In this document: piece after piece, positions 1-64,000 of the stretch
Layout of the letters: every line of letters starts with the position of its first letter
How positions within the stretch are numbered: the stretch's first letter is position 1
NCBI RefSeq assembly: GCF_007750855.1
Contig: NZ_CP036291.1
Coordinates: 1-64,000, forward strand
Direction of reading: 5' to 3'
Origin: Pirellulimonas nuda
GTDB taxonomy: Bacteria > Planctomycetota > Planctomycetia > Pirellulales > Lacipirellulaceae
DNA length: 64,000 nt
Program-made: the position numbers and the translations under genes
The notes under the pieces: model-generated
Database searches by the model: none
What the model saw: only the letters and a program-made list of their open reading frames with translations
What the model was told of the DNA's origin: nothing

Positions 1-1083
1 GTGCAGACCGCTTCCTTGCAATCCCTGTCCCTGCACGGCCCGGCATCGGCCCCGCAGGTGCTCTCGTCGCTTGCCGGCGACGCGGGTGGGAGAAGTGAGT
101 TTGTGGTGGGGGCAGAGAACCGTGGGCTGGCTCGGCTGGTCGATCGGCTGGTGCAGGGCGCCGCCGACCCGTCGGCGGTGGCGGGGCTGCACCCCGTGCT
201 GCTGGTGGGCCCCACCGGCAGCGGCAAGACCGAACTCACCCGCCGCATCGCCCATCAGTACCGCGCGTCCCGCGAGCCGGGCGCCGTGCTCACGCTCACC
301 GCCAGCGACCTGCGCCGCGGGCTGGCCGAGGCGTCCCGCGCCCAAGACGCCGCTGCCTTCCGCGAGCAGCTCGGCTCGGCCGAGCTGCTGGTGATCGACG
401 ACGTGCAGCGGCTGGCCATCAGCGAGTCTGCCCAGCACGAGCTGTGCGGCGTGATCGACGCCATGGCCGGGCGCGGCGGGTTGTTGATCGGCGCCGCCTC
501 GGGCCAACTGGCGTACTGCCAGGGGATCGCCGCCCGGCTCCGCTCGCGGTTCTGTGCCGGGCTGACGCTGGAGATCGCCCCGCTGGGGGTCGACGCCCGG
601 GTGGCGCTGCTGCAGTCGGCCGCCCGCCAGCAGGGCCGCTCGATGACCGCCGCGGCCGCCCGGCTGCTGGCCGACCGGCTCCCCCCCGAACCCCGCCGGT
701 TGCTGGGGGTGGTTCAGGAACTGGCCGGCCAAACAGCGGGGGTGATCGACCGCAACGCCGCCGAGGCGTACGCCGCGGCCCGCCTGCACAGCGAACCGGC
801 CCTGGCGGACATCATCCGCACGGTGGCCCGCTACTACAAAGTCCCGGTCAAACTGCTCACCAGCGGCGTCCGCCGGCAGGCGGTGGTCACCGCCCGCAGC
901 GTGGCCATCTACCTGGCCCGGCAGCTCACCTCGCTCAGCTACCAACGCATCGGCGCCGGGCTGGGGGGACGCGACCACTCAACCGTGATGCACAACTTCA
1001 AGCGGGTCGAACAGTCGCTCGCCCAAGACCCCAGGCTGGCCGCGGCGGTGGCCGACCTGTCGCGGCTGCTGAGCACCACATGA
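1..1083 (+). CDS. dnaA: Chromosomal replication initiator DnaA, short form
   Basis: This is the replication initiator ATPase that opens oriC. The Walker A motif GPTGSGKT is at residues 70-77, Walker B (LLVIDDVQ) at about 129-136, and the domain IV DNA-binding signature YQRIGAGLGGRDHSTVMHN at 314-332. At 360 residues it is about 90 shorter than a usual DnaA. The AAA+ core starts near residue 32, so domain I (helicase and DiaA contacts) and the domain II linker seem to be missing. The GTG at base 1 is the window edge, so an upstream start cannot be excluded. dnaN follows after 278 bp on the same strand. The family call is firm; the true N-terminus is less so. Confidence 0.93.
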   Translation: MQTASLQSLSLHGPASAPQVLSSLAGDAGGRSEFVVGAENRGLARLVDRLVQGAADPSAVAGLHPVLLVGPTGSGKTELTRRIAHQYRASREPGAVLTLTASDLRRGLAEASRAQDAAAFREQLGSAELLVIDDVQRLAISESAQHELCGVIDAMAGRGGLLIGAASGQLAYCQGIAARLRSRFCAGLTLEIAPLGVDARVALLQSAARQQGRSMTAAAARLLADRLPPEPRRLLGVVQELAGQTAGVIDRNAAEAYAAARLHSEPALADIIRTVARYYKVPVKLLTSGVRRQAVVTARSVAIYLARQLTSLSYQRIGAGLGGRDHSTVMHNFKRVEQSLAQDPRLAAAVADLSRLLSTT

Positions 1084-1361
1084 CGCCACCAGGCATGAGG
1101 AAAACCTGTCGATACGGCGTCGACCGGCCGTCGCCCTCGACCCAACGCGGCCCGATCGCCACAAAACCATGAACACCCGCCGACCCCGCGTCACCAACCC
1201 TTCGACACCCGGCCAACACGTTTTGCACCGCCGACCAGCGTCCGTAACCCTAGCTGCTGTTTTGACTTAGCACCGTGATCCCGCGGCCTGTCGACACCCG
1301 GTCCCGCGGGCTACTACTACAACTGCTTCTTTATTCTTTCTGTTAGAGAAACACCCTAGCC

Positions 1362-2477
1362 ATGAAGATCAACGGCAACCGCGAGCAGCTCCTGCAGGCC
1401 TTTAGCGCTGTCGCTTCGGTAGCGCCCACACGCAGCCCGATGCCGATCCTGCAGAACGTGAAGCTCGACGTCTCTGACGACGGCGCCACGCTGCTGGCCA
1501 CCGACAACGAGGTGAGCATCCGCCACGCCGTGAGCGGGGTCGAAGTGTCGGCCCCCGGCGCCGCGTTGCTGCCGGTGGGCCGCTTCGGCTCGATCCTGCG
1601 GGAGAGCTCCGACGCGTCGCTGTCGATCGAGTCGGACGGCGCCAAGACGCTGGTGCGGGGCGAGCGGAGCCGCTTCAACCTGCCGGCCGAGAACCCCACC
1701 GGGTTCCCCAGCGTGGCAGACTTCGACGCCGAGTCGTACTTCGAGGTCCCGGCGCGGCTGCTGAAGGAAGTGATCCGCCGCACCATCTTCGCCACCGAGA
1801 ACGAGAGCAGCCGCTACGCCCTGGGGGGCGTCAAGCTGGAGTGGGCAGACGGCGTGCTAATCGCGCTGGGCACGGACGGGCGCCGGCTAGCAAAGATGGA
1901 GGGCCCCGTCTCGGCCGTCGGCGATCCCAGCCCGCTGGGAGACGCCACCATCGTGCCGGCCCGGGCGCTCACGCTCATCGATCGAGCCATCAGCGAAGAC
2001 GATGCAGTGATCCAGTTCGCCGTCCGGCAGAACGAGCTGCTGGTAAAGAGCCCGAAGGTGGTGATCAACGCCCGGCTGCTCGAGGGGCGGTTCCCCCGCT
2101 GGCGGGAGGTGCTGCCGCAACGCAACGACTCCGCCAAGATCGACCTGCTGGTCGGCCCGTTCTTGGCCGCGGTGCGTCAGGCGATGATCGTCAACACCCA
2201 GGACAGCCGCGGCGTTGATTTCACGTTCGGCGGCGGCAACGTGATGCTCAACGCCAACGTGGCGGACGCGGGCGACGCCCACGTCGAGCTCCCCATCGGC
2301 TACGACGGCCCGGAGATCGCCATCAAGCTCGACCCGCGCTACCTGGCCGACTTCCTCAAGGTGCTGGACTCCGAGAAGACCTTCACTTTCGACGTCAAAG
2401 ACAGCGACGCCGCGGCCCTGGCCGTAACGGACGACGGCTACAGCTACGTGCTAATGCCCCTGGCCCGCGACCGGTAA
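1362..2477 (+). CDS. dnaN: DNA polymerase III beta subunit (sliding clamp)
   Basis: This is the processivity clamp that encircles DNA and tethers DNA polymerase III. It has 371 residues, a normal clamp length, and starts MKINGNREQLLQAF. It contains the expected landmarks, including PMPILQNV near residue 27 and the C-terminal YVLMPLARDR. No Shine-Dalgarno sequence precedes the ATG, as for most genes here. It follows dnaA directly, as in most bacteria. recF, the common next gene, is absent, and a DUF721 gene comes next. Confidence 0.97.
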   Translation: MKINGNREQLLQAFSAVASVAPTRSPMPILQNVKLDVSDDGATLLATDNEVSIRHAVSGVEVSAPGAALLPVGRFGSILRESSDASLSIESDGAKTLVRGERSRFNLPAENPTGFPSVADFDAESYFEVPARLLKEVIRRTIFATENESSRYALGGVKLEWADGVLIALGTDGRRLAKMEGPVSAVGDPSPLGDATIVPARALTLIDRAISEDDAVIQFAVRQNELLVKSPKVVINARLLEGRFPRWREVLPQRNDSAKIDLLVGPFLAAVRQAMIVNTQDSRGVDFTFGGGNVMLNANVADAGDAHVELPIGYDGPEIAIKLDPRYLADFLKVLDSEKTFTFDVKDSDAAALAVTDDGYSYVLMPLARDR

Positions 2478-2516
2478 CGATTCACCACAAAGAACCGAGG
2501 TCACGACGGAAACCTG

Positions 2517-2586
2517 TCGCAGAGGCGCGGAGACGCAGAGGAAACAAATGAAATATTCCGTCCTCTGCGTCTCCGCGCCTCTGCGA
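2517..2586. repeat. Perfect 26-bp inverted repeat, family A
   Basis: Arms at 2517-2542 and 2561-2586 are exact reverse complements, separated by 18 bp. Each arm is made of near-identical 8-bp units (gcagaggc, gcggagac, gcagagg). The right arm runs on into gagagccttttc. A second copy with the same arm sequence and the same right-hand continuation lies at 39127-39274. It sits just 3' of dnaN and could fold as a terminator, but that is inference. Confidence 0.9.
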
Positions 2587-2615
2587 GAGCCTTTTCTTCA
2601 ACCGACGTGTTCGTC

Positions 2616-2996
2616 ATGACGAGCCCCGATCAACAACTCACCGAAACACTGGCCGAGCTCAACCGGCGGCGGGAGCTTGCGCAGAAACGCTTCCACGGCC
2701 GGCAGCCCAAGGGCCTGAAGCGGGTGATGGGAGACCTGATCACCAAACGCGGCTACGGCAAGCCACAAACCGAGGGGCGCATGGCCGAGGCGTGGGCCGC
2801 GGCCGTGGGGCCGAACTTCGCGCCGCGCAGCCGCGCCGGCAAGCTGTGGCGGGGCCGGCTCGAAATAACAGTAACCAGCAGCGTGATGATGCAAGAGCTC
2901 GACCATCAGAAGAAGCGCCTGGTGGAGCGGCTCGCCGAGCTGCTCCCCGAGGCGGGAGTCAAAGACCTGCGTTTCCGCGTGGGCCGGATGAGTTAA
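2616..2996 (+). CDS. dciA: DUF721 family protein, DciA-like helicase loader
   Basis: The 126-residue protein has the DUF721 pattern: a basic N-terminal region (around GLKRVMGDLITKRGYG), then MAEAWAAAVGPNFAPRSRA and the LEITVTSSVMMQELDHQKK strand-helix segment typical of DciA. DciA proteins interact with the replicative helicase DnaB and are thought to load it in bacteria lacking DnaC. The position between dnaN and gyrB supports this role. The ATG at 2616 was preferred; an in-frame GTG lies nine bases upstream at 2607. The family assignment is good; the loader function is by homology. Confidence 0.8.
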   Translation: MTSPDQQLTETLAELNRRRELAQKRFHGRQPKGLKRVMGDLITKRGYGKPQTEGRMAEAWAAAVGPNFAPRSRAGKLWRGRLEITVTSSVMMQELDHQKKRLVERLAELLPEAGVKDLRFRVGRMS

Positions 2997-3022
2997 ACGA
3001 CCAATGCGGCTTTACATAGATC

Positions 3023-5758
<2,736 letters not shown>

Positions 5759-5840
5759 GCGGGATTCGGATGCCATACCTATTGGTCGACGCTTCGTTCG
5801 CTCAACGTTGCCTTCTAGGTCCAGACAGATCATTGGACAT

Positions 5841-5846
5841 GAGGGG
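5841..5846 (+). promoter_or_regulatory. Ribosome binding site deciding a TTG start
   Basis: GAGGGG lies eight bases before a TTG at 5855 and only two bases before an alternative TTG at 5849, so 5855 is the better start. Clear Shine-Dalgarno sequences are rare in this window, so this one sets the following genes apart. Confidence 0.55.
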
Positions 5847-5854
5847 AATTGCAA

Positions 5855-6670
5855 TTGGCGAAACTTCTTTTTTGGAACGTCAATAGAAGCGATCTGACGC
5901 CTCTCGTCTGCGAGATCGCAGTCGCCACTGAGGCAGACGTTATCGTCTTGAATGAGAATGTCGTTAATAGCGCAAAAATGCTGGCAGCGTTGCAATCGAC
6001 AGTTGCACCCAACTGGTATTCTCCCAACTCATTTTCCGACGGTCGATTCCATTGTTTTTGTCGAGAACCTCGTCTGGACCTATCAGAGGTACACGCTGGC
6101 TTTCGTACTAGCATTAGAAGCTTGAACATTGGATCGACTAGAGCATTGTTGACACTCATTCATGGCGTCGATCCACGAAATTACGACAGTGAAGCAAGAC
6201 AATCATTTGCTCAATCGCTTTCGACGGAGTTGTGTTTTGTGAAAGAGCAGCAGGCCACCAATTGCTTCATCCTCTTGGGGGACTTCAATATGAACCCATA
6301 TGACAGAGGAATGAACCTTGCGGCAGGGTTGAATGCTATGATGACAAGAGCATGTGCAAGCGCTGGGGTGCGACGACACCTCGATCGGGATTACGACTTC
6401 TATTACAACCCCATGTGGAGTCTGTTCGGTGACAATACTGACGGACCCGCGGGAACTGTGTACGATGTAAGTAATCAAGGGCCCTACGGTTGGAGCATGT
6501 ATGATCAGGTGCTTATCAACCACTCCCTTGTCAATAGATTTCGCGATGTCAAGATCCTGACGCAAGCGGGTGTCAATTCGCTGATGGACGCTAAAGGTCG
6601 GCCGGATAAGAGGAATGCTTCCGATCATTTTCCCATCCTGGTGACCATGTGCGAGAAAGACGATGAGTGA
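5855..6670 (+). CDS. Endonuclease/exonuclease/phosphatase (EEP) superfamily protein
   Basis: The 271-residue protein has the EEP-fold active-site series in order: FWNVNR near the N-terminus, a VIVLNEN acidic strand, LLGDFNMNPYD mid-protein, and ASDHFPILV near the C-terminus. These are the usual metal-binding Asn, Glu, GDFN and SDH positions, so the protein is probably an active phosphodiesterase or nuclease; the substrate is unknown. It has no signal peptide. Start codon TTG follows a good RBS. The stretch is clearly more AT-rich than the flanking genes, which suggests horizontal acquisition. The next gene overlaps it by eight bases, so they form one transcription unit. Confidence 0.75.
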   Translation: MAKLLFWNVNRSDLTPLVCEIAVATEADVIVLNENVVNSAKMLAALQSTVAPNWYSPNSFSDGRFHCFCREPRLDLSEVHAGFRTSIRSLNIGSTRALLTLIHGVDPRNYDSEARQSFAQSLSTELCFVKEQQATNCFILLGDFNMNPYDRGMNLAAGLNAMMTRACASAGVRRHLDRDYDFYYNPMWSLFGDNTDGPAGTVYDVSNQGPYGWSMYDQVLINHSLVNRFRDVKILTQAGVNSLMDAKGRPDKRNASDHFPILVTMCEKDDE

Positions 6671-7190
6671 CTTCTGGCCGTCTGGCCTTGATTTGGGCGA
6701 TACACACTGTCCGATGGACATTCTCCGTGAAGCTCAATCAGACTGGGAGACTAATAGCAATGGGATGTTGGCGCTGCTATTGCAACGTGCAAAGTCTAAG
6801 ACCGAGAACGACATGGTTATCGTTCATGTGAAGCACGTAAGAAGCAATAGAACGGGTTCCCTCTTTTCGGTGGTGCATCGTCCGAACGCCCCCTACCCGG
6901 TGACCATTTTTCCAAAGGATGCCGAGCTTCCTAAGTTTCTGAGGAAGTCGTACTACGAGCCCCCCGTCGACGTTTTCGGCGGGATCAGTTCGTCAGTGCT
7001 CGGCGTAACGAAGGGTAAAAATGTTGAAAATGAGTGGGTGGCTGACACGCCTGCGGAATTTCGCCAGAATCTTCGCGATGTGTTCAATCTAGGTGTGGTG
7101 AAGAGCGTGGTCTTAAACCTGTTCGCAAGTGAGTCTGTCTCGCCAGGAGATGCTGTCGGCGAGGGAGAAGAAGGAGTTGATCCATCCTGA
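6663..7190 (+). CDS. Unknown protein coupled to the EEP nuclease
   Basis: I do not recognise this 175-residue protein. Its ATG lies inside the last codons of the EEP gene (eight-base overlap), implying translational coupling. It is soluble, with no signal peptide or membrane segment. A mixed alpha/beta middle contains DMVIVHVKHVRS and FSVVHRPNAPYPVTIF. The acidic tail is low-complexity (GEGEEG). It shares the AT-rich composition of its neighbour. It could be an immunity, antitoxin or accessory protein, but nothing in the sequence proves that. Confidence 0.6.
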   Translation: MSDFWPSGLDLGDTHCPMDILREAQSDWETNSNGMLALLLQRAKSKTENDMVIVHVKHVRSNRTGSLFSVVHRPNAPYPVTIFPKDAELPKFLRKSYYEPPVDVFGGISSSVLGVTKGKNVENEWVADTPAEFRQNLRDVFNLGVVKSVVLNLFASESVSPGDAVGEGEEGVDPS

Positions 7191-7235
7191 ACGTGAGCGC
7201 CGGGTGTGATGCTCGACGCATGCGTCGGCATGTGC

Positions 7236-7262
7236 TGCAGAAAGGTCCGCGGCCCTTCTGCA
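7236..7262. terminator. Hairpin between convergent genes
   Basis: tgcagaaagg (7236-7245) and cccttctgca (7253-7262) form a 9-10 bp stem with a GC-rich loop. It lies 46 bp after the AT-rich pair and 42 bp before the end of the convergent minus-strand gene. There is no strong T tract, so a two-way terminator role is tentative. Confidence 0.4.
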
Positions 7263-7303
7263 ATTGTACGTTCGCGTTTGCGTGGACATGGAGCCCGACG
7301 GAC

Positions 7304-7543
7304 TCAACCGAACGACAGCTCTGGCAGCACCGGATCAATGCAGGTGACGATGACATCCTGCATGGTGCGATCGCCGTCGATTTCCACGACCAGCCGCGCG
7401 TGGCCATTCGGCGGGATCGGCTGACCCAGGCGGAGCATCATGGAGTTTGGGCCGAGCTCGGCGACGGGATAGACCTGTCCGCCCGATTCGAGGTGCATCC
7501 GCACGTCCGCGGAGAAGCGGCGGTTTGCGTGAACTCGTTCCAT
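7304..7543 (-). CDS. Small conserved-type hypothetical protein, possibly PilZ-like
   Basis: This 79-residue protein begins MERVHANRRFSADVRMHL and has alternating strand-like segments (GQVYPVAELG, HARLVVEIDG, MQDVIVTCIDP). The N-terminal RRF and a small beta-rich size recall PilZ-type domains, but the second PilZ motif (D/N-x-S-x-x-G) is not visible, so c-di-GMP binding is not claimed. It is convergent with the AT-rich pair and divergent from the DUF1643 gene. Confidence 0.5.
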   Translation of the reverse strand: MERVHANRRFSADVRMHLESGGQVYPVAELGPNSMMLRLGQPIPPNGHARLVVEIDGDRTMQDVIVTCIDPVLPELSFG

Positions 7544-7673
7544 GCTCGATGATCCTGCTTGGGAGGAAGCATTGCCGTCCCAGCCCGACGCTGGAGCTAG
7601 GGATTGGCGCGGACCTGGTCACTTCCTCGCTTACGCTTCGGGTTGTGATGGAAGGACCCCCGGCCCGTGCATT

Positions 7674-8237
7674 ATGAAATCCCCTCCTCCACAACACGAC
7701 CCCGGCGGCCAAGCCCGCCCCCCTTGGCCGGCGGACTCACAGGTCTCGGCGGTCTTCTCCCCCTGCCAGCAGTACCGCTACGAGCTCCGCGAGGTGTGGG
7801 ACCCCGCCCGGCCGCTAGTGATGTGGGTGCTGATGAACCCCAGCGTGGCCTGCCTCGACTACAGCGACCCCACGCTCCGCAGGACCGGCGGCTACGCCCG
7901 TGCGTGGGGCTACGGCGGGCAACTGGTGGGCAACGTGCACGCCTACCGCGCCACCGACAAGCAGCGGCTGCTTGAGGTCGCCGACCCGGTCGGCCCCGGC
8001 AACGATAAGGCGATGCTGCGGATGGCGGCCAAAGCCAAGACCGTCGTGCTGGCCTACGGCCAACCCCCCAAGGCGCTCCGCGGCCGCGGCGAGCAGGTCG
8101 CCGAACTGCTCAAACGCCACCCGGGGCTCTGCTACCTGCGGCTCGCCAAGGACGGCACGCCGATGCACCCGCTGTATCAACGCCGCGACCTCGTGCCGCA
8201 GCGCTATCAAGACCTATCGCGGCCCCGTGAGACGTAG
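7674..8237 (+). CDS. DUF1643 domain-containing protein
   Basis: The 187-residue cytoplasmic protein carries the DUF1643 core: FSPCQQYRYELREVWD, WVLMNPSVACLDYSDPTLRR, and GGQLVGNVHAYRATD, with CYLRLAKDGTPMHPLYQR near the end. The molecular function of the family is not established. The start at 7674 (MKSPPPQH) was chosen because upstream in-frame residues look non-coding. The TAG stop (8235-8237) lies inside the left arm of the palindrome that begins at 8234. Confidence 0.75.
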   Translation: MKSPPPQHDPGGQARPPWPADSQVSAVFSPCQQYRYELREVWDPARPLVMWVLMNPSVACLDYSDPTLRRTGGYARAWGYGGQLVGNVHAYRATDKQRLLEVADPVGPGNDKAMLRMAAKAKTVVLAYGQPPKALRGRGEQVAELLKRHPGLCYLRLAKDGTPMHPLYQRRDLVPQRYQDLSRPRET

Positions 8238-8337
8238 GGTGCGATGCAGCGCAGCGGAATCGCACCGTGCGGGGGGAAGCGTGTTCCAAACGAAGCCGCA
8301 TCGTGGTGCGATTGCGCTGCGCTTCATCGCACCCTAC
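8234..8337. repeat. 33-bp inverted repeat (gtagggtgcgatg type)
   Basis: The left arm (8234-8266) and right arm (8305-8337) are reverse complements with two mismatches. The outer end GTAGGG supplies the TAG stop of the DUF1643 gene, and the convergent minus-strand gene stops ten bases beyond the other end. A bidirectional terminator or a mobile palindrome are both possible. Confidence 0.85.
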
Positions 8338-8346
8338 GGGACCGCC

Positions 8347-9018
8347 CTACCCGCCATCCCGCAGCCGCCGCACCTCTTCCCTTAGCTCCTGCAGCTCCAA
8401 CAACCCGATGATCCCCCAGGTGCGGGCCAGTCGTTGTTGTTCGAGCTGGCGTTGCAGGGCGATGTCGGCCTTGTACGAGCCTCCCGCGGCGGCGGGCGCC
8501 GGGCGGGTGAGTTGTTGCTGGGCGGCCGCGGCGGCGGCGCGGCTTTGGGCGAGCTGCTGCTGGTGGATCTGTTGCTGGCGGTCGATGGCGCCCACCCGCG
8601 CCCGCGACCACTGCTGGTGCGCTTCTAGGTTGGCGGCTTGGCGGGCCGCTTGCTCGGCCTGCCGGGCGGTCTCGGCCTCGGCCATCCGTTCGACCCGCGC
8701 CAGCCACAACCGCAGGTCGTCGGCCGGCAGCGTGGCCAGGTGCTCAACGTAGGCCCGCCCCTGCTCGGGGGTGTAGCGGTCCGAGGCACGCAGGTAGCGG
8801 TCGAGCCACACCCGGGCCCGCAGCATCTCTGGGCTGTTCCACAACGCGAGCCGATCGAGCTCGGCCTGCCTGGCGGCGGGCGCCGGTTGGTGCGCGGGGG
8901 CCGGTTCGGCCTGCTTTGGGGCGGCTTCGGCCTTGGCCGGCGGCGCCGCCGGCGGTTCTGCGGCCGCGGCCGGGTCGGCCAGCAGCGTGCTAAGTCCCAG
9001 CCAAATCAGCGTCTTCAT
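8347..9018 (-). CDS. Secreted Ala/Gln-rich hypothetical protein
   Basis: I do not recognise this 223-residue protein. Residues 1-20 look like a signal peptide (MKTLIWLGLSTLLADPAAAA). An Ala/Pro-rich linker to about residue 48 follows, then a helical region rich in Ala, Gln, Arg and Glu that is probably coiled coil. LWNSPEMLRARVWLDRYLRA is a plausible structured core. The C-terminal part repeats Gln-rich helices. A scaffolding role outside the cytoplasm is only a guess. Confidence 0.6.
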   Translation of the reverse strand: MKTLIWLGLSTLLADPAAAAEPPAAPPAKAEAAPKQAEPAPAHQPAPAARQAELDRLALWNSPEMLRARVWLDRYLRASDRYTPEQGRAYVEHLATLPADDLRLWLARVERMAEAETARQAEQAARQAANLEAHQQWSRARVGAIDRQQQIHQQQLAQSRAAAAAAQQQLTRPAPAAAGGSYKADIALQRQLEQQRLARTWGIIGLLELQELREEVRRLRDGG

Positions 9019-9141
9019 GGCGTTGGGTCCCTCGCGTGGAACGGGTCACCTACTAGTCTACCCCCATGAACGCCGCCGGGGCGCCGGCGTTACGCCCCGG
9101 GGCACGCCGGCCGCGATCGGCGATTCTCTCGGCCTAGCCGC

Positions 9142-9170
9142 TTGATCCCCGGAAGCACGGCAGGCATACT
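9142..9170 (+). promoter_or_regulatory. Sigma70-type promoter upstream of the 9212 gene
   Basis: A -35 box TTGATC (9142-9147), a 17-bp spacer and a -10 box CATACT (9165-9170) lie about 40 bases before the start of the secreted putative glycoside hydrolase. Spacing is optimal and the boxes match consensus moderately. Confidence 0.45.
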
Positions 9171-9211
9171 GCTCCAGGGATCACGTCATTTCTCATCAAC
9201 TTTTACAGAAC

Positions 9212-10405
9212 ATGCGCAAGATACTTGTCCCGTTGTGCGGGTTGTGGCTGGCCTGTGCGTCCGCCCCGGCCGAGCTGCCCCTGGCCGAGCGGGCCGGCAA
9301 CGCCCGGCAGATCAAGGTGTTTCAGGCCTGGAACCCGATCGACCACGCGGACTACCCGCTGGCCGATAATGCGGACCGGTTGCGGGCCGCCGCCAAGCAC
9401 GCCGTGATCTGGGAAGAGCCCGTCAGCCAGCTCGGCTACGGGGTGCAGTTGGTGCTGGGCGCCCAGTGGGACCACCAGCACGGCGGCCTGGCGACCCGCT
9501 TCACCCAGAAGAGCGCCCAGCAGGCGCTGGCCAACCGCCGAGTGATGCTGGGGCTGAACCCCCACATGGTGTTCTTGCTGGAGGTGCGCTGGCGCGACGC
9601 GCCGGGGAGCTTCCTCCCAGAAGAGAGCCCCTACTGGAAACGCAACGCCGACGGCACGCGTGTGAAGGGCTGGGACAACGGCCCGGAGCCGTACTACTTG
9701 ATGGACCCAGACAACCCAGAGTTCGCCGCGAACATCGCCCGGCAGTGCAAGTTGGCGCTCGACTCGGGGATCTACGACGGCGTGATGTTCGACTGGGACG
9801 GCCACCCTCCGATCGTCCGCGCGGTGCGCCAAGCGATCGGCGAGGGGCTGATCATCGTCAACATCCACGACCGCATCGACGAGGGGCGCGCGTACGGCAA
9901 GCTCATCAACGGCGCGTTCATGGAGCTCTCGCCGGCCGGGCCGGGCTACCGGGGACGCACGCTGGGGAGTTGGGAGAGCAGCCGCAAGGCGCTGCTAGAG
10001 TTCGAGCAGGCGTTCCGCGAGCCGCGGGTGAACTGCTTCGAGGTGTGGGGCGGGCGGGACGACCTGCGCCGGATGCGCGCCGCCACCACGCTGATGCTGA
10101 CCCACTCGAACGGCGCCGTGCTGTACGCCGACCCCAACCCGCTGGCGAGCCCCGACCACCTGCACGACTGGTACGCGTTCTGGGATGCCCCCCTGGGCAA
10201 GCCGACCGGCGAAGCACGCAAACGCCAAGACGGCGCCTACCAGCGGCGGTTCGAGGGGGGCGCGGCCGTCTACAACCCGCTCGGCAACGGGGCCGTTACC
10301 ATCGAGTTCGATCAGAAGCTCGAGCGCGCCTCCGACGGCGAGGTAGGGACTCGGTTTGAGTTGCAGGATGCCGATGGCGACCTGTTCCTTCCAACCGACG
10401 ACTAG
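9212..10405 (+). CDS. Secreted putative glycoside hydrolase (TIM-barrel-like)
   Basis: The 397-residue protein has a signal peptide (MRKILVPLCGLWLACASAPA). Barrel-like segments such as YLMDPDNPEFAANIARQ and GIYDGVMFDWDGH resemble the putative glycoside hydrolase (GHL/DUF4434-type) groups common in planctomycetes. The acidic FDWDGH strand end and the later FMELSPAG segment are plausible catalytic regions. A short beta-sandwich-like tail follows. The substrate is unknown. The downstream symporter and alpha-galactosidase suggest a role in sugar use. A promoter is seen upstream and a perfect palindrome starts three bases after the stop codon. Confidence 0.6.
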   Translation: MRKILVPLCGLWLACASAPAELPLAERAGNARQIKVFQAWNPIDHADYPLADNADRLRAAAKHAVIWEEPVSQLGYGVQLVLGAQWDHQHGGLATRFTQKSAQQALANRRVMLGLNPHMVFLLEVRWRDAPGSFLPEESPYWKRNADGTRVKGWDNGPEPYYLMDPDNPEFAANIARQCKLALDSGIYDGVMFDWDGHPPIVRAVRQAIGEGLIIVNIHDRIDEGRAYGKLINGAFMELSPAGPGYRGRTLGSWESSRKALLEFEQAFREPRVNCFEVWGGRDDLRRMRAATTLMLTHSNGAVLYADPNPLASPDHLHDWYAFWDAPLGKPTGEARKRQDGAYQRRFEGGAAVYNPLGNGAVTIEFDQKLERASDGEVGTRFELQDADGDLFLPTDD

Positions 10406-10407
10406 GG

Positions 10408-10534
10408 AACCGCCAAGGACGCCAAGAGCGCCAAGCAGCTATCGAATCTCAACCAAGACGTCTTGACTAACCCCGCAGTAAGTCGCTCGTTCACTTTAAT
10501 TTCGTCCTTGGCGCTCTTGGCGTCCTTGGCGGTT
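10408..10534. repeat. Perfect 28-bp inverted repeat, family C
   Basis: Arms 10408-10435 and 10507-10534 are exact reverse complements around a 71-bp centre. The arms are themselves iterations of a 9-bp unit (gccaaggac, gccaagagc, gccaag). The element fills the spacer between the putative glycoside hydrolase and the symporter gene. Confidence 0.9.
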
Positions 10535-10559
10535 TAACTCTTTAGAAATCGACAAGCCG

Positions 10560-12530
10560 ATGCCCCTAACGCTCGCCGCAGGTATCGAGGTTGGCGGGCT
10601 CGACTACGCCACGTTTGGGCTGTACTTCTTGGCGCTGTTCGCGATCGGCTTCGGCGCCAGCCGCACGCGGTCCCAGGACGCCCAGGACTACTTTCTTGCC
10701 GGGCGGTCGCTGCCGTGGTACGTGATCGGGGCGTCGTACATCGCGGCCAACATCTCGACCGAGCACTTCATCGGGCTGATCGGCGCGGGGTACATCTACG
10801 GCATCTGCGTGGCGACAGGGGAGTGGAGCACGGTCATCGCGTTCAGCTTCTTGATCTGGGTCTTCATCCCGTTCCTCTACTCGGCGCACGTGTTCACCGC
10901 GCCCCAGTTCATGGAGAAGCGGTTCAACGAGGGGATGCGGGCGATGTTTGCGCTGGTGACGGTGATCGCCAACGTGGTCGCCTTCCTGGCCCCCGTGCTG
11001 TACGGCGGCGGGCTGGTGGTGGAGGAGGTGTTTGGCCTGAACGCAGTGCTGGGAGTGCCGCTTACGCAGTCGGGCGCCGTGGCGGCCGGCGCCACGCCCT
11101 GGGGGCTGTACCTGGCGATCGGCATCATCGGTTTTACGGCCGGCGTGTGGTCGATCTGGGGGGGGCTGAGGTCCATCGCCTGGATGGACCTGCTGACGAT
11201 CATCGTGATGGTGATCGGCGGGCTGAGCGTCACCTACTTCGGGCTGCAAAAGCTGGGCGACGGCTCGGTGGTTGAGGGGGCGCGGCTCGCCGTGGAGCGC
11301 AACGCCGCCCACTCCGGCGCCTGGCAGGACGGGGTCGAGCGCGTCCGCGCCGCGATCCTGCCGGGGCACGACAGCTACGACCGCCTGTCGGTGCTGCAGC
11401 CCCTCACGCACGAGACCAACCCGTGGACCCACTGGGTGCTGAGCTTCTTCTACATCGGGCTGTGGTACACGGTGATCAACCAGTTCTTGATCCAGAAGAT
11501 CTTCGGCGCCAAGGACATGTTCCACGCGCGGATGGGGATGACGTTCGCGTCGTACCTGAAGCTGCTGCTGCCGTTCATCGTGGTCGTGCCGGGGATGATC
11601 TACTTCGCGCTGAGCCCCGCCACGATGCAGGCCGACCCGACGCCTCAGTTCGCCGCGCAGCTGGCCTCGGACGCCGCCAAGGCCAGCGGCGACGCCAAGC
11701 CGACCGAGGCGCAGTTGGTCGCGGCGCTGGAGGAGGCGCCCGGCAGGTTCGCCCAGCTCTCCGAGAAAGACCAAGCCGCCTGGCGGCTGCGGGCCATCCG
11801 CCCCCAGGCGGACAAGACCTACGTACGCATGCTGGAAGACCTGGTGCCGTTCGGGCTGCGGGGTTTCTTGTTGGCGGCGCTGTTTGGGGCCATCCAGTCG
11901 ACCGTGAGCGCGGTGCTCACGTCGACGTCCACCGTCATCACCGTCGACGGCGTGCAGCGCTACGTGGCGCCCAACCTCACCGACCGGCAGATGGTGGCCG
12001 TGGGGCGGTGGACCACGGCCGTGGTGCTGATCGTTTCGATCTTGATGGGGCTCTACATCAGCACGCTCAAGGCGAGCCTGTTTGTGTATATCCAGGAGCT
12101 GTTCACCTACTTCGCCCCGCCGTTCTCCGCGGTGTTCTTGCTGGGGACCCTGTGGCGGCGGATCAACGGCGTCGGCGCCCTGACCACGGCCATCGTCGGC
12201 CTGGCGTTCGGGCTGGCGATGAAGGTGTGGCTGAACACCGCGGCGCCGGCGCCCGACACGTGGCAGGCCGACCTGCACGCGTTCCTGGGCCCCTACGCCA
12301 ACCAGGGGGCGGTGAACTGGCTGTTCTGCATGGCATTGTGCGCCGGCGTCAGCCTGCTGACCCCGCCCCCGCGGCCAGAACAAGTGACCGACGAGCTCAC
12401 CTTCAATTGGCGCAAGATGGACTTCGGCGGCGGGCTGGGCGCCCACTGGTACAGCAGCGTGACGCTGTGGTGGGGGATGAGCCTGGTGCTGATGCTTGGC
12501 TTCGTGCTGGTGTTTAGTGTGATGTTGTAG
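10560..12530 (+). CDS. Sodium:solute symporter (SSS family, SglT-like)
   Basis: The 656-residue inner-membrane transporter couples Na+ to solute uptake, probably a sugar. There are about 13 hydrophobic segments. Family features include the N-terminal DYFLAGRSLPWYVIGASYIAANISTE, the GGLRSIAWMD loop, and ALFGAIQSTVSAVLTSTSTV. An unusual hydrophilic insertion, residues about 353-418, is Ala-, Asp- and Lys-rich and sits between membrane segments. The downstream GH27 alpha-galactosidase suggests a galactoside or galactose as substrate, by context only. Confidence 0.88.
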   Translation: MPLTLAAGIEVGGLDYATFGLYFLALFAIGFGASRTRSQDAQDYFLAGRSLPWYVIGASYIAANISTEHFIGLIGAGYIYGICVATGEWSTVIAFSFLIWVFIPFLYSAHVFTAPQFMEKRFNEGMRAMFALVTVIANVVAFLAPVLYGGGLVVEEVFGLNAVLGVPLTQSGAVAAGATPWGLYLAIGIIGFTAGVWSIWGGLRSIAWMDLLTIIVMVIGGLSVTYFGLQKLGDGSVVEGARLAVERNAAHSGAWQDGVERVRAAILPGHDSYDRLSVLQPLTHETNPWTHWVLSFFYIGLWYTVINQFLIQKIFGAKDMFHARMGMTFASYLKLLLPFIVVVPGMIYFALSPATMQADPTPQFAAQLASDAAKASGDAKPTEAQLVAALEEAPGRFAQLSEKDQAAWRLRAIRPQADKTYVRMLEDLVPFGLRGFLLAALFGAIQSTVSAVLTSTSTVITVDGVQRYVAPNLTDRQMVAVGRWTTAVVLIVSILMGLYISTLKASLFVYIQELFTYFAPPFSAVFLLGTLWRRINGVGALTTAIVGLAFGLAMKVWLNTAAPAPDTWQADLHAFLGPYANQGAVNWLFCMALCAGVSLLTPPPRPEQVTDELTFNWRKMDFGGGLGAHWYSSVTLWWGMSLVLMLGFVLVFSVML

Positions 12531-12553
12531 TTCAACCACGGAGAACAGGAGCG

Positions 12554-12700
12554 GGGAGGTGGGGATAAAGAATAGATAGGGGGATGGTCGGACCGAGGGG
12601 CGGGCGTCCCTCGATTACCAACTTCGATCGTCTTTACTATTCTGAGAATCTCTTGGCCCCTAAACACGCCATCCCCTCATCCCGTCCGTATCCCCACCTC
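12554..12700. repeat. Imperfect inverted repeat in the symporter-GH27 spacer
   Basis: gaggtggggata (near 12556) pairs with tatccccacctc (12689-12700), and inner ggggatgg/ccatcccc blocks also pair. The element occupies most of the spacer between the two carbohydrate genes. Confidence 0.5.
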
Positions 12701-12720
12701 TCCCTCCGTAACAGAGACCC

Positions 12721-13998
12721 ATGAGCCACCACCACCAGCTCGCCCCGACACCCCCCATGGGCTGGAACAGTTGGGACTGTTTCGGTGTGAGCGTCACCGA
12801 GGCGGAGGTCCGCCAGAACGCCGAGTTCATCGCCGAGCGCCTCAAGCGGTTCGGCTGGGAGTACGTGGTGGTCGACCTCTGCTGGTTCGCCCCGGAGGCC
12901 GACACCGCCAACTACAAGCGGTTCGGCCTGAACCAACTGATCGACCGCTACGGCCGGCTGATCCCCGACCCGGTGAAGTTCCCCTCCTCGGCCGACGGCG
13001 CCGGGTTCAAGCCGCTGGCCGACTACGTGCACTCGTTGGGGCTGAAGCTCGGCGTCCACCTGATGCGCGGCATGCCGTGGCAGGCGGCCGATCGCAACAC
13101 CCCGATCAAAGGGAGCACGGCCCGCGCCGCGGACATCGCCCAGCCGGCCGACCGCTGCCTGTGGTACGCCAACACGTACGGCGTAAACTGCACCCGCGAC
13201 GGCGCCCAGGCCTACTACGACTCGGTGGCCCAACTGCTGGCCGAGTGGCAGGTCGACCTGCTCAAGATGGACGACATGAACTCGTGGGACGGCGAGGGGA
13301 ACCACGAGCCGTACCACACCGACGAGGTGGAGGCGGTACGCACGGCGCTCGACCGCTGCGGCCGGCCGATCGTGCTGAGCCTCTCCCCCGGCGCCGCGAG
13401 GCTTTGCAACGCCAAACACCTGCGCGACCACGCCAACCTGTGGCGGGTGAGCTTCGACTTCTGGGACGAATGGCCGGCCCTGCACGCGCAGTTCGCCCGG
13501 CTGGCGCAGTGGGCGCCCTACACCGCGCCCGGCGCGTGGCCCGACGCAGACATGATCCCCATCGGGCGGATCGGCATCCGCGGCGAGGTAGGCGAGGCCC
13601 GCGAGACCCGCTTCACCGAGCCAGAGCAGCGTACGCTGATGACCCTGTGGTGCATCGCCCGCAGCCCGCTGATGCTGGGCTGCCACCTGCCAGAGACGGG
13701 GGAGTTCGCCCTCTCGCTCTTCACAAATCCCGGCCTGCTGGCCATCAACCAGCACAGCACGGGGGGCCGGCAGGCGGCCTACGAGCCAAACGACCACGCC
13801 GTCTGGACCGCCGACGGCCCGGGCGGCGAATCCTACGTCGCCCAGTTCAACCTCAGCGACCAGCCGCAACGGGTTGACCTGCCGAGGGACTTGGCCGACC
13901 GCGTCGCGGGCCTCACGGCCCACGACATCTGGACCGGCGCGAACGCCGAGTTCGACGCGCCGATCGAACCCCACGGCGTGCGGCTGGTGCGCGTGTAG
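12721..13998 (+). CDS. Alpha-galactosidase-like glycoside hydrolase, family GH27
   Basis: The 425-residue protein has the GH27 signature PPMGWNSWDCFG near residue 15. The LLKMDDM strand puts the likely nucleophile at Asp184. WRVSFDFWDEW puts the likely acid/base at Asp246. WPDADMIPIGRIG and CIARSPLMLGCHLP follow, with a C-terminal beta domain. No signal peptide is visible, so it is probably cytoplasmic and acts on an imported oligosaccharide. That fits the symporter gene 190 bp upstream. GH27 also includes other specificities, so alpha-galactosidase is the most likely but not the only reading. Its TAG stop lies within the following palindrome. Confidence 0.88.
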   Translation: MSHHHQLAPTPPMGWNSWDCFGVSVTEAEVRQNAEFIAERLKRFGWEYVVVDLCWFAPEADTANYKRFGLNQLIDRYGRLIPDPVKFPSSADGAGFKPLADYVHSLGLKLGVHLMRGMPWQAADRNTPIKGSTARAADIAQPADRCLWYANTYGVNCTRDGAQAYYDSVAQLLAEWQVDLLKMDDMNSWDGEGNHEPYHTDEVEAVRTALDRCGRPIVLSLSPGAARLCNAKHLRDHANLWRVSFDFWDEWPALHAQFARLAQWAPYTAPGAWPDADMIPIGRIGIRGEVGEARETRFTEPEQRTLMTLWCIARSPLMLGCHLPETGEFALSLFTNPGLLAINQHSTGGRQAAYEPNDHAVWTADGPGGESYVAQFNLSDQPQRVDLPRDLADRVAGLTAHDIWTGANAEFDAPIEPHGVRLVRV

Positions 13999-14125
13999 GT
14001 CAGGCTGTGCCTGACGGCCTACTGTGCCTGACCCGGTTCAAGCAAGCCCGCCCCGCCTCATGCGATCACGAGGACTGCTCGATAAAAGACGCAGCGCGAC
14101 AAACGTCAGGCACAGCCTGCCCTAC
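13995..14125. repeat. 21-bp inverted repeat holding both convergent stop codons
   Basis: The left arm gtaggtcaggctgtgcctgac (13995-14015, 21 bp) pairs with 14105-14125. The TAG at 13996-13998 ends the GH27 gene and the mirrored TAG (14124-14122) ends the minus-strand DUF4159 gene. A partial copy (gtcaggctgtgcc) lies just upstream of the DUF4159 start at about 16467-16479. Confidence 0.85.
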
Positions 14126-16452
14126 TGGTTGATGACGTACAGCATCACGTTCAGGCCGATCCGTGCGGCGTCTTCTTTGGAGTACCCGCGGCACTCGATG
14201 GCGACGTGCTGCTCCAGCGCGCAGCTCAGGTCGTACTGCGAGAACACCACCGCCCAGCGGTCGCCGATGCGGATCCCTTCGAGCTGCGGCTCGACGCGTT
14301 TGTTCTTGGCGGCCAGCGGCTCGTTGTCTCCCACCGGCTGGGGGTCGCGCAGCTCGACACGCTCGAGGCTGTAGCCGCCGAAGTCGCGGGTCAGCAGCGG
14401 GTCGTCTGCGGGGATGCGTTCTAGCGAGGCGCCCGGCAGCGCCGCGGCGATCTCCTTGCGGAACGCGGCGGTGAACTCGTTGGAGGCGCAGATCGAGTCG
14501 GCCAGCAGCGTGCCGCCGCGCTCCAGGTACTGCTTCAGGTTGCGTCGCTCCGCGGCGGTGAAGCGGAACGTGTGGCGGCCGTGCATGAACGCCATCGGCC
14601 GCTCAAACAGCCGGGCGTCGCCGGCGCTAATCAGTTCGTCCAGCACCTCGACGCGCAGCTTCGTGTCCCCCTGGGCCGCGGCCCGCAGCAGGTTGGCCAG
14701 CGCGCCGGGGGCGTCGTCGCAGCCCCCGCCGTGGCTGAGCTTGGCCACCTGGAACACGCCGCGGTCGCCGGCGTCGGAGATCGCGTCGGGCGGGGGCGCC
14801 AGCTCCAGCGACTGCTCCTTCCCCTTGGGCTCGCGCCCGGTGGCGTAGGCCAGCACGTTCAGGCCGATGGTGGCGGCGTCCTCGATCCGCTCGCGGACCT
14901 TGGCGGGGTACTTCTCGGCACGCCCCGGGCGGTCGAGCTCCCAGTAGCAGGAGAGGTCGGCGTCGCACATCACCACGCAGGTGCGGCACCCGTACTCCAC
15001 GGCCCACAGCTTGCCCACGTACTCGCTCTCGGGCCGCACGATCCGCTCCATCTTCCACAGCGGGTGCGCGGGGCGGAGCTGCCGCAGGCGGTACTCGGGC
15101 TCGGGGAACATCGCCTCGACGAGGCGCTCAACCCCCGTCCGCCAACCCCGCGACTCGCCGCAGCAGCTCTCGATGAAAATGAACCCGCCGCGGTCGACAT
15201 AGTCGCGCAGCTTCGGCGCCAGGGCCGTGAGGTCGGGGGTCTTCGATCCGCTGAGGTACAACACCGGCGCCTGCAAGAGGTCTTCGACTTCGGCTTTCTG
15301 AGGGTCGATCACCTGGTAGGTGAGCGGCATCTTCCAGGCCTTCTCTACCTCGCGCGTGAGGTGCATCGCGTCGCGGCGGTGGTTGTCCCAGTCGTCCCCC
15401 GGGCCGTGCTTGAGCTTGGCCATTAGCGTGGGCCAGCGTCCCTTGGCCAGGAACAACAGCGCCAGCGGGCTGCCGATGTGGGGGTTGGATTCTTGGTGCA
15501 TGCCGCCGACCCAGTAGTGCGACAGCGGGTCTTGGGCGTCGACCAGGTAGCCGGTCCCCTCGCGGTACCAGTCGTGGTCTCCGAAGAAGCGGTTCGCGGT
15601 CAGCCGGCCGGCGCGTTCGACGCCGTACAGGTAGTAGAGGTGGAACTGCTGACCCATCCCCGCGGGGCCCGGGTTGCGACGCACAGAGAACTGCGTCGAC
15701 AGCCACGCCACCGCGCGGTCGATGGAGTCGTTCCGCTCGTGCGGCACGCAGCACTGCACCACGCCGCCCACCACGCGGGCGTCCCCCTCGTCGATCGCGG
15801 CGCTGGCGATCTCTACCGCGCCGATCCCCGCGCAGGTCATGCTCCCCGACCCGGGCCAGCCCGGCAGGTAGCCCCAACTGCCGTCGGGGTTCTGCGTCCG
15901 CCGCCAGTAGTCGAGCGCCCGCCGCCAGGTGTCGTCCTGCACCACCGCGCCCACCCGCTGCGCCTCGTACAGCCCCAGCAGCGCGAACTGGGCGTTGCTG
16001 TTGTCTCCCGAGGCCCCCGGGTACGACCACGCGCCGCTCTTGTCTCCTTCCTTGATCTGGTTGGCCTCGAGCCACTCGACGTTCCGCTGGATGAGGATCC
16101 GGTCGCGGTCCGGGTCGGCGGTCGCCAGCACCATGGTCTGCAGGGCGGTGACGTAGGTCTTTTCCGGCTCCAGCGTCCGCAGGTAGGCCAGCGCCTTCGT
16201 GATCACCGGGTCGGAGGGCTCAACCCCGGCGTCCAAGAGCGCCAGCGTGCACAGCGCCGTGGTCCCCCCCGCGTAGGTGGGGAGCTCGTCCCAGCGGCCC
16301 TTGGAAGACTGGGCCTGCTTCAGGTACGCCACCCCACGGTCGATGGTGGAGAGCACCGTGGCGGCGTCCAGCGGGGGCTCGGCGGCCCGAGTCGGCCCGG
16401 GCAGCAGCGCCAGCAGCAGGGCGACTAGGGTGGCTCTTCGGCAGTAATTCAT
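14122..16452 (-). CDS. DUF4159 protein with terpene-cyclase-type repeats
   Basis: The 776-residue exported protein starts with a signal peptide ending near PTRAAEPP. The N-terminal ~340 residues have alpha/alpha-toroid repeats of the prenyltransferase/squalene oxidase type (GVAYLKQAQ, ALAYLRTLEPE, GRWDELPTYAGGT, WGYLPGW). The C-terminal half carries two DUF4159-like segments (GGFIFIESCCGES, then HGRHTFRFTAAERRNLKQYLE with GGTLLADSIC). Planctomycetes often encode this fusion next to MoxR, DUF58 and vWA genes. Here it is divergent from MoxR. The function is unknown; a periplasmic scaffold role is inferred. Confidence 0.8.
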   Translation of the reverse strand: MNYCRRATLVALLLALLPGPTRAAEPPLDAATVLSTIDRGVAYLKQAQSSKGRWDELPTYAGGTTALCTLALLDAGVEPSDPVITKALAYLRTLEPEKTYVTALQTMVLATADPDRDRILIQRNVEWLEANQIKEGDKSGAWSYPGASGDNSNAQFALLGLYEAQRVGAVVQDDTWRRALDYWRRTQNPDGSWGYLPGWPGSGSMTCAGIGAVEIASAAIDEGDARVVGGVVQCCVPHERNDSIDRAVAWLSTQFSVRRNPGPAGMGQQFHLYYLYGVERAGRLTANRFFGDHDWYREGTGYLVDAQDPLSHYWVGGMHQESNPHIGSPLALLFLAKGRWPTLMAKLKHGPGDDWDNHRRDAMHLTREVEKAWKMPLTYQVIDPQKAEVEDLLQAPVLYLSGSKTPDLTALAPKLRDYVDRGGFIFIESCCGESRGWRTGVERLVEAMFPEPEYRLRQLRPAHPLWKMERIVRPESEYVGKLWAVEYGCRTCVVMCDADLSCYWELDRPGRAEKYPAKVRERIEDAATIGLNVLAYATGREPKGKEQSLELAPPPDAISDAGDRGVFQVAKLSHGGGCDDAPGALANLLRAAAQGDTKLRVEVLDELISAGDARLFERPMAFMHGRHTFRFTAAERRNLKQYLERGGTLLADSICASNEFTAAFRKEIAAALPGASLERIPADDPLLTRDFGGYSLERVELRDPQPVGDNEPLAAKNKRVEPQLEGIRIGDRWAVVFSQYDLSCALEQHVAIECRGYSKEDAARIGLNVMLYVINQ

Positions 16453-16779
16453 CCATGGTCCCGTGCGTCAGGCTGTGCCATCCCCCCCCTACAGCTTAGG
16501 ATTCGTAGGGCGGCGGAGCAACTTATTGCGGTTAGGCGAGGCCGCAGGCCGACCAGTGTCCCCCTCCCCGGCAAGGGGAGGCCATACAAGCTTCATGGGG
16601 GGAGGGGGTTTGACTCGGGTGCACGCCAGTAGCTTACGACCCACGCAACGAAGCGCTCGTGTGCCCATTCGTGGCGTCAAATTCGTTCCCGCTCCAACCC
16701 CCTCCCCCGACCCCACCCCCTGCCGGGGAGGGGAGAACGCGCTAGCGATCACCAAACCCCCAACCCCGGAAACCCGACC
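16453..16779. other. Divergent spacer between DUF4159 and MoxR genes
   Basis: 327 bp without a gene. It holds a partial copy of the gtcaggctgtgcc repeat near 16467 and two GC-rich ctcccc/ggggag patches around 16560-16615 and 16700-16735. No convincing promoter boxes were identified. Confidence 0.5.
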
Positions 16780-17805
<1,026 letters not shown>

Positions 17806-18174
17806 GGGGGGAGATGCTAGAGGTAAGAGGATAGATGATAGGGATGCGCAAGCGACTCCTGGGCGCCAGCGTCAGGGAACTGAGAGCTTGATGAACTCGC
17901 ACGCCCGCATGGCCGAGACGGCCCGCGAGCAGCCCAGGGATCACCGGTCGCAGCGCCTCGATCGTATTGGCCGGGGGAAGGAGGACGACCACTGTGAGCG
18001 GTAGCGCGGACAAGTTTTGCTGATACTCCAGACCTCGGTCGTTAGTCACCAGGGCGTCGAAACCGGCTTCGACTGCACGGCGGAGCAGTTCCCCGTTCTC
18101 GACCCCGCTCCAGCCCATGTACGCCGCGGTGGACACGTCGTGGCCCGGCAATTCTAGCCGCAACTGGTGCGGCC

Positions 18175-18269
18175 GGGTGCCATGCCCACGCTTGCGTGGG
18201 CATGCGTAGCTCGGCAACCCTGCGGCGTTTCGAGAGTCGCATGGCCACGCAAGCGTGGCCATGGCACCC
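18175..18269. repeat. 95-bp palindromic element, copy 1
   Basis: It is bounded by gggtgccatg and catggcaccc and contains inner palindromes around cacgcttgcgtgg and cacgcaagcgtgg, with a unique middle (gtagctcggcaaccctgcgg). A second 95-bp copy lies at 18580-18674. This copy is inserted in the toxin gene. It resembles REP/BIME-like elements; no transposase is nearby. Confidence 0.88.
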
Positions 18270-18273
18270 GGCT

Positions 18274-18489
18274 TCATGCGGGCACGGCAGACCGGGCGGA
18301 AGCAGCCCGCAATTCCGCGAGCAGCCCGTCCACGTGCTCGCGGCGAACTGTCGGGAACTGCTCCAGGAACCCGGTCACGGTGTACCCGGCCTCTAGGTGG
18401 TCGAAGAACGTCCGCACGGCGACCCGGGTGCCGGCGAAACAAGGCTCGCCGTGCATGATGCGGGGGTTGCTGGTGATGATGGGTTCCAT
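18274..18489 (-). CDS. DUF433 family antitoxin
   Basis: The 71-residue protein has the DUF433 pattern: ITSNPRIMHGEPCFAGTRVAVRTF at the N-terminus, then LEAGYTVTGFLEQFPTV and HVDGLLAELRAA. It is a small winged-helix-like protein that typically precedes DUF5615 PIN-like toxins. The stop overlaps the start of the damaged toxin gene by four bases, the usual arrangement. The start is ATG at 18489. Confidence 0.85.
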   Translation of the reverse strand: MEPIITSNPRIMHGEPCFAGTRVAVRTFFDHLEAGYTVTGFLEQFPTVRREHVDGLLAELRAASARSAVPA

Positions 18490-18540
18490 ACCCAGATTCT
18501 ACTCGCAGGCTACAGGCGTCGCGAGCCGGCCGGTGTAGCC

Positions 18541-18674
18541 ATCTCACTTCGTGAGATGAATCCGCTCACGGAGTGAGCGGGGCGCCATGCCCACGCTTGC
18601 GTGGGCATGCGTAGCTCGGCAACCCTACGGCGCTTCGAGAGGCGCATGCCCACGCAAGCGTGGCCATGGCGCCC
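18541..18674. repeat. Two small hairpins plus 95-bp palindromic element, copy 2
   Basis: atctcacttcgtgagat (18541-18557) and ccgctcacggagtgagcgg (18562-18580) are adjacent hairpins. The second 95-bp element follows at 18580-18674, bounded by gggcgccatg and catggcgccc. About 20 bp later, gtaggg on the minus strand gives the stop of the methyltransferase gene. Copy 2 differs from copy 1 at a few positions, some of them compensating across the arms. Confidence 0.8.
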
Positions 18675-18689
18675 GACAATCGGCCCACC

Positions 18690-19745
18690 CTACAACCGCG
18701 CCTCCAGCAACATATCAAACGCCGTCGCGTTCGCCCTGCGGAACTTGCTAAAGCCGGCCGCTTCGACCACCTCGCGCAGCCGCTTCTCGCCGGCTTGGGC
18801 GCCGAGCGCTAGGCCTACTTCTTGGCTGGTCGACGCCGGCGTGCAGATCATCGTGGAGAAGCTGTAGAACATCCGCCCCACCGGGTTCAGGTTGTCCGCT
18901 AGCTCGTCGTGGGCGAACGGCTCGACCAGCATCAGCGTGCCGTCGGGCGCCAGCGCCTGCCGTGCGTGGGCCGCGGCGCCGACCGGGTCGCCCATGTCGT
19001 GCAGGCAGTCGAACAGCGCCACCAGGTCGTAGCCCGCGCCGGGGAAGTGCTTGGCGGCCGCCACTTCGAAGCGGACGTTCTTGAGCCCCGCTTCTTTCGC
19101 CAGCGCGTTGGCGTGCTGGACGGAGGGCTCGTGGAAGTCGAACCCGACGAAGGTGGAACGCGGGAACGCCTCGGCCATGATTAGCGTCGAGGCGCCGTGG
19201 CCGCAGCCGACGTCGGCCACCTTCGCCCCGCGCTCGAGCTTCTCGACCACGCCGTCGAGCGCCGGCAGCCATTCGGCCACCAGGCTCGCCATGTAGCCGG
19301 GGCGGAAGAACTTCTCGACGCCGCAGAACAGGCACGCGCTGTGGTCTCCCCAGGCCACCCCTTCGCCGGTCTGGAAGGCGTGGGTGATCTTCGGCTCGTC
19401 GATGAACATCGAGCTGATGGAGTAATAACCCCCGGTCATGCAGGTGGGGCTATCGCTGTCTGCAAACACGGCCTGCTGCTCCGGCGTCATGCAGAACTTG
19501 CCGGTCTTGGGGTCGAGGTCGATGTACCCCGAGCCGGCCTGCGCGGCGCACCACTCGCGCACGTAGCGCTCGGTCGTGCCGGTCTTGTCCGCCAGCTCCT
19601 CGGTGGAGAGCGGCCCGTCCGCGGCCAGGGCGCGGTACAGCCCCAGCTTGTCTCCCAGCACCACCAGCGGCGCCACGGCCGCGGCGCCCATGTCGTTCAC
19701 CATCTTGCCCAGCAGTTCGTTTAGCTTGGTTTCGTCGATCGCCAT
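18690..19745 (-). CDS. Class I SAM-dependent methyltransferase with N-terminal winged helix
   Basis: The 351-residue protein starts with a winged-helix dimerisation-type region (LGLYRALAADGPLSTEELADKTGTTERYVREW). A Rossmann methyltransferase domain follows, with motif I VADVGCGHGAST and VGFDFHEPSVQHA. The layout resembles Rv2258c-type methyltransferases. The substrate is unknown. A good RBS (AAGGAG, about seven bases upstream on the minus strand) supports the start. Confidence 0.88.
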   Translation of the reverse strand: MAIDETKLNELLGKMVNDMGAAAVAPLVVLGDKLGLYRALAADGPLSTEELADKTGTTERYVREWCAAQAGSGYIDLDPKTGKFCMTPEQQAVFADSDSPTCMTGGYYSISSMFIDEPKITHAFQTGEGVAWGDHSACLFCGVEKFFRPGYMASLVAEWLPALDGVVEKLERGAKVADVGCGHGASTLIMAEAFPRSTFVGFDFHEPSVQHANALAKEAGLKNVRFEVAAAKHFPGAGYDLVALFDCLHDMGDPVGAAAHARQALAPDGTLMLVEPFAHDELADNLNPVGRMFYSFSTMICTPASTSQEVGLALGAQAGEKRLREVVEAAGFSKFRRANATAFDMLLEARL

Positions 19746-19877
19746 CGGATTCTCCTTGGGTGGGTAAGTTCACCACCTACGGCGCCGGAAGTCCGCTGTT
19801 ACGGGCCTGCAATCCAGTCAACAGTTACCCGGCCAACGCAAAAAACTAGCAAACACGCTGAGCCCCCAACCACAACC

Positions 19878-19954
19878 TGGAGCCGGAAGCGTCAGCGCCC
19901 GGAGGTTCGGGCGTTTGCTCAAGAAAACTCCGGGCGCTGACGCTACCGGCTCCA
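19878..19954. repeat. 27-bp inverted repeat (gagccggaagcgtcagcg type)
   Basis: Arms 19878-19904 and 19928-19954 are reverse complements with one mismatch and a 23-bp loop. It lies between the 3' end of the alginate-lyase-like gene and the methyltransferase start, so it could terminate the upstream minus-strand transcript. Confidence 0.85.
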
Positions 19955-19970
19955 ATCCCACCTGCGCCTG

Positions 19971-21110
19971 CTAGTCTCGCCCCGCTTCTAGCTTGTCGGC
20001 CAGCGCCGCGTAGGCCGGCTCGTGGTACTGCCGGGCTGCTTGCCGCAGCAGCGGGGCGTAGCCGCCGCGGTCGAACGACTTGATCTGCTTGCCGGGCCAT
20101 TTTTTGGACGGGTCTTCGAGGTAGGGCACGACAAAATCGAGCGCCTTGCGGATGCTCCGGCCGTCCTCGGACTCGTAGCCCCACAGGTCGACCCCCACAC
20201 GGTCCGCCAGGTCGGCCAGGCTCATCATCCCCCCGAGGTTCATCTTGCTGTAGCTGAACGACTTGGTGCGGGCCAGCTCGTGCGGCTGCCGCCCGTCCGG
20301 CTCGATCTGCGCCGCGATCCGCTTCTGCTTGGCGGCCTCGGCGACGTCGCGGGCCAGCTCTTGCCGATCCAGCATCAGCGCCAGCCGCATCACCTGCACG
20401 TCGTAGTGCGTGCCGTGGTTGTTCAGCGTGTCGCGTTCCTGCCGGCCGAAGGGGCTGGTGAGGTACCACGTCAGGTAGTCGTCTGCCCACTGCATCAGGG
20501 CGCGTTGGTCGGCGTCGGTCCACGACGCCGACCCCGCCAGGCGCCGGCCCTGGTCGAGCGGGCCGATGAACCTGGTCCCCTCGATGATGCCGAACTGCCG
20601 ACCGGCGCTCACGCCGGGGACCCCCTGGGCGTAGTTCAGGTGGGGCGTCATCCGCGTCCGGGGGTCCAAGAACCAGGTGCGCAAACAGCGGGCGGCGTGG
20701 GCGGCGTACTTCTCTTCCCCGGTCGCCTCGTAGGCGTGGGCCAGCGTCGTCACAGTCGCGCTCATCACCCCCGCGCGGTGCACGTCGGTGTCTTTGGCGC
20801 GGGCCCCCGGGTAGACCTCGCCGTCGCGGCGGATGTAGGGGAGTCCGTCGGGCCGGGCGGGGTCGGGCCAGAAGTAGGGCGCGGTGCTGACGTAGTCGTG
20901 CGGGCCGCCCACCGCGGCGGGCTGCTGCTTCTGCGTGACCGCCGGGGGAGTCACCCGCAAGGCCCGCTCGGCCCGACGCACCAGGTCGGCAGGCGGCGCG
21001 TCGCCGGTCGCCCCCCGGGAAGCCCCCAGTGGCCAGCAGGCAACGACCAACACCAAGCAGTCTCGCAGGCGCCGGCGGGCAGGGCAGCGGCGTGGCAGAG
21101 GAGAGGGCAT
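19971..21110 (-). CDS. Alginate lyase family protein (PL5-like)
   Basis: The 379-residue secreted protein has a signal region (RDCLVLVVACWPLGASRGA). The alpha/alpha-barrel lyase pattern includes PYFWPDPARPDGLPYIRRDGE, AHAARCLRTWFLDP, NYAQGVPG, and NNHGTHYDVQVMRLAL with likely catalytic Asn and His. Family members cleave alginate or other mannuronate chains by beta-elimination. The start was placed at 21110 (MPSPLPRR), because the further upstream in-frame sequence lacks the features of a signal peptide. It supports an algal-polysaccharide lifestyle. Confidence 0.85.
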   Translation of the reverse strand: MPSPLPRRCPARRRLRDCLVLVVACWPLGASRGATGDAPPADLVRRAERALRVTPPAVTQKQQPAAVGGPHDYVSTAPYFWPDPARPDGLPYIRRDGEVYPGARAKDTDVHRAGVMSATVTTLAHAYEATGEEKYAAHAARCLRTWFLDPRTRMTPHLNYAQGVPGVSAGRQFGIIEGTRFIGPLDQGRRLAGSASWTDADQRALMQWADDYLTWYLTSPFGRQERDTLNNHGTHYDVQVMRLALMLDRQELARDVAEAAKQKRIAAQIEPDGRQPHELARTKSFSYSKMNLGGMMSLADLADRVGVDLWGYESEDGRSIRKALDFVVPYLEDPSKKWPGKQIKSFDRGGYAPLLRQAARQYHEPAYAALADKLEAGRD

Positions 21111-21704
21111 GTTCGCTCTTAGGAGTGCGTTGTGCGAGAAGGCGTCCGCCGCCCCAGGACGACGCCCGCCGAAGGCCTGGCAACCCACGGGCGACGCGGC
21201 CGACGCGCGGCGACAAGAACCCGGCCAGGAGCCCGATTGTACCGCGCCCGAACCTAGCGGCGAAAGCGAACCGGCGCCGCGGCTGGCGCTCTCCAGATGG
21301 CAAAAAGAAATGCCTCGCAAATAGCCGCCCGATCGCAGAGAATCACAGTGCGAACCGTTGCCCCGGGAGCGTGTCGGGGCCGCGGGGCGCAGGCGTTATG
21401 CGCAGAGGCAGCGGCGCCCGCGGGGTGCGCCATTATTGTCCGCTTGGTGTCCGATGGGGCCCGTTGATGTCCGCTCAGCAGCGACCGAAGACCGGCGCCA
21501 CGCCCCCGGCGGGTGGCGGAGCAGTTAGAAACCCGCGGTTTTTTTCGCGGGGGGCCGCCCAGGGAGGGGTTTTGTCCGAAAACTCCCCCCCACACCGCCG
21601 GACAAAAGGGACAAAATAAAAGCACCTCCCCAACGCCTGAAAACACCGAGCCCTAACACCCAATACCTAACGCCTCATACCTAACCCCCAACCCCTCTCT
21701 CCCC
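21111..21704. other. 594-bp divergent spacer with iterated TGTCC motifs
   Basis: No gene is seen. Three plus-strand TGTCCG motifs start at about 21437, 21448 and 21468, spaced roughly 11 and 20 bp. GGACAAAA/TTTTGTCC motifs follow near 21570-21615. A cccgcg/cgcggg hairpin with a T-rich loop is at about 21532-21551. A pyrimidine-rich cctaac-iterated leader precedes the SRAP start. Similar motifs recur at 43795-44095. Confidence 0.5.
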
Positions 21705-22406
21705 ATGTGCGGCCGCTTCACCCTCAAGACCCCCGCGCGCGACTTGATCGCGGCGCTGGACCTCGCCAGCAGCGACCGGCAGCTTGGGCTGTTCGAGCCG
21801 CGGTGGAATATAGCGCCCACGCAGCAGGTTCCGGTGGTGCGGCTGGACGGCGGGGCGCGAGAGGCCGTGGCGATGCGGTGGGGGCTGATCCCGAGCTGGT
21901 CGAAGGAGCCGGGCAAGGGGGCGCCGTTGATCAACGCCCGCAGCGAGACCGTGGCCGAGAAGCCGTCGTTCCGCACGGCGCTAAAGCGGCGCCGCTGCCT
22001 GATGCCGGCCGACGGCTTTTACGAGTGGCAGGAGTCCGGTGGCAAGGGCGCCAAGCAGCCGTTTTACATCCACCGCAAAGACGACGGGCCGTTTGCCTTT
22101 GCCGCGTTGTGGGAGTGCTGGCGGAGCAAAGAAGACCCCGCGGCGGCGCCGGTGGAGAGTTGTACGCTGGTCAACACCGAGGCGGTGGGCTGGATGACCG
22201 AGATCCACCACCGCATGCCGGTGATCTTAGAACCGAAGGATTTTGACGTGTGGCTCGACCCAGAGCTGCAAGAAGCGGGGCCGCTGGCGCCGTTGTTCGC
22301 GCCGGCCGAGCACAACGAGCTGGTGGCCCAGCCGGTGTCGACGTACGTGAACAAGGCGACGAACGAGGGGCCCAGGTGTGTCGAGGTGCAGAAGACTTTG
22401 TTTTGA
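21705..22406 (+). CDS. SOS response-associated peptidase (SRAP, YedK/HMCES family)
   Basis: This 233-residue protein forms a covalent thiazolidine cross-link with abasic sites in single-stranded DNA and protects them. The catalytic Cys2 (MCGRF), Asn77 (INARSET), Glu107 (GFYEW) and His168 (EIHHRMPV) are all present, matching the known active site of YedK/HMCES. The length is normal. The N-terminal Met must be removed for Cys2 to react, which fixes the start at 21705. Confidence 0.93.
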   Translation: MCGRFTLKTPARDLIAALDLASSDRQLGLFEPRWNIAPTQQVPVVRLDGGAREAVAMRWGLIPSWSKEPGKGAPLINARSETVAEKPSFRTALKRRRCLMPADGFYEWQESGGKGAKQPFYIHRKDDGPFAFAALWECWRSKEDPAAAPVESCTLVNTEAVGWMTEIHHRMPVILEPKDFDVWLDPELQEAGPLAPLFAPAEHNELVAQPVSTYVNKATNEGPRCVEVQKTLF

Positions 22407-22410
22407 ACTA

Positions 22411-22475
22411 CGGATAGCACGGATGACGCGGATGAAGGACGATGGCCACGAAGAGGCACAAAAAGCACAAAGAAG
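22411..22475. repeat. Composite intergenic repeats (families B and D)
   Basis: cggatagcacggatgacgcg is a family-B half element. It is followed by ggccacgaagaggcacaaaa (family D), ending in agcacaaag. The D part recurs in direct orientation about 490 bp downstream. The inverted B half recurs at 23061-23080. Confidence 0.75.
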
Positions 22476-22490
22476 GAGAGAGGTGTACAG

Positions 22491-22979
22491 ATGAGATTTT
22501 TTGGTGGTTCCCTGCTGGTGTTGATGCTTTCGGCGACGAGTTTGTTTGGCGACGAGCCGGCAGCGATGAACGCGCAAGAGACGGCGCTTTCAAAGTCGCT
22601 CTCGGGCGCGGTGATGAGCGGGTTCTTCTCGGTCGATCGCGACGACGATGCTCCCCCCGAGCTGCGCCGCGAGCGGTACGAGCTGGGCGAGGTGAAGAAG
22701 CTGGACAGCGGGATGTGGGTCTTCCCGACACGCATCAAGTACGGCGACCACGACGTGACGCTGCCCATCGTGCTGCCGGTGGCTTGGGCGGACGACACCG
22801 CGGTGATCCGGGTGAACAACATCGGCTTCCCCGGCTTGGGGACGTACTCGGCCCGGGTGCTGATCCACGACGGCAAGTACGCCGGCTACTGGCAGGGCGC
22901 GGGGCACGGCGGGCGGTTGTTCGGTTCGATCAAAAAGGATGGCCACGAAGAGGCACAAGAAAGCACAAAGACGCGGTAG
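22491..22979 (+). CDS. Small secreted hypothetical protein with repeat-derived C-terminus
   Basis: I do not recognise this 162-residue protein. It has a signal peptide (MRFFGGSLLVLMLSATSLFG) and a beta-rich body (RYELGEVKKLDSGMWVFPTRI; VTLPIVLPVAWADDTAVIRVN; TYSARVLIHDGKYAGYWQG). The last dozen residues (GHEEAQESTKTR) are encoded by the family-D repeat and the TAG stop comes from the next palindrome, so the native C-terminus has been replaced or extended. It lies between repeat copies on both sides. Confidence 0.7.
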   Translation: MRFFGGSLLVLMLSATSLFGDEPAAMNAQETALSKSLSGAVMSGFFSVDRDDDAPPELRRERYELGEVKKLDSGMWVFPTRIKYGDHDVTLPIVLPVAWADDTAVIRVNNIGFPGLGTYSARVLIHDGKYAGYWQGAGHGGRLFGSIKKDGHEEAQESTKTR

Positions 22980-23080
22980 GGTGCACGTAGTGCACCGGCC
23001 TCGGAGAGGCTGCTGCGGTATGCATGGCTGGTGCACTGCGTGCACCCTACAGAGCTGTGCCATCCGTGCTATCCGTGGTT
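22935..23080. repeat. Cluster of three repeat elements between secreted gene and rsmE
   Basis: The second family-D copy is at 22935-22970. A 21-bp inverted repeat follows, with arms at 22976-22996 and 23030-23050, one mismatch, and gtagggtgcac ends. A family-B half element (catccgtgctatccgtggtt) is at 23061-23080. The stop codons of both neighbouring genes lie inside these elements. Confidence 0.85.
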
Positions 23081-23779
23081 CCCGCCGTCGGCCAGAGCAA
23101 CCAGCGTGGCCGCGGCGATGGCGGCGGTTTCGATGCGGAGGATGCGCGGGCCCAGCGCGATGGGGCGCCAGCCGTGCTGCTGGGCGAGCTCGACCTCATG
23201 GTCGGTGAGCCCCCCCTCGGGGCCGACGGCGACGACGGTCGGGGTTTGCGATCCGGCAGTGAGTCCCGCCGCGACCCCCGGGTGCGCGACGAGCCTGCGG
23301 TGTTCCGGGAAACCTTCGATGCACTCATTCCACGACCGAGGCGCGGTGATCTCCATCAACCGGTTGCGGCCGCACTGCTTTGAGGCTTCGACGACGTTGC
23401 GGCGGAGTTTATCCAGAGCGCTGCCGGCGAGGCGGACTACGGAGCGTTCGGTGAGCAGCGGCACGAGCGACGTGACGCCTAGCTCGGTGAGTTTCTCGAC
23501 GAGCCACTTCTGGCGGTCCCCCTTGGGGATGGCGACCGCCAGCACGAGCTCGCGTGCAGACTCGCGGCTGACTTCACGACGTTCTAGAACGCGTAGCGTG
23601 GCGGTGGCCCGCGCCAAGGTTTGGACCTCGGCGTCGAACTCGGCGCCGGCGCCGTCGAACAGCGTGACGCGGTCGCCCGGCCCCGCGCGCATGACGTGCA
23701 GCAAGTGGTGGGCTTCGGACCCCGCCAGCGTTGCTAGCGGGCCTTCGATGGGCGTTTCGGAGAAGTAGCGGTCGGGCAT
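23069..23779 (-). CDS. rsmE: 16S rRNA (uracil-1498-N3)-methyltransferase RsmE
   Basis: This 236-residue SPOUT methyltransferase modifies U1498 of 16S rRNA. Family features are the N-terminal PUA-like domain (SEAHHLLHVMRAGPGDRVTLFDG), KGDRQKWLVEKLTELGV, RRNVVEASKQCGRNRLMEI, and the SAM-binding knot VVAVGPEGGLTDHE with LGPRILRIETAAIAA. The start at 23779 (MPDRYF) was preferred over upstream residues encoded by a repeat. The last residues (NHG) and the TAG stop are contributed by a family-B repeat. Confidence 0.93.
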   Translation of the reverse strand: MPDRYFSETPIEGPLATLAGSEAHHLLHVMRAGPGDRVTLFDGAGAEFDAEVQTLARATATLRVLERREVSRESARELVLAVAIPKGDRQKWLVEKLTELGVTSLVPLLTERSVVRLAGSALDKLRRNVVEASKQCGRNRLMEITAPRSWNECIEGFPEHRRLVAHPGVAAGLTAGSQTPTVVAVGPEGGLTDHEVELAQQHGWRPIALGPRILRIETAAIAAATLVALADGGNHG

Positions 23780-23791
23780 GGAAAGAAATGG

Positions 23792-23853
23792 ACCACGGAT
23801 AGCACGGATGTCACAGATGCCGAACACGAAATCCGTATCCGTGCGATCCGTGG
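23792..23853. repeat. Family B inverted repeat upstream of rsmE
   Basis: accacggatagcacggat (from 23792) pairs with atccgtgcgatccgtggtt (ending near 23853), with small mismatches. It lies between the divergent rsmE and the ExeA-like gene. Confidence 0.8.
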
Positions 23854-23938
23854 TTAATTTGAAGCGGCGGCGGGCAGAAAGACGATGCATCGGATACGAG
23901 ATCGTCTGTCGTCCGGTAAACGCAAAGGCTTGTCAACG

Positions 23939-24775
23939 ATGCACACGCAGCTCGACCATTCCTACCTGCAGCACTGGGGCCTGGCGAACTCGCCCTTCCG
24001 CATGCAGGCCGACCCCGCGCGGGCCTACCCCAGCAGCAGCATCGGCGAAGCGATCGCCCGGGTCGAGTACCTGGTGGGCGAACGCCGCCGGCTGGCGGTG
24101 CTGGTGGGAGAACAGGGGGTCGGCAAATCGCTGGCGCTGGCCGTGGCCGCCCGTGAGCTGCGGCGCCGGGGGGCGGACGTCGCCCTGGTGGACGCCGCGG
24201 GGATCACTACCCGTGAGCTGCTGTGGCAGACCGCCGTGCAGCTTGGCGCCGGGCCGATGGAGAGCGACGAGACGCAGAAGCTGTGGCGGCGGATTGCGGA
24301 CCACCTGGCCGAGAACCGCTGGCAGGGGAGGGCTTCTATCTTGCTGCTAGACGACTGCGCCGCGCTGGGGCCCGACCAGCAGTCGCACCTGCTGCGGCTA
24401 GCGCGGCTGGAGAGCCAAACGGACGCCCGCTGGACGCTGCTGCTGGCGATGGAGCAGGGGCAGCTCGGGCGGCTCTGCCCACAACTGCTGGAGCTGATCG
24501 ACATGAAGATCGAGCTGGAGCGGTGGGAGGCGGACGACTCCGAGGGGTACGTGCAGCACGCGCTGCTGGCCGCCGGCCGGCTGGCGCCGGTGTTCACCGA
24601 CGGGGGGCTGGCGGCCCTGCACGAGCTGGCCGAGGGCTCTCCCCGGCACGTGGCGAGGCTGGCCGACTTTGCGCTGCTGGCTGGCGCCGGGGCGGGGGCG
24701 GAGCAGATCGACGGGGCGCTGGTGCAGGCCGCGTTCGACGAGATCGCTTGGCGCCCCGAGGGGCCGGACGTCTGA
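23939..24775 (+). CDS. ExeA/GspA-like AAA ATPase
   Basis: The 278-residue protein begins with the ExeA-type pattern (YLQHWGLANSPF). Walker A GEQGVGKS follows, then Walker B ILLLDDC and a C-terminal lid region ending in the LAEGSPRHVARLADFALLA sensor-like segment. Such ATPases occur in type II secretion (ExeA), transposition (TniB) and cell-envelope roles. No transposase or secretion gene is adjacent, so its partner is unknown. The ATG at 23939 fits the family start; another ATG lies at 23885. Confidence 0.8.
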   Translation: MHTQLDHSYLQHWGLANSPFRMQADPARAYPSSSIGEAIARVEYLVGERRRLAVLVGEQGVGKSLALAVAARELRRRGADVALVDAAGITTRELLWQTAVQLGAGPMESDETQKLWRRIADHLAENRWQGRASILLLDDCAALGPDQQSHLLRLARLESQTDARWTLLLAMEQGQLGRLCPQLLELIDMKIELERWEADDSEGYVQHALLAAGRLAPVFTDGGLAALHELAEGSPRHVARLADFALLAGAGAGAEQIDGALVQAAFDEIAWRPEGPDV

Positions 24776-24781
24776 TACAAT
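24773..24781 (+). promoter_or_regulatory. Extended -10 promoter for DUF4404 gene
   Basis: TGATACAAT forms an extended -10 element (TG, one base, TACAAT at 24776-24781), 41 bases before the ATG of the DUF4404 gene. No clear -35 box is visible, as expected for extended -10 promoters. Confidence 0.4.
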
Positions 24782-24821
24782 AAGGCCTCTGGAAGCCCTC
24801 CACGCCCGAACCGGCAGCACG

Positions 24822-25094
24822 ATGACCCAACAACAACTCGCCGAGACGCTCGAACGGCTGCACGCCGAGCTCGACTCGATCGACCGCGTCGACGACGCTA
24901 CCCGCACCGCGCTGCAGAAGGTGACCGCCGACATCGAGCGGCTGCTCGACCCGGAGCAACCCACGACCGACCAAGACGTGGACGATTCCCGCGCCGGGCT
25001 GCAGGACCTGGTGATCGGGTTCGAAGCAGAACACCCCAAGCTAGCCGAAGCGCTGGGACGCGTAGCAGACGGGCTGGCGAACCTAGGGATTTAG
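24822..25094 (+). CDS. DUF4404 family protein
   Basis: This 90-residue, all-helical acidic protein contains the DUF4404 pattern: TLERLHAELDSIDRVDD, DIERLLDPEQ, and FEAEHPKLAEALGRVADGLANLGI. The function is unknown. It starts 46 bp after the ExeA-like gene, and a separate extended -10 promoter lies in that spacer. Confidence 0.8.
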   Translation: MTQQQLAETLERLHAELDSIDRVDDATRTALQKVTADIERLLDPEQPTTDQDVDDSRAGLQDLVIGFEAEHPKLAEALGRVADGLANLGI

Positions 25095-25157
25095 CGCACG
25101 AAGCAAGTCGCCCAGCAGCAGCCGACCTACGGTCGGCGCGGCCGCAAGGGCGTTGGT

Positions 25158-25175
25158 CTCCCGCTCAGGCGGGAG
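25158..25175. terminator. Hairpin at the end of the minus-strand PD-(D/E)XK-like gene
   Basis: CTCCCGC and GCGGGAG form a perfect 7-bp stem around a TCAG loop. The stem includes part of the TGA stop of the minus-strand gene. It sits between convergent genes and may act as a two-way terminator, without a T tract. Confidence 0.45.
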
Positions 25176-26859
25176 CCTGTGCTTCGCGGAGGATCACGAG
25201 TTGGGCGCGGAGCAACACCACCTGGCGTTCGAGCGCTTCTTGATCGATCCGCACCCGCTCGAGGATCGTCTCACTGGAAGAGCGGATGGTCTCGGCCGGC
25301 TTGCGCACCTTGTCGAGGCCGGCGCTGCGTTTCTCGATCTCGTTGATCGCCTTCTCGATAGCGTCGAAGTCCGCGGCCTGGGTCTCCTGCGAGCGCCCGA
25401 CGCGGATCGAGAGCGCCCGGGCGATGTCGAGGCCGGCGCGCAGGTACACGTCGGTCGTTGGGTCTTCTGCGTCCCACAGCACGACTACGTCCTGCCCGTA
25501 CCGCCGCACGGGGGCGAGCGTCGCGGGCGCACACCGCTTGGAGAACACGAACAACCCAAACCCTGCGCCGCGGTTCTTGCGGGCTTCGGCTAGTTCTTCG
25601 CACGCGCGCAGCAGCGTGTACCCTGATTCCTGCTTGGCTTCTACGACCAGCTTCGCCCCGGGCGCGGCGCTCTCGTGGCCGAGCTCAACGATGCAGTCCC
25701 CCTTCTTGCAGTTCTTGATCAGCCCCGTAGAGGCGCCGGTGGCGGCAGCGACGTCGCCGGAGTGCTGTGCCTCGCGGGCGATGAACTCGAAGACGGCCTC
25801 CTCGAACGTGGCGCCGTGCTGCGTGCCGCGTTCTGCCTCGACGCGCTTGGCGACCATCGCGGCGAGCGAAACCTTCACATTCTCCTGGAAATCGCGGTTG
25901 CGTTTGTCGGCCTGTTCGAGCAGTCCCGACAACTCGCGCCGCAGCCGCGCCAGCGGCGACGCTTCGTCGTCCAGCGTCAGGTTGCCGTGGATGGCGCCTT
26001 GGGTGGCTTCGAGCATCTGCTTGAGCCGCGACAGGGCGGACGCGTCGTTGTCTAGCGAGAACTCACTGCTAATCGTCCGCTGGGCCCGATCGACGTTCGA
26101 CACCAACCGGCTGAGCGCTGAGTCTTCTTTGTCGAGCGAGAACTCGGCCACCACGTCGTCGATCTTCTGCTTGAGGTCGCGGCTGAGGTCGCCGTGTTTG
26201 CAGGTCAGCTCCCCCACCAGGCGGCTCAGGGCGCCCTCTTTGTTGTCGAGGGAGAACTCCCGCAGCACGCTCTCGCGCTGCTTGACCAGCTCGCCATCCA
26301 CCACGGCGCGGAGCGAAGCGACCACCCCCTGGGCCTGCTGCGGATCGAGCAGCCGCATCAACGGGCTGCCGGCGCCGATGCGGGCGTCGAGCGTGCGGCC
26401 TAGCTGCGAGCCTTCCCCCCCCAGGTGGCTCTTGAGCAGCGTGGCGAGCTCGCCGTCGTCGCTGACCAGCCGGCCGACGCGCTCGGCCAGGCGCCCGCTC
26501 TGCGGGTCGAAGTAGTCCTTGAGGACGGCGCTCGTCTTCTCGTGCGACTGCTGGGCGTTCTGGTCGAACAGCTTCTGCAGCTCGCCCACGAGCCTGGCGC
26601 CTTCGTCGCGGACGCTCTGGGCGTCGATACGACCCTGGGCGTGCCGCAATGCCAGCACGCCGATCCGCAGGGCGTCGAGGGCATAGTCGTGCCGGGCCCG
26701 CCCCGAAGGCCGTTCCGAGAGGGCCTCGATCACGTCGCGGTCGCGGACCATCAGCTCGAGAGCAAGAGACGCCGGTAGCTCCCCCGGATGGTTCTCGAGC
26801 GTGGTCTCATCGTCGATCGCTTCGTCTTCCATCCCAAACCAAGCACTGGGCGCAGTCAC
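25165..26859 (-). CDS. Coiled-coil protein with SLD-type repeats and PD-(D/E)XK-like nuclease site
   Basis: This 564-residue protein is of unknown function. Residues about 200-307 contain four copies of a 15-residue repeat (EFSLDNKEGALSRLV at 201, 239, 266 and a divergent copy at 293), spaced 38, 27 and 27. Then FEEAVFEFI (352-360), GDCIVELG with Asp388, and LVVEAKQ with Glu407 and Lys409 give a D-x18-ExK pattern typical of restriction-like nuclease folds. The C-terminus is coiled coil. The GTG start at 26859 is supported by an RBS. It is probably co-transcribed behind the 1371-residue gene (109-bp gap). A DNA-cleaving or DNA-binding role is inferred. Confidence 0.75.
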   Translation of the reverse strand: MTAPSAWFGMEDEAIDDETTLENHPGELPASLALELMVRDRDVIEALSERPSGRARHDYALDALRIGVLALRHAQGRIDAQSVRDEGARLVGELQKLFDQNAQQSHEKTSAVLKDYFDPQSGRLAERVGRLVSDDGELATLLKSHLGGEGSQLGRTLDARIGAGSPLMRLLDPQQAQGVVASLRAVVDGELVKQRESVLREFSLDNKEGALSRLVGELTCKHGDLSRDLKQKIDDVVAEFSLDKEDSALSRLVSNVDRAQRTISSEFSLDNDASALSRLKQMLEATQGAIHGNLTLDDEASPLARLRRELSGLLEQADKRNRDFQENVKVSLAAMVAKRVEAERGTQHGATFEEAVFEFIAREAQHSGDVAAATGASTGLIKNCKKGDCIVELGHESAAPGAKLVVEAKQESGYTLLRACEELAEARKNRGAGFGLFVFSKRCAPATLAPVRRYGQDVVVLWDAEDPTTDVYLRAGLDIARALSIRVGRSQETQAADFDAIEKAINEIEKRSAGLDKVRKPAETIRSSSETILERVRIDQEALERQVVLLRAQLVILREAQAPA

Positions 26860-26865
26860 GGCGGT

Positions 26866-26870
26866 CTCCT
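26866..26870 (-). promoter_or_regulatory. RBS supporting a GTG start
   Basis: AGGAG on the minus strand lies six bases before the GTG at 26859. It favours this start over longer in-frame readings that run into the preceding gene. Confidence 0.55.
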
Positions 26871-26968
26871 TACGCGCGGGTGGTGTACGGATGTGAGTAT
26901 CGCGGGTGACGCCGCGCGAGGCAAGCGGCCCGCAAAGTCCGCCGCATAGGGAGCCGCTGCTTGGGCCC

Positions 26969-29900
26969 CTACTTCTTCTTCCGATCCCCCGGCCGCCCCG
27001 GGAGCAGCGGGGTTGATTCGGAGAGCTGCTGCTGGATCTGCGGCCAGGTGAGCTCGCGTTGGGGCGTGTGCGCCAGGGCGTCTTCCCCCTGACCGGGGTG
27101 CCGGAGTCGGACCCGGGTCTCGGTGATCTCGTTCTCGAGGGCGCCGATCCAGTCGGGGGCGTCGAGCCCGGCGCCGCTGGGTTGGACGCTGAGGTTATCG
27201 ATCTCGGCCGCGACCTCGACGAACTGGGCGGAGGTCTCGTCGGCCCCCGCGGCGGCGGCGGTGATGGCCGGCTCGACCAGGGCCTGCAGGCGGTCGATGG
27301 TGAGCGGGCGGACGAACCTTTCCGCCAAGCGCTCCGCCACGGTCGGCAACCGCATGCCGTAGTGTTGCGAGAGCGACTCCAGCTCCCCCAGACGTGCGTC
27401 GGCCTCGCCGGCGGTCCGCTGCTCAACGGCGGCGCGCCACAGCTCCGCCGCGGCGAGCCTGCCGCTGCGCACCAGGATGCGGTGGGCGAGGTAAACCGGC
27501 TTCAGGTTCCAGGCCACGCGGTCGTAGCTGGTGCGGAGCCGCAAGAAATCGATCAGCACGTACAGCAGCTCGCCGTGATCGCTTTGGGTGGTGGTTGTGT
27601 TGTAGTCGCGGTACTCACGGTAGTTTTCTACAACCGCCTCGATGGCGATGGTGAGCCACTGGGCCGCGATTTCGTGATCCACCTTCCCGGCTTGCAGGTC
27701 GTCCAGCAGCCGGAACGACGTGTCTTCTTCCTCCAACAGCCCGGTGAGCCACACGTCGGCGGTGCGGTGGAGGATCCCCCGTAGGTTGCCGAGGGTGAGG
27801 AACGACTGGTCGAACAAGTCGCCGCCGTAGCGTTCGATAAACTCGACGAACCTGCGCCAAGTCTCCGGGTCGCTCAGCTTCTCAACGACGCTCAGCCGCA
27901 CGGTGCGGCTGTGCCGGAGCCAGCGGCCAAGCTGACTCTCGGTAAGGTCCTGCAGGGCTTGGACCAGCAGGGAGTCCGAGGCGCGTGCGTCTGGCCGAGC
28001 GGCCAGCTCTGCCGGCGCGGCCCCGTCGTCCCACGAATCGGCCGAGGCGACCAGGCACCGCACGACCGCCTCGTAGCCGTTCTCGAACAGCCGATCGTAT
28101 TCCGTGACGGCCCCGGGGCCGACGGGGTGGTCGATCTCCATCCGCTGGGCGACGTCCAGCAACTGGCAAGTCTCGCGCACCAGTCCCAGCCGCGGCAGCC
28201 AGCCCAGCAGGTCGTGGATGAGTTGGTGGAGGGCGCGGGCCTTGACGATCCGCCTGGGGTCGCCCCCTTTGCTCAGCGGGATGTAGAGCAGTTCCTCGGC
28301 CAGCAACGACGCGCAGAATTCCGGCCAATGCTTGCGGATCAACGCGTCGTCTCCGGTCAGCACGCCGCGGAGCACCTCGATGGTCCGCCCCAGGCTGCTG
28401 GTCGATTCGGCCTCGGGCTGGGACCCCGAGGCGGCGCGCAGCAGCCGGCCGGCGTCCGATAGCTCGACGCAGGTCACGATCACCTGTTCCAGGATCCCGT
28501 CGCGGAGCACGCGTCGCCGGTCGTACTCGATCAGCTCCTCGTTGCCGCCGCGGGGCGGCGCCAGGCGGTGGGCGTGCACGGCGTCGAGCAGCCGGCAGAG
28601 CTGCGTGTAATGGCGCGTCGCTTGGTGCTGCCAGCCTTCGAACGCTGCGCGGCGTTCGGAAGCGTCCGAGTGGGCGGCGTCGAAGGTGCCCCAGGAGATC
28701 GCGGTCTGCTTCCAGAGGGCCGCGGTCGTGCGGATGAACCCGAGCCGTTGCTCGAGGCGGTCCGATTCCGCCTCAAACGCCAGCCGGGTGTCGTCCTGCC
28801 CGGCGTCGAAGATCGACGAGTCCATGCCGTCATCGGTGCTGTCCTCGTAGGTCACGCCCTCGTAGGCGGCGCCGAAGAGGTTGTCGAGCTCGTCGTCCTC
28901 GTCATTCTCGAACTGGTCGTCGTGCGGATCGAAGTCTTCCTGGGAAAGGAACTCCAGGTCGGAATCTCCCTCGAACGCGTCGTCGAAGTCATCGTCCGCG
29001 TCGTCCTCGAGCAGGTCGTCCAGTGCTTCGTCGTCTTCGCTCCAAACGGTCTCGCCGAGCTCGAAGGCGGGGACCTGCCAGTACTCGTCTGCGCTCGCTT
29101 CTAGGTGGGCGAAGAACTTCTCGACGGTCGGCCACATCGGTTCGTGGGTTTCTCTTTCTCGGGCGTCCACCATCTGCAGCCAGCGCTGGGCGAGCGCGTC
29201 GAACGAGGCGTCGCCGTCCTCCAGCGGGGTGAAGTCGACCTGGCTGAGCCATTGCATGGCGAGCGCCATCGAGGCGACCAAGTCTCCCTTGTCGAGCAAC
29301 GCCTCGATCACCAACTGGAACGCTTTGGGAGAGTCGAACTGGTCGACAAACATCCGCCAGAAGCCGATGTCGCCGGCCGCGGCGCCCGCCTTGTGCCAAG
29401 CGTTCAGGGCGCCGGCGACCAGGTTCGAAGAGATCTCAATCTCTTTCGCGACCAGCCTGGGGACGCCGCTGACCGTGCTTGTGGCGTAGCGGTCCCACCA
29501 GTCGGACACCCGCGCCAGGGCCGCAGAGAACGTCTTCTCGTGGGCGTCGTCGTCGATCGCGGCCGCCTCGGTCCAGGCGCGTGCGCACAGGTCGAGGAGC
29601 TGCTCGACCAGCCGCACCAGCTCGTCGACCCGGTAGTCGTGAACGGAGTTCTCGATAGCCGGGAACAGGCTGAAGGCGCCGCCAAACCCCACCACGCTCC
29701 ACGGGTCGACCAACGCTCCGCACTCGATTCCGCGGTGGAGCAGGTCTTCGATCTCGGGGAGCCGGGCGGCCACAACGTCCAGCTTGTGCCCGTCGAGCGC
29801 CCGGTGGCCCTCGGTGAGTCGGCAGTAGATCTGCGCGAGCATGCGCGCGGAGGCGACCCGGACCGCGCGGGCCTGCCGCTGGGCCGCTTCGGTGTACCCC

Positions 29901-31084
29901 ATCCTGGCGTAGAGCTGGGCCAAGCGGACGCGTTGCATCTGATCGGCGCGGCGGCGAGCAAGCTCCTGGTTGAGGTGCTGCCGAGCCCCGGCGAGCGGCT
30001 GACGCAGACGCTTGGCCTCCGCGCGGAGCCTCTCGCCGTGCGGCCCCTTGGCGTCCGCAAGCAGTTGTTGGTAGAAGCGGTCGCGGTACCCGGCGATGTG
30101 GGGGAGCAGCGTCGCGAGGGTCACCTCGCTGTTGTGCCGGCCGGGCCCATCGCCACAGGTCCCTGAGGCCATCAACATCGTGCCCGCGAGCACGGCGCCC
30201 GCTTCAAAAAGCAGCTCGTCTCTTGTGAAGCTGCCGCCGGCGCGGGCGCCGGCGGCATCGTCCACGCGCGCCAGCAGTGCGTCGAGCGCGATCGGCTGCA
30301 CCACGAACCGGCGGTAGAAGCCGCGGTTGTCGATGAAGTTGGGGTCCCACTGGCCAAAGTGGTAGTTGGGGCGCTTGCCGGCCGGGTGATCGAAGTCGTA
30401 GGCGCGGGGGTCGAGGGCCAGCTCCTGCAGCAGGTCGATGTCGAACCACGCGTCCCGCAGCAGGTCGGGGTCGGCGTGACGCAAGATGCCGAGCGTGATC
30501 TCGATGAGCTGTTGGTACTCCCCGCTCGCGACGCCGGCCGACTCGATGTAGAGCGGGATCGGCCGGACCCACTCGTGCCGGTAGGGCTCGATCCGTTGCT
30601 CCGTTTCGAGCACCGGGAGTGGGCGGTAGCCGATGTAGTCGTCTAGCGAGTCGCGGGCGCCCGCGACGATGCGATGGGTCTCGTCCCAGGGGGGGCCCTG
30701 GGCGAGGATCGCCTCGGCGACGCGACCCCAGAAGAATGGGCGCCACAACTCGCGTGGCTTTCGGCTCCACAGCAGGTCTTGATGAAACTGCCGATAAGCC
30801 GGGCGGAAGTGGTGCTCAAGAAGGTCCGCGACCACGCGGGCCTGCGAAAGGTCGCTGAAGGCGCCCCCTTCCGGTTGGAGCTGATCCATCCGCTCTCGCA
30901 GCCATTGGCCCAGCACGAGCACGGGGTCGGCGTCTGGATCCGCCGATTCGATCTGGGAGTAGATCAGGCTGACGTTCTTAAGAAACTTCCCGTCCTCGGC
31001 GCCGGCGGAAAAGTTCAGGTAGCCGACGACCTCCTGCAAGGCTTGCTGCGGTCGGGCGTGCTGTTTGGGCAGATGCTCGGTCAT
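26969..31084 (-). CDS. Giant conserved-type protein of unknown function (1371 aa)
   Basis: I do not recognise a domain. The protein is soluble, mostly helical, without signal peptide or membrane segment. Residues about 680-760 are an extremely acidic, probably disordered block (for example DDLLEDDADDDFDDAF). Helical repeat-like regions flank it (RRADQMQRVRLAQLYARMGY; TRHYTQLCRLLDAVHAH). The tail is basic (RPGDRKKK). The start MTEHLPKQ at 31084 was chosen. The PD-(D/E)XK-like gene follows on the same strand after 109 bp, suggesting an operon. A large scaffold or TPR-like assembly protein is possible. Confidence 0.75.
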   Translation of the reverse strand: MTEHLPKQHARPQQALQEVVGYLNFSAGAEDGKFLKNVSLIYSQIESADPDADPVLVLGQWLRERMDQLQPEGGAFSDLSQARVVADLLEHHFRPAYRQFHQDLLWSRKPRELWRPFFWGRVAEAILAQGPPWDETHRIVAGARDSLDDYIGYRPLPVLETEQRIEPYRHEWVRPIPLYIESAGVASGEYQQLIEITLGILRHADPDLLRDAWFDIDLLQELALDPRAYDFDHPAGKRPNYHFGQWDPNFIDNRGFYRRFVVQPIALDALLARVDDAAGARAGGSFTRDELLFEAGAVLAGTMLMASGTCGDGPGRHNSEVTLATLLPHIAGYRDRFYQQLLADAKGPHGERLRAEAKRLRQPLAGARQHLNQELARRRADQMQRVRLAQLYARMGYTEAAQRQARAVRVASARMLAQIYCRLTEGHRALDGHKLDVVAARLPEIEDLLHRGIECGALVDPWSVVGFGGAFSLFPAIENSVHDYRVDELVRLVEQLLDLCARAWTEAAAIDDDAHEKTFSAALARVSDWWDRYATSTVSGVPRLVAKEIEISSNLVAGALNAWHKAGAAAGDIGFWRMFVDQFDSPKAFQLVIEALLDKGDLVASMALAMQWLSQVDFTPLEDGDASFDALAQRWLQMVDARERETHEPMWPTVEKFFAHLEASADEYWQVPAFELGETVWSEDDEALDDLLEDDADDDFDDAFEGDSDLEFLSQEDFDPHDDQFENDEDDELDNLFGAAYEGVTYEDSTDDGMDSSIFDAGQDDTRLAFEAESDRLEQRLGFIRTTAALWKQTAISWGTFDAAHSDASERRAAFEGWQHQATRHYTQLCRLLDAVHAHRLAPPRGGNEELIEYDRRRVLRDGILEQVIVTCVELSDAGRLLRAASGSQPEAESTSSLGRTIEVLRGVLTGDDALIRKHWPEFCASLLAEELLYIPLSKGGDPRRIVKARALHQLIHDLLGWLPRLGLVRETCQLLDVAQRMEIDHPVGPGAVTEYDRLFENGYEAVVRCLVASADSWDDGAAPAELAARPDARASDSLLVQALQDLTESQLGRWLRHSRTVRLSVVEKLSDPETWRRFVEFIERYGGDLFDQSFLTLGNLRGILHRTADVWLTGLLEEEDTSFRLLDDLQAGKVDHEIAAQWLTIAIEAVVENYREYRDYNTTTTQSDHGELLYVLIDFLRLRTSYDRVAWNLKPVYLAHRILVRSGRLAAAELWRAAVEQRTAGEADARLGELESLSQHYGMRLPTVAERLAERFVRPLTIDRLQALVEPAITAAAAGADETSAQFVEVAAEIDNLSVQPSGAGLDAPDWIGALENEITETRVRLRHPGQGEDALAHTPQRELTWPQIQQQLSESTPLLPGRPGDRKKK

Positions 31085-31240
31085 TGCGGGCACGCGCCGG
31101 CGACGAATTACGCGGGCAAGAAGGTACGCCGGGGACCGGGCGCCGGCGTGACGGCCCTCAAAAACCCCTGTCCCAGAGCCCCGCATCCTAGGCCATGAGT
31201 CGCCGCAGGCACCAGGGTCGGGCGAACGCTGGCGCCCGGA

Positions 31241-33358
31241 TCAGAGCGCGTCCGCTGTGGCCGGAGCGGCACAACGACCACGAGCCTTCCGGCGCCGGAG
31301 GATCGCGCCGCTTGCGATGACGAGCCAGATCGCCGCGGCGCCCGCTGGTTCGGGAACGGCGGATGGCGTCGCGATTGCCCCAAAGGCCGGACCCGGCTGG
31401 CCGTAGTGGTCCTTCCAAACCTGGTAGTCGTCTGGACCGACGGCCCCGGCCAACCCGGCGCCTCGGTTGGGGAGCGCAAACGCGGCTCCGAGGTTGTCGC
31501 GCCACACGGTGTAGTCCGCGGCATCGACGAAGCCGTCTGCGTTGTAGTCGCCGGGCGTTCCAACGGAAAGCGAGCCGAGCTGAACGTAGCCCTCAACGCG
31601 CGTGCCGTCCGCTAGGTCGTAGCTGAACGTCAGGTCGTCTCGCGGATCGGCCGGAGCGCTGGAGTTGCTGAAGTCCCAGATAGCGCCGAGCAGACCGCCG
31701 ATGTTGGAACCGGCGGTTGTGGCGTATGGCCCGGCGACGTGCGCCTCGGCGAGCGCGAACGCGTTCGATCCCCCGGCCTTGTCCCACCCCGGGCCGGCGT
31801 CCCCGACCCCTTGGCTGTCGAGGCTGTTCCAGGCGGCGGGGAGCAGCAGGCCGGCCGCACTCTCGATTTGCACAAAGTCGATCTGGAAGTTGCTGCTCGA
31901 GCCCCCCTTGAGTTGGGCCAGCCCGTTGGTTGGATCAACCACCAACGTCACTAATTCTTCCAGCGGCTGCGCATCGAGTCGGACCAAGTCGAAATAGACG
32001 CGCTGGTTGTCTGCGCCGCTATTTCGGGTGAAGAGGACGAGGTCGCCCGTCGGCGCCGATTCGCTGGTCTCGAACTTGAACCGGGTGACGCTCGGGTCGG
32101 TCACGCCGGCGACGTCCACAAAAGTTCCGACGGGCACAATCGTGCCCGCGGACGTCTGCACGTCGATGAACCCGGGCGTCCCGAGCGACGTTTGGGTCTG
32201 CGCCGATTGATTGCCGTTCTGGACGGGGTCGGTATCGATCGGCTCTCCGGACCAGAGGCCGTAATCGAGCGAACCTGTGAAGCTGGAACGGTGGCCGACA
32301 AGCAGGTCGATCGTATAGCGCGTACTCGGCGCAAACGAAAGGGCGGACGTAGAAGTCAAGTTGATGTAGCTGTAGCCGGGGCCGACGTTTGCCCCTGATG
32401 CGTTGTTATTGATGTACCGAGAACGGTTGCCCTCTTGGCCTGTCATGTCTCCCGAGCGGTCTTCCGTGAAGGAGGTATAAGCAGTCCAGGAGCCGGCCGT
32501 AGCGCTCCCGGTGTTCCAGTTTTCTGTAAAGACCACGACCGCCGAGGCGGGAGCAGCGGCCCCGGACAACACGCCGATCGCCAGGCACACCGACAGCCTC
32601 CCCAAGCGGCGAGTCATCCACGCCATCGCCGCCAGCAGGCCCAGCGCGATCGCGCCAGCGGATGGCTCTGGCACGGCCAACCCCGCGAGGCCGGCCTCGA
32701 ACGTGCCGACGCCGGGCTGGCTTTCGTAGGCGTTCTTGAACAATCGGAAGTCGAGGCGGTCGATCAGCCCGTCCGCGTTGATGTCGCCGCGCAGGTACCT
32801 GCCCGCCTTGTTGAACCCAGCGACGTCCTTCAGCAGGTTGTCCCGAACCACGGGCCAGTCGATCGTGAGATCGACAACGCCGTCCGCATTGAAATCGCCG
32901 GGAATGAGGGTTCCCGTATACGCCACCGGTACGTCGACCGCGGCGCCGCTGACGAGTTGGATCGTCATAGAGACGTCTTCAAACGGCGTCGGAACCCAGG
33001 GGTCCCCGAGGTCGAGCGAAAAGCCGTTTCCCACCACAAGGCTGCCCAGCAGGGTGGCCTCGGTCAGTTCATCGGTCGCCGACGGCGCGGAAAGCTCTAT
33101 CCACACGTCGTTTGCGTCTACCGAGCCGCCACTGTCAAAGTCGCCCGTCTCGGCAATCGAACGCCAACGGATGGGGGCGAACTGACCGTCTGCGCTGCGG
33201 ATCTCGTAGAACTGCGTGTCGTACGCGGTTCCCGATTGGTTGCTAAACAGCAACGTGCCGGCCAGCCGGTCGATGCTCAGCGAGAGCGCGGATGCGTCGC
33301 TTGCCGGCAGAAGTAGGAGCGCGGCGCACGAAGCGACCGACAAGAAGCACCTCGTCAA
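31241..33358 (-). CDS. Tandem (fused) PEP-CTERM proteins with dockerin-like repeats
   Basis: The single 705-residue frame holds two complete exported units. Unit 1 has a signal peptide, a beta-rich body, dockerin-like GDFNADGVVDL and GDINADGLIDR loops (154-200), and a PEP-CTERM tail with VPEP at about 229 and a basic end. Unit 2 starts with a second signal-like segment (LSVCLAIGVLSGAAAPASA, about 255-273), which begins where the first tail ends. It continues with a beta-rich body, GDYNADGFVDAADY, and a final VPEP plus hydrophobic and RRRK tail. An internal ATG at 32617 could start unit 2 alone. The main start is TTG (MTRCFLS). Both units should be exported and cell-surface sorted. Confidence 0.8.
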   Translation of the reverse strand: MTRCFLSVASCAALLLLPASDASALSLSIDRLAGTLLFSNQSGTAYDTQFYEIRSADGQFAPIRWRSIAETGDFDSGGSVDANDVWIELSAPSATDELTEATLLGSLVVGNGFSLDLGDPWVPTPFEDVSMTIQLVSGAAVDVPVAYTGTLIPGDFNADGVVDLTIDWPVVRDNLLKDVAGFNKAGRYLRGDINADGLIDRLDFRLFKNAYESQPGVGTFEAGLAGLAVPEPSAGAIALGLLAAMAWMTRRLGRLSVCLAIGVLSGAAAPASAVVVFTENWNTGSATAGSWTAYTSFTEDRSGDMTGQEGNRSRYINNNASGANVGPGYSYINLTSTSALSFAPSTRYTIDLLVGHRSSFTGSLDYGLWSGEPIDTDPVQNGNQSAQTQTSLGTPGFIDVQTSAGTIVPVGTFVDVAGVTDPSVTRFKFETSESAPTGDLVLFTRNSGADNQRVYFDLVRLDAQPLEELVTLVVDPTNGLAQLKGGSSSNFQIDFVQIESAAGLLLPAAWNSLDSQGVGDAGPGWDKAGGSNAFALAEAHVAGPYATTAGSNIGGLLGAIWDFSNSSAPADPRDDLTFSYDLADGTRVEGYVQLGSLSVGTPGDYNADGFVDAADYTVWRDNLGAAFALPNRGAGLAGAVGPDDYQVWKDHYGQPGPAFGAIATPSAVPEPAGAAAIWLVIASGAILRRRKARGRCAAPATADAL

Positions 33359-33610
33359 AATGAAACCTCAGGTGGGGGGGCGTGCACCTAGGCCCGCTCG
33401 GCCGGCAGGCTGTTCCGACGTAGCGCCAGCATTTCCACTCTATCTAGCAGGAAAAAACCGCACAAGCAGCTTGCGGCGGCAAAACTGCTGCAATCCTCAG
33501 GGGCCGGCGCGTTCGCCGCGAGGTCGACCCGCCGCTGCGTGCCGTCCGATGAACTCTGCTAGCGGCGTCCCCATCCGCCGCGGAAGTGCAGACTCCAGGG
33601 GATCCCCGAC

Positions 33611-33835
33611 ATGTGGCGGTCATTTTTTCTAGCGATCGGCGTTTATTGTGTCATCTTGGGCGCCGAGGCGCTTGCTGTGCAAAGCGCCCAGCTCAAGCCG
33701 CGGACGAGCGCCGGCAAGGTCGTGGTCCCAGCCAAGACGGTTTCAACGCCGGAATGGGCCCCTTGGAGCCTGCTGTCGGCCGGGGCCGTGGTGATGATCT
33801 ACTCGTTTACCATCCCCGCTCGGGCGGCGGGGTAG
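33611..33835 (+). CDS. Small planctomycete-type membrane protein
   Basis: This 74-residue protein has an N-terminal membrane segment (MWRSFFLAIGVYCVILGAEAL) and a second near the C-terminus (PWSLLSAGAVVMIYSF), with a polar middle. I know similar small proteins as hypotheticals in planctomycetes, but no function is established. It is the only plausible gene between the PEP-CTERM gene and ilvB. Confidence 0.65.
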   Translation: MWRSFFLAIGVYCVILGAEALAVQSAQLKPRTSAGKVVVPAKTVSTPEWAPWSLLSAGAVVMIYSFTIPARAAG

Positions 33836-34047
33836 GCACTTCGCGGCTATTCTGTGGCGATTCTCCCCCCAGCTAGCCGCCGGGCTACGCACCCGCGCGC
33901 CCGCACGGCTCATCTCCGGGGCTGGTTGTGAGGCTCCAGCAGGGGACGTAAGATGAACCGTTTGGCTTCCGCCGCTGTCACTAGGGCTGGGTCGCCTTCG
34001 CCAGCCGGCTGGCCCCACCCCAACTCCGCTACCAACCCCGCGCCGCA

Positions 34048-35847
34048 ATGTCTTCCGCCACCGCCCAAAAGCCAGCCACCAAGAGCGACCTCGTTAGCGG
34101 GGCCGACATCCTCGTCCAATCGCTGGTGAACCACGGCGTCGACATCATCTTCGCCTACCCGGGCGGGTGCAGTATGCCCCTGCACCAGGCGCTGACACGG
34201 CACGCGGACAGCATCCGCACGATCCTCCCTCGGCACGAGCAGGGGGGCGCCTTCGCCGCGCAGGGCATCGCCCGAAGCAGCGGCGAGGTGGGCGTTTGTA
34301 TGGCCACTAGCGGCCCGGGCGCCACGAACCTAGTGACGGCCATCGCCGACGCCAAGCTCGACAGCGTGCCGCTGATCGCGATCACCGGTCAGGTGCCGAC
34401 CAAGGTGATCGGCACCGATGCGTTCCAAGAAACGCCCATCGTCGAAGTCTGCCGCGGCATCACCAAGCACCACTACTTGGTCACGGACGTGAAAGACGTG
34501 GCCCGCGTGGTCCGCGAAGCGTTTGTGATTGCGTCCACCGGCCGCCCCGGCCCGGTGTTGATCGACATGCCCAAGGACGTGCAGCTCGCCCTATGCGAGC
34601 CCGACTACGAGGCGCCGCTCAACCTGCCCGGCTATCTCAACGCCCAAGGGACCGTTGACGTGCCCTTGGCTCGTCCCGAACAGATCAAGCAGATGGCCGC
34701 CGCCATCAAGCGGGCCAAGCGGCCGGTGATCTATGCGGGTGGGGGGATCATCACGTCGGGCGCCTCTGAGGAGCTCCGCACGCTGGTCAAAAAGACCGGC
34801 ATCCCGATCACCACCACCGTCATGGGCCTGGGGGTCTACCCCTCCACCGACCCGCTGTCGCTCGACATGCTGGGCATGCACGGCAGCGTTTACGCCAACT
34901 ACGCCGTTGATGGCGCCGACCTGCTGATCGCCCTGGGCGTGCGGTTCGACGACCGCGTGACGGGCAAGGTGGAAGAGTTCTGCAAGCACGGCAAGATCAT
35001 CCATGTCGACATCGATGCGGCCGAGCTGAACAAGAACAAGGAAGCCCACATCCCCGTTCAGAGTGACGTGAAGCACGCTCTGGCGGAGCTGAACAAGATC
35101 GTTGAGGCCCCGGAAGAGATCTCCGGCTGGGTCAAGCAGTGCCAGGCGTGGAAGAAGGAAGAGCCCTTCCGCTACAACGAAGATTTCCCCGGCATTGTCC
35201 AGCAGCACGCCATCCGCACGCTGTGGGAGACGGTCCACGAACTCGACCCGGTGATCGCGGTCGGCGTCGGGCAGCACCAGATGTGGGCCGCCCAGTTCTA
35301 CAAGTTCGATCAGCCCCGCGCGTGGCTCAGCAGCAGCGGCCTCGGGACGATGGGCTTCGGCCTCCCGGCCGCCATGGGCGCCCAGAGCCGCTGGCCCGAC
35401 CGGCTGGTGATCGACATCGACGGCGACGGCAGCTTCTTGATGAACGTCCAGGAACTAGCCACCTGCGCCTGCGAAAAACTCCCCGTGAAGGTGCTGCTGC
35501 TCAACAATCAGCACCTCGGCATGGTGGTGCAGTGGGAAGACCGCTTCATGAAGGGGAACCGCGCCCACACCTACCTCGGCCCCATCGACAACCCAGAGTG
35601 GTCGGGCCAGGGAGACGGCGTTGGCTCGCTCGACCCCGCGGAGCGCTACCCCAACTTCGTGCAGATCGCCAAGGGCTTCGGCTGCGGCGCCGCGTACGTC
35701 GACAAGAAGGCCGACCTGCCGGCCGCGATCAAGGAGATGCTGGCCCACGACGGCCCGTACGTCCTGGACGTAGCGACCCCGTACCAGGAACACGTGCTGC
35801 CGATGATCCCCGGGGGGATGACCGTCAAGGACATCATCCGGGAATAG
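34048..35847 (+). CDS. ilvB: Acetolactate synthase, large (catalytic) subunit
   Basis: This TPP- and FAD-dependent enzyme condenses two pyruvates, or pyruvate with 2-ketobutyrate, in branched-chain amino acid synthesis. The 599-residue length is normal. Features: the catalytic Glu in [50 protein letters not shown], and the TPP-binding [22 protein letters not shown] is favoured over other TPP enzymes by [12 protein letters not shown] and by [16 protein letters not shown]. The regulatory subunit gene ilvN is not adjacent. Confidence 0.94.
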
Positions 35848-35893
35848 GCGGAATTAGCCGCGGGCCCCGCAGCGGATGCTGGCACGTTGTCCG

Positions 35894-36988
35894 TTATGAA
35901 CGTTCGCTCGCGGCGGTCACGGGGGGGGTAGCGGGAACTTGGTTGTCCGCTTCCGCTGCTTCCGGATCGCCGCTGATCACGGGCGCCATCCCCCGCATCC
36001 CGTGGATGAAACGCAGCTTCTCTACAACCGGGGGTGAAAACACTTCTGGCACCAGGTCCAGCAACCCCTGGTCGCGGTTCAGCTCGTTCGAGAAGACCCC
36101 GATCGGATGGAACGCGTTGAGCATCGCGTCGAAGTCGTTCAGGTCGACCTCCACCGGGCGGTAGTGGGTGACCGTTTCCATGATGGCCGCCATGTCGAGG
36201 TACGCGGCAAACGTCTCGGCGAAGTCCTCCCAGGGGTGCATTGTGGCGTAGGCGCTGATGCATCGGGTCCGCCAATCGGGGGCGGGCCCCTGGGCGTAAT
36301 ACTTCTTCTGCGCGTCGGCGTAGGTCGGGTCCCGCTCGTCACCAAACAGTTGGCGGCACACGTCGATGCTGTTGGGCCCATCCTTGGTTGGTTCCACCAA
36401 CAACTGCCAATAGTAGTGCCCCAGCTCGTGCCGGAAGTGCCCCACCAAGGTCCGCGCCGGCTCGTTGAACTCAACGCGGCGCTTCTCGCGCTCGACGCTG
36501 TCGGCCTCGTGCAGATTGATGGTGATGACCCCGTCCGCGTGCCCCGTGGTGACCCGCTTGGCGCCGTCGGCCATGAAGTTGAATTTCAAGGCAAGCGGCA
36601 GCGGCCTGCCCGGCTGGGGGATGGGTAGTCCCACCTGTTGCACCCCGTACAACACCCGCCGCTTGGCCCGCTCCATCCGGCTCCACTTCTCTGGGTTGCC
36701 CTCCACCGACAGGTCGGGGATGAAATCGTTCATGCGACAGTAGTCGCACAAAGGGTCGGCGTCATCCGCGACCCCCCGGTTGCAGACCTGGTGCTGCGTG
36801 TAGTTGTCGCACAACCGCAGCTCGGCGCCACACGCTTGGTTCGCGCAGCGGTGGGTGGTCGCCTCCGCATCGTCGAGCGGCCTCAACTGGCTGCAAAGCG
36901 GGCACATGATGGTCTGCTTACCACAGCCCACGCAGCGGGTGCTGTCGAGGAACAGGGCATTCCCGCACGTGCAGTCGAAGGATTTCAT
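35894..36988 (-). CDS. Putative zinc-binding metallopeptidase (Mx-type) with N-terminal zinc ribbons
   Basis: The 364-residue cytoplasmic-looking protein starts with several CxxC pairs (CTCG, CVGCG, CPLC, CDYC, within residues 6-84). It then has a domain with HELGHYYW at residues 187-194, a zincin active site, and WEDFAETFAAYLDMAA further on, probably with the third zinc ligand. This matches the putative zinc-binding metallopeptidase family (PF15887). The substrate is unknown. The start is the ATG at 36988, giving MKSFDCTCG. Confidence 0.85.
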   Translation of the reverse strand: MKSFDCTCGNALFLDSTRCVGCGKQTIMCPLCSQLRPLDDAEATTHRCANQACGAELRLCDNYTQHQVCNRGVADDADPLCDYCRMNDFIPDLSVEGNPEKWSRMERAKRRVLYGVQQVGLPIPQPGRPLPLALKFNFMADGAKRVTTGHADGVITINLHEADSVEREKRRVEFNEPARTLVGHFRHELGHYYWQLLVEPTKDGPNSIDVCRQLFGDERDPTYADAQKKYYAQGPAPDWRTRCISAYATMHPWEDFAETFAAYLDMAAIMETVTHYRPVEVDLNDFDAMLNAFHPIGVFSNELNRDQGLLDLVPEVFSPPVVEKLRFIHGMRGMAPVISGDPEAAEADNQVPATPPVTAASERS

Positions 36989-37133
36989 GTCAGCGGAGTG
37001 AGTCGGTGGGATGGACCTGGGAGAATCTGTACCGCTGAGCAAACAACATGCCAGCCCATTCGCAACTGCCTACGCGCAGCGCCCACCGGGGGCCCGCTTA
37101 AAAGACCGGTGCTCTGCAAACGATCGAAAACCG

Positions 37134-37808
37134 CTACCTCGACGCCTTCGTCCAAACCCCGACCACGGCTGGGGGATAGACACGCACATCCCACGGGTCG
37201 TCTCCGGGGGTCTCCAGCGTACCCGGGTCGAACTGCTGGTCGCTCTCCACCACCACCATGCTCCCGGCGGGGGAGTGGGCCTGCAACGCCGCGACCAACG
37301 CCCGCATCTCTGCTTCCCGCTCCTGGTAGAACCGATAAGGGGGGCTCACAAACGCCAGCCAAGGCGCGTCAGCGGGCCCCGCCGACCAAGCGGCGGCGCC
37401 CTTGGGCAGGTCGCGTTTGGCCCACAAGAAGGCGCTGGTAGTGAGCAGGTCGCAACGGTCTACCACCCCCAGCGACGCCATGTTCTGCTTGACGATCGCC
37501 GCGGTCGGGATGTGGCGTTCAATGAACGTCGCCCAGTCGGCGCCGCGGCTGATGGACTCCAGCCCCAGCGCGCCGGTGCCGGCGAACAGGTCGAGCGCGT
37601 GCGTCCCTTTGGCCCGCATGCCCACCAGGTTGAAGATGGCCTCACGCACGCGGTGCTTCATCGGCCGGGTGACCGGGTCGCCGTCGTCCTCGCACAACGC
37701 CGGCGCCAGCTTGCGACCGCGCATCGAGCCGCCGACGATGCGGAGGTCCGTCGCGGGGCCCTCGGGGGGCAGCGTTTTCGGCTTGGCGGCAGGCTTGCGG
37801 CGGGGCAT
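37134..37808 (-). CDS. rsmD: 16S rRNA (guanine-966-N2)-methyltransferase RsmD
   Basis: This 224-residue class I methyltransferase modifies G966 of 16S rRNA. Features: LRIVGGSMRGRKL near residue 22, TRPMKHRVREAIFNLVG, the SAM motif DLFAGTGALGLE (73-84), and the catalytic-loop SPPY at 155-158, where the first residue is usually Asp or Asn. The substitution to Ser in the PPY motif is a small oddity. coaD, a frequent neighbour elsewhere, is absent. Confidence 0.88.
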   Translation of the reverse strand: MPRRKPAAKPKTLPPEGPATDLRIVGGSMRGRKLAPALCEDDGDPVTRPMKHRVREAIFNLVGMRAKGTHALDLFAGTGALGLESISRGADWATFIERHIPTAAIVKQNMASLGVVDRCDLLTTSAFLWAKRDLPKGAAAWSAGPADAPWLAFVSPPYRFYQEREAEMRALVAALQAHSPAGSMVVVESDQQFDPGTLETPGDDPWDVRVYPPAVVGVWTKASR

Positions 37809-37935
37809 CGCGGCGCTGGGTGGTCTACAGCAGGGGGGAATCCGTTATGCTAACCGGGGGGCCAGGGGCTGACGACCGGCCCCCCGCGGCCCCCGGCCGT
37901 GTTCTGATCCCATTCTCGTGTTAATTCCAGGCGCC

Positions 37936-39108
37936 ATGAAGCTGAATACTCAACTGGTACTGTCGATCGGACTGATCTTGAGCGCCTCCACAACCCTGGC
38001 TCAGGAGGCCCAGCCCGCCCCCGCGGTCGCCAAGTTCGACAAAGAACTGGCCGACTACCGCGGGGCGCTGGCCAACATCGAGAAACTCAACGGCGAGTTC
38101 CAAACCGCCGGCGAGGCGCGCCGGGCGGAGTTGAACAAAGAGGTTGCCGCCCAGGTCCTCGCGGCCAAGGGCGAGCTGAGCGAGATGATCGACGCCGCGA
38201 TCGCGGCGCACCAGGCCGACCCCAAGGCCGACCAACGGATCACCGACCTGCTGCTCACCATCGCACGCTACGACATCATTGGCGCCGGCGAGGCCGAGGG
38301 GGGCGATCAGTACGAACGCGGGCTGCGTGTGGTCAACGCGCTCATCGAGGGGGGCAATGATCAGCTCGAACTCCCCGTCTGGGGTCTCGTGGCGGCCTTC
38401 GTGACGAACGACTTCGACTTGGCCGAGAAGTACCGCGACCTGGCGATCGAGAAGGGCGCCTTCTCCAAGGCGCCCGACGAGAAGGACGCCGCGGCGCAGG
38501 CCGTAATGGCGATGGCGATGAACTTTGCGGGCCAGATCGACGCCCAGCGCCAGTTGTGGAACGCCGAGCAGAAGATCCGCGAGGCCGAGGCCAAGGCGGA
38601 CAACCTGCCCCGCGTGAAGCTAACAACGACCAAGGGCGACATCGTGGTCGAGCTGTTCGAGGATCAGGCGCCGCAGGCGACCGCCAACTTCATCACGCTG
38701 GCCAAGAAGGACTTCTACAAAGACGTGAAGTTCCACCGAGTACTACCGCGGTTCATGGCCCAAGGGGGCGACCCCAAGGGGACCGGCTCCGGGGGCCCAG
38801 GCTACAACATCCCGTGCGAGTGCTACCGCGAAGACTACCGCCGCCACTTCCGCGGCACGCTCAGCATGGCCCACGCCGGCCGCGACACGGGGGGGAGCCA
38901 GTTCTTCCTCACCTTTGTCCCCACCCCCAATCTCGACGGCAAGCACACCGCGTTCGGCCGCGTGGTCGAAGGGATGGAAGTGCTGGCCGACCTGCAACGG
39001 ATCGACCCCCAGCAGCCCAAGGGCGAGGTCCCCGACCGCATCCTCAAGGCCGAAGTCCTCCGCGACCGCGGCCACGGCTACAAGTTCAAGAAGCTTCCCG
39101 AGCGGTGA
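37936..39108 (+). CDS. Secreted peptidylprolyl isomerase (cyclophilin type)
   Basis: The 390-residue protein has a signal peptide (MKLNTQLVLSIGLILSASTTLA). A helical N-terminal domain extends to about residue 225. A cyclophilin domain follows (KGDIVVELFEDQAPQATANF, FHRVLPRFMAQGGDP, GTLSMAHAG, GGSQFFLTF, HTAFGRVVEGMEVL). The catalytic Arg-Phe (HRVLPRFMAQGGDP) and Gln are in place. It would catalyse prolyl cis-trans isomerisation in the periplasm. The start at ATG 37936 is preferred to the GTG at 37918. A TATGCT -10-like box is at about 37846. Confidence 0.88.
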   Translation: MKLNTQLVLSIGLILSASTTLAQEAQPAPAVAKFDKELADYRGALANIEKLNGEFQTAGEARRAELNKEVAAQVLAAKGELSEMIDAAIAAHQADPKADQRITDLLLTIARYDIIGAGEAEGGDQYERGLRVVNALIEGGNDQLELPVWGLVAAFVTNDFDLAEKYRDLAIEKGAFSKAPDEKDAAAQAVMAMAMNFAGQIDAQRQLWNAEQKIREAEAKADNLPRVKLTTTKGDIVVELFEDQAPQATANFITLAKKDFYKDVKFHRVLPRFMAQGGDPKGTGSGGPGYNIPCECYREDYRRHFRGTLSMAHAGRDTGGSQFFLTFVPTPNLDGKHTAFGRVVEGMEVLADLQRIDPQQPKGEVPDRILKAEVLRDRGHGYKFKKLPER

Positions 39109-39126
39109 GACGCAACGAATGCCATT

Positions 39127-39274
39127 CTCTCGCAGAGGCGCGGAGACGCAGAGACGTGGATTGCCAGTGACCAGGATCGAATAACCAATCGGTGCGAGCG
39201 TTGCTTCTTGGGCATCGAGACTTGTTTGTTGTTCATTCGATTCGTTCCTCTGCGTCTCCGCGCCTCTGCGAGAG
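39127..39274. repeat. Perfect 27-bp inverted repeat, family A copy 2
   Basis: Arms 39127-39153 and 39248-39274 are exact reverse complements around a 94-bp centre. The arms, and the continuation agcctttc, are the same as at 2517-2586 near dnaN. It lies between the convergent cyclophilin and fliM genes. Confidence 0.9.
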
Positions 39275-39295
39275 CCTTTCTAATCTGCTCCGACG

Positions 39296-40351
39296 TTAAC
39301 CCTTCTTCGCTACGTTCACGTTCTGCTTCTCGTACGGCTGCGTGATGCAGATCGCCTTGCGCCCCTTGAAGGCGCCGGGGGAGGCCTCGAACTTCGGCCG
39401 GCCCTCCACCACCACCAGCAGCGGCGACTTGCAGTCCTTCTCCGTGTCGATGATGTCTCCCACCCGCAGGCCGATCAGGTCGTGCGTGCTGATATTGGTG
39501 CGGGCCAGCTCTACCACCATCTCGACCGCGGCGCTGCCGATCCGGTTGCCCAGCTGCTGCACCGCCTCGGCGGAGGCGGGCTTCTTGCCGTAGCTGACCC
39601 AACTGTTGGCGCTAAGCTTGGCGCCGATCCGCTCGATCGTGTTGAACGGCAGGCACAGGTTCATCATGCCCCGAACCGCGCCGATCGCCAGCTCGAAGCT
39701 CACCAGCACCACCACTTCGTTCGGCGGCACGATCTGCACGAGCTGGGGGTTGCTCTCCACTCGGTCGATCGCCAGTTCGAGCTCGATCACGTTCTTCCAG
39801 GCCGAACGCATCTCGGAGAGGAACAAGTTCGTGATCCGCGAGACCAGCCGCAGCTCGATCTCTGTCAGCGGCCGGCGGGCGGCGCTGGCCACGGTCGACC
39901 CGCCCCCCAGCATGCGGTCGATGATGGGGAACAGCAGCGACGGGTTGATGTCGAGGATCAACTGCCCCTCCAGCGGCGGCGCGTTGATCAGGTTAAAGCA
40001 GGTCGGGTTCTCTAGGCTGAACACAAACTCGCTGTAAGTGAGCTGATCGACGCTGGTCAGCTTCACCTCGACAATGTTCCGCAGCAGCGACGAGAGCGCC
40101 GCGCCAAAGTTGCGGCCGAACCCCTCGTGCATCGTCTGCAGGGCCCGCATCTGCTCCTTGCCGACGCGCTCGGGGCGCTTGAAGTCGTACGGCGTGACCT
40201 TCTCTCGCGGCCGGCCCCCATCGTGCCGCGCGTCCGGCCGGGCGCCCGCACTCGGCGCCGACGCGCCGGCCTGCGCGCCCGCCGCCGCGGCCCCACCCCC
40301 CATCGTCGCCATCAGGCTCTCGACTTCGGCTTGGCTCAGGACATCGCCCAT
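39296..40351 (-). CDS. fliM: Flagellar motor switch protein FliM
   Basis: The 351-residue protein begins MGDVLSQAEVESLM, the conserved FliM N-terminal motif (LSQxEIDxLL) used for CheY binding. The CheC-like middle domain (RALQTMHEGFGRNFGAALSSLLR; LNLVENPTCF-like region; GRMLGG-type IIDRMLGGG) and the C-terminal SpoA/FliN-like domain (LLVVVEGRPKFEASPG) follow. An Ala/Gly-rich linker lies at residues 18-40. FliM forms the C-ring switch. No other flagellar gene is in the window, so it is an orphan here. Confidence 0.93.
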   Translation of the reverse strand: MGDVLSQAEVESLMATMGGGAAAAGAQAGASAPSAGARPDARHDGGRPREKVTPYDFKRPERVGKEQMRALQTMHEGFGRNFGAALSSLLRNIVEVKLTSVDQLTYSEFVFSLENPTCFNLINAPPLEGQLILDINPSLLFPIIDRMLGGGSTVASAARRPLTEIELRLVSRITNLFLSEMRSAWKNVIELELAIDRVESNPQLVQIVPPNEVVVLVSFELAIGAVRGMMNLCLPFNTIERIGAKLSANSWVSYGKKPASAEAVQQLGNRIGSAAVEMVVELARTNISTHDLIGLRVGDIIDTEKDCKSPLLVVVEGRPKFEASPGAFKGRKAICITQPYEKQNVNVAKKG

Positions 40352-40443
40352 GGTGCATTCCGTTGCTGGTGAGAGAAGACAGAAGTAAGACGACAGACGC
40401 GAGCGGCGGAACTCGTCCGCTCTCAACGCCGACCGGCGAACCC

Positions 40444-41742
40444 CTATCCTCGAATCTGTCCGCTTCCGTGGACCACGTACTTGTAACTCGTTAGCTCCGT
40501 CACGCCGCACGGGCCGCGGGCGTGGAACTTGTCGGTGCTGATACCGATCTCCGCCCCCAGGCCGAACTCGCCGCCGTCGTTGAACCGCGTGCTGGCGTTC
40601 ACCACCACCGCGGCGCTGTCTACCCGCTGCGTGAACCGCTGGGCCGCGGCCAGGTCGCGGGTGACGATCGCGTCGGTGTGGTGCGAGCCGTAACGGTTGA
40701 TGTGCGCGATCGCCTCGTCGAGCGAACCAACAACCACCGCCGAGATGACCGGTCCCAGGTACTCCGCGCCCAGGTCCTCGTCGGTGGCCTCTGCCGCGCC
40801 GTCCACCAGCTCGCACACCCGCGCGTCGCCGCGGACCTCGATGTTGTTCTTGCCGAGCGCCCGGCCGATCCGCGGCGCCAGCTCGGCGGCGCAGTCGGCG
40901 TGGAAGATCAGCGACTCCGCCGCGTTGCACACCCCCAGCCGGTGGCACTTGCTGTTCACCACCACGCGCTCGGCCACCTCGGGGTCGGCCGACGCGTCGA
41001 GGTACACGTGGCAGTTGCCGTCGTAGTGCTTGATGACCGGCATGCGCGCCTCGGCCGCGACGCGGCGGATCAGCCCCTCGCCGCCGCGCGGGATCGCCAC
41101 GTCGATCAGCTCGCTCAATTTCAGCAGCTCGCCCACCGCCGCGCGGTCGGTTGTTGAGACCAGTTGCACCGCGTCCTCGGGCAGCCCGTGCTCGGCCGCG
41201 GCTTGGCCCAGCAGCTCGACAATCGCCCGGCTGGAGTGGGCCGCCTCCTTGCCGCCGCGCAGGATCACGGCGCTCCCCGCTTTGACGCAGATCGCCGCCG
41301 CGTCGGCCGTGACGTTGGGCCGCGACTCGTAGATAAACAGCACCACCCCCAGCGGCACGCGGACCTTGTCGATCCGCAGCCCGTTGGGCCGCACGGTGCT
41401 GGCGATCACCTCGCCGATCGGCTCCGACTGCCCGGCGACCGCCTCGAGCGACGCGGCGATCGACTCGATCCGCTCCGGGGTTAACCGCAAGCGGTCGACC
41501 GCGGCTTCGGTCAGCCCGAACCCGGGCGCCGCGTCGAGGTCGAGCTGATTGGCCTCGATCAGCCCCGCCTGCTCGCCGCGCAGCAGCGCCGCCGAGCCTC
41601 GTAGCCAAGCGTTCTTCGTCGCGCCGCTGAGCGAGGCGAGTTCGACCGAGGCGGCGCGGGCGCGGCGGGCGACGTCGAGGCAGTAGTCCGACAGGTCCGC
41701 GGCCAGCGGGGCGTCGGCGGGAGTTTGGGTTTGGGTGCGCAT
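40444..41742 (-). CDS. proA: Gamma-glutamyl phosphate reductase
   Basis: This NADPH-dependent enzyme converts gamma-glutamyl phosphate to glutamate semialdehyde in proline synthesis. The 432-residue length is normal. Features: VPLGVVLFIYESRPNVTADA, KAGSAVILRGGKEA, IPRGGEGLIRRV, VIKHYDGNCHVYLD, the catalytic Cys in HRLGVCNAAESLI, and GGEFGLGAEIGISTDK near the C-terminus. proB is not in the window. The start at 41742 (MRTQTQTPAD) fits the family. Confidence 0.95.
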   Translation of the reverse strand: MRTQTQTPADAPLAADLSDYCLDVARRARAASVELASLSGATKNAWLRGSAALLRGEQAGLIEANQLDLDAAPGFGLTEAAVDRLRLTPERIESIAASLEAVAGQSEPIGEVIASTVRPNGLRIDKVRVPLGVVLFIYESRPNVTADAAAICVKAGSAVILRGGKEAAHSSRAIVELLGQAAAEHGLPEDAVQLVSTTDRAAVGELLKLSELIDVAIPRGGEGLIRRVAAEARMPVIKHYDGNCHVYLDASADPEVAERVVVNSKCHRLGVCNAAESLIFHADCAAELAPRIGRALGKNNIEVRGDARVCELVDGAAEATDEDLGAEYLGPVISAVVVGSLDEAIAHINRYGSHHTDAIVTRDLAAAQRFTQRVDSAAVVVNASTRFNDGGEFGLGAEIGISTDKFHARGPCGVTELTSYKYVVHGSGQIRG

Positions 41743-41881
41743 AAGAATCCAGTATCGACGACAAGTCCGCCGCGGGCAACGCCGATCGGCGGGCGCCAGC
41801 ACGCCCCCGCGCGGGCTTCTCGCGGAACCGGGCGGCGGGCGTGGGGTTTAGGGAGTAACCCCGTGTCCCTCCGCACCCCAG

Positions 41882-43777
41882 ATGACCGCCGGCTTCAGAA
41901 TGCTGCATCACGCTCGCTTCGTTCCCCTTTTGCTCCTGATCGCTTCGCTTGCTGCACCGACAGTAGCCCAGCCACCTGGGGCCCAGCCACCTGGGGCCCA
42001 ACCCCCGGAGGCTCCTTTCCCAGGCGGCGGAGGACCGGGCGGCCCTGGAGGTCCCGGCGGGCCGATGGGGGGACCGAAGATCGAGCTCGTTAAAGAGTTC
42101 GACGCCAACGGCGACGGCTGGCTCAACCAGCAAGAACGCGCCGCCGCCCGCAAGGCGCTCGCCGAACGGCCCCAGGGGCGTGGCCGCGGCTTTGGCGGCC
42201 CCGGTGGCGGACCGGGCGGACGGCGCGGCGGACCCCCGGGGGGGCCTGGCGGCCGCGGCAACCGCGAACCCGGCAAGCCGGGCCCGCACGTTAAGCCCAG
42301 CGAAGTCGCCGCGTACCCAGACGCCCCCCTGTACGACCCCAGCGTGCTCCGCACGCTGTTCTTCGAGTTCGAGTCGGACGACTGGGAAGAAGAGATGGCC
42401 CAGTTCAAGCCGACCGACGTCGAGGTGCCGGCCACGCTCACCGTTGACGGCAAGACCTACCCCAACGTCGGCGTCTCTTTCCGCGGCGCGTCTTCGTTCA
42501 TGATGGTCCCCAGCGGCTCGAAGCGGTCGCTGAACGTGTCGCTCGACCTCGCCGACGACACCCAACGTATCGACGGCTACAAGACCCTCAACCTGCTCAA
42601 CAGCAACGGCGACCCGTCGATGATGAGCACCGTGCTCTACTCCGATATGGCCCGCCAGCACATCCCCGCCCCCAAGGCCAACCTGGTCCGCGTGGTGATC
42701 AACGGCGAGTGCTGGGGCGTGTACGTCAACGTGCAGCAGTTCGACAAGGTGTTCACCAAGGAGAACTTCGGCGACTCGCAGGGGACGCGTTGGAAGGTCC
42801 CCGGCAGGCCCGGCGGCGACGCGGGGCTGCGGTACGTCGGGGACGACATCGAGGCGTACAAGTCGACCTACGAGATGAAGTCGAGCGACGGCGACAAGGC
42901 CTGGAAGGCGCTCGTTGAGCTCTGCCGGGTGCTCCACGAGACCCCCGACGACCAGCTCGAACAAGCCCTCAAGCCGATCCTCGACGTCGACGGCGCGTTG
43001 TGGTTCTTGGCGTACGACGTAGCGCTGGTCAACAGCGACGGGTACTGGACCCGCGCCAGCGACTACAGCTTGTTCCGCGACAAAGACGGCGTGTTTCACG
43101 TGATCCCCCATGATATGAACGAAGCCCTCCGCGCCGGCCACGGCGGCCCTCCCGGACGCGGTGGCCCCGGTGGTCCCGGCGGTCCCGGCGGCCCGGGCGG
43201 CTTCGGGCCCCCGGACGGCGGCGGTCCTCCCCCCGGACCCTTCGGCGACGCGTTCGGCCCCCCTCGCGATGACCGCCGCCAAGGGCGCGGCGATCGCGGC
43301 GCGGGTGGCGGCGGGCGTGGCGGTGGCGGTGGTGGTGGCGGCGGGACCGACCTCGATCCGCTGGTCGGCCTCGACAACGCTCGCACCCCGCTGCGTAGCC
43401 GGCTGCTGGCCGTGCCACATCTGCGCGAGCGGTACCTCGACCACCTCCGCCAGATCGCCCGCGAGCAGCTCGACTGGGAGCAGCTCGGTCCGAAAGTGGC
43501 CGCGCACCGCGCGTTGATCGAGTCGGCGGTCGCCGAGGACACCCGCAAGCTCTCCTCCACCGAAGCGTTCCTGGCGTCGACCTCCCCCGACGCGCCGGCG
43601 CCGGCCGCCGCAGGCCCGGCCCCCGCGGGGGCAGAGCGGGGCGCCCCAGCCCCAGACGCCGACGCGTCGCTACGCGGCTTCGCCGAGAAGCGCGGCAAGT
43701 TCTTGCTACAGCACCAAGCCCCCAAGCCGTCCGCCCCCTCCACCCAGGCCGGCAACCCCCGTCGTCCGCCGGGGTAA
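41882..43777 (+). CDS. Secreted CotH kinase-like protein with collagen-like inserts
   Basis: The 631-residue protein has a signal peptide (LLLLIASLAAPTVAQ). A Gly/Pro-rich tract and an EF-hand-like DANGDGWLNQQE (about 75-86) follow. The CotH domain (VGVSFRGASSFMMVPSGSKRSLNV, DGYKTLNLLNSN, VVINGECWGVYVNVQQFDKVF) leads to the kinase-like Asp and DMNEAL region. The CotH fold is interrupted at about 415-500 by a Gly-rich GGPGG tract before ARTPLRSRLLAVP. The C-terminus is Ala/Pro-rich. CotH proteins phosphorylate surface or spore-coat proteins in other bacteria; here the target is unknown. An alternative ATG is at 41900. Confidence 0.85.
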   Translation: MTAGFRMLHHARFVPLLLLIASLAAPTVAQPPGAQPPGAQPPEAPFPGGGGPGGPGGPGGPMGGPKIELVKEFDANGDGWLNQQERAAARKALAERPQGRGRGFGGPGGGPGGRRGGPPGGPGGRGNREPGKPGPHVKPSEVAAYPDAPLYDPSVLRTLFFEFESDDWEEEMAQFKPTDVEVPATLTVDGKTYPNVGVSFRGASSFMMVPSGSKRSLNVSLDLADDTQRIDGYKTLNLLNSNGDPSMMSTVLYSDMARQHIPAPKANLVRVVINGECWGVYVNVQQFDKVFTKENFGDSQGTRWKVPGRPGGDAGLRYVGDDIEAYKSTYEMKSSDGDKAWKALVELCRVLHETPDDQLEQALKPILDVDGALWFLAYDVALVNSDGYWTRASDYSLFRDKDGVFHVIPHDMNEALRAGHGGPPGRGGPGGPGGPGGPGGFGPPDGGGPPPGPFGDAFGPPRDDRRQGRGDRGAGGGGRGGGGGGGGGTDLDPLVGLDNARTPLRSRLLAVPHLRERYLDHLRQIAREQLDWEQLGPKVAAHRALIESAVAEDTRKLSSTEAFLASTSPDAPAPAAAGPAPAGAERGAPAPDADASLRGFAEKRGKFLLQHQAPKPSAPSTQAGNPRRPPG

Positions 43778-44207
43778 GGCCACCCGGCGAGTTGTGTCCT
43801 TTTGTCCCCCTCGCCGGCAGTCGAGAATCTGACAAAACCCTGCTCCGAGCCCCCCGCCCCCGCGGTTTTTCGTGGATCGGCCGCGGCGCCATCCCCTCCT
43901 TTCCCCCAGCGTGGGGGGGGCGCCGGCGCGTGCTGGTGGACAAAAGACCCCGTCAATCGGACACCCCCCGAGCGAGTGGAACCTACGCGACGCAGAGCCG
44001 CCGGACGCTCTCGGCTCACTGGCCCACTTGGCAGTCGCGCGTCAGCGGCGCCTAGCGGACACCCCTAGTGGACACCGCGGGGACAAAACCCCGCGCGGCT
44101 CGCCGCGTCGCCTCCCTGCGTGCGTACCTCCAGCCCCCCGGCCTTGGGCGCATGGCGCCGGGGGGTGGACGGTCGGTCCGCCACGCGATTATCCGGCGGG
44201 GAGTGGC

Positions 44208-44315
44208 TATTTGCGAGCGCGTTTTGCGCCGCCCGGGCCTTTTTGTCGCCCGCTGGGGGGCGAGGTAGAATCGGATCCTCACGGGCTTTTCCTCACCGGC
44301 GGACTGCGCTCCGAC
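44208..44315 (+). repeat. Duplicated ~110-bp leader, copy 1
   Basis: It runs from about 44208 to 44315 and is strongly similar to 47344-47453. Shared blocks are gagcgcgttttgcg, gcccgggcct, tttgtcgc-gctg-gggg, gtagaatcgg and ctgcgctccg. Copy 2 leads the fucosidase gene. Copy 1 is not followed by a reading frame, so it could be a relic or the promoter of an RNA. Confidence 0.8.
44243..44271 (+). promoter_or_regulatory. Sigma70-like promoter in duplicated leader, copy 1
   Basis: TTGTCG (44243-44248), a 17-bp spacer and TAGAAT (44266-44271). Both boxes and the spacing are conserved exactly in the copy at 47375-47403, which favours function. Confidence 0.55.
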
Positions 44316-44341
44316 AATGACCACCAGCAGCACGCCGTGAA

Positions 44342-44521
44342 CTAAGGCTTCGATCGCGAAGGCCTCGGCGCGTCGACGGCTTAGCCAGGGGCCGCAGGCT
44401 CACCGCGGAGAAGCAGCGGCTACTGCGGGGCTGGCAGCCGGGCTTGCCCTGCAAACGACCACTCCCGACTTCACACCGGGAATTGGGCGTGGTAGGGAAG
44501 TGGGGTAGGTGGTTCTGCGGG
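44342..44521 (+). ncRNA. Candidate structured RNA downstream of the copy-1 promoter
   Basis: Nested stems are visible by eye: GCCAG (44384) with CTGGC (44431); CCGCAG (44392) with CTGCGG (44423); CCGC (44403) with GCGG (44416). An upstream hairpin CTTCG-ATCG-CGAAG lies near 44348. Downstream are TCCCG (44463) with CGGGA (44477), and ACCAC (44458) with GTGGT (44509) plus CCTGCA (44448) with TGCGGG (44516). It does not match the tmRNA, RNase P or SRP consensus. Strand is inferred from the promoter. The GC-rich background makes chance stems possible. Confidence 0.35.
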
Positions 44522-44582
44522 CGCGAACGATCAGGGCGTCGGAACTATGCCCAAGCGTCTCTTGCCAGCGAAGTCACGCACG

Positions 44583-45908
44583 CTACGTCACTGGCAACCG
44601 CGGTTGGAAGGCGACGGCGCTCGCCTGTGAGCGGCGCAGACCCTGAACCGCCATCACCAGCCAGACGATCACCGTCGCCCAGAACGTCATCCGAAGCGAC
44701 GCTAGGGCGAAGGCCGCCAGGATGGTCGTTAGGGCGAGCGGACGGAGGTCGTCTCCCGGCTGGCTGTCCGAGCTGTTCGACCACAGCAGCGCAAGTGCGG
44801 GCAACAGGTGAACGCCGTAGTGCGTCAACGTGCCGGGGTAGATCAGCAGCATCATGGCCAGCGTAGCGCCCACCGCGTAGGCGTCCCCTTCACTTCGAGT
44901 TCTCCAGATCACGACCGCTGTGGCTGCCGTGAGCAGGAGGGTCGCGGCGAGCACAATTGGACCATCGAGCAGCGTACTGGCCGTCGCGTCCAGGCCCGTG
45001 GCGCGCAGCAGCTCGCCAGACAGCGACTGGTTGATGGTCTGAGCCAACAGGTACTGCTCGCTGATCCCCTCGTGCTGGAGGAACTGGCTGAAGATTTCGG
45101 GGCCCAGCAGGATAGTCGTGAGGGCGGTGACGAGTGCGAGCGTGCCTGCTGCGGCGGCGAGGGCCGACCAGCGGGCGCGGAGCAGCAGGTACAGGCCCAA
45201 CGATGCCGCGAGCGGCTTGACCAGCACGCCCAACGCCAACCAAACTCCGGCGCGGGCCCGCGTCCGATCACGCCAGAATAGTAGAATCGAGAGCAGCACC
45301 AGGAAGTTCGTCTGGGAGAAGACAAACGTGGCCGATGTCGACCAAAACGCCAGCACCATCGCGGCCAGCGGAAGATACGAATCGATCCGAGCGTCCCTGA
45401 CGAATAGGGAGCGGAAGAGCGCCAGGCAGGCCGCGAGCGCCGCGGCCTGAACCAAGTTCCACAGCAGCAGGGCCCAACCGAAGGGCGCCCACCCCAGGGG
45501 GGCGAAGAGCAGCAGCGACGGCGGCGGATAGAAGCAGTACAGCTCGCGGCGCAGCTCGGGGCTGGGGGAGAGCGGCTCGGCGATCCGGAGCAAGTTCTCA
45601 TGGTCGTAGGGGCTGGTCCCCTGGGCCACCGCCACGCCCCAGGTCCAGAAGTGCTTGAAGTCCCACTCGCGCGGCGAGCGGACATTGGACGCGATGATGC
45701 CGGCGTCCAGTAGGACGAAAGCCGCGCACATTGCCCCGGCAAGAAGCACCCCCGATCGCTCGGCGGAGCGTCCGAATCGGTCGCGGTACATCGTGGCTGC
45801 TAGGGCTGCTCCCAGCGGGATTACCGCGACCAACCAGAGCACGTGCTTGGAACGGAGCGACTCGAGCGCGATCGAATCGGCGAGCGTGATCAGCGGAGTG
45901 GCGAGCAT
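44583..45908 (-). CDS. GT87/DUF2029-like polyprenyl-phosphate-dependent mannosyltransferase-type protein
   Basis: The 441-residue protein has about ten membrane segments and a GT-C-type arrangement. REWDFKHFWTWGVAVAQG in the first loop and the periplasmic HEGISEQYLLAQTINQSL region fit the DUF2029/GT87 family of lipid-linked sugar transferases. Specific donor and acceptor are unknown. The start at 45908 (MLATPLITL) lies 17 bases after the end of the UbiA-family gene, so the two probably form an operon. The role is inferred to be in glycan or arabinan-like lipid-linked sugar transfer. Confidence 0.72.
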   Translation of the reverse strand: MLATPLITLADSIALESLRSKHVLWLVAVIPLGAALAATMYRDRFGRSAERSGVLLAGAMCAAFVLLDAGIIASNVRSPREWDFKHFWTWGVAVAQGTSPYDHENLLRIAEPLSPSPELRRELYCFYPPPSLLLFAPLGWAPFGWALLLWNLVQAAALAACLALFRSLFVRDARIDSYLPLAAMVLAFWSTSATFVFSQTNFLVLLSILLFWRDRTRARAGVWLALGVLVKPLAASLGLYLLLRARWSALAAAAGTLALVTALTTILLGPEIFSQFLQHEGISEQYLLAQTINQSLSGELLRATGLDATASTLLDGPIVLAATLLLTAATAVVIWRTRSEGDAYAVGATLAMMLLIYPGTLTHYGVHLLPALALLWSNSSDSQPGDDLRPLALTTILAAFALASLRMTFWATVIVWLVMAVQGLRRSQASAVAFQPRLPVT

Positions 45909-45925
45909 AGCGAACCCAATGGCGT

Positions 45926-46906
45926 TCAGGTTGACATCAGCAGCAAGGCCGCGACGGCAGCGGCTAGAAAGTAGCTGCCTTTGTCTCGTAAGGCGAAGAC
46001 CACAGGGTCGTCGTGCATCTGCCCGCGGCTTGCCTTCAGCCAGACCCGCATCGACCAAGCCAGGACGAGCGGGCAGGCAAGCCACAGCCACTCGGGCCGA
46101 TCGTAGAGCACGACTACTTGGTCGGACTGGAGGTACAGCACGATGACCAACGCCGCGACCAGGCTGGCGGCGACGCCGAACGTCATCAGCAGGGGCGCGT
46201 CATCAACCGTGTACGCCCGCCTTGGAGCGGAGTTGCCGCCCCTCTTGGCGACGAGTTGGAGCTCTGCGAACCGCTTAAGCAGGGCCAAGCTCAAAAAGAA
46301 GAACAGCGAGAACGCCAGAAGCCAAGGCGAACACTCGATGGAGACCGCCGCCGCGCCGATCAGCACGCGGTACGCATAGAAGGCGGCCAACATGACGACG
46401 TCCACGATCGCTTGCCGCTTGAGGCCGAGACTATATGCCATCGCGAGCCCGATGTAGCCCACGAGCATCGCCGTGAATCGAGTCGGGAGTAGCAGCCCCG
46501 ACGCGCCCAAACCAGTGAGCGTCAGCGCCGCTGCCGCTAGGCATGCTCCGCGGACCGTGATCCTGCCCGCGGCGAGCGGACGTCGGCTCTTGGTCGGGTG
46601 AGCACGGTCTGCGGCCAGGTCGAGAACGTCGTTTACCAAGTACACTGCGGACGCCACCAAGCTGAACACGAGAATCGCGATGAGCGCCTGCTCCACCTTG
46701 GGCCAGTTGCTCAGCTCGTGGGCGGTGACAAGCGGAACCGCGAGCAGCAAGTTCTTGGACCACTGGTGAACGCGGATTTGCCGCAGCCAGACGCCGATGC
46801 CCAGGGCGGCCGGCGTCTCATCGCTGTGTTCCCCCGGTGCGGCGGTGCGCGCGCGGAGGTCCGCGCTCGCAGCGGCCTGGGTCGTAGGGTTGGGGTTGGC
46901 GCGCAT
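45926..46906 (-). CDS. UbiA-family prenyltransferase, decaprenyl-phosphate phosphoribosyltransferase-like
   Basis: The 326-residue protein has about eight to nine membrane segments and the UbiA signature NDVLDLAADRAHPTKSRRP at residues 92-110. RVHQWSKNLLLAVPLVT near the N-terminus is typical of decaprenyl-phosphate phosphoribosyltransferases, which transfer phosphoribose from PRPP to a polyprenyl phosphate. The paired GT87-like gene suggests that the lipid-linked pentose or sugar is used in glycan assembly. It could be another UbiA subfamily, but the HPxKxxRP motif favours this one. Confidence 0.8.
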   Translation of the reverse strand: MRANPNPTTQAAASADLRARTAAPGEHSDETPAALGIGVWLRQIRVHQWSKNLLLAVPLVTAHELSNWPKVEQALIAILVFSLVASAVYLVNDVLDLAADRAHPTKSRRPLAAGRITVRGACLAAAALTLTGLGASGLLLPTRFTAMLVGYIGLAMAYSLGLKRQAIVDVVMLAAFYAYRVLIGAAAVSIECSPWLLAFSLFFFLSLALLKRFAELQLVAKRGGNSAPRRAYTVDDAPLLMTFGVAASLVAALVIVLYLQSDQVVVLYDRPEWLWLACPLVLAWSMRVWLKASRGQMHDDPVVFALRDKGSYFLAAAVAALLLMST

Positions 46907-47131
46907 GGCGTCCCGGAGTGGGCGATCGACTCGGGGGACGCCGAGAAGTTATTGGTAGAACTGGTACTCTTATGCGCCACAAAGGCGGCGTATCGTGCGA
47001 AGTTAAATCCCCACGTCAGCGGCCCAAGGAAGTCACAGGAGGCTGCTGGACCTTTAGGTTAGTTACGCAGTTTGGGGCAGTCCAGTTAAGCCAATTCACA
47101 TCCCGCAGGTGTCGCCACTTCGGGACTGGGC

Positions 47132-47160
47132 GCCCGCCTTGTTGGCGGGCTGCTTTTCTT
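47132..47160 (+). terminator. Rho-independent-like terminator without an obvious gene
   Basis: gcccgcc (47132-47138), loop ttgtt, ggcgggc (47144-47150), then tgcttttctt. The stem is perfect and followed by a T-rich tract. No plus-strand gene lies upstream, so it may end an unrecognised transcript. Confidence 0.5.
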
Positions 47161-47343
47161 GGGTTCTGCTCGGTTTCTAGTGGGTAGAAGGGTGTTCATG
47201 CATATCGCTATCGGCCTCGGCTCAGGCTCGACAGTGGGGCTTAGTACACCTCTCTTGGTCACGGACCGCGGGCTCATTGGGGCGAAGCAGGGGATGGGCA
47301 GGGCGAGGCGCCGCGGACCACGAGCGCAGGCGTGAGGACAATT

Positions 47344-47453
47344 CGTGAGCGCGTTTTGCGCTGCCCGGGCCTGTTTGTCGCGCGCTGCGGGGCCAAGTAG
47401 AATCGGGGCTCGAATCTCTCTGGCTCTTCCCCCATCGGCGGCCTGCGCTCCGG
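47344..47453 (+). repeat. Duplicated ~110-bp leader, copy 2
   Basis: It matches 44208-44315 over almost its whole length and carries the promoter at 47375-47403. It ends about 35 bases before the fucosidase ATG. The unusually close match suggests a recent duplication or a conserved regulatory leader. Confidence 0.8.
47375..47403 (+). promoter_or_regulatory. Promoter of the fucosidase gene
   Basis: TTGTCG (47375-47380), a 17-bp spacer, TAGAAT (47398-47403). It leads into an 85-base leader before the ATG at 47489. The same arrangement is found at 44243. Confidence 0.6.
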
Positions 47454-47488
47454 CAGCGCCGCCGGCCCTACGCAACCCACAGGCATCC

Positions 47489-48871
47489 ATGCGCACGAAG
47501 AACGCTCCGCCGACCCCGCTCCTTGCCCTGCTTGCGTGCCTGCTGCTGCCGGGCGTCGCGCTGGCCGCCCAGCCGGCGGGCGACGGCGACAAAGGGATGG
47601 AGCTCCAGCGGCCGGCCGGCAAGCTCGCGAACGACCCCGCGCGGGCCGAGGAGTTCATGGACTGGGGGCTGGGGATGTTCGTCCACTGGTCGCTCGACTC
47701 GCAGCTCGGATCGGTCATTAGCCACTCCATGGTGGGCGCCTCGGACGAGTACCTCGACCGCTTCGTCAACGAGCTCCCCAAGACCTTCAACCCCAAGCGG
47801 TACGACCCCGACTCCTGGATGGAGATCGCCAAGCTGGCCGGGGTGAAGTACATGGTGTTCACCACCAAGCACCACAGCGGCTTCTGCATGTGGGACACCA
47901 AGACCACCGACTTCGGCATCATGAACACCCCCTACGGCAAAGACGTGGTCCGCGACTACGTAGACGCCTGCCGGCGGCACGGCATCAAGGTGGGGTTCTA
48001 CTTCTCGCCGGAAGACTTCTGGTTCCTGCGCCACAGCGGCGAGGTGGTCCGCCGGGTGGGGGGGACGGGGCGCGAACGCAAAGCGCTGCTGGCCTACGAC
48101 AAGCAGCAGCTCGACGAGCTGTTTGGGGGTTACGGCGAGATCGACGTGGTGTTCTTCGACGGCGCCCAGAAGGAGGCGCTTGCGCAGTACATCCACAAGC
48201 TCCAGCCGCGGTGCCTGGTGACCCGCGGCGAGATGGAGACCCCCGAGCAGAAGCTCCCCGACGAGCCGCTGCCCGGCCCGTGGGAGTCGTGCTTCACGCT
48301 CGGCACGCAGTGGCAGTTCAAGCCGACGAACGAGGATTACAAGACCGGCGGCCAGCTCATCAAGATGCTGATCGAGACCCGCGCCAAGGGGGGCAACCTG
48401 CTGCTGAACGTCGGCCCGGAGCCCTCGGGCGTGATCCCCTTCGAGCAGGAGCGGGTGTTCCGCGAGCTGGCGTTGTGGATGTTCATCAATGACGAGTCCA
48501 TCACCGGTGTGCGCCCCTGCCCGGTCATCGGCGAGCAAGGGGGAGACATCTACTACACGCAGAGCAAGGACGGCAAGTCGGTGTACGCGTTCCTGAACGC
48601 GTTCACCGGCAAGAACGCTTGGAAGCGGGGGACGCGCAAAGAGGTGACGCTCAAGTCGCTGAGGGCGACGCCGGACACCCGCGTCTCGGTGCTGGGCCAG
48701 AGCAGCAAGGTGCTGGAGTACAAACCCGACGTCGACCCCGAGTCCCGCTACCGTCAAACCGACGCGGGGCTCGAGGTCTCCGTGATGCGCGCCCAGCGGA
48801 TCTACAACAACAGCGGCTGGCCGAACACGGTGGTGGTGAAGCTGGAGAACGTGGAGTTTGCGGGGGAGTAG
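47489..48871 (+). CDS. Secreted alpha-L-fucosidase, family GH29
   Basis: The 460-residue protein has a signal peptide (LLALLACLLLPGVALAAQ). The GH29 barrel pattern includes WGLGMFVHWSLDSQLG, MVFTTKHHSGFCMWDTKTTDF, and DACRRHGIKVGFYFSPEDFW. The nucleophile region IDVVFFDG puts the likely nucleophile at Asp224. GNLLLNVGPEPSGVI and a C-terminal beta domain follow. It removes alpha-L-fucose from glycans outside the cytoplasm. It is the first gene of the polysaccharide locus and has its own promoter. Confidence 0.9.
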   Translation: MRTKNAPPTPLLALLACLLLPGVALAAQPAGDGDKGMELQRPAGKLANDPARAEEFMDWGLGMFVHWSLDSQLGSVISHSMVGASDEYLDRFVNELPKTFNPKRYDPDSWMEIAKLAGVKYMVFTTKHHSGFCMWDTKTTDFGIMNTPYGKDVVRDYVDACRRHGIKVGFYFSPEDFWFLRHSGEVVRRVGGTGRERKALLAYDKQQLDELFGGYGEIDVVFFDGAQKEALAQYIHKLQPRCLVTRGEMETPEQKLPDEPLPGPWESCFTLGTQWQFKPTNEDYKTGGQLIKMLIETRAKGGNLLLNVGPEPSGVIPFEQERVFRELALWMFINDESITGVRPCPVIGEQGGDIYYTQSKDGKSVYAFLNAFTGKNAWKRGTRKEVTLKSLRATPDTRVSVLGQSSKVLEYKPDVDPESRYRQTDAGLEVSVMRAQRIYNNSGWPNTVVVKLENVEFAGE

Positions 48872-48932
48872 CGCTGCGGGCATTCATCCATTTGCACTTC
48901 GCACATGGATTTGGGCGTGGTAGGATTAAGAC

Positions 48933-49193
48933 ATGGCAACCGCGACACTCCTCGACAGAATCTTCGAACCGTTCGGCGAGGTGCTGACCCCCGAAACGGC
49001 GGCCCGGTTTGTTGCGATGCGGGCGGACGATGAGCTGCAGCGCCGCATCGATGAGCTTGCCGACAAGTGCACCGAGGGCCTGCTCACGGACGACGAGCGG
49101 GCCGAGTACGACGCCTACATCCAGGCGATCGACTTCATCAGCATCATGCAGTCGAAGGCGCGGCAGGTGCTGAAGCGCAAGGGTCAGTCGTAG
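48933..49193 (+). CDS. Small hypothetical protein, HNH-partner-like
   Basis: This 86-residue acidic helical protein (IFEPFGEVLTPETAARFVAM, ELQRRIDELADKCTEGLLTDDER, YDAYIQAIDFISIM) resembles small planctomycete proteins that I recall being encoded just before HNH endonuclease genes. No HNH gene follows, so it is an orphan here. The start at 48933 (MATATLLDR) fits. The function is unknown, perhaps an antitoxin or accessory to the missing partner. Confidence 0.65.
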   Translation: MATATLLDRIFEPFGEVLTPETAARFVAMRADDELQRRIDELADKCTEGLLTDDERAEYDAYIQAIDFISIMQSKARQVLKRKGQS

Positions 49194-49244
49194 GTAGGTG
49201 AAGCTGCTGGCGCTAGCGGACTACAAGAATAGGGGGGTGAAATC

Positions 49245-50312
49245 CTACCAAATGGCAATGTCGTCGGCAAATCCTTCGCGACTGACGGCTTGCAGTGTGA
49301 TGATTTTCTTCTCGCCTACGACGCCTGGCACTCTCGTATCTGCTACTCGCTGAAACAAGTATGCACATTGCCACTTTCCTCGTGACATACTTCTAGCATC
49401 TATCCCCCTTATGATTACCTGCTCTTTAAATAGCCACACTATCGCTGATTGGTCGTCCAGTATTTGTACTGTCTGCACCGGTACGGAAGAATTCGCAGCA
49501 TCCGGTGGGGGCGGCGGAGCCGGCGGGTACCAACGGATTATCGGATCACCGCTCACGGCCTTGAACACCTCGCCTTCTTTGGCGGCGGCGGCACTCTTCC
49601 GTCGCGCAATTAGCACGTTCTTCTGAGAAATATACTCGAAGGCAGCTACCATCGCCCGTGCCTCGGTTGCCGAGTACTTCCCGCCGTGATCGTTGATGTA
49701 CTTTTGGATCTGCGCCTTCTTCCTTGCTTGCTCATCGTCGCTTTCATCCACGAACTCTTGAATCTGCTCGGCATTGACGACGAATGAGCCGAACGAAGTA
49801 AACTCCCTCACCGGTTGCTTTTTTCGAGTTGGAAAGGGCTTCACTGCTGGCTTCACAGGGACAATTCTCTGGATACTGCATGCAGCTCGAGCTTCCTTCA
49901 ATCTCTCGGCAACCCGATCTTCCTCAGCGCCGTCCAAGCTTGGCAAGGCCTTTGAGTACATGGACGCCGCGAACCTCTTGGCAGTTCTTAATCGCATTCC
50001 CTTTAGTCCATCCGAATATTCCCACCATGCGTCGGCGGCCGAAACAAGGGCCGCAGGTTTGTCTCCATCGCTAGCAGCCGTGGCTAGCTTTCGCAGAATT
50101 GGATCGTTGCAGATCCGAAGTCGTGGAATCCCTGAGTTCCAGTCTGCGAGTGTTAGGCATTGAAACGTGCCAATGACGGTGTTGTTGGCAGGGCTATCCT
50201 TCCCTTGTTCACTCCGTCTCAGCGCATCGCGATAATCCTTCTCCTTCTCCAGTATGTCATCGGTATCTTCGGACAGAGAACGGGCTATGCGCAGTATGTT
50301 AGAGTCTCGCAT
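49245..50312 (-). CDS. C-terminal part of a stop-split planctomycete hypothetical gene
   Basis: 355 residues. The first ~110 (AWWEYSDGLKGMRLRTAKRFAASMYSKALPSLDG) resemble a planctomycete repeat domain of unknown function; the rest has a Pro-rich linker and a beta-rich end. It lies in the same frame as the upstream half, and a single TAA at 50325-50327 plus four codons separates them. It could still be expressed from the ATG at 50312, but no RBS is visible. The composition is more AT-rich than the surroundings, suggesting acquisition. The product is probably a truncated remnant. Confidence 0.6.
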   Translation of the reverse strand: MRDSNILRIARSLSEDTDDILEKEKDYRDALRRSEQGKDSPANNTVIGTFQCLTLADWNSGIPRLRICNDPILRKLATAASDGDKPAALVSAADAWWEYSDGLKGMRLRTAKRFAASMYSKALPSLDGAEEDRVAERLKEARAACSIQRIVPVKPAVKPFPTRKKQPVREFTSFGSFVVNAEQIQEFVDESDDEQARKKAQIQKYINDHGGKYSATEARAMVAAFEYISQKNVLIARRKSAAAAKEGEVFKAVSGDPIIRWYPPAPPPPPDAANSSVPVQTVQILDDQSAIVWLFKEQVIIRGIDARSMSRGKWQCAYLFQRVADTRVPGVVGEKKIITLQAVSREGFADDIAIW

Positions 50313-50324
50313 CGAGCTCCCCAG

Positions 50325-50858
50325 TTATTCCGCAAAGTTGCAAAGCGCCTTCGCGTCGGTTGTGAATCCTTCTGCAACTATGAATTCAACCAACGCCAGA
50401 GATTCATTTGCAAGAAGCCGGCGAGAGTCATGAGGAAGGGGTCTACGGATGCTTGCCCACTTCAGCAGGGTTTCAGTTCGAGCCTTGTGCTCCGAAATGG
50501 CAAATGCTGATGCTATCGACGTTGATATCTCAAGGGATAGTTCCACGTCTTCCGCCTGGATGGCAAGCTTCTCTGCAGCCCTCAGTAACACATATTGGTA
50601 GGCTACGTCGTCTGCAGATGCTTCAGCGCTTTCCACAAGACGAGACGCGAGCTTAGCACGGCCGGACTTGGAACTGGCTTCTGACATCTCGCGCTGGTAC
50701 AGAGCTGCGAGTTCTGCCCGCACGGGAGCGAGCACCTTCTCTACAGGAATGGGCTGTTTGGAATAGCCGATTGCCGCAAGTGCAATAATCGCGATAGAGC
50801 AGCAGGCCGTTGACGCGTCGCAAGGACGAAGTAGATGTCGCGTGTGCGGGCTGCACAT
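50325..50858 (-). CDS. N-terminal part of the stop-split hypothetical gene
   Basis: 177 residues with a probable signal or membrane segment (CCSIAIIALAAIGY) and a helical domain (VLAPVRAELAALYQREMSEA; KLASRLVESAEASADDVAYQYVLLRAAEKL). In homologous planctomycete proteins, as I recall them, this region continues into the domain encoded at 49245-50312. Translation ends at an in-frame TAA inside the domain, so this is most likely half of a pseudogene. Confidence 0.6.
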   Translation of the reverse strand: MCSPHTRHLLRPCDASTACCSIAIIALAAIGYSKQPIPVEKVLAPVRAELAALYQREMSEASSKSGRAKLASRLVESAEASADDVAYQYVLLRAAEKLAIQAEDVELSLEISTSIASAFAISEHKARTETLLKWASIRRPLPHDSRRLLANESLALVEFIVAEGFTTDAKALCNFAE

Positions 50859-50871
50859 GGTACCGCCTGTG

Positions 50872-51216
50872 CTAGAAACAAGAGTGGCTTTTGATGGCTA
50901 CGGAGTGCGCCGTATCCGTGATCGCCACCGGAGTGAGGGCATCAAATAGTTTCGGGTCGTCCGGGGTATAGTGCCTCCGTCGCCGGTCATAGCAATCTTC
51001 GCAAAGTTTGGTTTCCAGATCGACGTCCATGGTTGAGTACTCCCACCGTCCGGTTACCTTCAGTTCGTCGTTGAAGAGATGGGCGTTGCAGAAGTCACAA
51101 TGACTGGTCGACAGCTCTAGGGTTACCGAGAGTTCTTCTCCGCTCATTACCTCGCGCGGCATCCGCTCTTCCGCAGAGGGTTCGTCGCCGTAATCTTCGT
51201 GCCAATTCGGGGACAT
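50872..51216 (-). CDS. Small hypothetical protein with two CxxC knuckles
   Basis: The 114-residue protein contains HCDFCNAHL and LCEDCYDRRRRHY, two CxxC pairs that could bind one zinc. The N-terminus is acidic (WHEDYGDEPSAEERMP). A strong RBS (GGAGG, eight bases upstream) decides the start at 51216 over a longer reading. It is AT-richer than the chromosome average, like the adjacent split gene. The function is unknown. Confidence 0.6.
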   Translation of the reverse strand: MSPNWHEDYGDEPSAEERMPREVMSGEELSVTLELSTSHCDFCNAHLFNDELKVTGRWEYSTMDVDLETKLCEDCYDRRRRHYTPDDPKLFDALTPVAITDTAHSVAIKSHSCF

Positions 51217-51714
51217 GGTTGGATCCTCCGTGAAGTATGGGAATTTGCCCCGTGTCAATGGAGGCCTATTCTACGGATGGTCTTGTGCTATGTCGACGCT
51301 TGCGTAGAAATGCGAGTCGCCAAGTGACGCGGACCTTGCGGCCGCCGCATGCCCAACCGCCCGGCGCCCGGCCGCTGGGGCAAGGTGCTGGAGCACAGCC
51401 CCGACGCCGTACCCCGGTCGCGTTCCGGCAGGCCGATCCGGGGCCCGAGCTCTACGTCATGCGAGCACAGCGGGCCGAAGGCGGTCGTGATGAAGCTAGA
51501 GTGCGTACGCGCCGCGGCAGAGTAGCGTGCGGTCCGCTGGTGAGTAAACTAGACCTGCCCGGGTTCTGCCCCCGAATCTTTTCGTCACCTTACTCAAGCG
51601 ACTGGGCGTCGAGGCGGACAGCGTCGCCGTAGGCATCGGCCCGGTCTGGCGCGTTCCGCTCGTCAACACAAGACCCAGCGCGGGGACACGCACTCCACCG
51701 AGACACGCCGCAGC
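51217..51714. other. 498-bp spacer before the PQQ-propeller gene
   Basis: No gene is supported. A reading of about 60 codons from the ATG at 51350 (MPNRPAPGRWGKVLEHSP) has no recognisable family. GGAGG at 51225-51229 is the minus-strand RBS of the preceding gene. Promoter boxes for the 51715 gene were not found. Confidence 0.4.
51225..51229 (-). promoter_or_regulatory. RBS fixing the start of the zinc-knuckle gene
   Basis: GGAGG on the minus strand lies eight bases before the ATG at 51216, whereas the in-frame start at 51258 has none. Confidence 0.6.
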
Positions 51715-53310
51715 ATGAAACCGATCTACTTTGTCCTGTGTCTCTGTATCGGCTGCGTCTGCGGCCGGCAGTCGATCGCCCAGAACTGGCCCCAGGCCGC
51801 GGGGCCGCGGGGGGACTGGAGCACACGCGCCGAGGGGGAGGTCCCGACGCCGTTCAGCGTCGCCAGTGGCAAGAACGTGCTGTGGACGAAGCCGCTGGAA
51901 GAAAGCGGCCAGAGCGGCATCGCTGTTTGGGGGGACCGCGTCTTCCTGACGGTCTTGAAGCCCTTCGAGCCGGGGGAGGGGAGGCAGAAGAAGACTTCGG
52001 GCATCCGCGCGCTGGCGCTCGACGCCGCGACTGGTGAGACGCTCTGGGAGTACGACATCCAGAGCGGGGGCGAGTCGGTCTACATGTACGGGTTCAGCGA
52101 TCTTAGCTCTCCGTCCCCCGTGACGGACGGCAAGTTCGTGTGGTTCACCAATGCAGGGGGGAAGCTGGTCTGCCTCGACTGGCAGGGGGGGCTCGTCTGG
52201 GAGCGTAGCTGGCGTTCGGAGAACGAGGTGCTGAAGCCCAAGCACGCGTTCCCCTTCAACAAGCAGTTCGAGCCCTACCTGGTCGGCGACACGCTGGTGC
52301 ACGCCGAGCCCTACGACCGACGGGACGGCCGCAAAGAAGCAGGCTGGCACTACGTGGTCGGCCTCGACAAGAAGACGGGCGCCGAGAAGTGGATTTCCGA
52401 GGACGCGCTGACGCACTACAACACGCCGGGCTTCTCAAACCACGCGCTCGGCAAGCCGACGCTGCTGATCGGACGCGGGGGCTACCACAACGTGCCGGAA
52501 TCGCCCCCCGGCTACTCGATGATCGACCTGGCCAACGGCGAGCGGGTCTGGCGTACGGTGCTCGACGGCAAGGGGGACACCGCGTTGAGCAATGCCTGCT
52601 TCAACGACCGCTTTGCTGTGTGGATATCGGAGCACGAAAGCCGGCTGACGGTGCTGGACGCGCAGGACGGCGAGGTGCTGCGGACCATCGACCTGCGTGC
52701 GAACGTCGACCTGCGCGTCTACGACCCGCTGCTGGAGCGCTACGTGCTGCGGGAGGACTTCGATCTCACGTCGTTGCCGAAGTCGCGTATCCATCCCGCC
52801 TGGTACACGAACTACCTGGACGGGGACCACCTGTACTTCATGTGCTTCAACGACGACCTCAAGCAGCCGTTGATGAAGCGGTGGGGCGACCTGCTGCCGC
52901 TGCACTGCTTTGCGCGGGCGAATCTTGTCACGGGCAAGGTAGAGATCCTCGAGGTCCCCGTCCATCTTGATGATCGGGGAGAGCACCTGTGGAAGGAAGA
53001 ACTGAAGACCACCGGCCTCAATGCACGCGGGATCGACGTGATTAGCGACCAGCGGTCCAAACGCGACGGCTGGTGGTGGTGCTTCAACGGCAACCCGATC
53101 AAGGTGAACGACACGCTGTTGTTCACCACGATGATCGGCAACTGCTACGCGTTCCGGGCGGGCGCCGAGCGGTTCGATGAGGACGCGCTCATCAGCCTGA
53201 ACCCGCTGGGGCCGCGTGGCGAGAGCTGGTCGCTGAACACCCCGACGTTTGCCAACGGAAAGCTGTACCATCGAACGGCCACAGAGCTAATCTGTGTCGG
53301 TCGTGAGTGA
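51715..53310 (+). CDS. Secreted PQQ-like beta-propeller protein
   Basis: The 531-residue protein has an N-terminal signal segment (MKPIYFVLCLCIGCVCG). Repeated propeller blades include NVLWTKPLEESGQSGIAVWG, ALDAATGETLWEYDIQ, FTNAGGKLVCLDWQGGLVWER, GLDKKTGAEKW and IDLANGERVWRTVLD. This BamB/PQQ-propeller type is common in planctomycetes. It lacks obvious PQQ-dehydrogenase active-site residues, so it is more likely a binding or scaffold protein than an enzyme. It precedes the first sulfatase by 66 bp, consistent with one locus. Confidence 0.8.
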   Translation: MKPIYFVLCLCIGCVCGRQSIAQNWPQAAGPRGDWSTRAEGEVPTPFSVASGKNVLWTKPLEESGQSGIAVWGDRVFLTVLKPFEPGEGRQKKTSGIRALALDAATGETLWEYDIQSGGESVYMYGFSDLSSPSPVTDGKFVWFTNAGGKLVCLDWQGGLVWERSWRSENEVLKPKHAFPFNKQFEPYLVGDTLVHAEPYDRRDGRKEAGWHYVVGLDKKTGAEKWISEDALTHYNTPGFSNHALGKPTLLIGRGGYHNVPESPPGYSMIDLANGERVWRTVLDGKGDTALSNACFNDRFAVWISEHESRLTVLDAQDGEVLRTIDLRANVDLRVYDPLLERYVLREDFDLTSLPKSRIHPAWYTNYLDGDHLYFMCFNDDLKQPLMKRWGDLLPLHCFARANLVTGKVEILEVPVHLDDRGEHLWKEELKTTGLNARGIDVISDQRSKRDGWWWCFNGNPIKVNDTLLFTTMIGNCYAFRAGAERFDEDALISLNPLGPRGESWSLNTPTFANGKLYHRTATELICVGRE

Positions 53311-53376
53311 CCGCCACTTGAAGCGCGTCATCTCCGCCGGCGAATCCGCCCTCATCTACCGCAGAGCATCTAGACG

Positions 53377-55263
53377 ATGAATCGAGTTCTACTGACGTTC
53401 CCCACCGGTTGTGCGTTAGCGCTGACGCTCGTCGCCGCATTGGCGCCGGCGGCTCAGGCCGGGCGGCCCAACGTGCTGGTGGTCGTGCCCGACGACCTGA
53501 GCTACGACGACTACAGCCACTACAACCAGCGGCCCGATGCTCCGCGGACGCCGAACGTAGACCAGCTAGTGGACCAGAGCGTGCGGCTGACCGATTTCCA
53601 CGTCGCCACGACCTGTGCGCCGAGCCGGGCGCAGTTGATGACGGGCCGCCACAACAACGCCGCTGGCGTGTGGCACACCGTGATGGGCCGCTACTTCTTG
53701 GACGCCGACGAGGTGACGATGGCGGACGTCTTCAAGGCCAACGGCTACCGCACCGGCATCTTCGGAAAGTGGCACCTGGGCGAGAGCTACCCGTTCCGCG
53801 CCCAGGACCGGGGCTTTGAGCACGTGGTGATCCACCAAGGGGGGGGCATCGACCAGCAGCCCAGCTTCTGGGGGAGCCGCAACGACGCGCCCTGCAGGCT
53901 GCTGAAGAACGGCCGGCCGGTGGACTTGGCCCAAACCGACGCCGACTTCGCCACGGACTACTTCACCGCCGAGGCGATCGGGTTCATGCGGGGCTGCCAC
54001 GCCGCGGGCGAACCGTTCTTCGCCTACGTGCCGTACAACGTGGCGCACCTTCCGCACGACATGCCCCCCGGCGCGCGCCCCGGCGCCGACGCCCCCACGG
54101 CCACCATCGAGAACCTGGACGCAAACGTGGGGCGCCTGATGCGGTTCCTCGACACGGACGGGCTGGCGGACGACACGCTGGTGGTGTTCATCCTCGGCGA
54201 CAACGGCAGGGCCAACGCGCGGTTCCGCGGCGACAAGGCCACCGAGTACGAGGCGGGCCACCGTGTGCCGTGCCTGATCCGCTGGCCCGCGGGGGGCTAC
54301 GCGGGCGCGCCGGCGACCGCCCGCGACGTGACGCCACTGGTCAGCGCGATGGACCTGCTGCCGACGTTCATGGACGTGCTTTCGCTGCACGACGTGGCGG
54401 GGCGTTCGGCAGACGTTCCGCTAGAAGGCCGCAGCCTCAAGACGCTGCTGGACACCGACGACACGAACAACGCGCCGTTCTTCAACGACCGCGTGCTGGT
54501 GGCCGACAACCAGCGGCTAGACGACCTGGTGAAGTACAAGCAGGCCTGCGTGATGCAGGACCAGACCGACGCACAGGGGAACATCGCGCACAAATGGAGG
54601 TTGATGCGACCGGCCGCCGGGCAGCCTTGGGAGTTGTACGACGTGCAGGCGGACCCACGCCAAGAGAACGACCTGCTGGCCGAACAGAACAGCGGCCCGG
54701 CCGGCGCGGCGGCCGAACGCCTGCGGGCCGAGTACGAAGAGTGGTGGCGCGAGGCCAGCGCGCACGCGTCGGAGTACGGGCGCCCGATCGCGGGCTCGGC
54801 GGCCGAGCCGGAGGTCTGCCTCTACAGCCACGATTGGCACATGTCCCAGGGGTTGCCGCCGTGGAACCAGACCATGATCGCCGAAGGCCCCAACGCCAAC
54901 GGGTTCAACGCGGTGGCGTTCGCCCGGGGGGGCGACTACGCCTTCGACCTCCGGCGCTGGCCGCGCGAGATCGCGGACGAGACGACGGTGAGCTCTGCGT
55001 TGCGCGAGCCTATCCGCTCGGCGCGGGACAACACGTTGACGCGGGGCAAGGCGCTCCCGGTGCGCGCGGCGCGGATCCGCGTCTGGAACGGCGACAAGAC
55101 CTACGCCGACGAGCGGCAGGAGGTCGCGCCCGACTCGGACGGCGCCCTCTTCACGCTGCCCCTGCCGGCCGGGCCGGCAATGGTGCAAACGTGGTTCTAC
55201 GACGCCGACGGCAAGGAACTGTGCGGGGCGTACTACGACTACGTGCGTCTGGCCAAGCCGTAG
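53377..55263 (+). CDS. Secreted sulfatase, with C-terminal extension
   Basis: The 628-residue arylsulfatase-type enzyme has a signal peptide ending at AAQA. Metal-binding DD comes from VVVPDDLSYDD. The formylglycine site C80-APSR is in TTCAPSRAQLMTGR. FGKWHLGE, LGDNGRANARFRGDK and the C-terminal GHRVPCLIRWP region follow. About 170 residues after the core form an extra beta-rich domain. The sulfatase subfamily is unclear. It would remove sulfate from a polysaccharide after formylglycine maturation. It lies 66 bp after the PQQ gene. Confidence 0.9.
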   Translation: MNRVLLTFPTGCALALTLVAALAPAAQAGRPNVLVVVPDDLSYDDYSHYNQRPDAPRTPNVDQLVDQSVRLTDFHVATTCAPSRAQLMTGRHNNAAGVWHTVMGRYFLDADEVTMADVFKANGYRTGIFGKWHLGESYPFRAQDRGFEHVVIHQGGGIDQQPSFWGSRNDAPCRLLKNGRPVDLAQTDADFATDYFTAEAIGFMRGCHAAGEPFFAYVPYNVAHLPHDMPPGARPGADAPTATIENLDANVGRLMRFLDTDGLADDTLVVFILGDNGRANARFRGDKATEYEAGHRVPCLIRWPAGGYAGAPATARDVTPLVSAMDLLPTFMDVLSLHDVAGRSADVPLEGRSLKTLLDTDDTNNAPFFNDRVLVADNQRLDDLVKYKQACVMQDQTDAQGNIAHKWRLMRPAAGQPWELYDVQADPRQENDLLAEQNSGPAGAAAERLRAEYEEWWREASAHASEYGRPIAGSAAEPEVCLYSHDWHMSQGLPPWNQTMIAEGPNANGFNAVAFARGGDYAFDLRRWPREIADETTVSSALREPIRSARDNTLTRGKALPVRAARIRVWNGDKTYADERQEVAPDSDGALFTLPLPAGPAMVQTWFYDADGKELCGAYYDYVRLAKP

Positions 55264-55333
55264 CGCGCGCGGCGGGCAAGCCGCGTGTTGTGAGCGAGCA
55301 AAGTTACACGACTCATCCTTAGGAAAGTTCACC

Positions 55334-56782
55334 ATGAAACCAGCCGCACCCGGTGCGCAGCGATCGCTGCTCGTTCCCTTGAGCGGCGCCCGAGTGAAGG
55401 CGATCGCCCTGGCCGCACTGCTCGTCGCGCCGGCGGCCAAGCTGCACGCCGCGGACCCCCCCGCGGCCAAGCCCAAACCCAACATCGTGTTCATCTACGC
55501 AGACGACCTTGGCTGGGGCGACCTGTCGTGCCACGGCAACACCTGGCTAGAAACGCCGGTGCTCGACCGCTTGGCCAGCGAGGGGATCGATTTCCAGCAG
55601 TTCAACGTGCTTAGCCCCGTCTGTTCGCCCAGCCGCGTGGCGGCCATGACGGGGCGGTTTCCGGCCCGCTTCGGCATCAATCACGTGTTCGGCACGAAGC
55701 GGGGGCCGGAGATGCCCGACTGGCTCGACGGCAAAGCGCCCACCATCCCGCGCTACCTCAAAGCGGCGGGCTACCGGACGGGGCACTTCGGCAAGTGGCA
55801 CATGGGCAGCGGGACGCCGACGATGGCCGACTACGGGATCGACGAGTCGGCGGTGTACGGCGGGCCCGGGCCGAAGATCGACCGCAGCGGCGACGACATC
55901 CCCGATCAGGCGGTGCGGTTCATCGAAGCCAACAAGGACGGGCCCTTTTACTTGAACGTGTGGCTGCACGAGAGTCACCTGGCCCACACCCCGTCGGCCG
56001 AGTCGCTGAAGAAGTGGGAGCACCTAGACGCACGCCGGCAGGTGTACGCGGCCGTCATCACGGACTGCGACCGCAAGGTGGGGATGATCCTCGATGCGCT
56101 GCAGCGCTGCGGCGTCGAAGGCAACACCATTGTCGCGTTCTCCAGCGACAACGGCCCGGAGAACACCGGGGGCCCCAACCAGAAGGGAGAGCCGGGGAGC
56201 TGGCGCAGCTACTACAGCCTTGGCGAAACCGGCGGCCTGCGGGGCCGCAAACGCAGCCTCTACGAGGGCGGGGTGCGGACGCCGTTCATCGTACGCTGGC
56301 CGGGCCACACCCCGGCCGGGGTAGAGAACCAGGCGACGGTCCTCACGGCCGTCGACCTGCTGCCGACCTTCTGCGCCGCCGCCGGCGTCACGCCGCCGGC
56401 CGAGGCCGATGGGGACGGAGAGAACCTGTTGGAGGCCCTCGACGGCAAGCAGGTCGTCCGCACGCGGCCCCTCTTCTGGCGGTACCGATCGACCGATCTG
56501 GCGGTGCGCGACGGCGATTGGAAGCTGGTGACGACCCCAGACGGCGAGCAGTCCGAGCTGCACAACCTGAAGTCGGACCGCGCCGAGGAGGTCGCCAAGG
56601 ACCGATCGGACACGCACCCAGAGATCACGCAGCGGCTGACCAAGCTCGTGCTCGACTGGAACGCCACGCTGCCCACCAAGGCGGACCCTGCCTCCGTCAA
56701 CCCGGGCCGCGGCGCGGGCCGCAGGGCCAGGGCGCAGCGGGAAGCACAACAGCCAACCAACACCACCCTTCCAACCCGCTAG
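55334..56782 (+). CDS. Secreted sulfatase
   Basis: This 482-residue sulfatase has a long signal region (VKAIALAALLVAPAAKLHAA). The nucleophile site is C97-SPSR (VCSPSRVAAMTGR). Features: YADDLGWGDL, HFGKWHMGSGTP, FSSDNGPENTGG, GGVRTPFIVRWPG. An RBS-like AGGAAAG precedes the ATG by about seven bases. The extra C-terminal tail is basic and low-complexity. It acts outside the cytoplasm on sulfated sugars; the exact subfamily cannot be assigned by eye. Confidence 0.9.
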   Translation: MKPAAPGAQRSLLVPLSGARVKAIALAALLVAPAAKLHAADPPAAKPKPNIVFIYADDLGWGDLSCHGNTWLETPVLDRLASEGIDFQQFNVLSPVCSPSRVAAMTGRFPARFGINHVFGTKRGPEMPDWLDGKAPTIPRYLKAAGYRTGHFGKWHMGSGTPTMADYGIDESAVYGGPGPKIDRSGDDIPDQAVRFIEANKDGPFYLNVWLHESHLAHTPSAESLKKWEHLDARRQVYAAVITDCDRKVGMILDALQRCGVEGNTIVAFSSDNGPENTGGPNQKGEPGSWRSYYSLGETGGLRGRKRSLYEGGVRTPFIVRWPGHTPAGVENQATVLTAVDLLPTFCAAAGVTPPAEADGDGENLLEALDGKQVVRTRPLFWRYRSTDLAVRDGDWKLVTTPDGEQSELHNLKSDRAEEVAKDRSDTHPEITQRLTKLVLDWNATLPTKADPASVNPGRGAGRRARAQREAQQPTNTTLPTR

Positions 56783-56791
56783 AGCGATCCC

Positions 56792-57991
56792 ATGAAGCAC
56801 CTCCACGCCGTCGCCCTTGTCGCCGTGCTGCTTGCGCCGCCCGGTGCGCTTAACGCCGCCGAGTCGTCCGCGCCCTCGGCCGGTGGCGACCGGCTGCCGG
56901 CCTTCTCCTGGGACCGCGTGCCGTGCTACGTGCACATCCGCAAGGACACCGCGTTCACGCCCGACGAGGTCCGCTACCTCGCGACGTTCCCGCTTATCAC
57001 CTTTGAGAAGAGCACCGGGAACCGCGATTCCGGCTCAACCGAGGCGGGCACGCTCAAGGCGGCCCGGGCCGTCAAGGCGATCAACCCCGACGCCAAGATC
57101 TTGTACTACCGCAACGTGATCGTGCACTACGGCGGCTACGCGGCGAATGAGGAACTGAACGACGTCTCCGGGGCGTTCCTGGTCGGGCGTAGCGGAGACG
57201 ACAAGCTGATCCGCGACCGACTCGAGGCGTACGACCTCACCCACCAAGCGCTACGCGACTGGTGGGTCGCCGCCGTGGACGAGGTTTGTTCCGACCCGGC
57301 CATCGACGGCGTCTTCCTCGACGGCGTGGTCAAGGTGCTGGAGCCCGCCTTCTTGAAGGGGGTGATCGGGCCGCAGAAGAAGGCCGCGGAGCTGGCGGGG
57401 TACGAGCGCCTGCTGGAGGAGACGCGGCAGGCGCTGGGGCCGCAGAAGTTGATGATCGCCAACGTGCTCAGGGCCCGCTTCCCAGATTCGGGCCTGGGCG
57501 CTATGAAGGCCCTAGACGGCACCTACATCGAGGGCTTCGAGGGCGCCGTGGGGATGCCCAAGAAGGACTACGTGGCCAAGGGGATCGACGCCTTCCAGCA
57601 GGCCGCACGGCAGGGGTACATCGTCGCCTACACGTGCGGGCTGGGCAACAACCTGCAAGACGCCGACGAAGCCCCGCGGGCCGCGGCCAGGGCCGGCAAC
57701 CCAGTGAAGTTGGGCGCGCGCGCTAAGGACCGTTTCGACTACCAGTTGGCGATATTCCTGATCTGTGCGGAGGAGCACAGCTACTTCGACCTGAAAGACA
57801 GCTACGACGCGAAATCCAGCAAGACCTGGATGACGCACCCCCCGGAGTACGACCGCCCGTTGGGCTCGCCCAAGGGCCCGGCGGTCCGCGACGGATACAC
57901 CTACGCCCGGGAGTTCGCGCACGCGTCGGTCCGGCTCGATATCGAGTCTCAGACGGGAGAGATCGTTTGGAAGGACGCCAAGCCCCAATAG
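56792..57991 (+). CDS. Secreted putative glycoside hydrolase (GHL-type)
   Basis: The 399-residue protein has a signal peptide (LVAVLLAPPGALNA). It has barrel-like segments typical of putative glycoside hydrolases in planctomycetes: PLITFEKSTGNR, AINPDAKILYYRNVIVHY, AIDGVFLDGVVKVLEP, and GTYIEGFEGAVGMPKKDYV. The Asp in FLDG and Glu in YIEGFEG are candidate catalytic residues. It begins nine bases after the preceding sulfatase, so the two are probably co-transcribed. The substrate is unknown; context suggests sulfated glycan. Confidence 0.65.
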   Translation: MKHLHAVALVAVLLAPPGALNAAESSAPSAGGDRLPAFSWDRVPCYVHIRKDTAFTPDEVRYLATFPLITFEKSTGNRDSGSTEAGTLKAARAVKAINPDAKILYYRNVIVHYGGYAANEELNDVSGAFLVGRSGDDKLIRDRLEAYDLTHQALRDWWVAAVDEVCSDPAIDGVFLDGVVKVLEPAFLKGVIGPQKKAAELAGYERLLEETRQALGPQKLMIANVLRARFPDSGLGAMKALDGTYIEGFEGAVGMPKKDYVAKGIDAFQQAARQGYIVAYTCGLGNNLQDADEAPRAAARAGNPVKLGARAKDRFDYQLAIFLICAEEHSYFDLKDSYDAKSSKTWMTHPPEYDRPLGSPKGPAVRDGYTYAREFAHASVRLDIESQTGEIVWKDAKPQ

Positions 57992-58018
57992 CCCCGCGGT
58001 ACGAGCGAGCAGCCTGTG

Positions 58019-60307
58019 ATGAGAACGATCCTACTCACCCGCCGCGGCGCAAGGACCGCCGTTGTCTGCGTGCTGGTCTCGGCCTGGTTGTCTGCGCAGC
58101 GCGCCAGCGACGGGGCGGAGGTCTACGTGTCGGTCGACGGCGGCGCCCGGGCCGACGGCAGTATGGAGAAGCCGTTCGGGTCGCTCGCCGACGCGGTAGC
58201 GGGGGTGAGGGCGCTGCGCAAGGGGGGCGACACGGCGCCGGCGACGATCTTCCTCCGCGGGGGGCGCCATCAGCTCAACCAAACCTTGGTCTTGGGCGTG
58301 GAGGACGGCCCGGCGTCGGACACGCGGGCCGACGGCCCGCCGGAGCACGGAGCGGGCCCGCCTGTTGCGCCCGCCTACCTGACCATCGCCGCCTACCCGG
58401 GCGAGCAGCCGGTGCTCAGCGCGGGGGCGCAGGTTGAGGGGTGGCGTCGGGTGGACCCCGCTCCGCCGGGGCTCCCCGCCGAGGCGGCCCGCAGCGTGTG
58501 GGTCGCCAACCTGCCGGACGAGGTGCAGAAGATCGCTACGTTGTACGACGGCAACGGGCGCTTGAAGCGCGCCAGGGGCGCGGGGTTCGTGCCGACGCGC
58601 AAGGGCGATCGAAGCACCCTCTACTTCCCTGCGGGGGCACTCAAGCAGTGGGACAACCTGACGGACGTCGAGCTCCAAGTCCGGCCAAGCCGGGCGTGGG
58701 TCATCAACATGCTCCCGCTCGCTTCGGTCGACGCCGCGTCCGGCGTCGCGAAGACCGGGGCGTCGGCCACCTATGAGATCGGGTTTCTGCCCCCCTATCT
58801 CCTCAGGCTGATGGAGAAGCCCGCATCGGTGTGGGTCGAGAACACGCTGGAGGCGCTGGACGAACCGGGCGAGTGGGTAGTGAACACCCAAACGCGGAAG
58901 CTCTACTTGTGGCCCTCCGACCCGGCGCCGGACGGTTCTCCCCGCGGGGTCCTGGCCCCGACTACCAGCGAGCTGATCCGGGTCGAAGGCGAGATCGACT
59001 ACCGCGGGCCCGCGGACAAGCCGGTGCATGGGGTCGCCTTCACCGGGCTGACCTTCTCGCACGCCGACCGCTGGGCGTGGACCAGCGATCAAGGCCGCGT
59101 GGGGTGGGGCATGCAACACGACTGGGACATGTTCGATCGCCCCACGGCGCTGCTACGCCTGCGCGGCGCCCAGTCGTGCCGCGTCTCTGGGTGCCGCTTT
59201 GTTCACTCCGGGGGGAGCGGCCTGCGCATGGACCTTCACGCGCAGCGCAACCGGGTTGAGGGCTGCGAGTTTGCTCACCTGGGCGAGGCGGGCGTGCTGC
59301 TGGCCGGCTACGGCCCCGGCGCCAAGGACGTCAACCACCACAACGAGGTCGTGAACAACCACATCCACCACTTCAGCGAGATCACCTGGCACTCCCCCGG
59401 GGTCTGGGCCTGGCAGAGCGGGCACAACCGGATCGCCCACAACCATCTGCACCACAGCGGCTACGCCGCGGTGCTTGTCACCACACGCGTCACGCCCGGC
59501 CAGAGCCCCGCGGGCGAGGGGGGCATGACCGTGCGCCGCGACGAGATCGAGGCCCAAGTCCGCAAACGCCCGCGCGACGGCTACGCGAGCTGGCGGGCGC
59601 GGGAAAAGTACACCCACTCCCGGCACAACCTAGTGGAATACAACGAGATCTCGCACTGCGTGCAGCGGCTCTCCGACGGAAACGCCGTGTACGTGTCTGG
59701 CGCCGGCGCAGGGAATGTTGTGCGCTACAACTTCATCCACGATAATGCTTCGCACGTCTTCCCGGCCGCGATCCGCTGCGACGACGACCAGCACGAGACG
59801 CTCATCTACGGCAACGTCCTCTACCGCAACGCGGGGCATTCGGCCGCGATCGCCTCGAAGGGGGTCAACGACATCATCAACAACTTCATCGTCGAACCCC
59901 TGGCGCGCCCCAGTTCGGGTTACATCAGCCTAGAGTGGGTCCCCGTGCCGGGCTCGAAGATCTCGCGCAACGTGATTGTTTGCTGCCCCGAGGGGGGCAA
60001 CGCGGTGAACGATCGGCCCAGGGTAGGGGACCCGCCGGACCGGCCCAAGCCGAACATGGAAGAAACGGATATGGACGCGAACCTCTACTTCCACCCCGCC
60101 GACCCGGGCTGGGTAGAGGAGCACCTGGCCCGGATGCGGCGTGTGGGCAACGAGCGGGCCAGCCGCTTCGGCGATCCCTTGTTCCGCGACCCGGCCGGGG
60201 GCGACTTCAGCTTCCTGCCCGGCAGCCCGGCGTTGGCCCTGGGGATCGAGCCGCTGGATGTCGCTCGCATGGGGCGGACAGACGCACCGCCACCAGATCA
60301 GAACTAG
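58019..60307 (+). CDS. Secreted right-handed beta-helix protein, GH141-like
   Basis: The 762-residue protein has an N-terminal signal region (TAVVCVLVSAWLS). The start pattern EVYVSVDGGARADGSMEKPF, with FLRGGRHQLNQTLVLG and TIAAYPGEQPVLS, is typical of GH141-like beta-helix proteins. The helix body follows (HGVAFTGLTFSHADRWAW, GCRFVHSGGSGLRMDLHAQ, NEVVNNHIHHFSEITWHSPG, YNEISHCVQRLSDGNAVYVS, YNFIHDNASHVFPAAIRCD). GH141 contains alpha-L-fucosidase and xylanase. That fits the GH29/sulfatase locus, but the family is a best match, not proven. It starts 27 bp after the putative GH. Confidence 0.72.
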   Translation: MRTILLTRRGARTAVVCVLVSAWLSAQRASDGAEVYVSVDGGARADGSMEKPFGSLADAVAGVRALRKGGDTAPATIFLRGGRHQLNQTLVLGVEDGPASDTRADGPPEHGAGPPVAPAYLTIAAYPGEQPVLSAGAQVEGWRRVDPAPPGLPAEAARSVWVANLPDEVQKIATLYDGNGRLKRARGAGFVPTRKGDRSTLYFPAGALKQWDNLTDVELQVRPSRAWVINMLPLASVDAASGVAKTGASATYEIGFLPPYLLRLMEKPASVWVENTLEALDEPGEWVVNTQTRKLYLWPSDPAPDGSPRGVLAPTTSELIRVEGEIDYRGPADKPVHGVAFTGLTFSHADRWAWTSDQGRVGWGMQHDWDMFDRPTALLRLRGAQSCRVSGCRFVHSGGSGLRMDLHAQRNRVEGCEFAHLGEAGVLLAGYGPGAKDVNHHNEVVNNHIHHFSEITWHSPGVWAWQSGHNRIAHNHLHHSGYAAVLVTTRVTPGQSPAGEGGMTVRRDEIEAQVRKRPRDGYASWRAREKYTHSRHNLVEYNEISHCVQRLSDGNAVYVSGAGAGNVVRYNFIHDNASHVFPAAIRCDDDQHETLIYGNVLYRNAGHSAAIASKGVNDIINNFIVEPLARPSSGYISLEWVPVPGSKISRNVIVCCPEGGNAVNDRPRVGDPPDRPKPNMEETDMDANLYFHPADPGWVEEHLARMRRVGNERASRFGDPLFRDPAGGDFSFLPGSPALALGIEPLDVARMGRTDAPPPDQN

Positions 60308-60585
60308 CCCATCGACGACTCCTAGCAGCGGATCAAAGAAAGCTCCCGCAAGTATCAAGTGAACCACAGAGTCACCGAGAGCACTGAGACGGACGCAGCA
60401 GCAGTAGAAGCAACCGTGACCAAGTCCAATAAGCCAATGGGCCCTGTGGTGATTTTCTTGGTTGCGGGAGTTATTCTTGAGCGGTTCCCTAGGGACCACC
60501 CAGGCAGCAGGGCTTCTGCCCAAACCAACCGATCCGCCGGCCTACACCGCGCGGCCCTCCTCACAACGCGAGCCATCAGAACGCC

Positions 60586-62133
60586 ATGAATCACCGAATC
60601 CTCCCGTCCGTCGCTGCACTGCTGCTCCTGCCACTCGCAGAGCTGTACGCGGCGGCGCCCTCGACGCCCAACATCATCCTCGTCATGCCCGACGACGTGG
60701 GCTACGGCGACTACGCCTGCCTGGGCAACCCAATCATGCAGACGCCGTCGGTGGACGCGTTCGCAAAGCAGAGCCTGTTGTTCACACAGTTCCACGTCAG
60801 CCCCACCTGCGCGCCGACCCGTGCGGCCCTGATGAGCGGGCGACACGAGTTCAAGAACGGCGTCACGCACACGATCCTCGAACGCGAGCGGATGGCGCTC
60901 AAGTCGTTCACGCTGCCGCAGATGCTCAAAGCCGCGGGCTACACCTCGGGCATCTTCGGCAAGTGGCACCTCGGCGACGAAGATGCGTACCGCCCGGAGA
61001 GCCGCGGCTTCGACGAGGTGTACATCCACGGCGGCGGGGGCATCGGTCAAACCTTCCCGGGCTCGTGCGGCGACGCGCCCGGCAACACCAACATCAATCC
61101 CGCGTTGTGGCACAACGGCAAATGGGAGAAGACCACCGGCTACTGCACGGACTTGTTCTTCACCCAGGCGCTGCGTTGGATGGACCAGCAACGCGAGGCG
61201 GGGCGGCCGTTCTTTGCCTACATCCCCCTCAACGCCGCGCACGGCCCGCACGTGGTGCCGGAGGAGTACTACCAGCACTACGTGGGCAAGCCGGGCGTGA
61301 GCGAGGAGACCGCCAAGTTCTTTGGCATGATCGAGAACATCGACACCAATTTCGGCGTGCTGCTGGAGAAGCTTGACGAGTGGAAGATCGCGGACAACAC
61401 GCTGGTGATCTACCTCGCCACCGACAACGGCGGCACCGCCGGCCGCAGCATCTTCAACGCCGGCATGAAGGGGGGCAAAGGCACGGTCTACCAGGGGGGG
61501 ACACGGGCGCCCTGCTTCGTCCGCTGGCCCGCCGGGTCGGTCCCCGCCGGGGCCGAGTGCGCGGCGCTCACCGCCCACATCGACCTCTTCCCAACGCTCG
61601 CCCAGATCGCCGGCGTCACGCTCTCCCCCGAGGTGCAGCAGCAGGTCGAGGGCCGCAGCATGCTGCCGTTGATGAAGGACCCGAAAGCCGATTGGGCCGA
61701 TCGTACGCTCGTTCACCACGTGGGACGCTGGGCCCACGGCCGGGCGGCGGAGTCCAAGTTCTCCAACAGCGCGATCCAAAACTCTCGGTTCACGCTGGTC
61801 AACAACAAAGAGCTGTACGACCTGCAGAGCGATCCGGGCGAAACGACCAACGTCATCGCCGACCACCCGGAAGCGGTCGCCGAGCTCCGCGCGGCGTACG
61901 ACCAGTGGTGGCAGGACGTGCAACCGCTGCTGGTGAACGAAGACGTCGTCGCCCCGAAGATGAACCCGCTGAAGGAGCTCTACTGGGAGCTGTTCGGCGG
62001 CGGACCGGATGAAGCGATGCGGCGAAGGATGGACCCCACGCTGACCGCCGCCGGCGGCAACAACGGCGCCCGCGACCGAGCGGCCAACCGGCGGGCCCGT
62101 CAAGCAGCAAGGGAGGACGCAGCGAACGAGTAA
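60586..62133 (+). CDS. Secreted sulfatase
   Basis: The 515-residue sulfatase has a signal peptide (ILPSVAALLLLPLAELYAAA). Formylglycine site C75-APTR is in TCAPTRAALMSGR. MPDDVGYGDYACLG, FGKWHLGDED, LATDNGGTAGRS and GGTRAPCFVRWPAGS follow. The C-terminus is basic and Ala/Arg-rich. It differs from the other two sulfatases around the active site (CAPTR rather than CAPSR or CSPSR), suggesting a different subfamily and substrate position. Confidence 0.9.
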   Translation: MNHRILPSVAALLLLPLAELYAAAPSTPNIILVMPDDVGYGDYACLGNPIMQTPSVDAFAKQSLLFTQFHVSPTCAPTRAALMSGRHEFKNGVTHTILERERMALKSFTLPQMLKAAGYTSGIFGKWHLGDEDAYRPESRGFDEVYIHGGGGIGQTFPGSCGDAPGNTNINPALWHNGKWEKTTGYCTDLFFTQALRWMDQQREAGRPFFAYIPLNAAHGPHVVPEEYYQHYVGKPGVSEETAKFFGMIENIDTNFGVLLEKLDEWKIADNTLVIYLATDNGGTAGRSIFNAGMKGGKGTVYQGGTRAPCFVRWPAGSVPAGAECAALTAHIDLFPTLAQIAGVTLSPEVQQQVEGRSMLPLMKDPKADWADRTLVHHVGRWAHGRAAESKFSNSAIQNSRFTLVNNKELYDLQSDPGETTNVIADHPEAVAELRAAYDQWWQDVQPLLVNEDVVAPKMNPLKELYWELFGGGPDEAMRRRMDPTLTAAGGNNGARDRAANRRARQAAREDAANE

Positions 62134-62188
62134 CCGAACCCCGGCTCAGGCGGCCACGCCCACGCACCGTTGCTCGGGTTGTGAGACT

Positions 62189-62218
62189 TTGCGGCGCGAG
62201 CCGTCGAGGCGGTAGACT
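62189..62218 (+). promoter_or_regulatory. Possible promoter of the CE15 esterase gene
   Basis: TTGCGG (62189-62194), an 18-bp spacer and TAGACT (62213-62218), about 38 bases before the ATG at 62256. The boxes are moderate matches. Confidence 0.3.
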
Positions 62219-62255
62219 GCGGCACTCTTCCTAGCCCGCGATCGGAGCACCCTGC

Positions 62256-63554
62256 ATGGCGACCACCTCCTTCTGCACGCCGCGCGTCGCGCCGCTGCTG
62301 TTGCTGCTTGCCGCGACCACCTGCTTGTCGACCCGCGCCGACGACGACACACAGCCAGAGCGGCGCGGGGCCTGGTCCGCCAGCCCCGCGCTGGCCCAGA
62401 AGCTGGCGCGTCCTGGGGTGAACTACGACGAGTCGCGCGTGCCGGCGTACGTGCTGCCCGACCCGCTGCGGTTCAGCAACAACCGCCCCGTCGACAACGG
62501 GGAGGCCTGGACCTCCCGGCGCCGGGGGGAGCTGCTCGGGCTGTTTCGAGACAACGTGTACGGGCGCCGTCCGGGGACGGGGTACTCGGTCGCCTTCTCG
62601 CAAACCGACGAGCGCGACGCGTTCGACGGCGCCGCCACGGCGCGCGCGGTGCAGGCGACGATCTCCATCGGCGACCGGACTTTCTCATTCCCGTTCGTCG
62701 TGTTTGTCCCCAAGGGGGCGGGGGCGCCCGCTCCCGCGGTCGTGCTGATCAACAACCGCGCGCGGGTCTCGATCGACGAGGCCACCCGCGCCCCGGGCGA
62801 CGCCGGCGAGCCGTTCTGGCCGGTGCGGGCGCTGCTAGACCGGGGGTACGCCGCGGCCGCGTTCTACACGTCCGACGTCGACCCGGACCGCAAGGATGGG
62901 TACGCCGATGGTATCCGCGGGTTCTTCGCCGACGGGCGCCCGCCGGACGACCAGGCGTGGGGGGCGCTCTCTGCGTGGGGCTGGGGCGCCAGCCGCGTGC
63001 TCGACTACCTCGACACGCTCCCGGAGGTCGATGGGACGCGGGTCGCGGTGGCGGGGCACTCGCGCGGCGGGAAGGCCGCGTTGTGGGGGGCCTGCGAAGA
63101 CCCGCGCTTCGCCGCGGCGTACAGCAACAACTCCGGTTGCGGCGGGGCGGCGTTGTCGCGGCGCGCCTACGGGGAGACGGTCGGCACGATCACCAAGGCG
63201 CTGCCCTACTGGTTCTGCAAGGCGTTCTCGCGGTACGCGGGGCGCGAGGACGGGCTGCCGGTCGATCAGCACGAAGTGATCGCCCTGATCGCACCGCGCG
63301 GCGTGTACGTCACCAGCGCCGACGCGGACCTGTGGGCCGACCCGAAAGGCGAGTACGCCGCCGTCGTAGCGGCGGCGCCCGTGTTCGAGCTGCTGGGCGA
63401 ACACGCCATCACCACCCCGGAGATGCCCCCGCTGAACGCCCCCCGCGTGGCGGGCCGCACCGGCTACCACATCCGCGATGGCGGCCACGGGCTGGAGCAC
63501 AAAGACTGGGAGTGGTTCCTGGACTTTGCCGACCCGGTGCTGAAGCGGCCGTAA
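62256..63554 (+). CDS. Secreted glucuronoyl esterase-like protein, CE15 family
   Basis: The 432-residue alpha/beta hydrolase has a signal peptide (PLLLLLAATTCLSTRA). Nucleophile Ser269 is in GHSRGGKAALWG, followed by SNNSGCGGAALSRR, LPYWFCKAFSRYAG, LPVDQHEVIALIAPRGVYV, DLWADPKGE and His411 in DGGHGLEHKDWE. These are the usual landmarks of bacterial CE15 4-O-methyl-glucuronoyl methylesterases, which cleave ester bonds on glucuronate side chains. It ends the sulfatase locus and suggests a uronate-containing substrate. Confidence 0.85.
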   Translation: MATTSFCTPRVAPLLLLLAATTCLSTRADDDTQPERRGAWSASPALAQKLARPGVNYDESRVPAYVLPDPLRFSNNRPVDNGEAWTSRRRGELLGLFRDNVYGRRPGTGYSVAFSQTDERDAFDGAATARAVQATISIGDRTFSFPFVVFVPKGAGAPAPAVVLINNRARVSIDEATRAPGDAGEPFWPVRALLDRGYAAAAFYTSDVDPDRKDGYADGIRGFFADGRPPDDQAWGALSAWGWGASRVLDYLDTLPEVDGTRVAVAGHSRGGKAALWGACEDPRFAAAYSNNSGCGGAALSRRAYGETVGTITKALPYWFCKAFSRYAGREDGLPVDQHEVIALIAPRGVYVTSADADLWADPKGEYAAVVAAAPVFELLGEHAITTPEMPPLNAPRVAGRTGYHIRDGGHGLEHKDWEWFLDFADPVLKRP

Positions 63555-63566
63555 GCGGGCCGAGGC

Positions 63567-64000
63567 TCAGGACGACGGGGCCGCCGCGGCCTCGGCTTCC
63601 TCCTTGGCCTTGGTCAGCTCATCCAGCCGGCGCTGGAGGAGCGCTTTCATGGGTGTGTTGCCGGCGGCCGCGACGGCCTCCTGCAACATCGTGATCGCGC
63701 GATCGTGCTCTCCCTTCTCGGCGAGCAGCATCGCGTACACTGCGTCCAGACCGCGGGGGGCCTTCCCCGTTTCGAGGAGCGGCTCGACCCGCTCTGCCAG
63801 CACCGCGGCGAGCTCCTGCCCGCCGGCAACGCCCGGGCGGACGTGCGGTGTGCTGACCCGCACAAAGCCGACCAGGAGGCTCGGGGAGTAGTGCTCGGAC
63901 GCTGCGTAGTCGGTGAACCTCTTGGCCGCGGCGGCTCGATCGACCCGCGCGGTCGCGCTGAAGTCGGTCATCACGATCCCGCCACGCAGGCCCTCCGCGC
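63567..64000 (-). CDS. Helical hypothetical protein, C-terminal part (runs off the window)
   Basis: The frame is open to the window edge, so the true start is outside. The visible residues end with a TPR-like helical segment (YAMLLAEKGEHDRAITMLQEAV; MKALLQRRLDELTKAKEEAE) and an Ala-rich tail. Function and full length cannot be given. Confidence 0.5.
   Translation of the reverse strand, partial: AEGLRGGIVMTDFSATARVDRAAAAKRFTDYAASEHYSPSLLVGFVRVSTPHVRPGVAGGQELAAVLAERVEPLLETGKAPRGLDAVYAMLLAEKGEHDRAITMLQEAVAAAGNTPMKALLQRRLDELTKAKEEAEAAAAPSS

Follow-up and report, generated by a model that had tools for sequence, protein, structure and literature searches.

DUF2130 proteins (PF09903) have a PD-(D/E)XK fold, and the cellular role of the RmuC-type nucleases is, to our knowledge, still poorly defined. 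PMC1189080 describes RmuC as bearing a PD-(D/E)XK core and gives its layout as a membrane helix, a coiled coil, an McrC-like nuclease core and a coiled coil. The window analysed here (the whole stretch of 64,000 nucleotides from Pirellulimonas nuda) contains two neighbouring genes, P1 and P2, the second of which encodes a protein whose model suggests the same order of coiled coil, McrC-nearest PD-(D/E)XK core and coiled coil as in the RmuC family (PF02646), but which differs from it by the absence of a membrane helix and the presence of EFSLD repeats. Both reading frames of the original prediction are real, and, in agreement with it, a literature search retrieved no described P1 or P1-P2 pair. 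The features of the locus are as follows.

31084-26969, minus strand: P1, 1371 aa, ATG at 31084 and stop at 26969
30299-30412, minus strand: P1 residues 225-262, stretch of peak conservation belonging to the N-terminal module
28832-29068, minus strand: P1 residues 673-751, acidic disordered linker joining two helical halves
26860-26968: gap of 109 bp in the sequence between the P1 stop and the likely P2 start
26859-25165, minus strand: P2, 564 aa, likely GTG start at 26859
25900-26259, minus strand: P2 residues 201-320, EFSLD repeat region, helical
25465-25818, minus strand: P2 residues 348-465, PD-(D/E)XK core
25633-25698, minus strand: P2 D388...E407-x-K409 motif, from the alignment of 33 relatives
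25180-25461, minus strand: P2 residues 467-560, C-terminal long helices, likely coiled coil according to the model

The residues D388, E407 and K409 of P2, earlier singled out as a nuclease-like triad, are the same in all 33 relatives and provide the D...(D/E)-x-K motif required of PD-(D/E)XK proteins. The model of residues 351-480 (10-residue pLDDT means of 82-93) displays a helix, three strands, a helix and strands, consistent with the mixed sheet and flanking helices of the required core fold, and the structural matches of residues 348-491 belong mostly to the PD-(D/E)XK superfamily, McrC coming first (Z 9.8, rmsd 3.0, 119 residues). A Foldseek search with P2 gave nothing at E 0.001 or better (best E 6.6e-3). 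The structures of McrC, PaqCI, Can1/Can2 and Bax1 share the fold of residues 348-491 at Z 8-10, but have other accessory domains and 10-21% identity to P2 among the top 19 matches. The triad, the modelled core and the structural matches support P2 as a PD-(D/E)XK protein, for which a metal-dependent cleavage would be expected. The nuclease call is thus supported, the model carrying the very fold whose lack had been named as refuting the proposal, and the DNA-processing function suggested from this call is reasonable.

Three of the four EFSLD repeats initially reported were recovered, at residues 201, 239 and 266, whereas the fourth, at residue 293, is a degenerate NLTLD, kept in 11 of the 33 aligned relatives. 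Long helices predicted on both sides of the nuclease core would fit the coiled coils also proposed for P2, which are likely as judged from the model. The best 19-residue hydropathy of P2 is 0.97, and it exceeds 1.6 in one of the 33 relatives, while seven RmuC sequences reach 1.57-2.98, the lowest of them (L308) being shortened by the chosen start codon.

Neither P2 (E up to 1) nor any of its 33 relatives (E up to 0.01) matches the Pfam RmuC family, and Pfam DUF2130 is likewise unmatched in all of them. The hhalign probabilities are 0.3% between P2 and RmuC and 0.2% between the P2 core and DUF2130 (one DUF2130 sequence); a homology of P2 to either family is not detectable by profile comparison. 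DUF2130 does share with P2 a long charged helical N-terminus and, by eye, a G-D...E-x-K pattern. The Mrr-type restriction endonucleases (PF04471) gave a weak match (residues 401-466 of P0002, E 0.024). With E up to 0.01, Mrr_cat matched 3 of the 33 relatives, and the P2 of the window, with a score of 15.2, lies below the curated cut-off of 21 bits. P2 differs from Mrr-type enzymes by its long helical arms and by the absence of a restriction partner nearby in the window.

P1 matched 0 families of Pfam, NCBIfam, PADLOC and PHROGs at E up to 1 and nothing significant in the PDB, either as a single sequence or as a profile; its top PDB sequence matches (serine-tRNA ligase, E 0.44 and up) were taken as chance. 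P1 itself is more than chance, since its conservation extends over the greater part of the protein across hundreds of genomes. Its best 19-residue Kyte-Doolittle mean of 1.38 is too low for a typical membrane helix, in line with the soluble protein initially described. Residues 1-1200 were modelled as a giant helical solenoid (pLDDT 88.3, pTM 0.83) with scattered and short strands only. The Foldseek search with this model gave 8 matches at E 0.001 or better with TM-scores below 0.2, and the fold matches (karyopherins, SKI3, IFT-A and nucleoporins, Z up to 12.2) come from a search that barely tests residues 1-394. These eukaryotic solenoids have in common with P1 a general stacked-helix arrangement, but their Z values are in the range of common helical arrangements and they show no sequence match to P1; a kinship with karyopherins, SKI3 or IFT-A was set aside as generic helical-repeat similarity. 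The planctomycete membrane-coat-like proteins are, in PMC2799638, large helical-repeat proteins like P1, but with an N-terminal beta-propeller; the model of P1 residues 1-1200 has no propeller, and P1 was rejected as a member of this group.

The extreme acidic block of P1 was confirmed at residues 673-738, with 48% D/E and no K/R. The pLDDT of the model is below 50 across most of residues 680-761, and in 90 relatives this region varies from 15 to 81 residues and from 13 to 59% D/E. The block is a variable, disordered linker, its widely differing length and composition leading us to reject it as a functional motif. Conservation is highest in residues 226-250, and D230, P234, R238, G244, D247 and R259 are invariant in the 90 sequences. 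Of the 29 invariant columns, 21 fall within the first 600 residues, many of them charged.

P1 is a core gene of the order Pirellulales: it was found in all 184 good genomes of the order and in 243 of all 246, usually as a single copy, with two full-length places in one genome (G524). Several other families of the class also carry it, with 110 of the 148 genomes of the class draw positive; among the 38 misses, the 20 listed all belong to family f105, which we take to be Gemmataceae. P2 is an accessory gene, present in 56 of the 246 order genomes, so that P2 goes undetected in the majority of order genomes that carry P1. Moreover, P2 occurs without P1 in other classes, and 18 of the 22 P2-bearing genomes of the phylum draw have no P1 match. 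This distribution rejects an obligate pair and amounts to the independent occurrence that the original prediction had named as refuting its proposal.

The same distribution weighs on the restriction-like machine proposed at first; in such a machine P1 would sense or bind foreign DNA and P2 would cut it. The fold of P2 is common to restriction enzymes, and several of its relatives have suggestive neighbours: a divergent paralogue in G056 is flanked on one side by a sigma-54 activator, whose N-terminus is weakly of the RtcR type, and on the other by HsdR and HsdM genes, another in G294 adjoins an HsdS-AAA fusion, and a distant relative on an archaeal plasmid, annotated as 'restriction endonuclease', stands beside a methyltransferase and a helicase. 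A GmrSD restriction domain is encoded in the gene after P1 in G012, and RmuC domains can serve defence, as reported for Shield in PMC10270631. P1, however, is universal in the good genomes of its order, unlike most defence genes, and P2, like P1, matched 0 PADLOC families at E up to 1. The window neighbours that were scanned, a subset of its genes, are an AAA ATPase, DUF4404, a dockerin-type protein and a TPP enzyme, to which an RsmE-like rRNA methyltransferase was added by eye; no DNA methyltransferase or defence gene was found among the inspected neighbours of the pair. P2 had no match in phages and seven distant relatives on archaeal plasmids, which discards it as a phage gene, and neither a P1 nor a P2 relative was confirmed among the pattern candidates from viral contigs. 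A defence or restriction machine appears very unlikely.

The two-gene unit initially described stands for part of the genomes and fails elsewhere. Of 52 checkable P2-bearing genomes of the order, 19 have P2 on the strand of P1 and at most 1.5 kb further downstream, the adjoining pairs spanning four families (f1, f3, f4 and f12), while 28 have it far from P1 or on a different contig. Lacipirellula and Bythopirellula are among the genera in which the pair is adjacent. Four of the 56 P2 genomes were left out of this count, three without a listed P1 place (G422, G429 and G456) and one without a P1 match (G423). The two genes are on different contigs in 22 of the 52, in some cases at a contig end, and the count of adjacent pairs may therefore be too low. 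P1 and P2 share a contig and lie no more than 12 kb apart in 24 genomes, and in every one of them P2 comes downstream of P1 on the same strand. In a quick P2 tree with SH-aLRT support only and long branches flagged, P2 is separated from P1 in whole sub-clades that retain the gene; we infer that it left an ancestral place beside P1.

This place can be filled otherwise. In neighbourhoods called by a longest-open-frame rule instead of a gene finder, we newly observed a genuine RmuC as the gene right after P1 in three genomes, each from a different family (G354 of f12, G426 of f16 and G427 of f18) and a DUF2130 protein in one (G435 of f18). The search for RmuC was meant to test its co-occurrence with P2; the adjacency to P1, seen in 3 of 28 RmuC genomes with P1 places listed for only some of them, is a later and unplanned observation. 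As the next same-strand gene in 28 genomes, RmuC would be expected 0.003 to 0.006 times against the 3 seen, a rough estimate that assumes about 4,500 genes per genome and in which the 3 cases possibly reflect one ancestral event. Among the next-gene proteins, 50 were prepared and a selection of 40 scanned, four being the RmuC and DUF2130 cases; 30 of the 36 others had a Pfam family, none of them RmuC or DUF2130, and 6 had none. The majority of P1 genes lack a neighbour of this type: P2, RmuC or DUF2130 stands beside P1 in 23 identified cases for 243 P1-bearing genomes, with P2 and RmuC counted by coordinates where listed and DUF2130 unsurveyed. The genome of the window has no RmuC match. A strict exclusion between P2 and RmuC is not firm, with 3 genomes holding both above the cut-off against about 6 expected. 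In the class draw RmuC occurs in 3 of 148 genomes, and the sole one outside the order (G377) has RmuC and P1 on separate contigs.

The adjoining of P1 and P2 in four families, with RmuC or DUF2130 at the equivalent position elsewhere, keeps a link between P1 and P2-type nucleases plausible. An alternative account, to which we give somewhat less than an even chance, is that there is no functional link, P1 being an unrelated core protein beside which P2, RmuC or DUF2130 lie through inherited gene order and coincidence. Each of P1 and P2 occurs without the other, and P2 persists in sub-clades where it is apart from P1. About 11 loci of the family to which the window belongs carry the same two further genes after the P1-P2 block, so that plain synteny can hold P2 in place, and the spacing of the P1 and P2 matches (114-397 bp in 16 of the 19 adjoining pairs, 854-1209 bp in three) does not indicate a tight operon. 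What coincidence explains less readily is the presence of three distinct coiled-coil families at one place, on one strand and in several families, as well as the RmuC of G426, whose likely start is about 30 bp past the P1 stop.

The upstream side of P1 offers another candidate partner. A PQQ-type beta-propeller gene, divergent and upstream where displayed, was found in 44 of 80 P1 loci against 14 of 79 for P2, and P1 could then be an enzyme or an envelope-linked scaffold unrelated to DNA, the nuclease being incidental; the concentration of invariant columns in its first 600 residues would suit a site of binding or catalysis. This gene is, however, not beside P1 in the window and appears in 1 of 20 P1 loci outside the order, there on the same strand; a divergent order means no co-transcription, and P1 has no typical membrane helix. 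We regard this possibility as unlikely. The 20 P1 loci in other families of the class have no widely shared neighbour, close pairs alone sharing some.

Our tentative explanation, to which we give the same chance as to the absence of a functional link, somewhat short of even, makes P2 a soluble nuclease that serves genome maintenance in the manner of RmuC, and P1 a scaffold with which nucleases of this type are paired in some cases. P1 would be vertically inherited and cytosolic, a helical-solenoid scaffold whose N-terminal module is conserved and which has a core job in the planctomycete class, and a swappable RmuC-type nuclease (P2, RmuC or DUF2130) would be encoded just downstream of it in some lineages. 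The long helices of P2 would place its metal-dependent nuclease core onto DNA structures that are probably intermediates of recombination or repair. Since it is encoded just after P1 in these lineages, the nuclease may act on or with the P1 scaffold. The more specific proposal of P1 as a scaffold for chromosome maintenance, peculiar to its planctomycete lineage, that accepts interchangeable coiled-coil PD-(D/E)XK nucleases (P2, RmuC and DUF2130) seems to us rather unlikely.

Large and unannotated, P1 is a core protein of a planctomycete class whose cell biology is unusual. In the model Planctopirus limnophila, PMC10632474 counts 151 of 748 essential coding sequences as of unknown function. The repeated pairing of P1 with an RmuC-type nuclease, if functional, would make the roles of both testable, and RmuC-type nucleases would gain a dedicated partner if P1 were indeed a scaffold for chromosome maintenance.

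The gene of the giant helical protein (P1) and that of the coiled-coil PD-(D/E)XK nuclease-type protein (P2) lie in the window as follows, with a gap of 109 bp between them:

31084-26969, minus strand: P1, 1371 aa
26859-25165, minus strand: P2, 564 aa, likely GTG start
31241-33358: dockerin-containing gene, beside P1, in the place held in other genomes by a beta-propeller gene

A sequence check retrieved the acidic block of P1, and the D388-E407-K409 triad of P2 is likewise present as originally described; of the four EFSLD repeats announced for P2, three are clear units and the fourth is degenerate. Elsewhere in the window (39299-43507), a mechanical minus-strand frame of 1403 aa has FliM matches confined to its C-terminal end and otherwise overlaps a plus-strand CotH-domain gene (41882-43774), so that it looks like a chance extension.

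P1 matched no model of Pfam, NCBIfam, PADLOC or PHROGs and nothing significant among PDB sequences. It was found in 58 of 59 relatives, in 243 of the 246 genomes drawn from the order Pirellulales (184/184 of the good ones), in 110 of the 148 drawn from the class Planctomycetia and in 16 of the 246 drawn from the phylum, every one of the latter from the same class as the window. Among the 38 genomes of the class draw lacking P1, the 20 listed all belong to a single family (f105). The copy number is usually one, genome G524 having two full-length places, and none of the candidates from a pattern scan of viral contigs could be confirmed as a relative. P1 thus has the behaviour of a vertically inherited core gene. 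In Planctopirus limnophila, 151 of the 748 essential coding sequences are described as of unknown function (PMC10632474).

The alignment of 90 P1 sequences contains 29 invariant columns, 21 of them within the first 600 residues (including E221, D230, R238, D247, R259, R334, R368, N372, D483 and R485), and a second invariant group formed by T1165, S1168, D1169, G1171 and R1189. AlphaFold2 gave a good model of residues 1-1200 (mean pLDDT 88.3, pTM 0.83). It is mostly helical; an N-terminal module contains a few strands, and the acidic block is a disordered linker. In the PDB the model matched helical-repeat scaffolds of a general kind; TM-scores were low and Z did not exceed 12.2, so these matches are no evidence of kinship. 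P1 does not fit the definition of membrane-coat-like proteins as worded in PMC2799638.

P2 is present in 36 of the 59 relatives, 56/246 genomes of the order draw, 21/148 of the class draw and 22/246 of the phylum draw, the latter comprising four genomes with a P1 match and 18 without, a few of these 18 being weak P2 matches. In its model, the nuclease core, predicted confidently with 10-residue pLDDT means of 82-93 over residues 351-480, is located between long helices, and the remainder is weaker (whole-model mean pLDDT 70.1, pTM 0.33). The best structural matches were McrC, PaqCI, Can1/Can2 and Bax1, with moderate Z of 8-10, and none of the listed Foldseek hits reached E 0.001; the nuclease assignment thus relies on the fold, the invariant triad and the consistency of the list together. 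The only Pfam match was a sub-threshold Mrr_cat, also obtained for 3 of 33 relatives (E up to 0.01).

Distant relatives of P2 occur on seven archaeal plasmids, one of them adjoining a methyltransferase and a helicase. On a Haloferax lucentense plasmid (L214), such a relative adjoins AAA ATPase, VWA, metallo-hydrolase and helicase genes, possibly a defence cluster. Divergent P2 paralogues were also observed beside type I restriction genes in two genomes, between a sigma-54 activator with a weak RtcR-type N-terminus and HsdR and HsdM genes (G056, L241:6042-13265), and between a sigma-54 activator and an HsdS-AAA fusion gene (G294, L218:4952-10589, with a stop inside the P2 match). Both may be restriction loci that are regulated and carry an extra nuclease.

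Coordinates of both genes could be read for 52 of the 56 genomes with P2 in the order draw. P2 lies less than 1.5 kb downstream of P1 on the same strand in 19 of these 52 (14 from the window's family Lacipirellulaceae, one each from f3 and f4, three from f12) and 2.4-10 kb downstream on that strand in five, no other orientation being found among the close cases; the genes are far apart on the same contig in six and on separate contigs in 22. In a quick P2 tree, which mirrors the groups of Lacipirellulaceae, one sub-clade and the sister group of the window's lineage have P2 away from P1. No neighbour family was common to more than three of 36 P2 loci, most of them away from P1 and two of them being the G056 and G294 loci described above. 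At P1 loci, a beta-propeller gene is commoner (44/80) than P2 (14/79). This PQQ-type gene, upstream of P1 and divergently transcribed (e.g. L068:6067-7515), occurs across much of the order.

RmuC (PF02646), a coiled-coil PD-(D/E)XK protein whose layout is given in PMC1189080, is built like P2 except for a membrane helix, which P2 lacks according to a hydropathy comparison. This layout prompted a search for co-occurrence, and adjacency to P1 was seen only in its results. RmuC had no match in the window's genome and exceeded the cut-off in 28/246 genomes of the order draw and 3/148 of the class draw. In three genomes (families f12, f16 and f18), a Pfam-confirmed RmuC is the next gene after P1 on the same strand, and in another f18 genome (G435) this gene is DUF2130 (PF09903), spotted by eye among 17 P1 loci; none of the four has a P2 match. 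Within f12, P2 lies less than 1.5 kb from P1 in three genomes and RmuC occupies this position in a fourth. Since P2 showed no profile similarity to RmuC or DUF2130, the place after P1 seems, from these profiles, to be filled by different families. Pfam assigned a family to 30 of 36 other, hand-picked proteins encoded after P1, mostly metabolic, signalling or transport, and none to the other six; among the 30 are a restriction domain of the GmrSD type, a ScpA, a DnaX and a Thy1. The GmrSD N-terminal domain is in L011:3-1157 (G012, genus g13), where P2 is elsewhere. At six loci of genus g38 in family f15 (L122, L181-L185), the next same-strand gene after P1 begins like ScpA, a condensin subunit, as Pfam confirmed in L122, the one scanned. 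The recurrence of nucleases next to P1 argues for a link, supported but not proved, and plain inherited gene order is an equally likely explanation of the adjacency.

The suggestion that the pair forms a restriction-like machine is a poor fit to the core-gene status of P1. Defence can be a function of RmuC domains, as described for Shield (PMC10270631), so P2 by itself may conceivably act in defence. In the best reading, P2 would work like RmuC in genome maintenance, outside the RmuC family, and P1 would be a scaffold with which RmuC-like nucleases are sometimes encoded.
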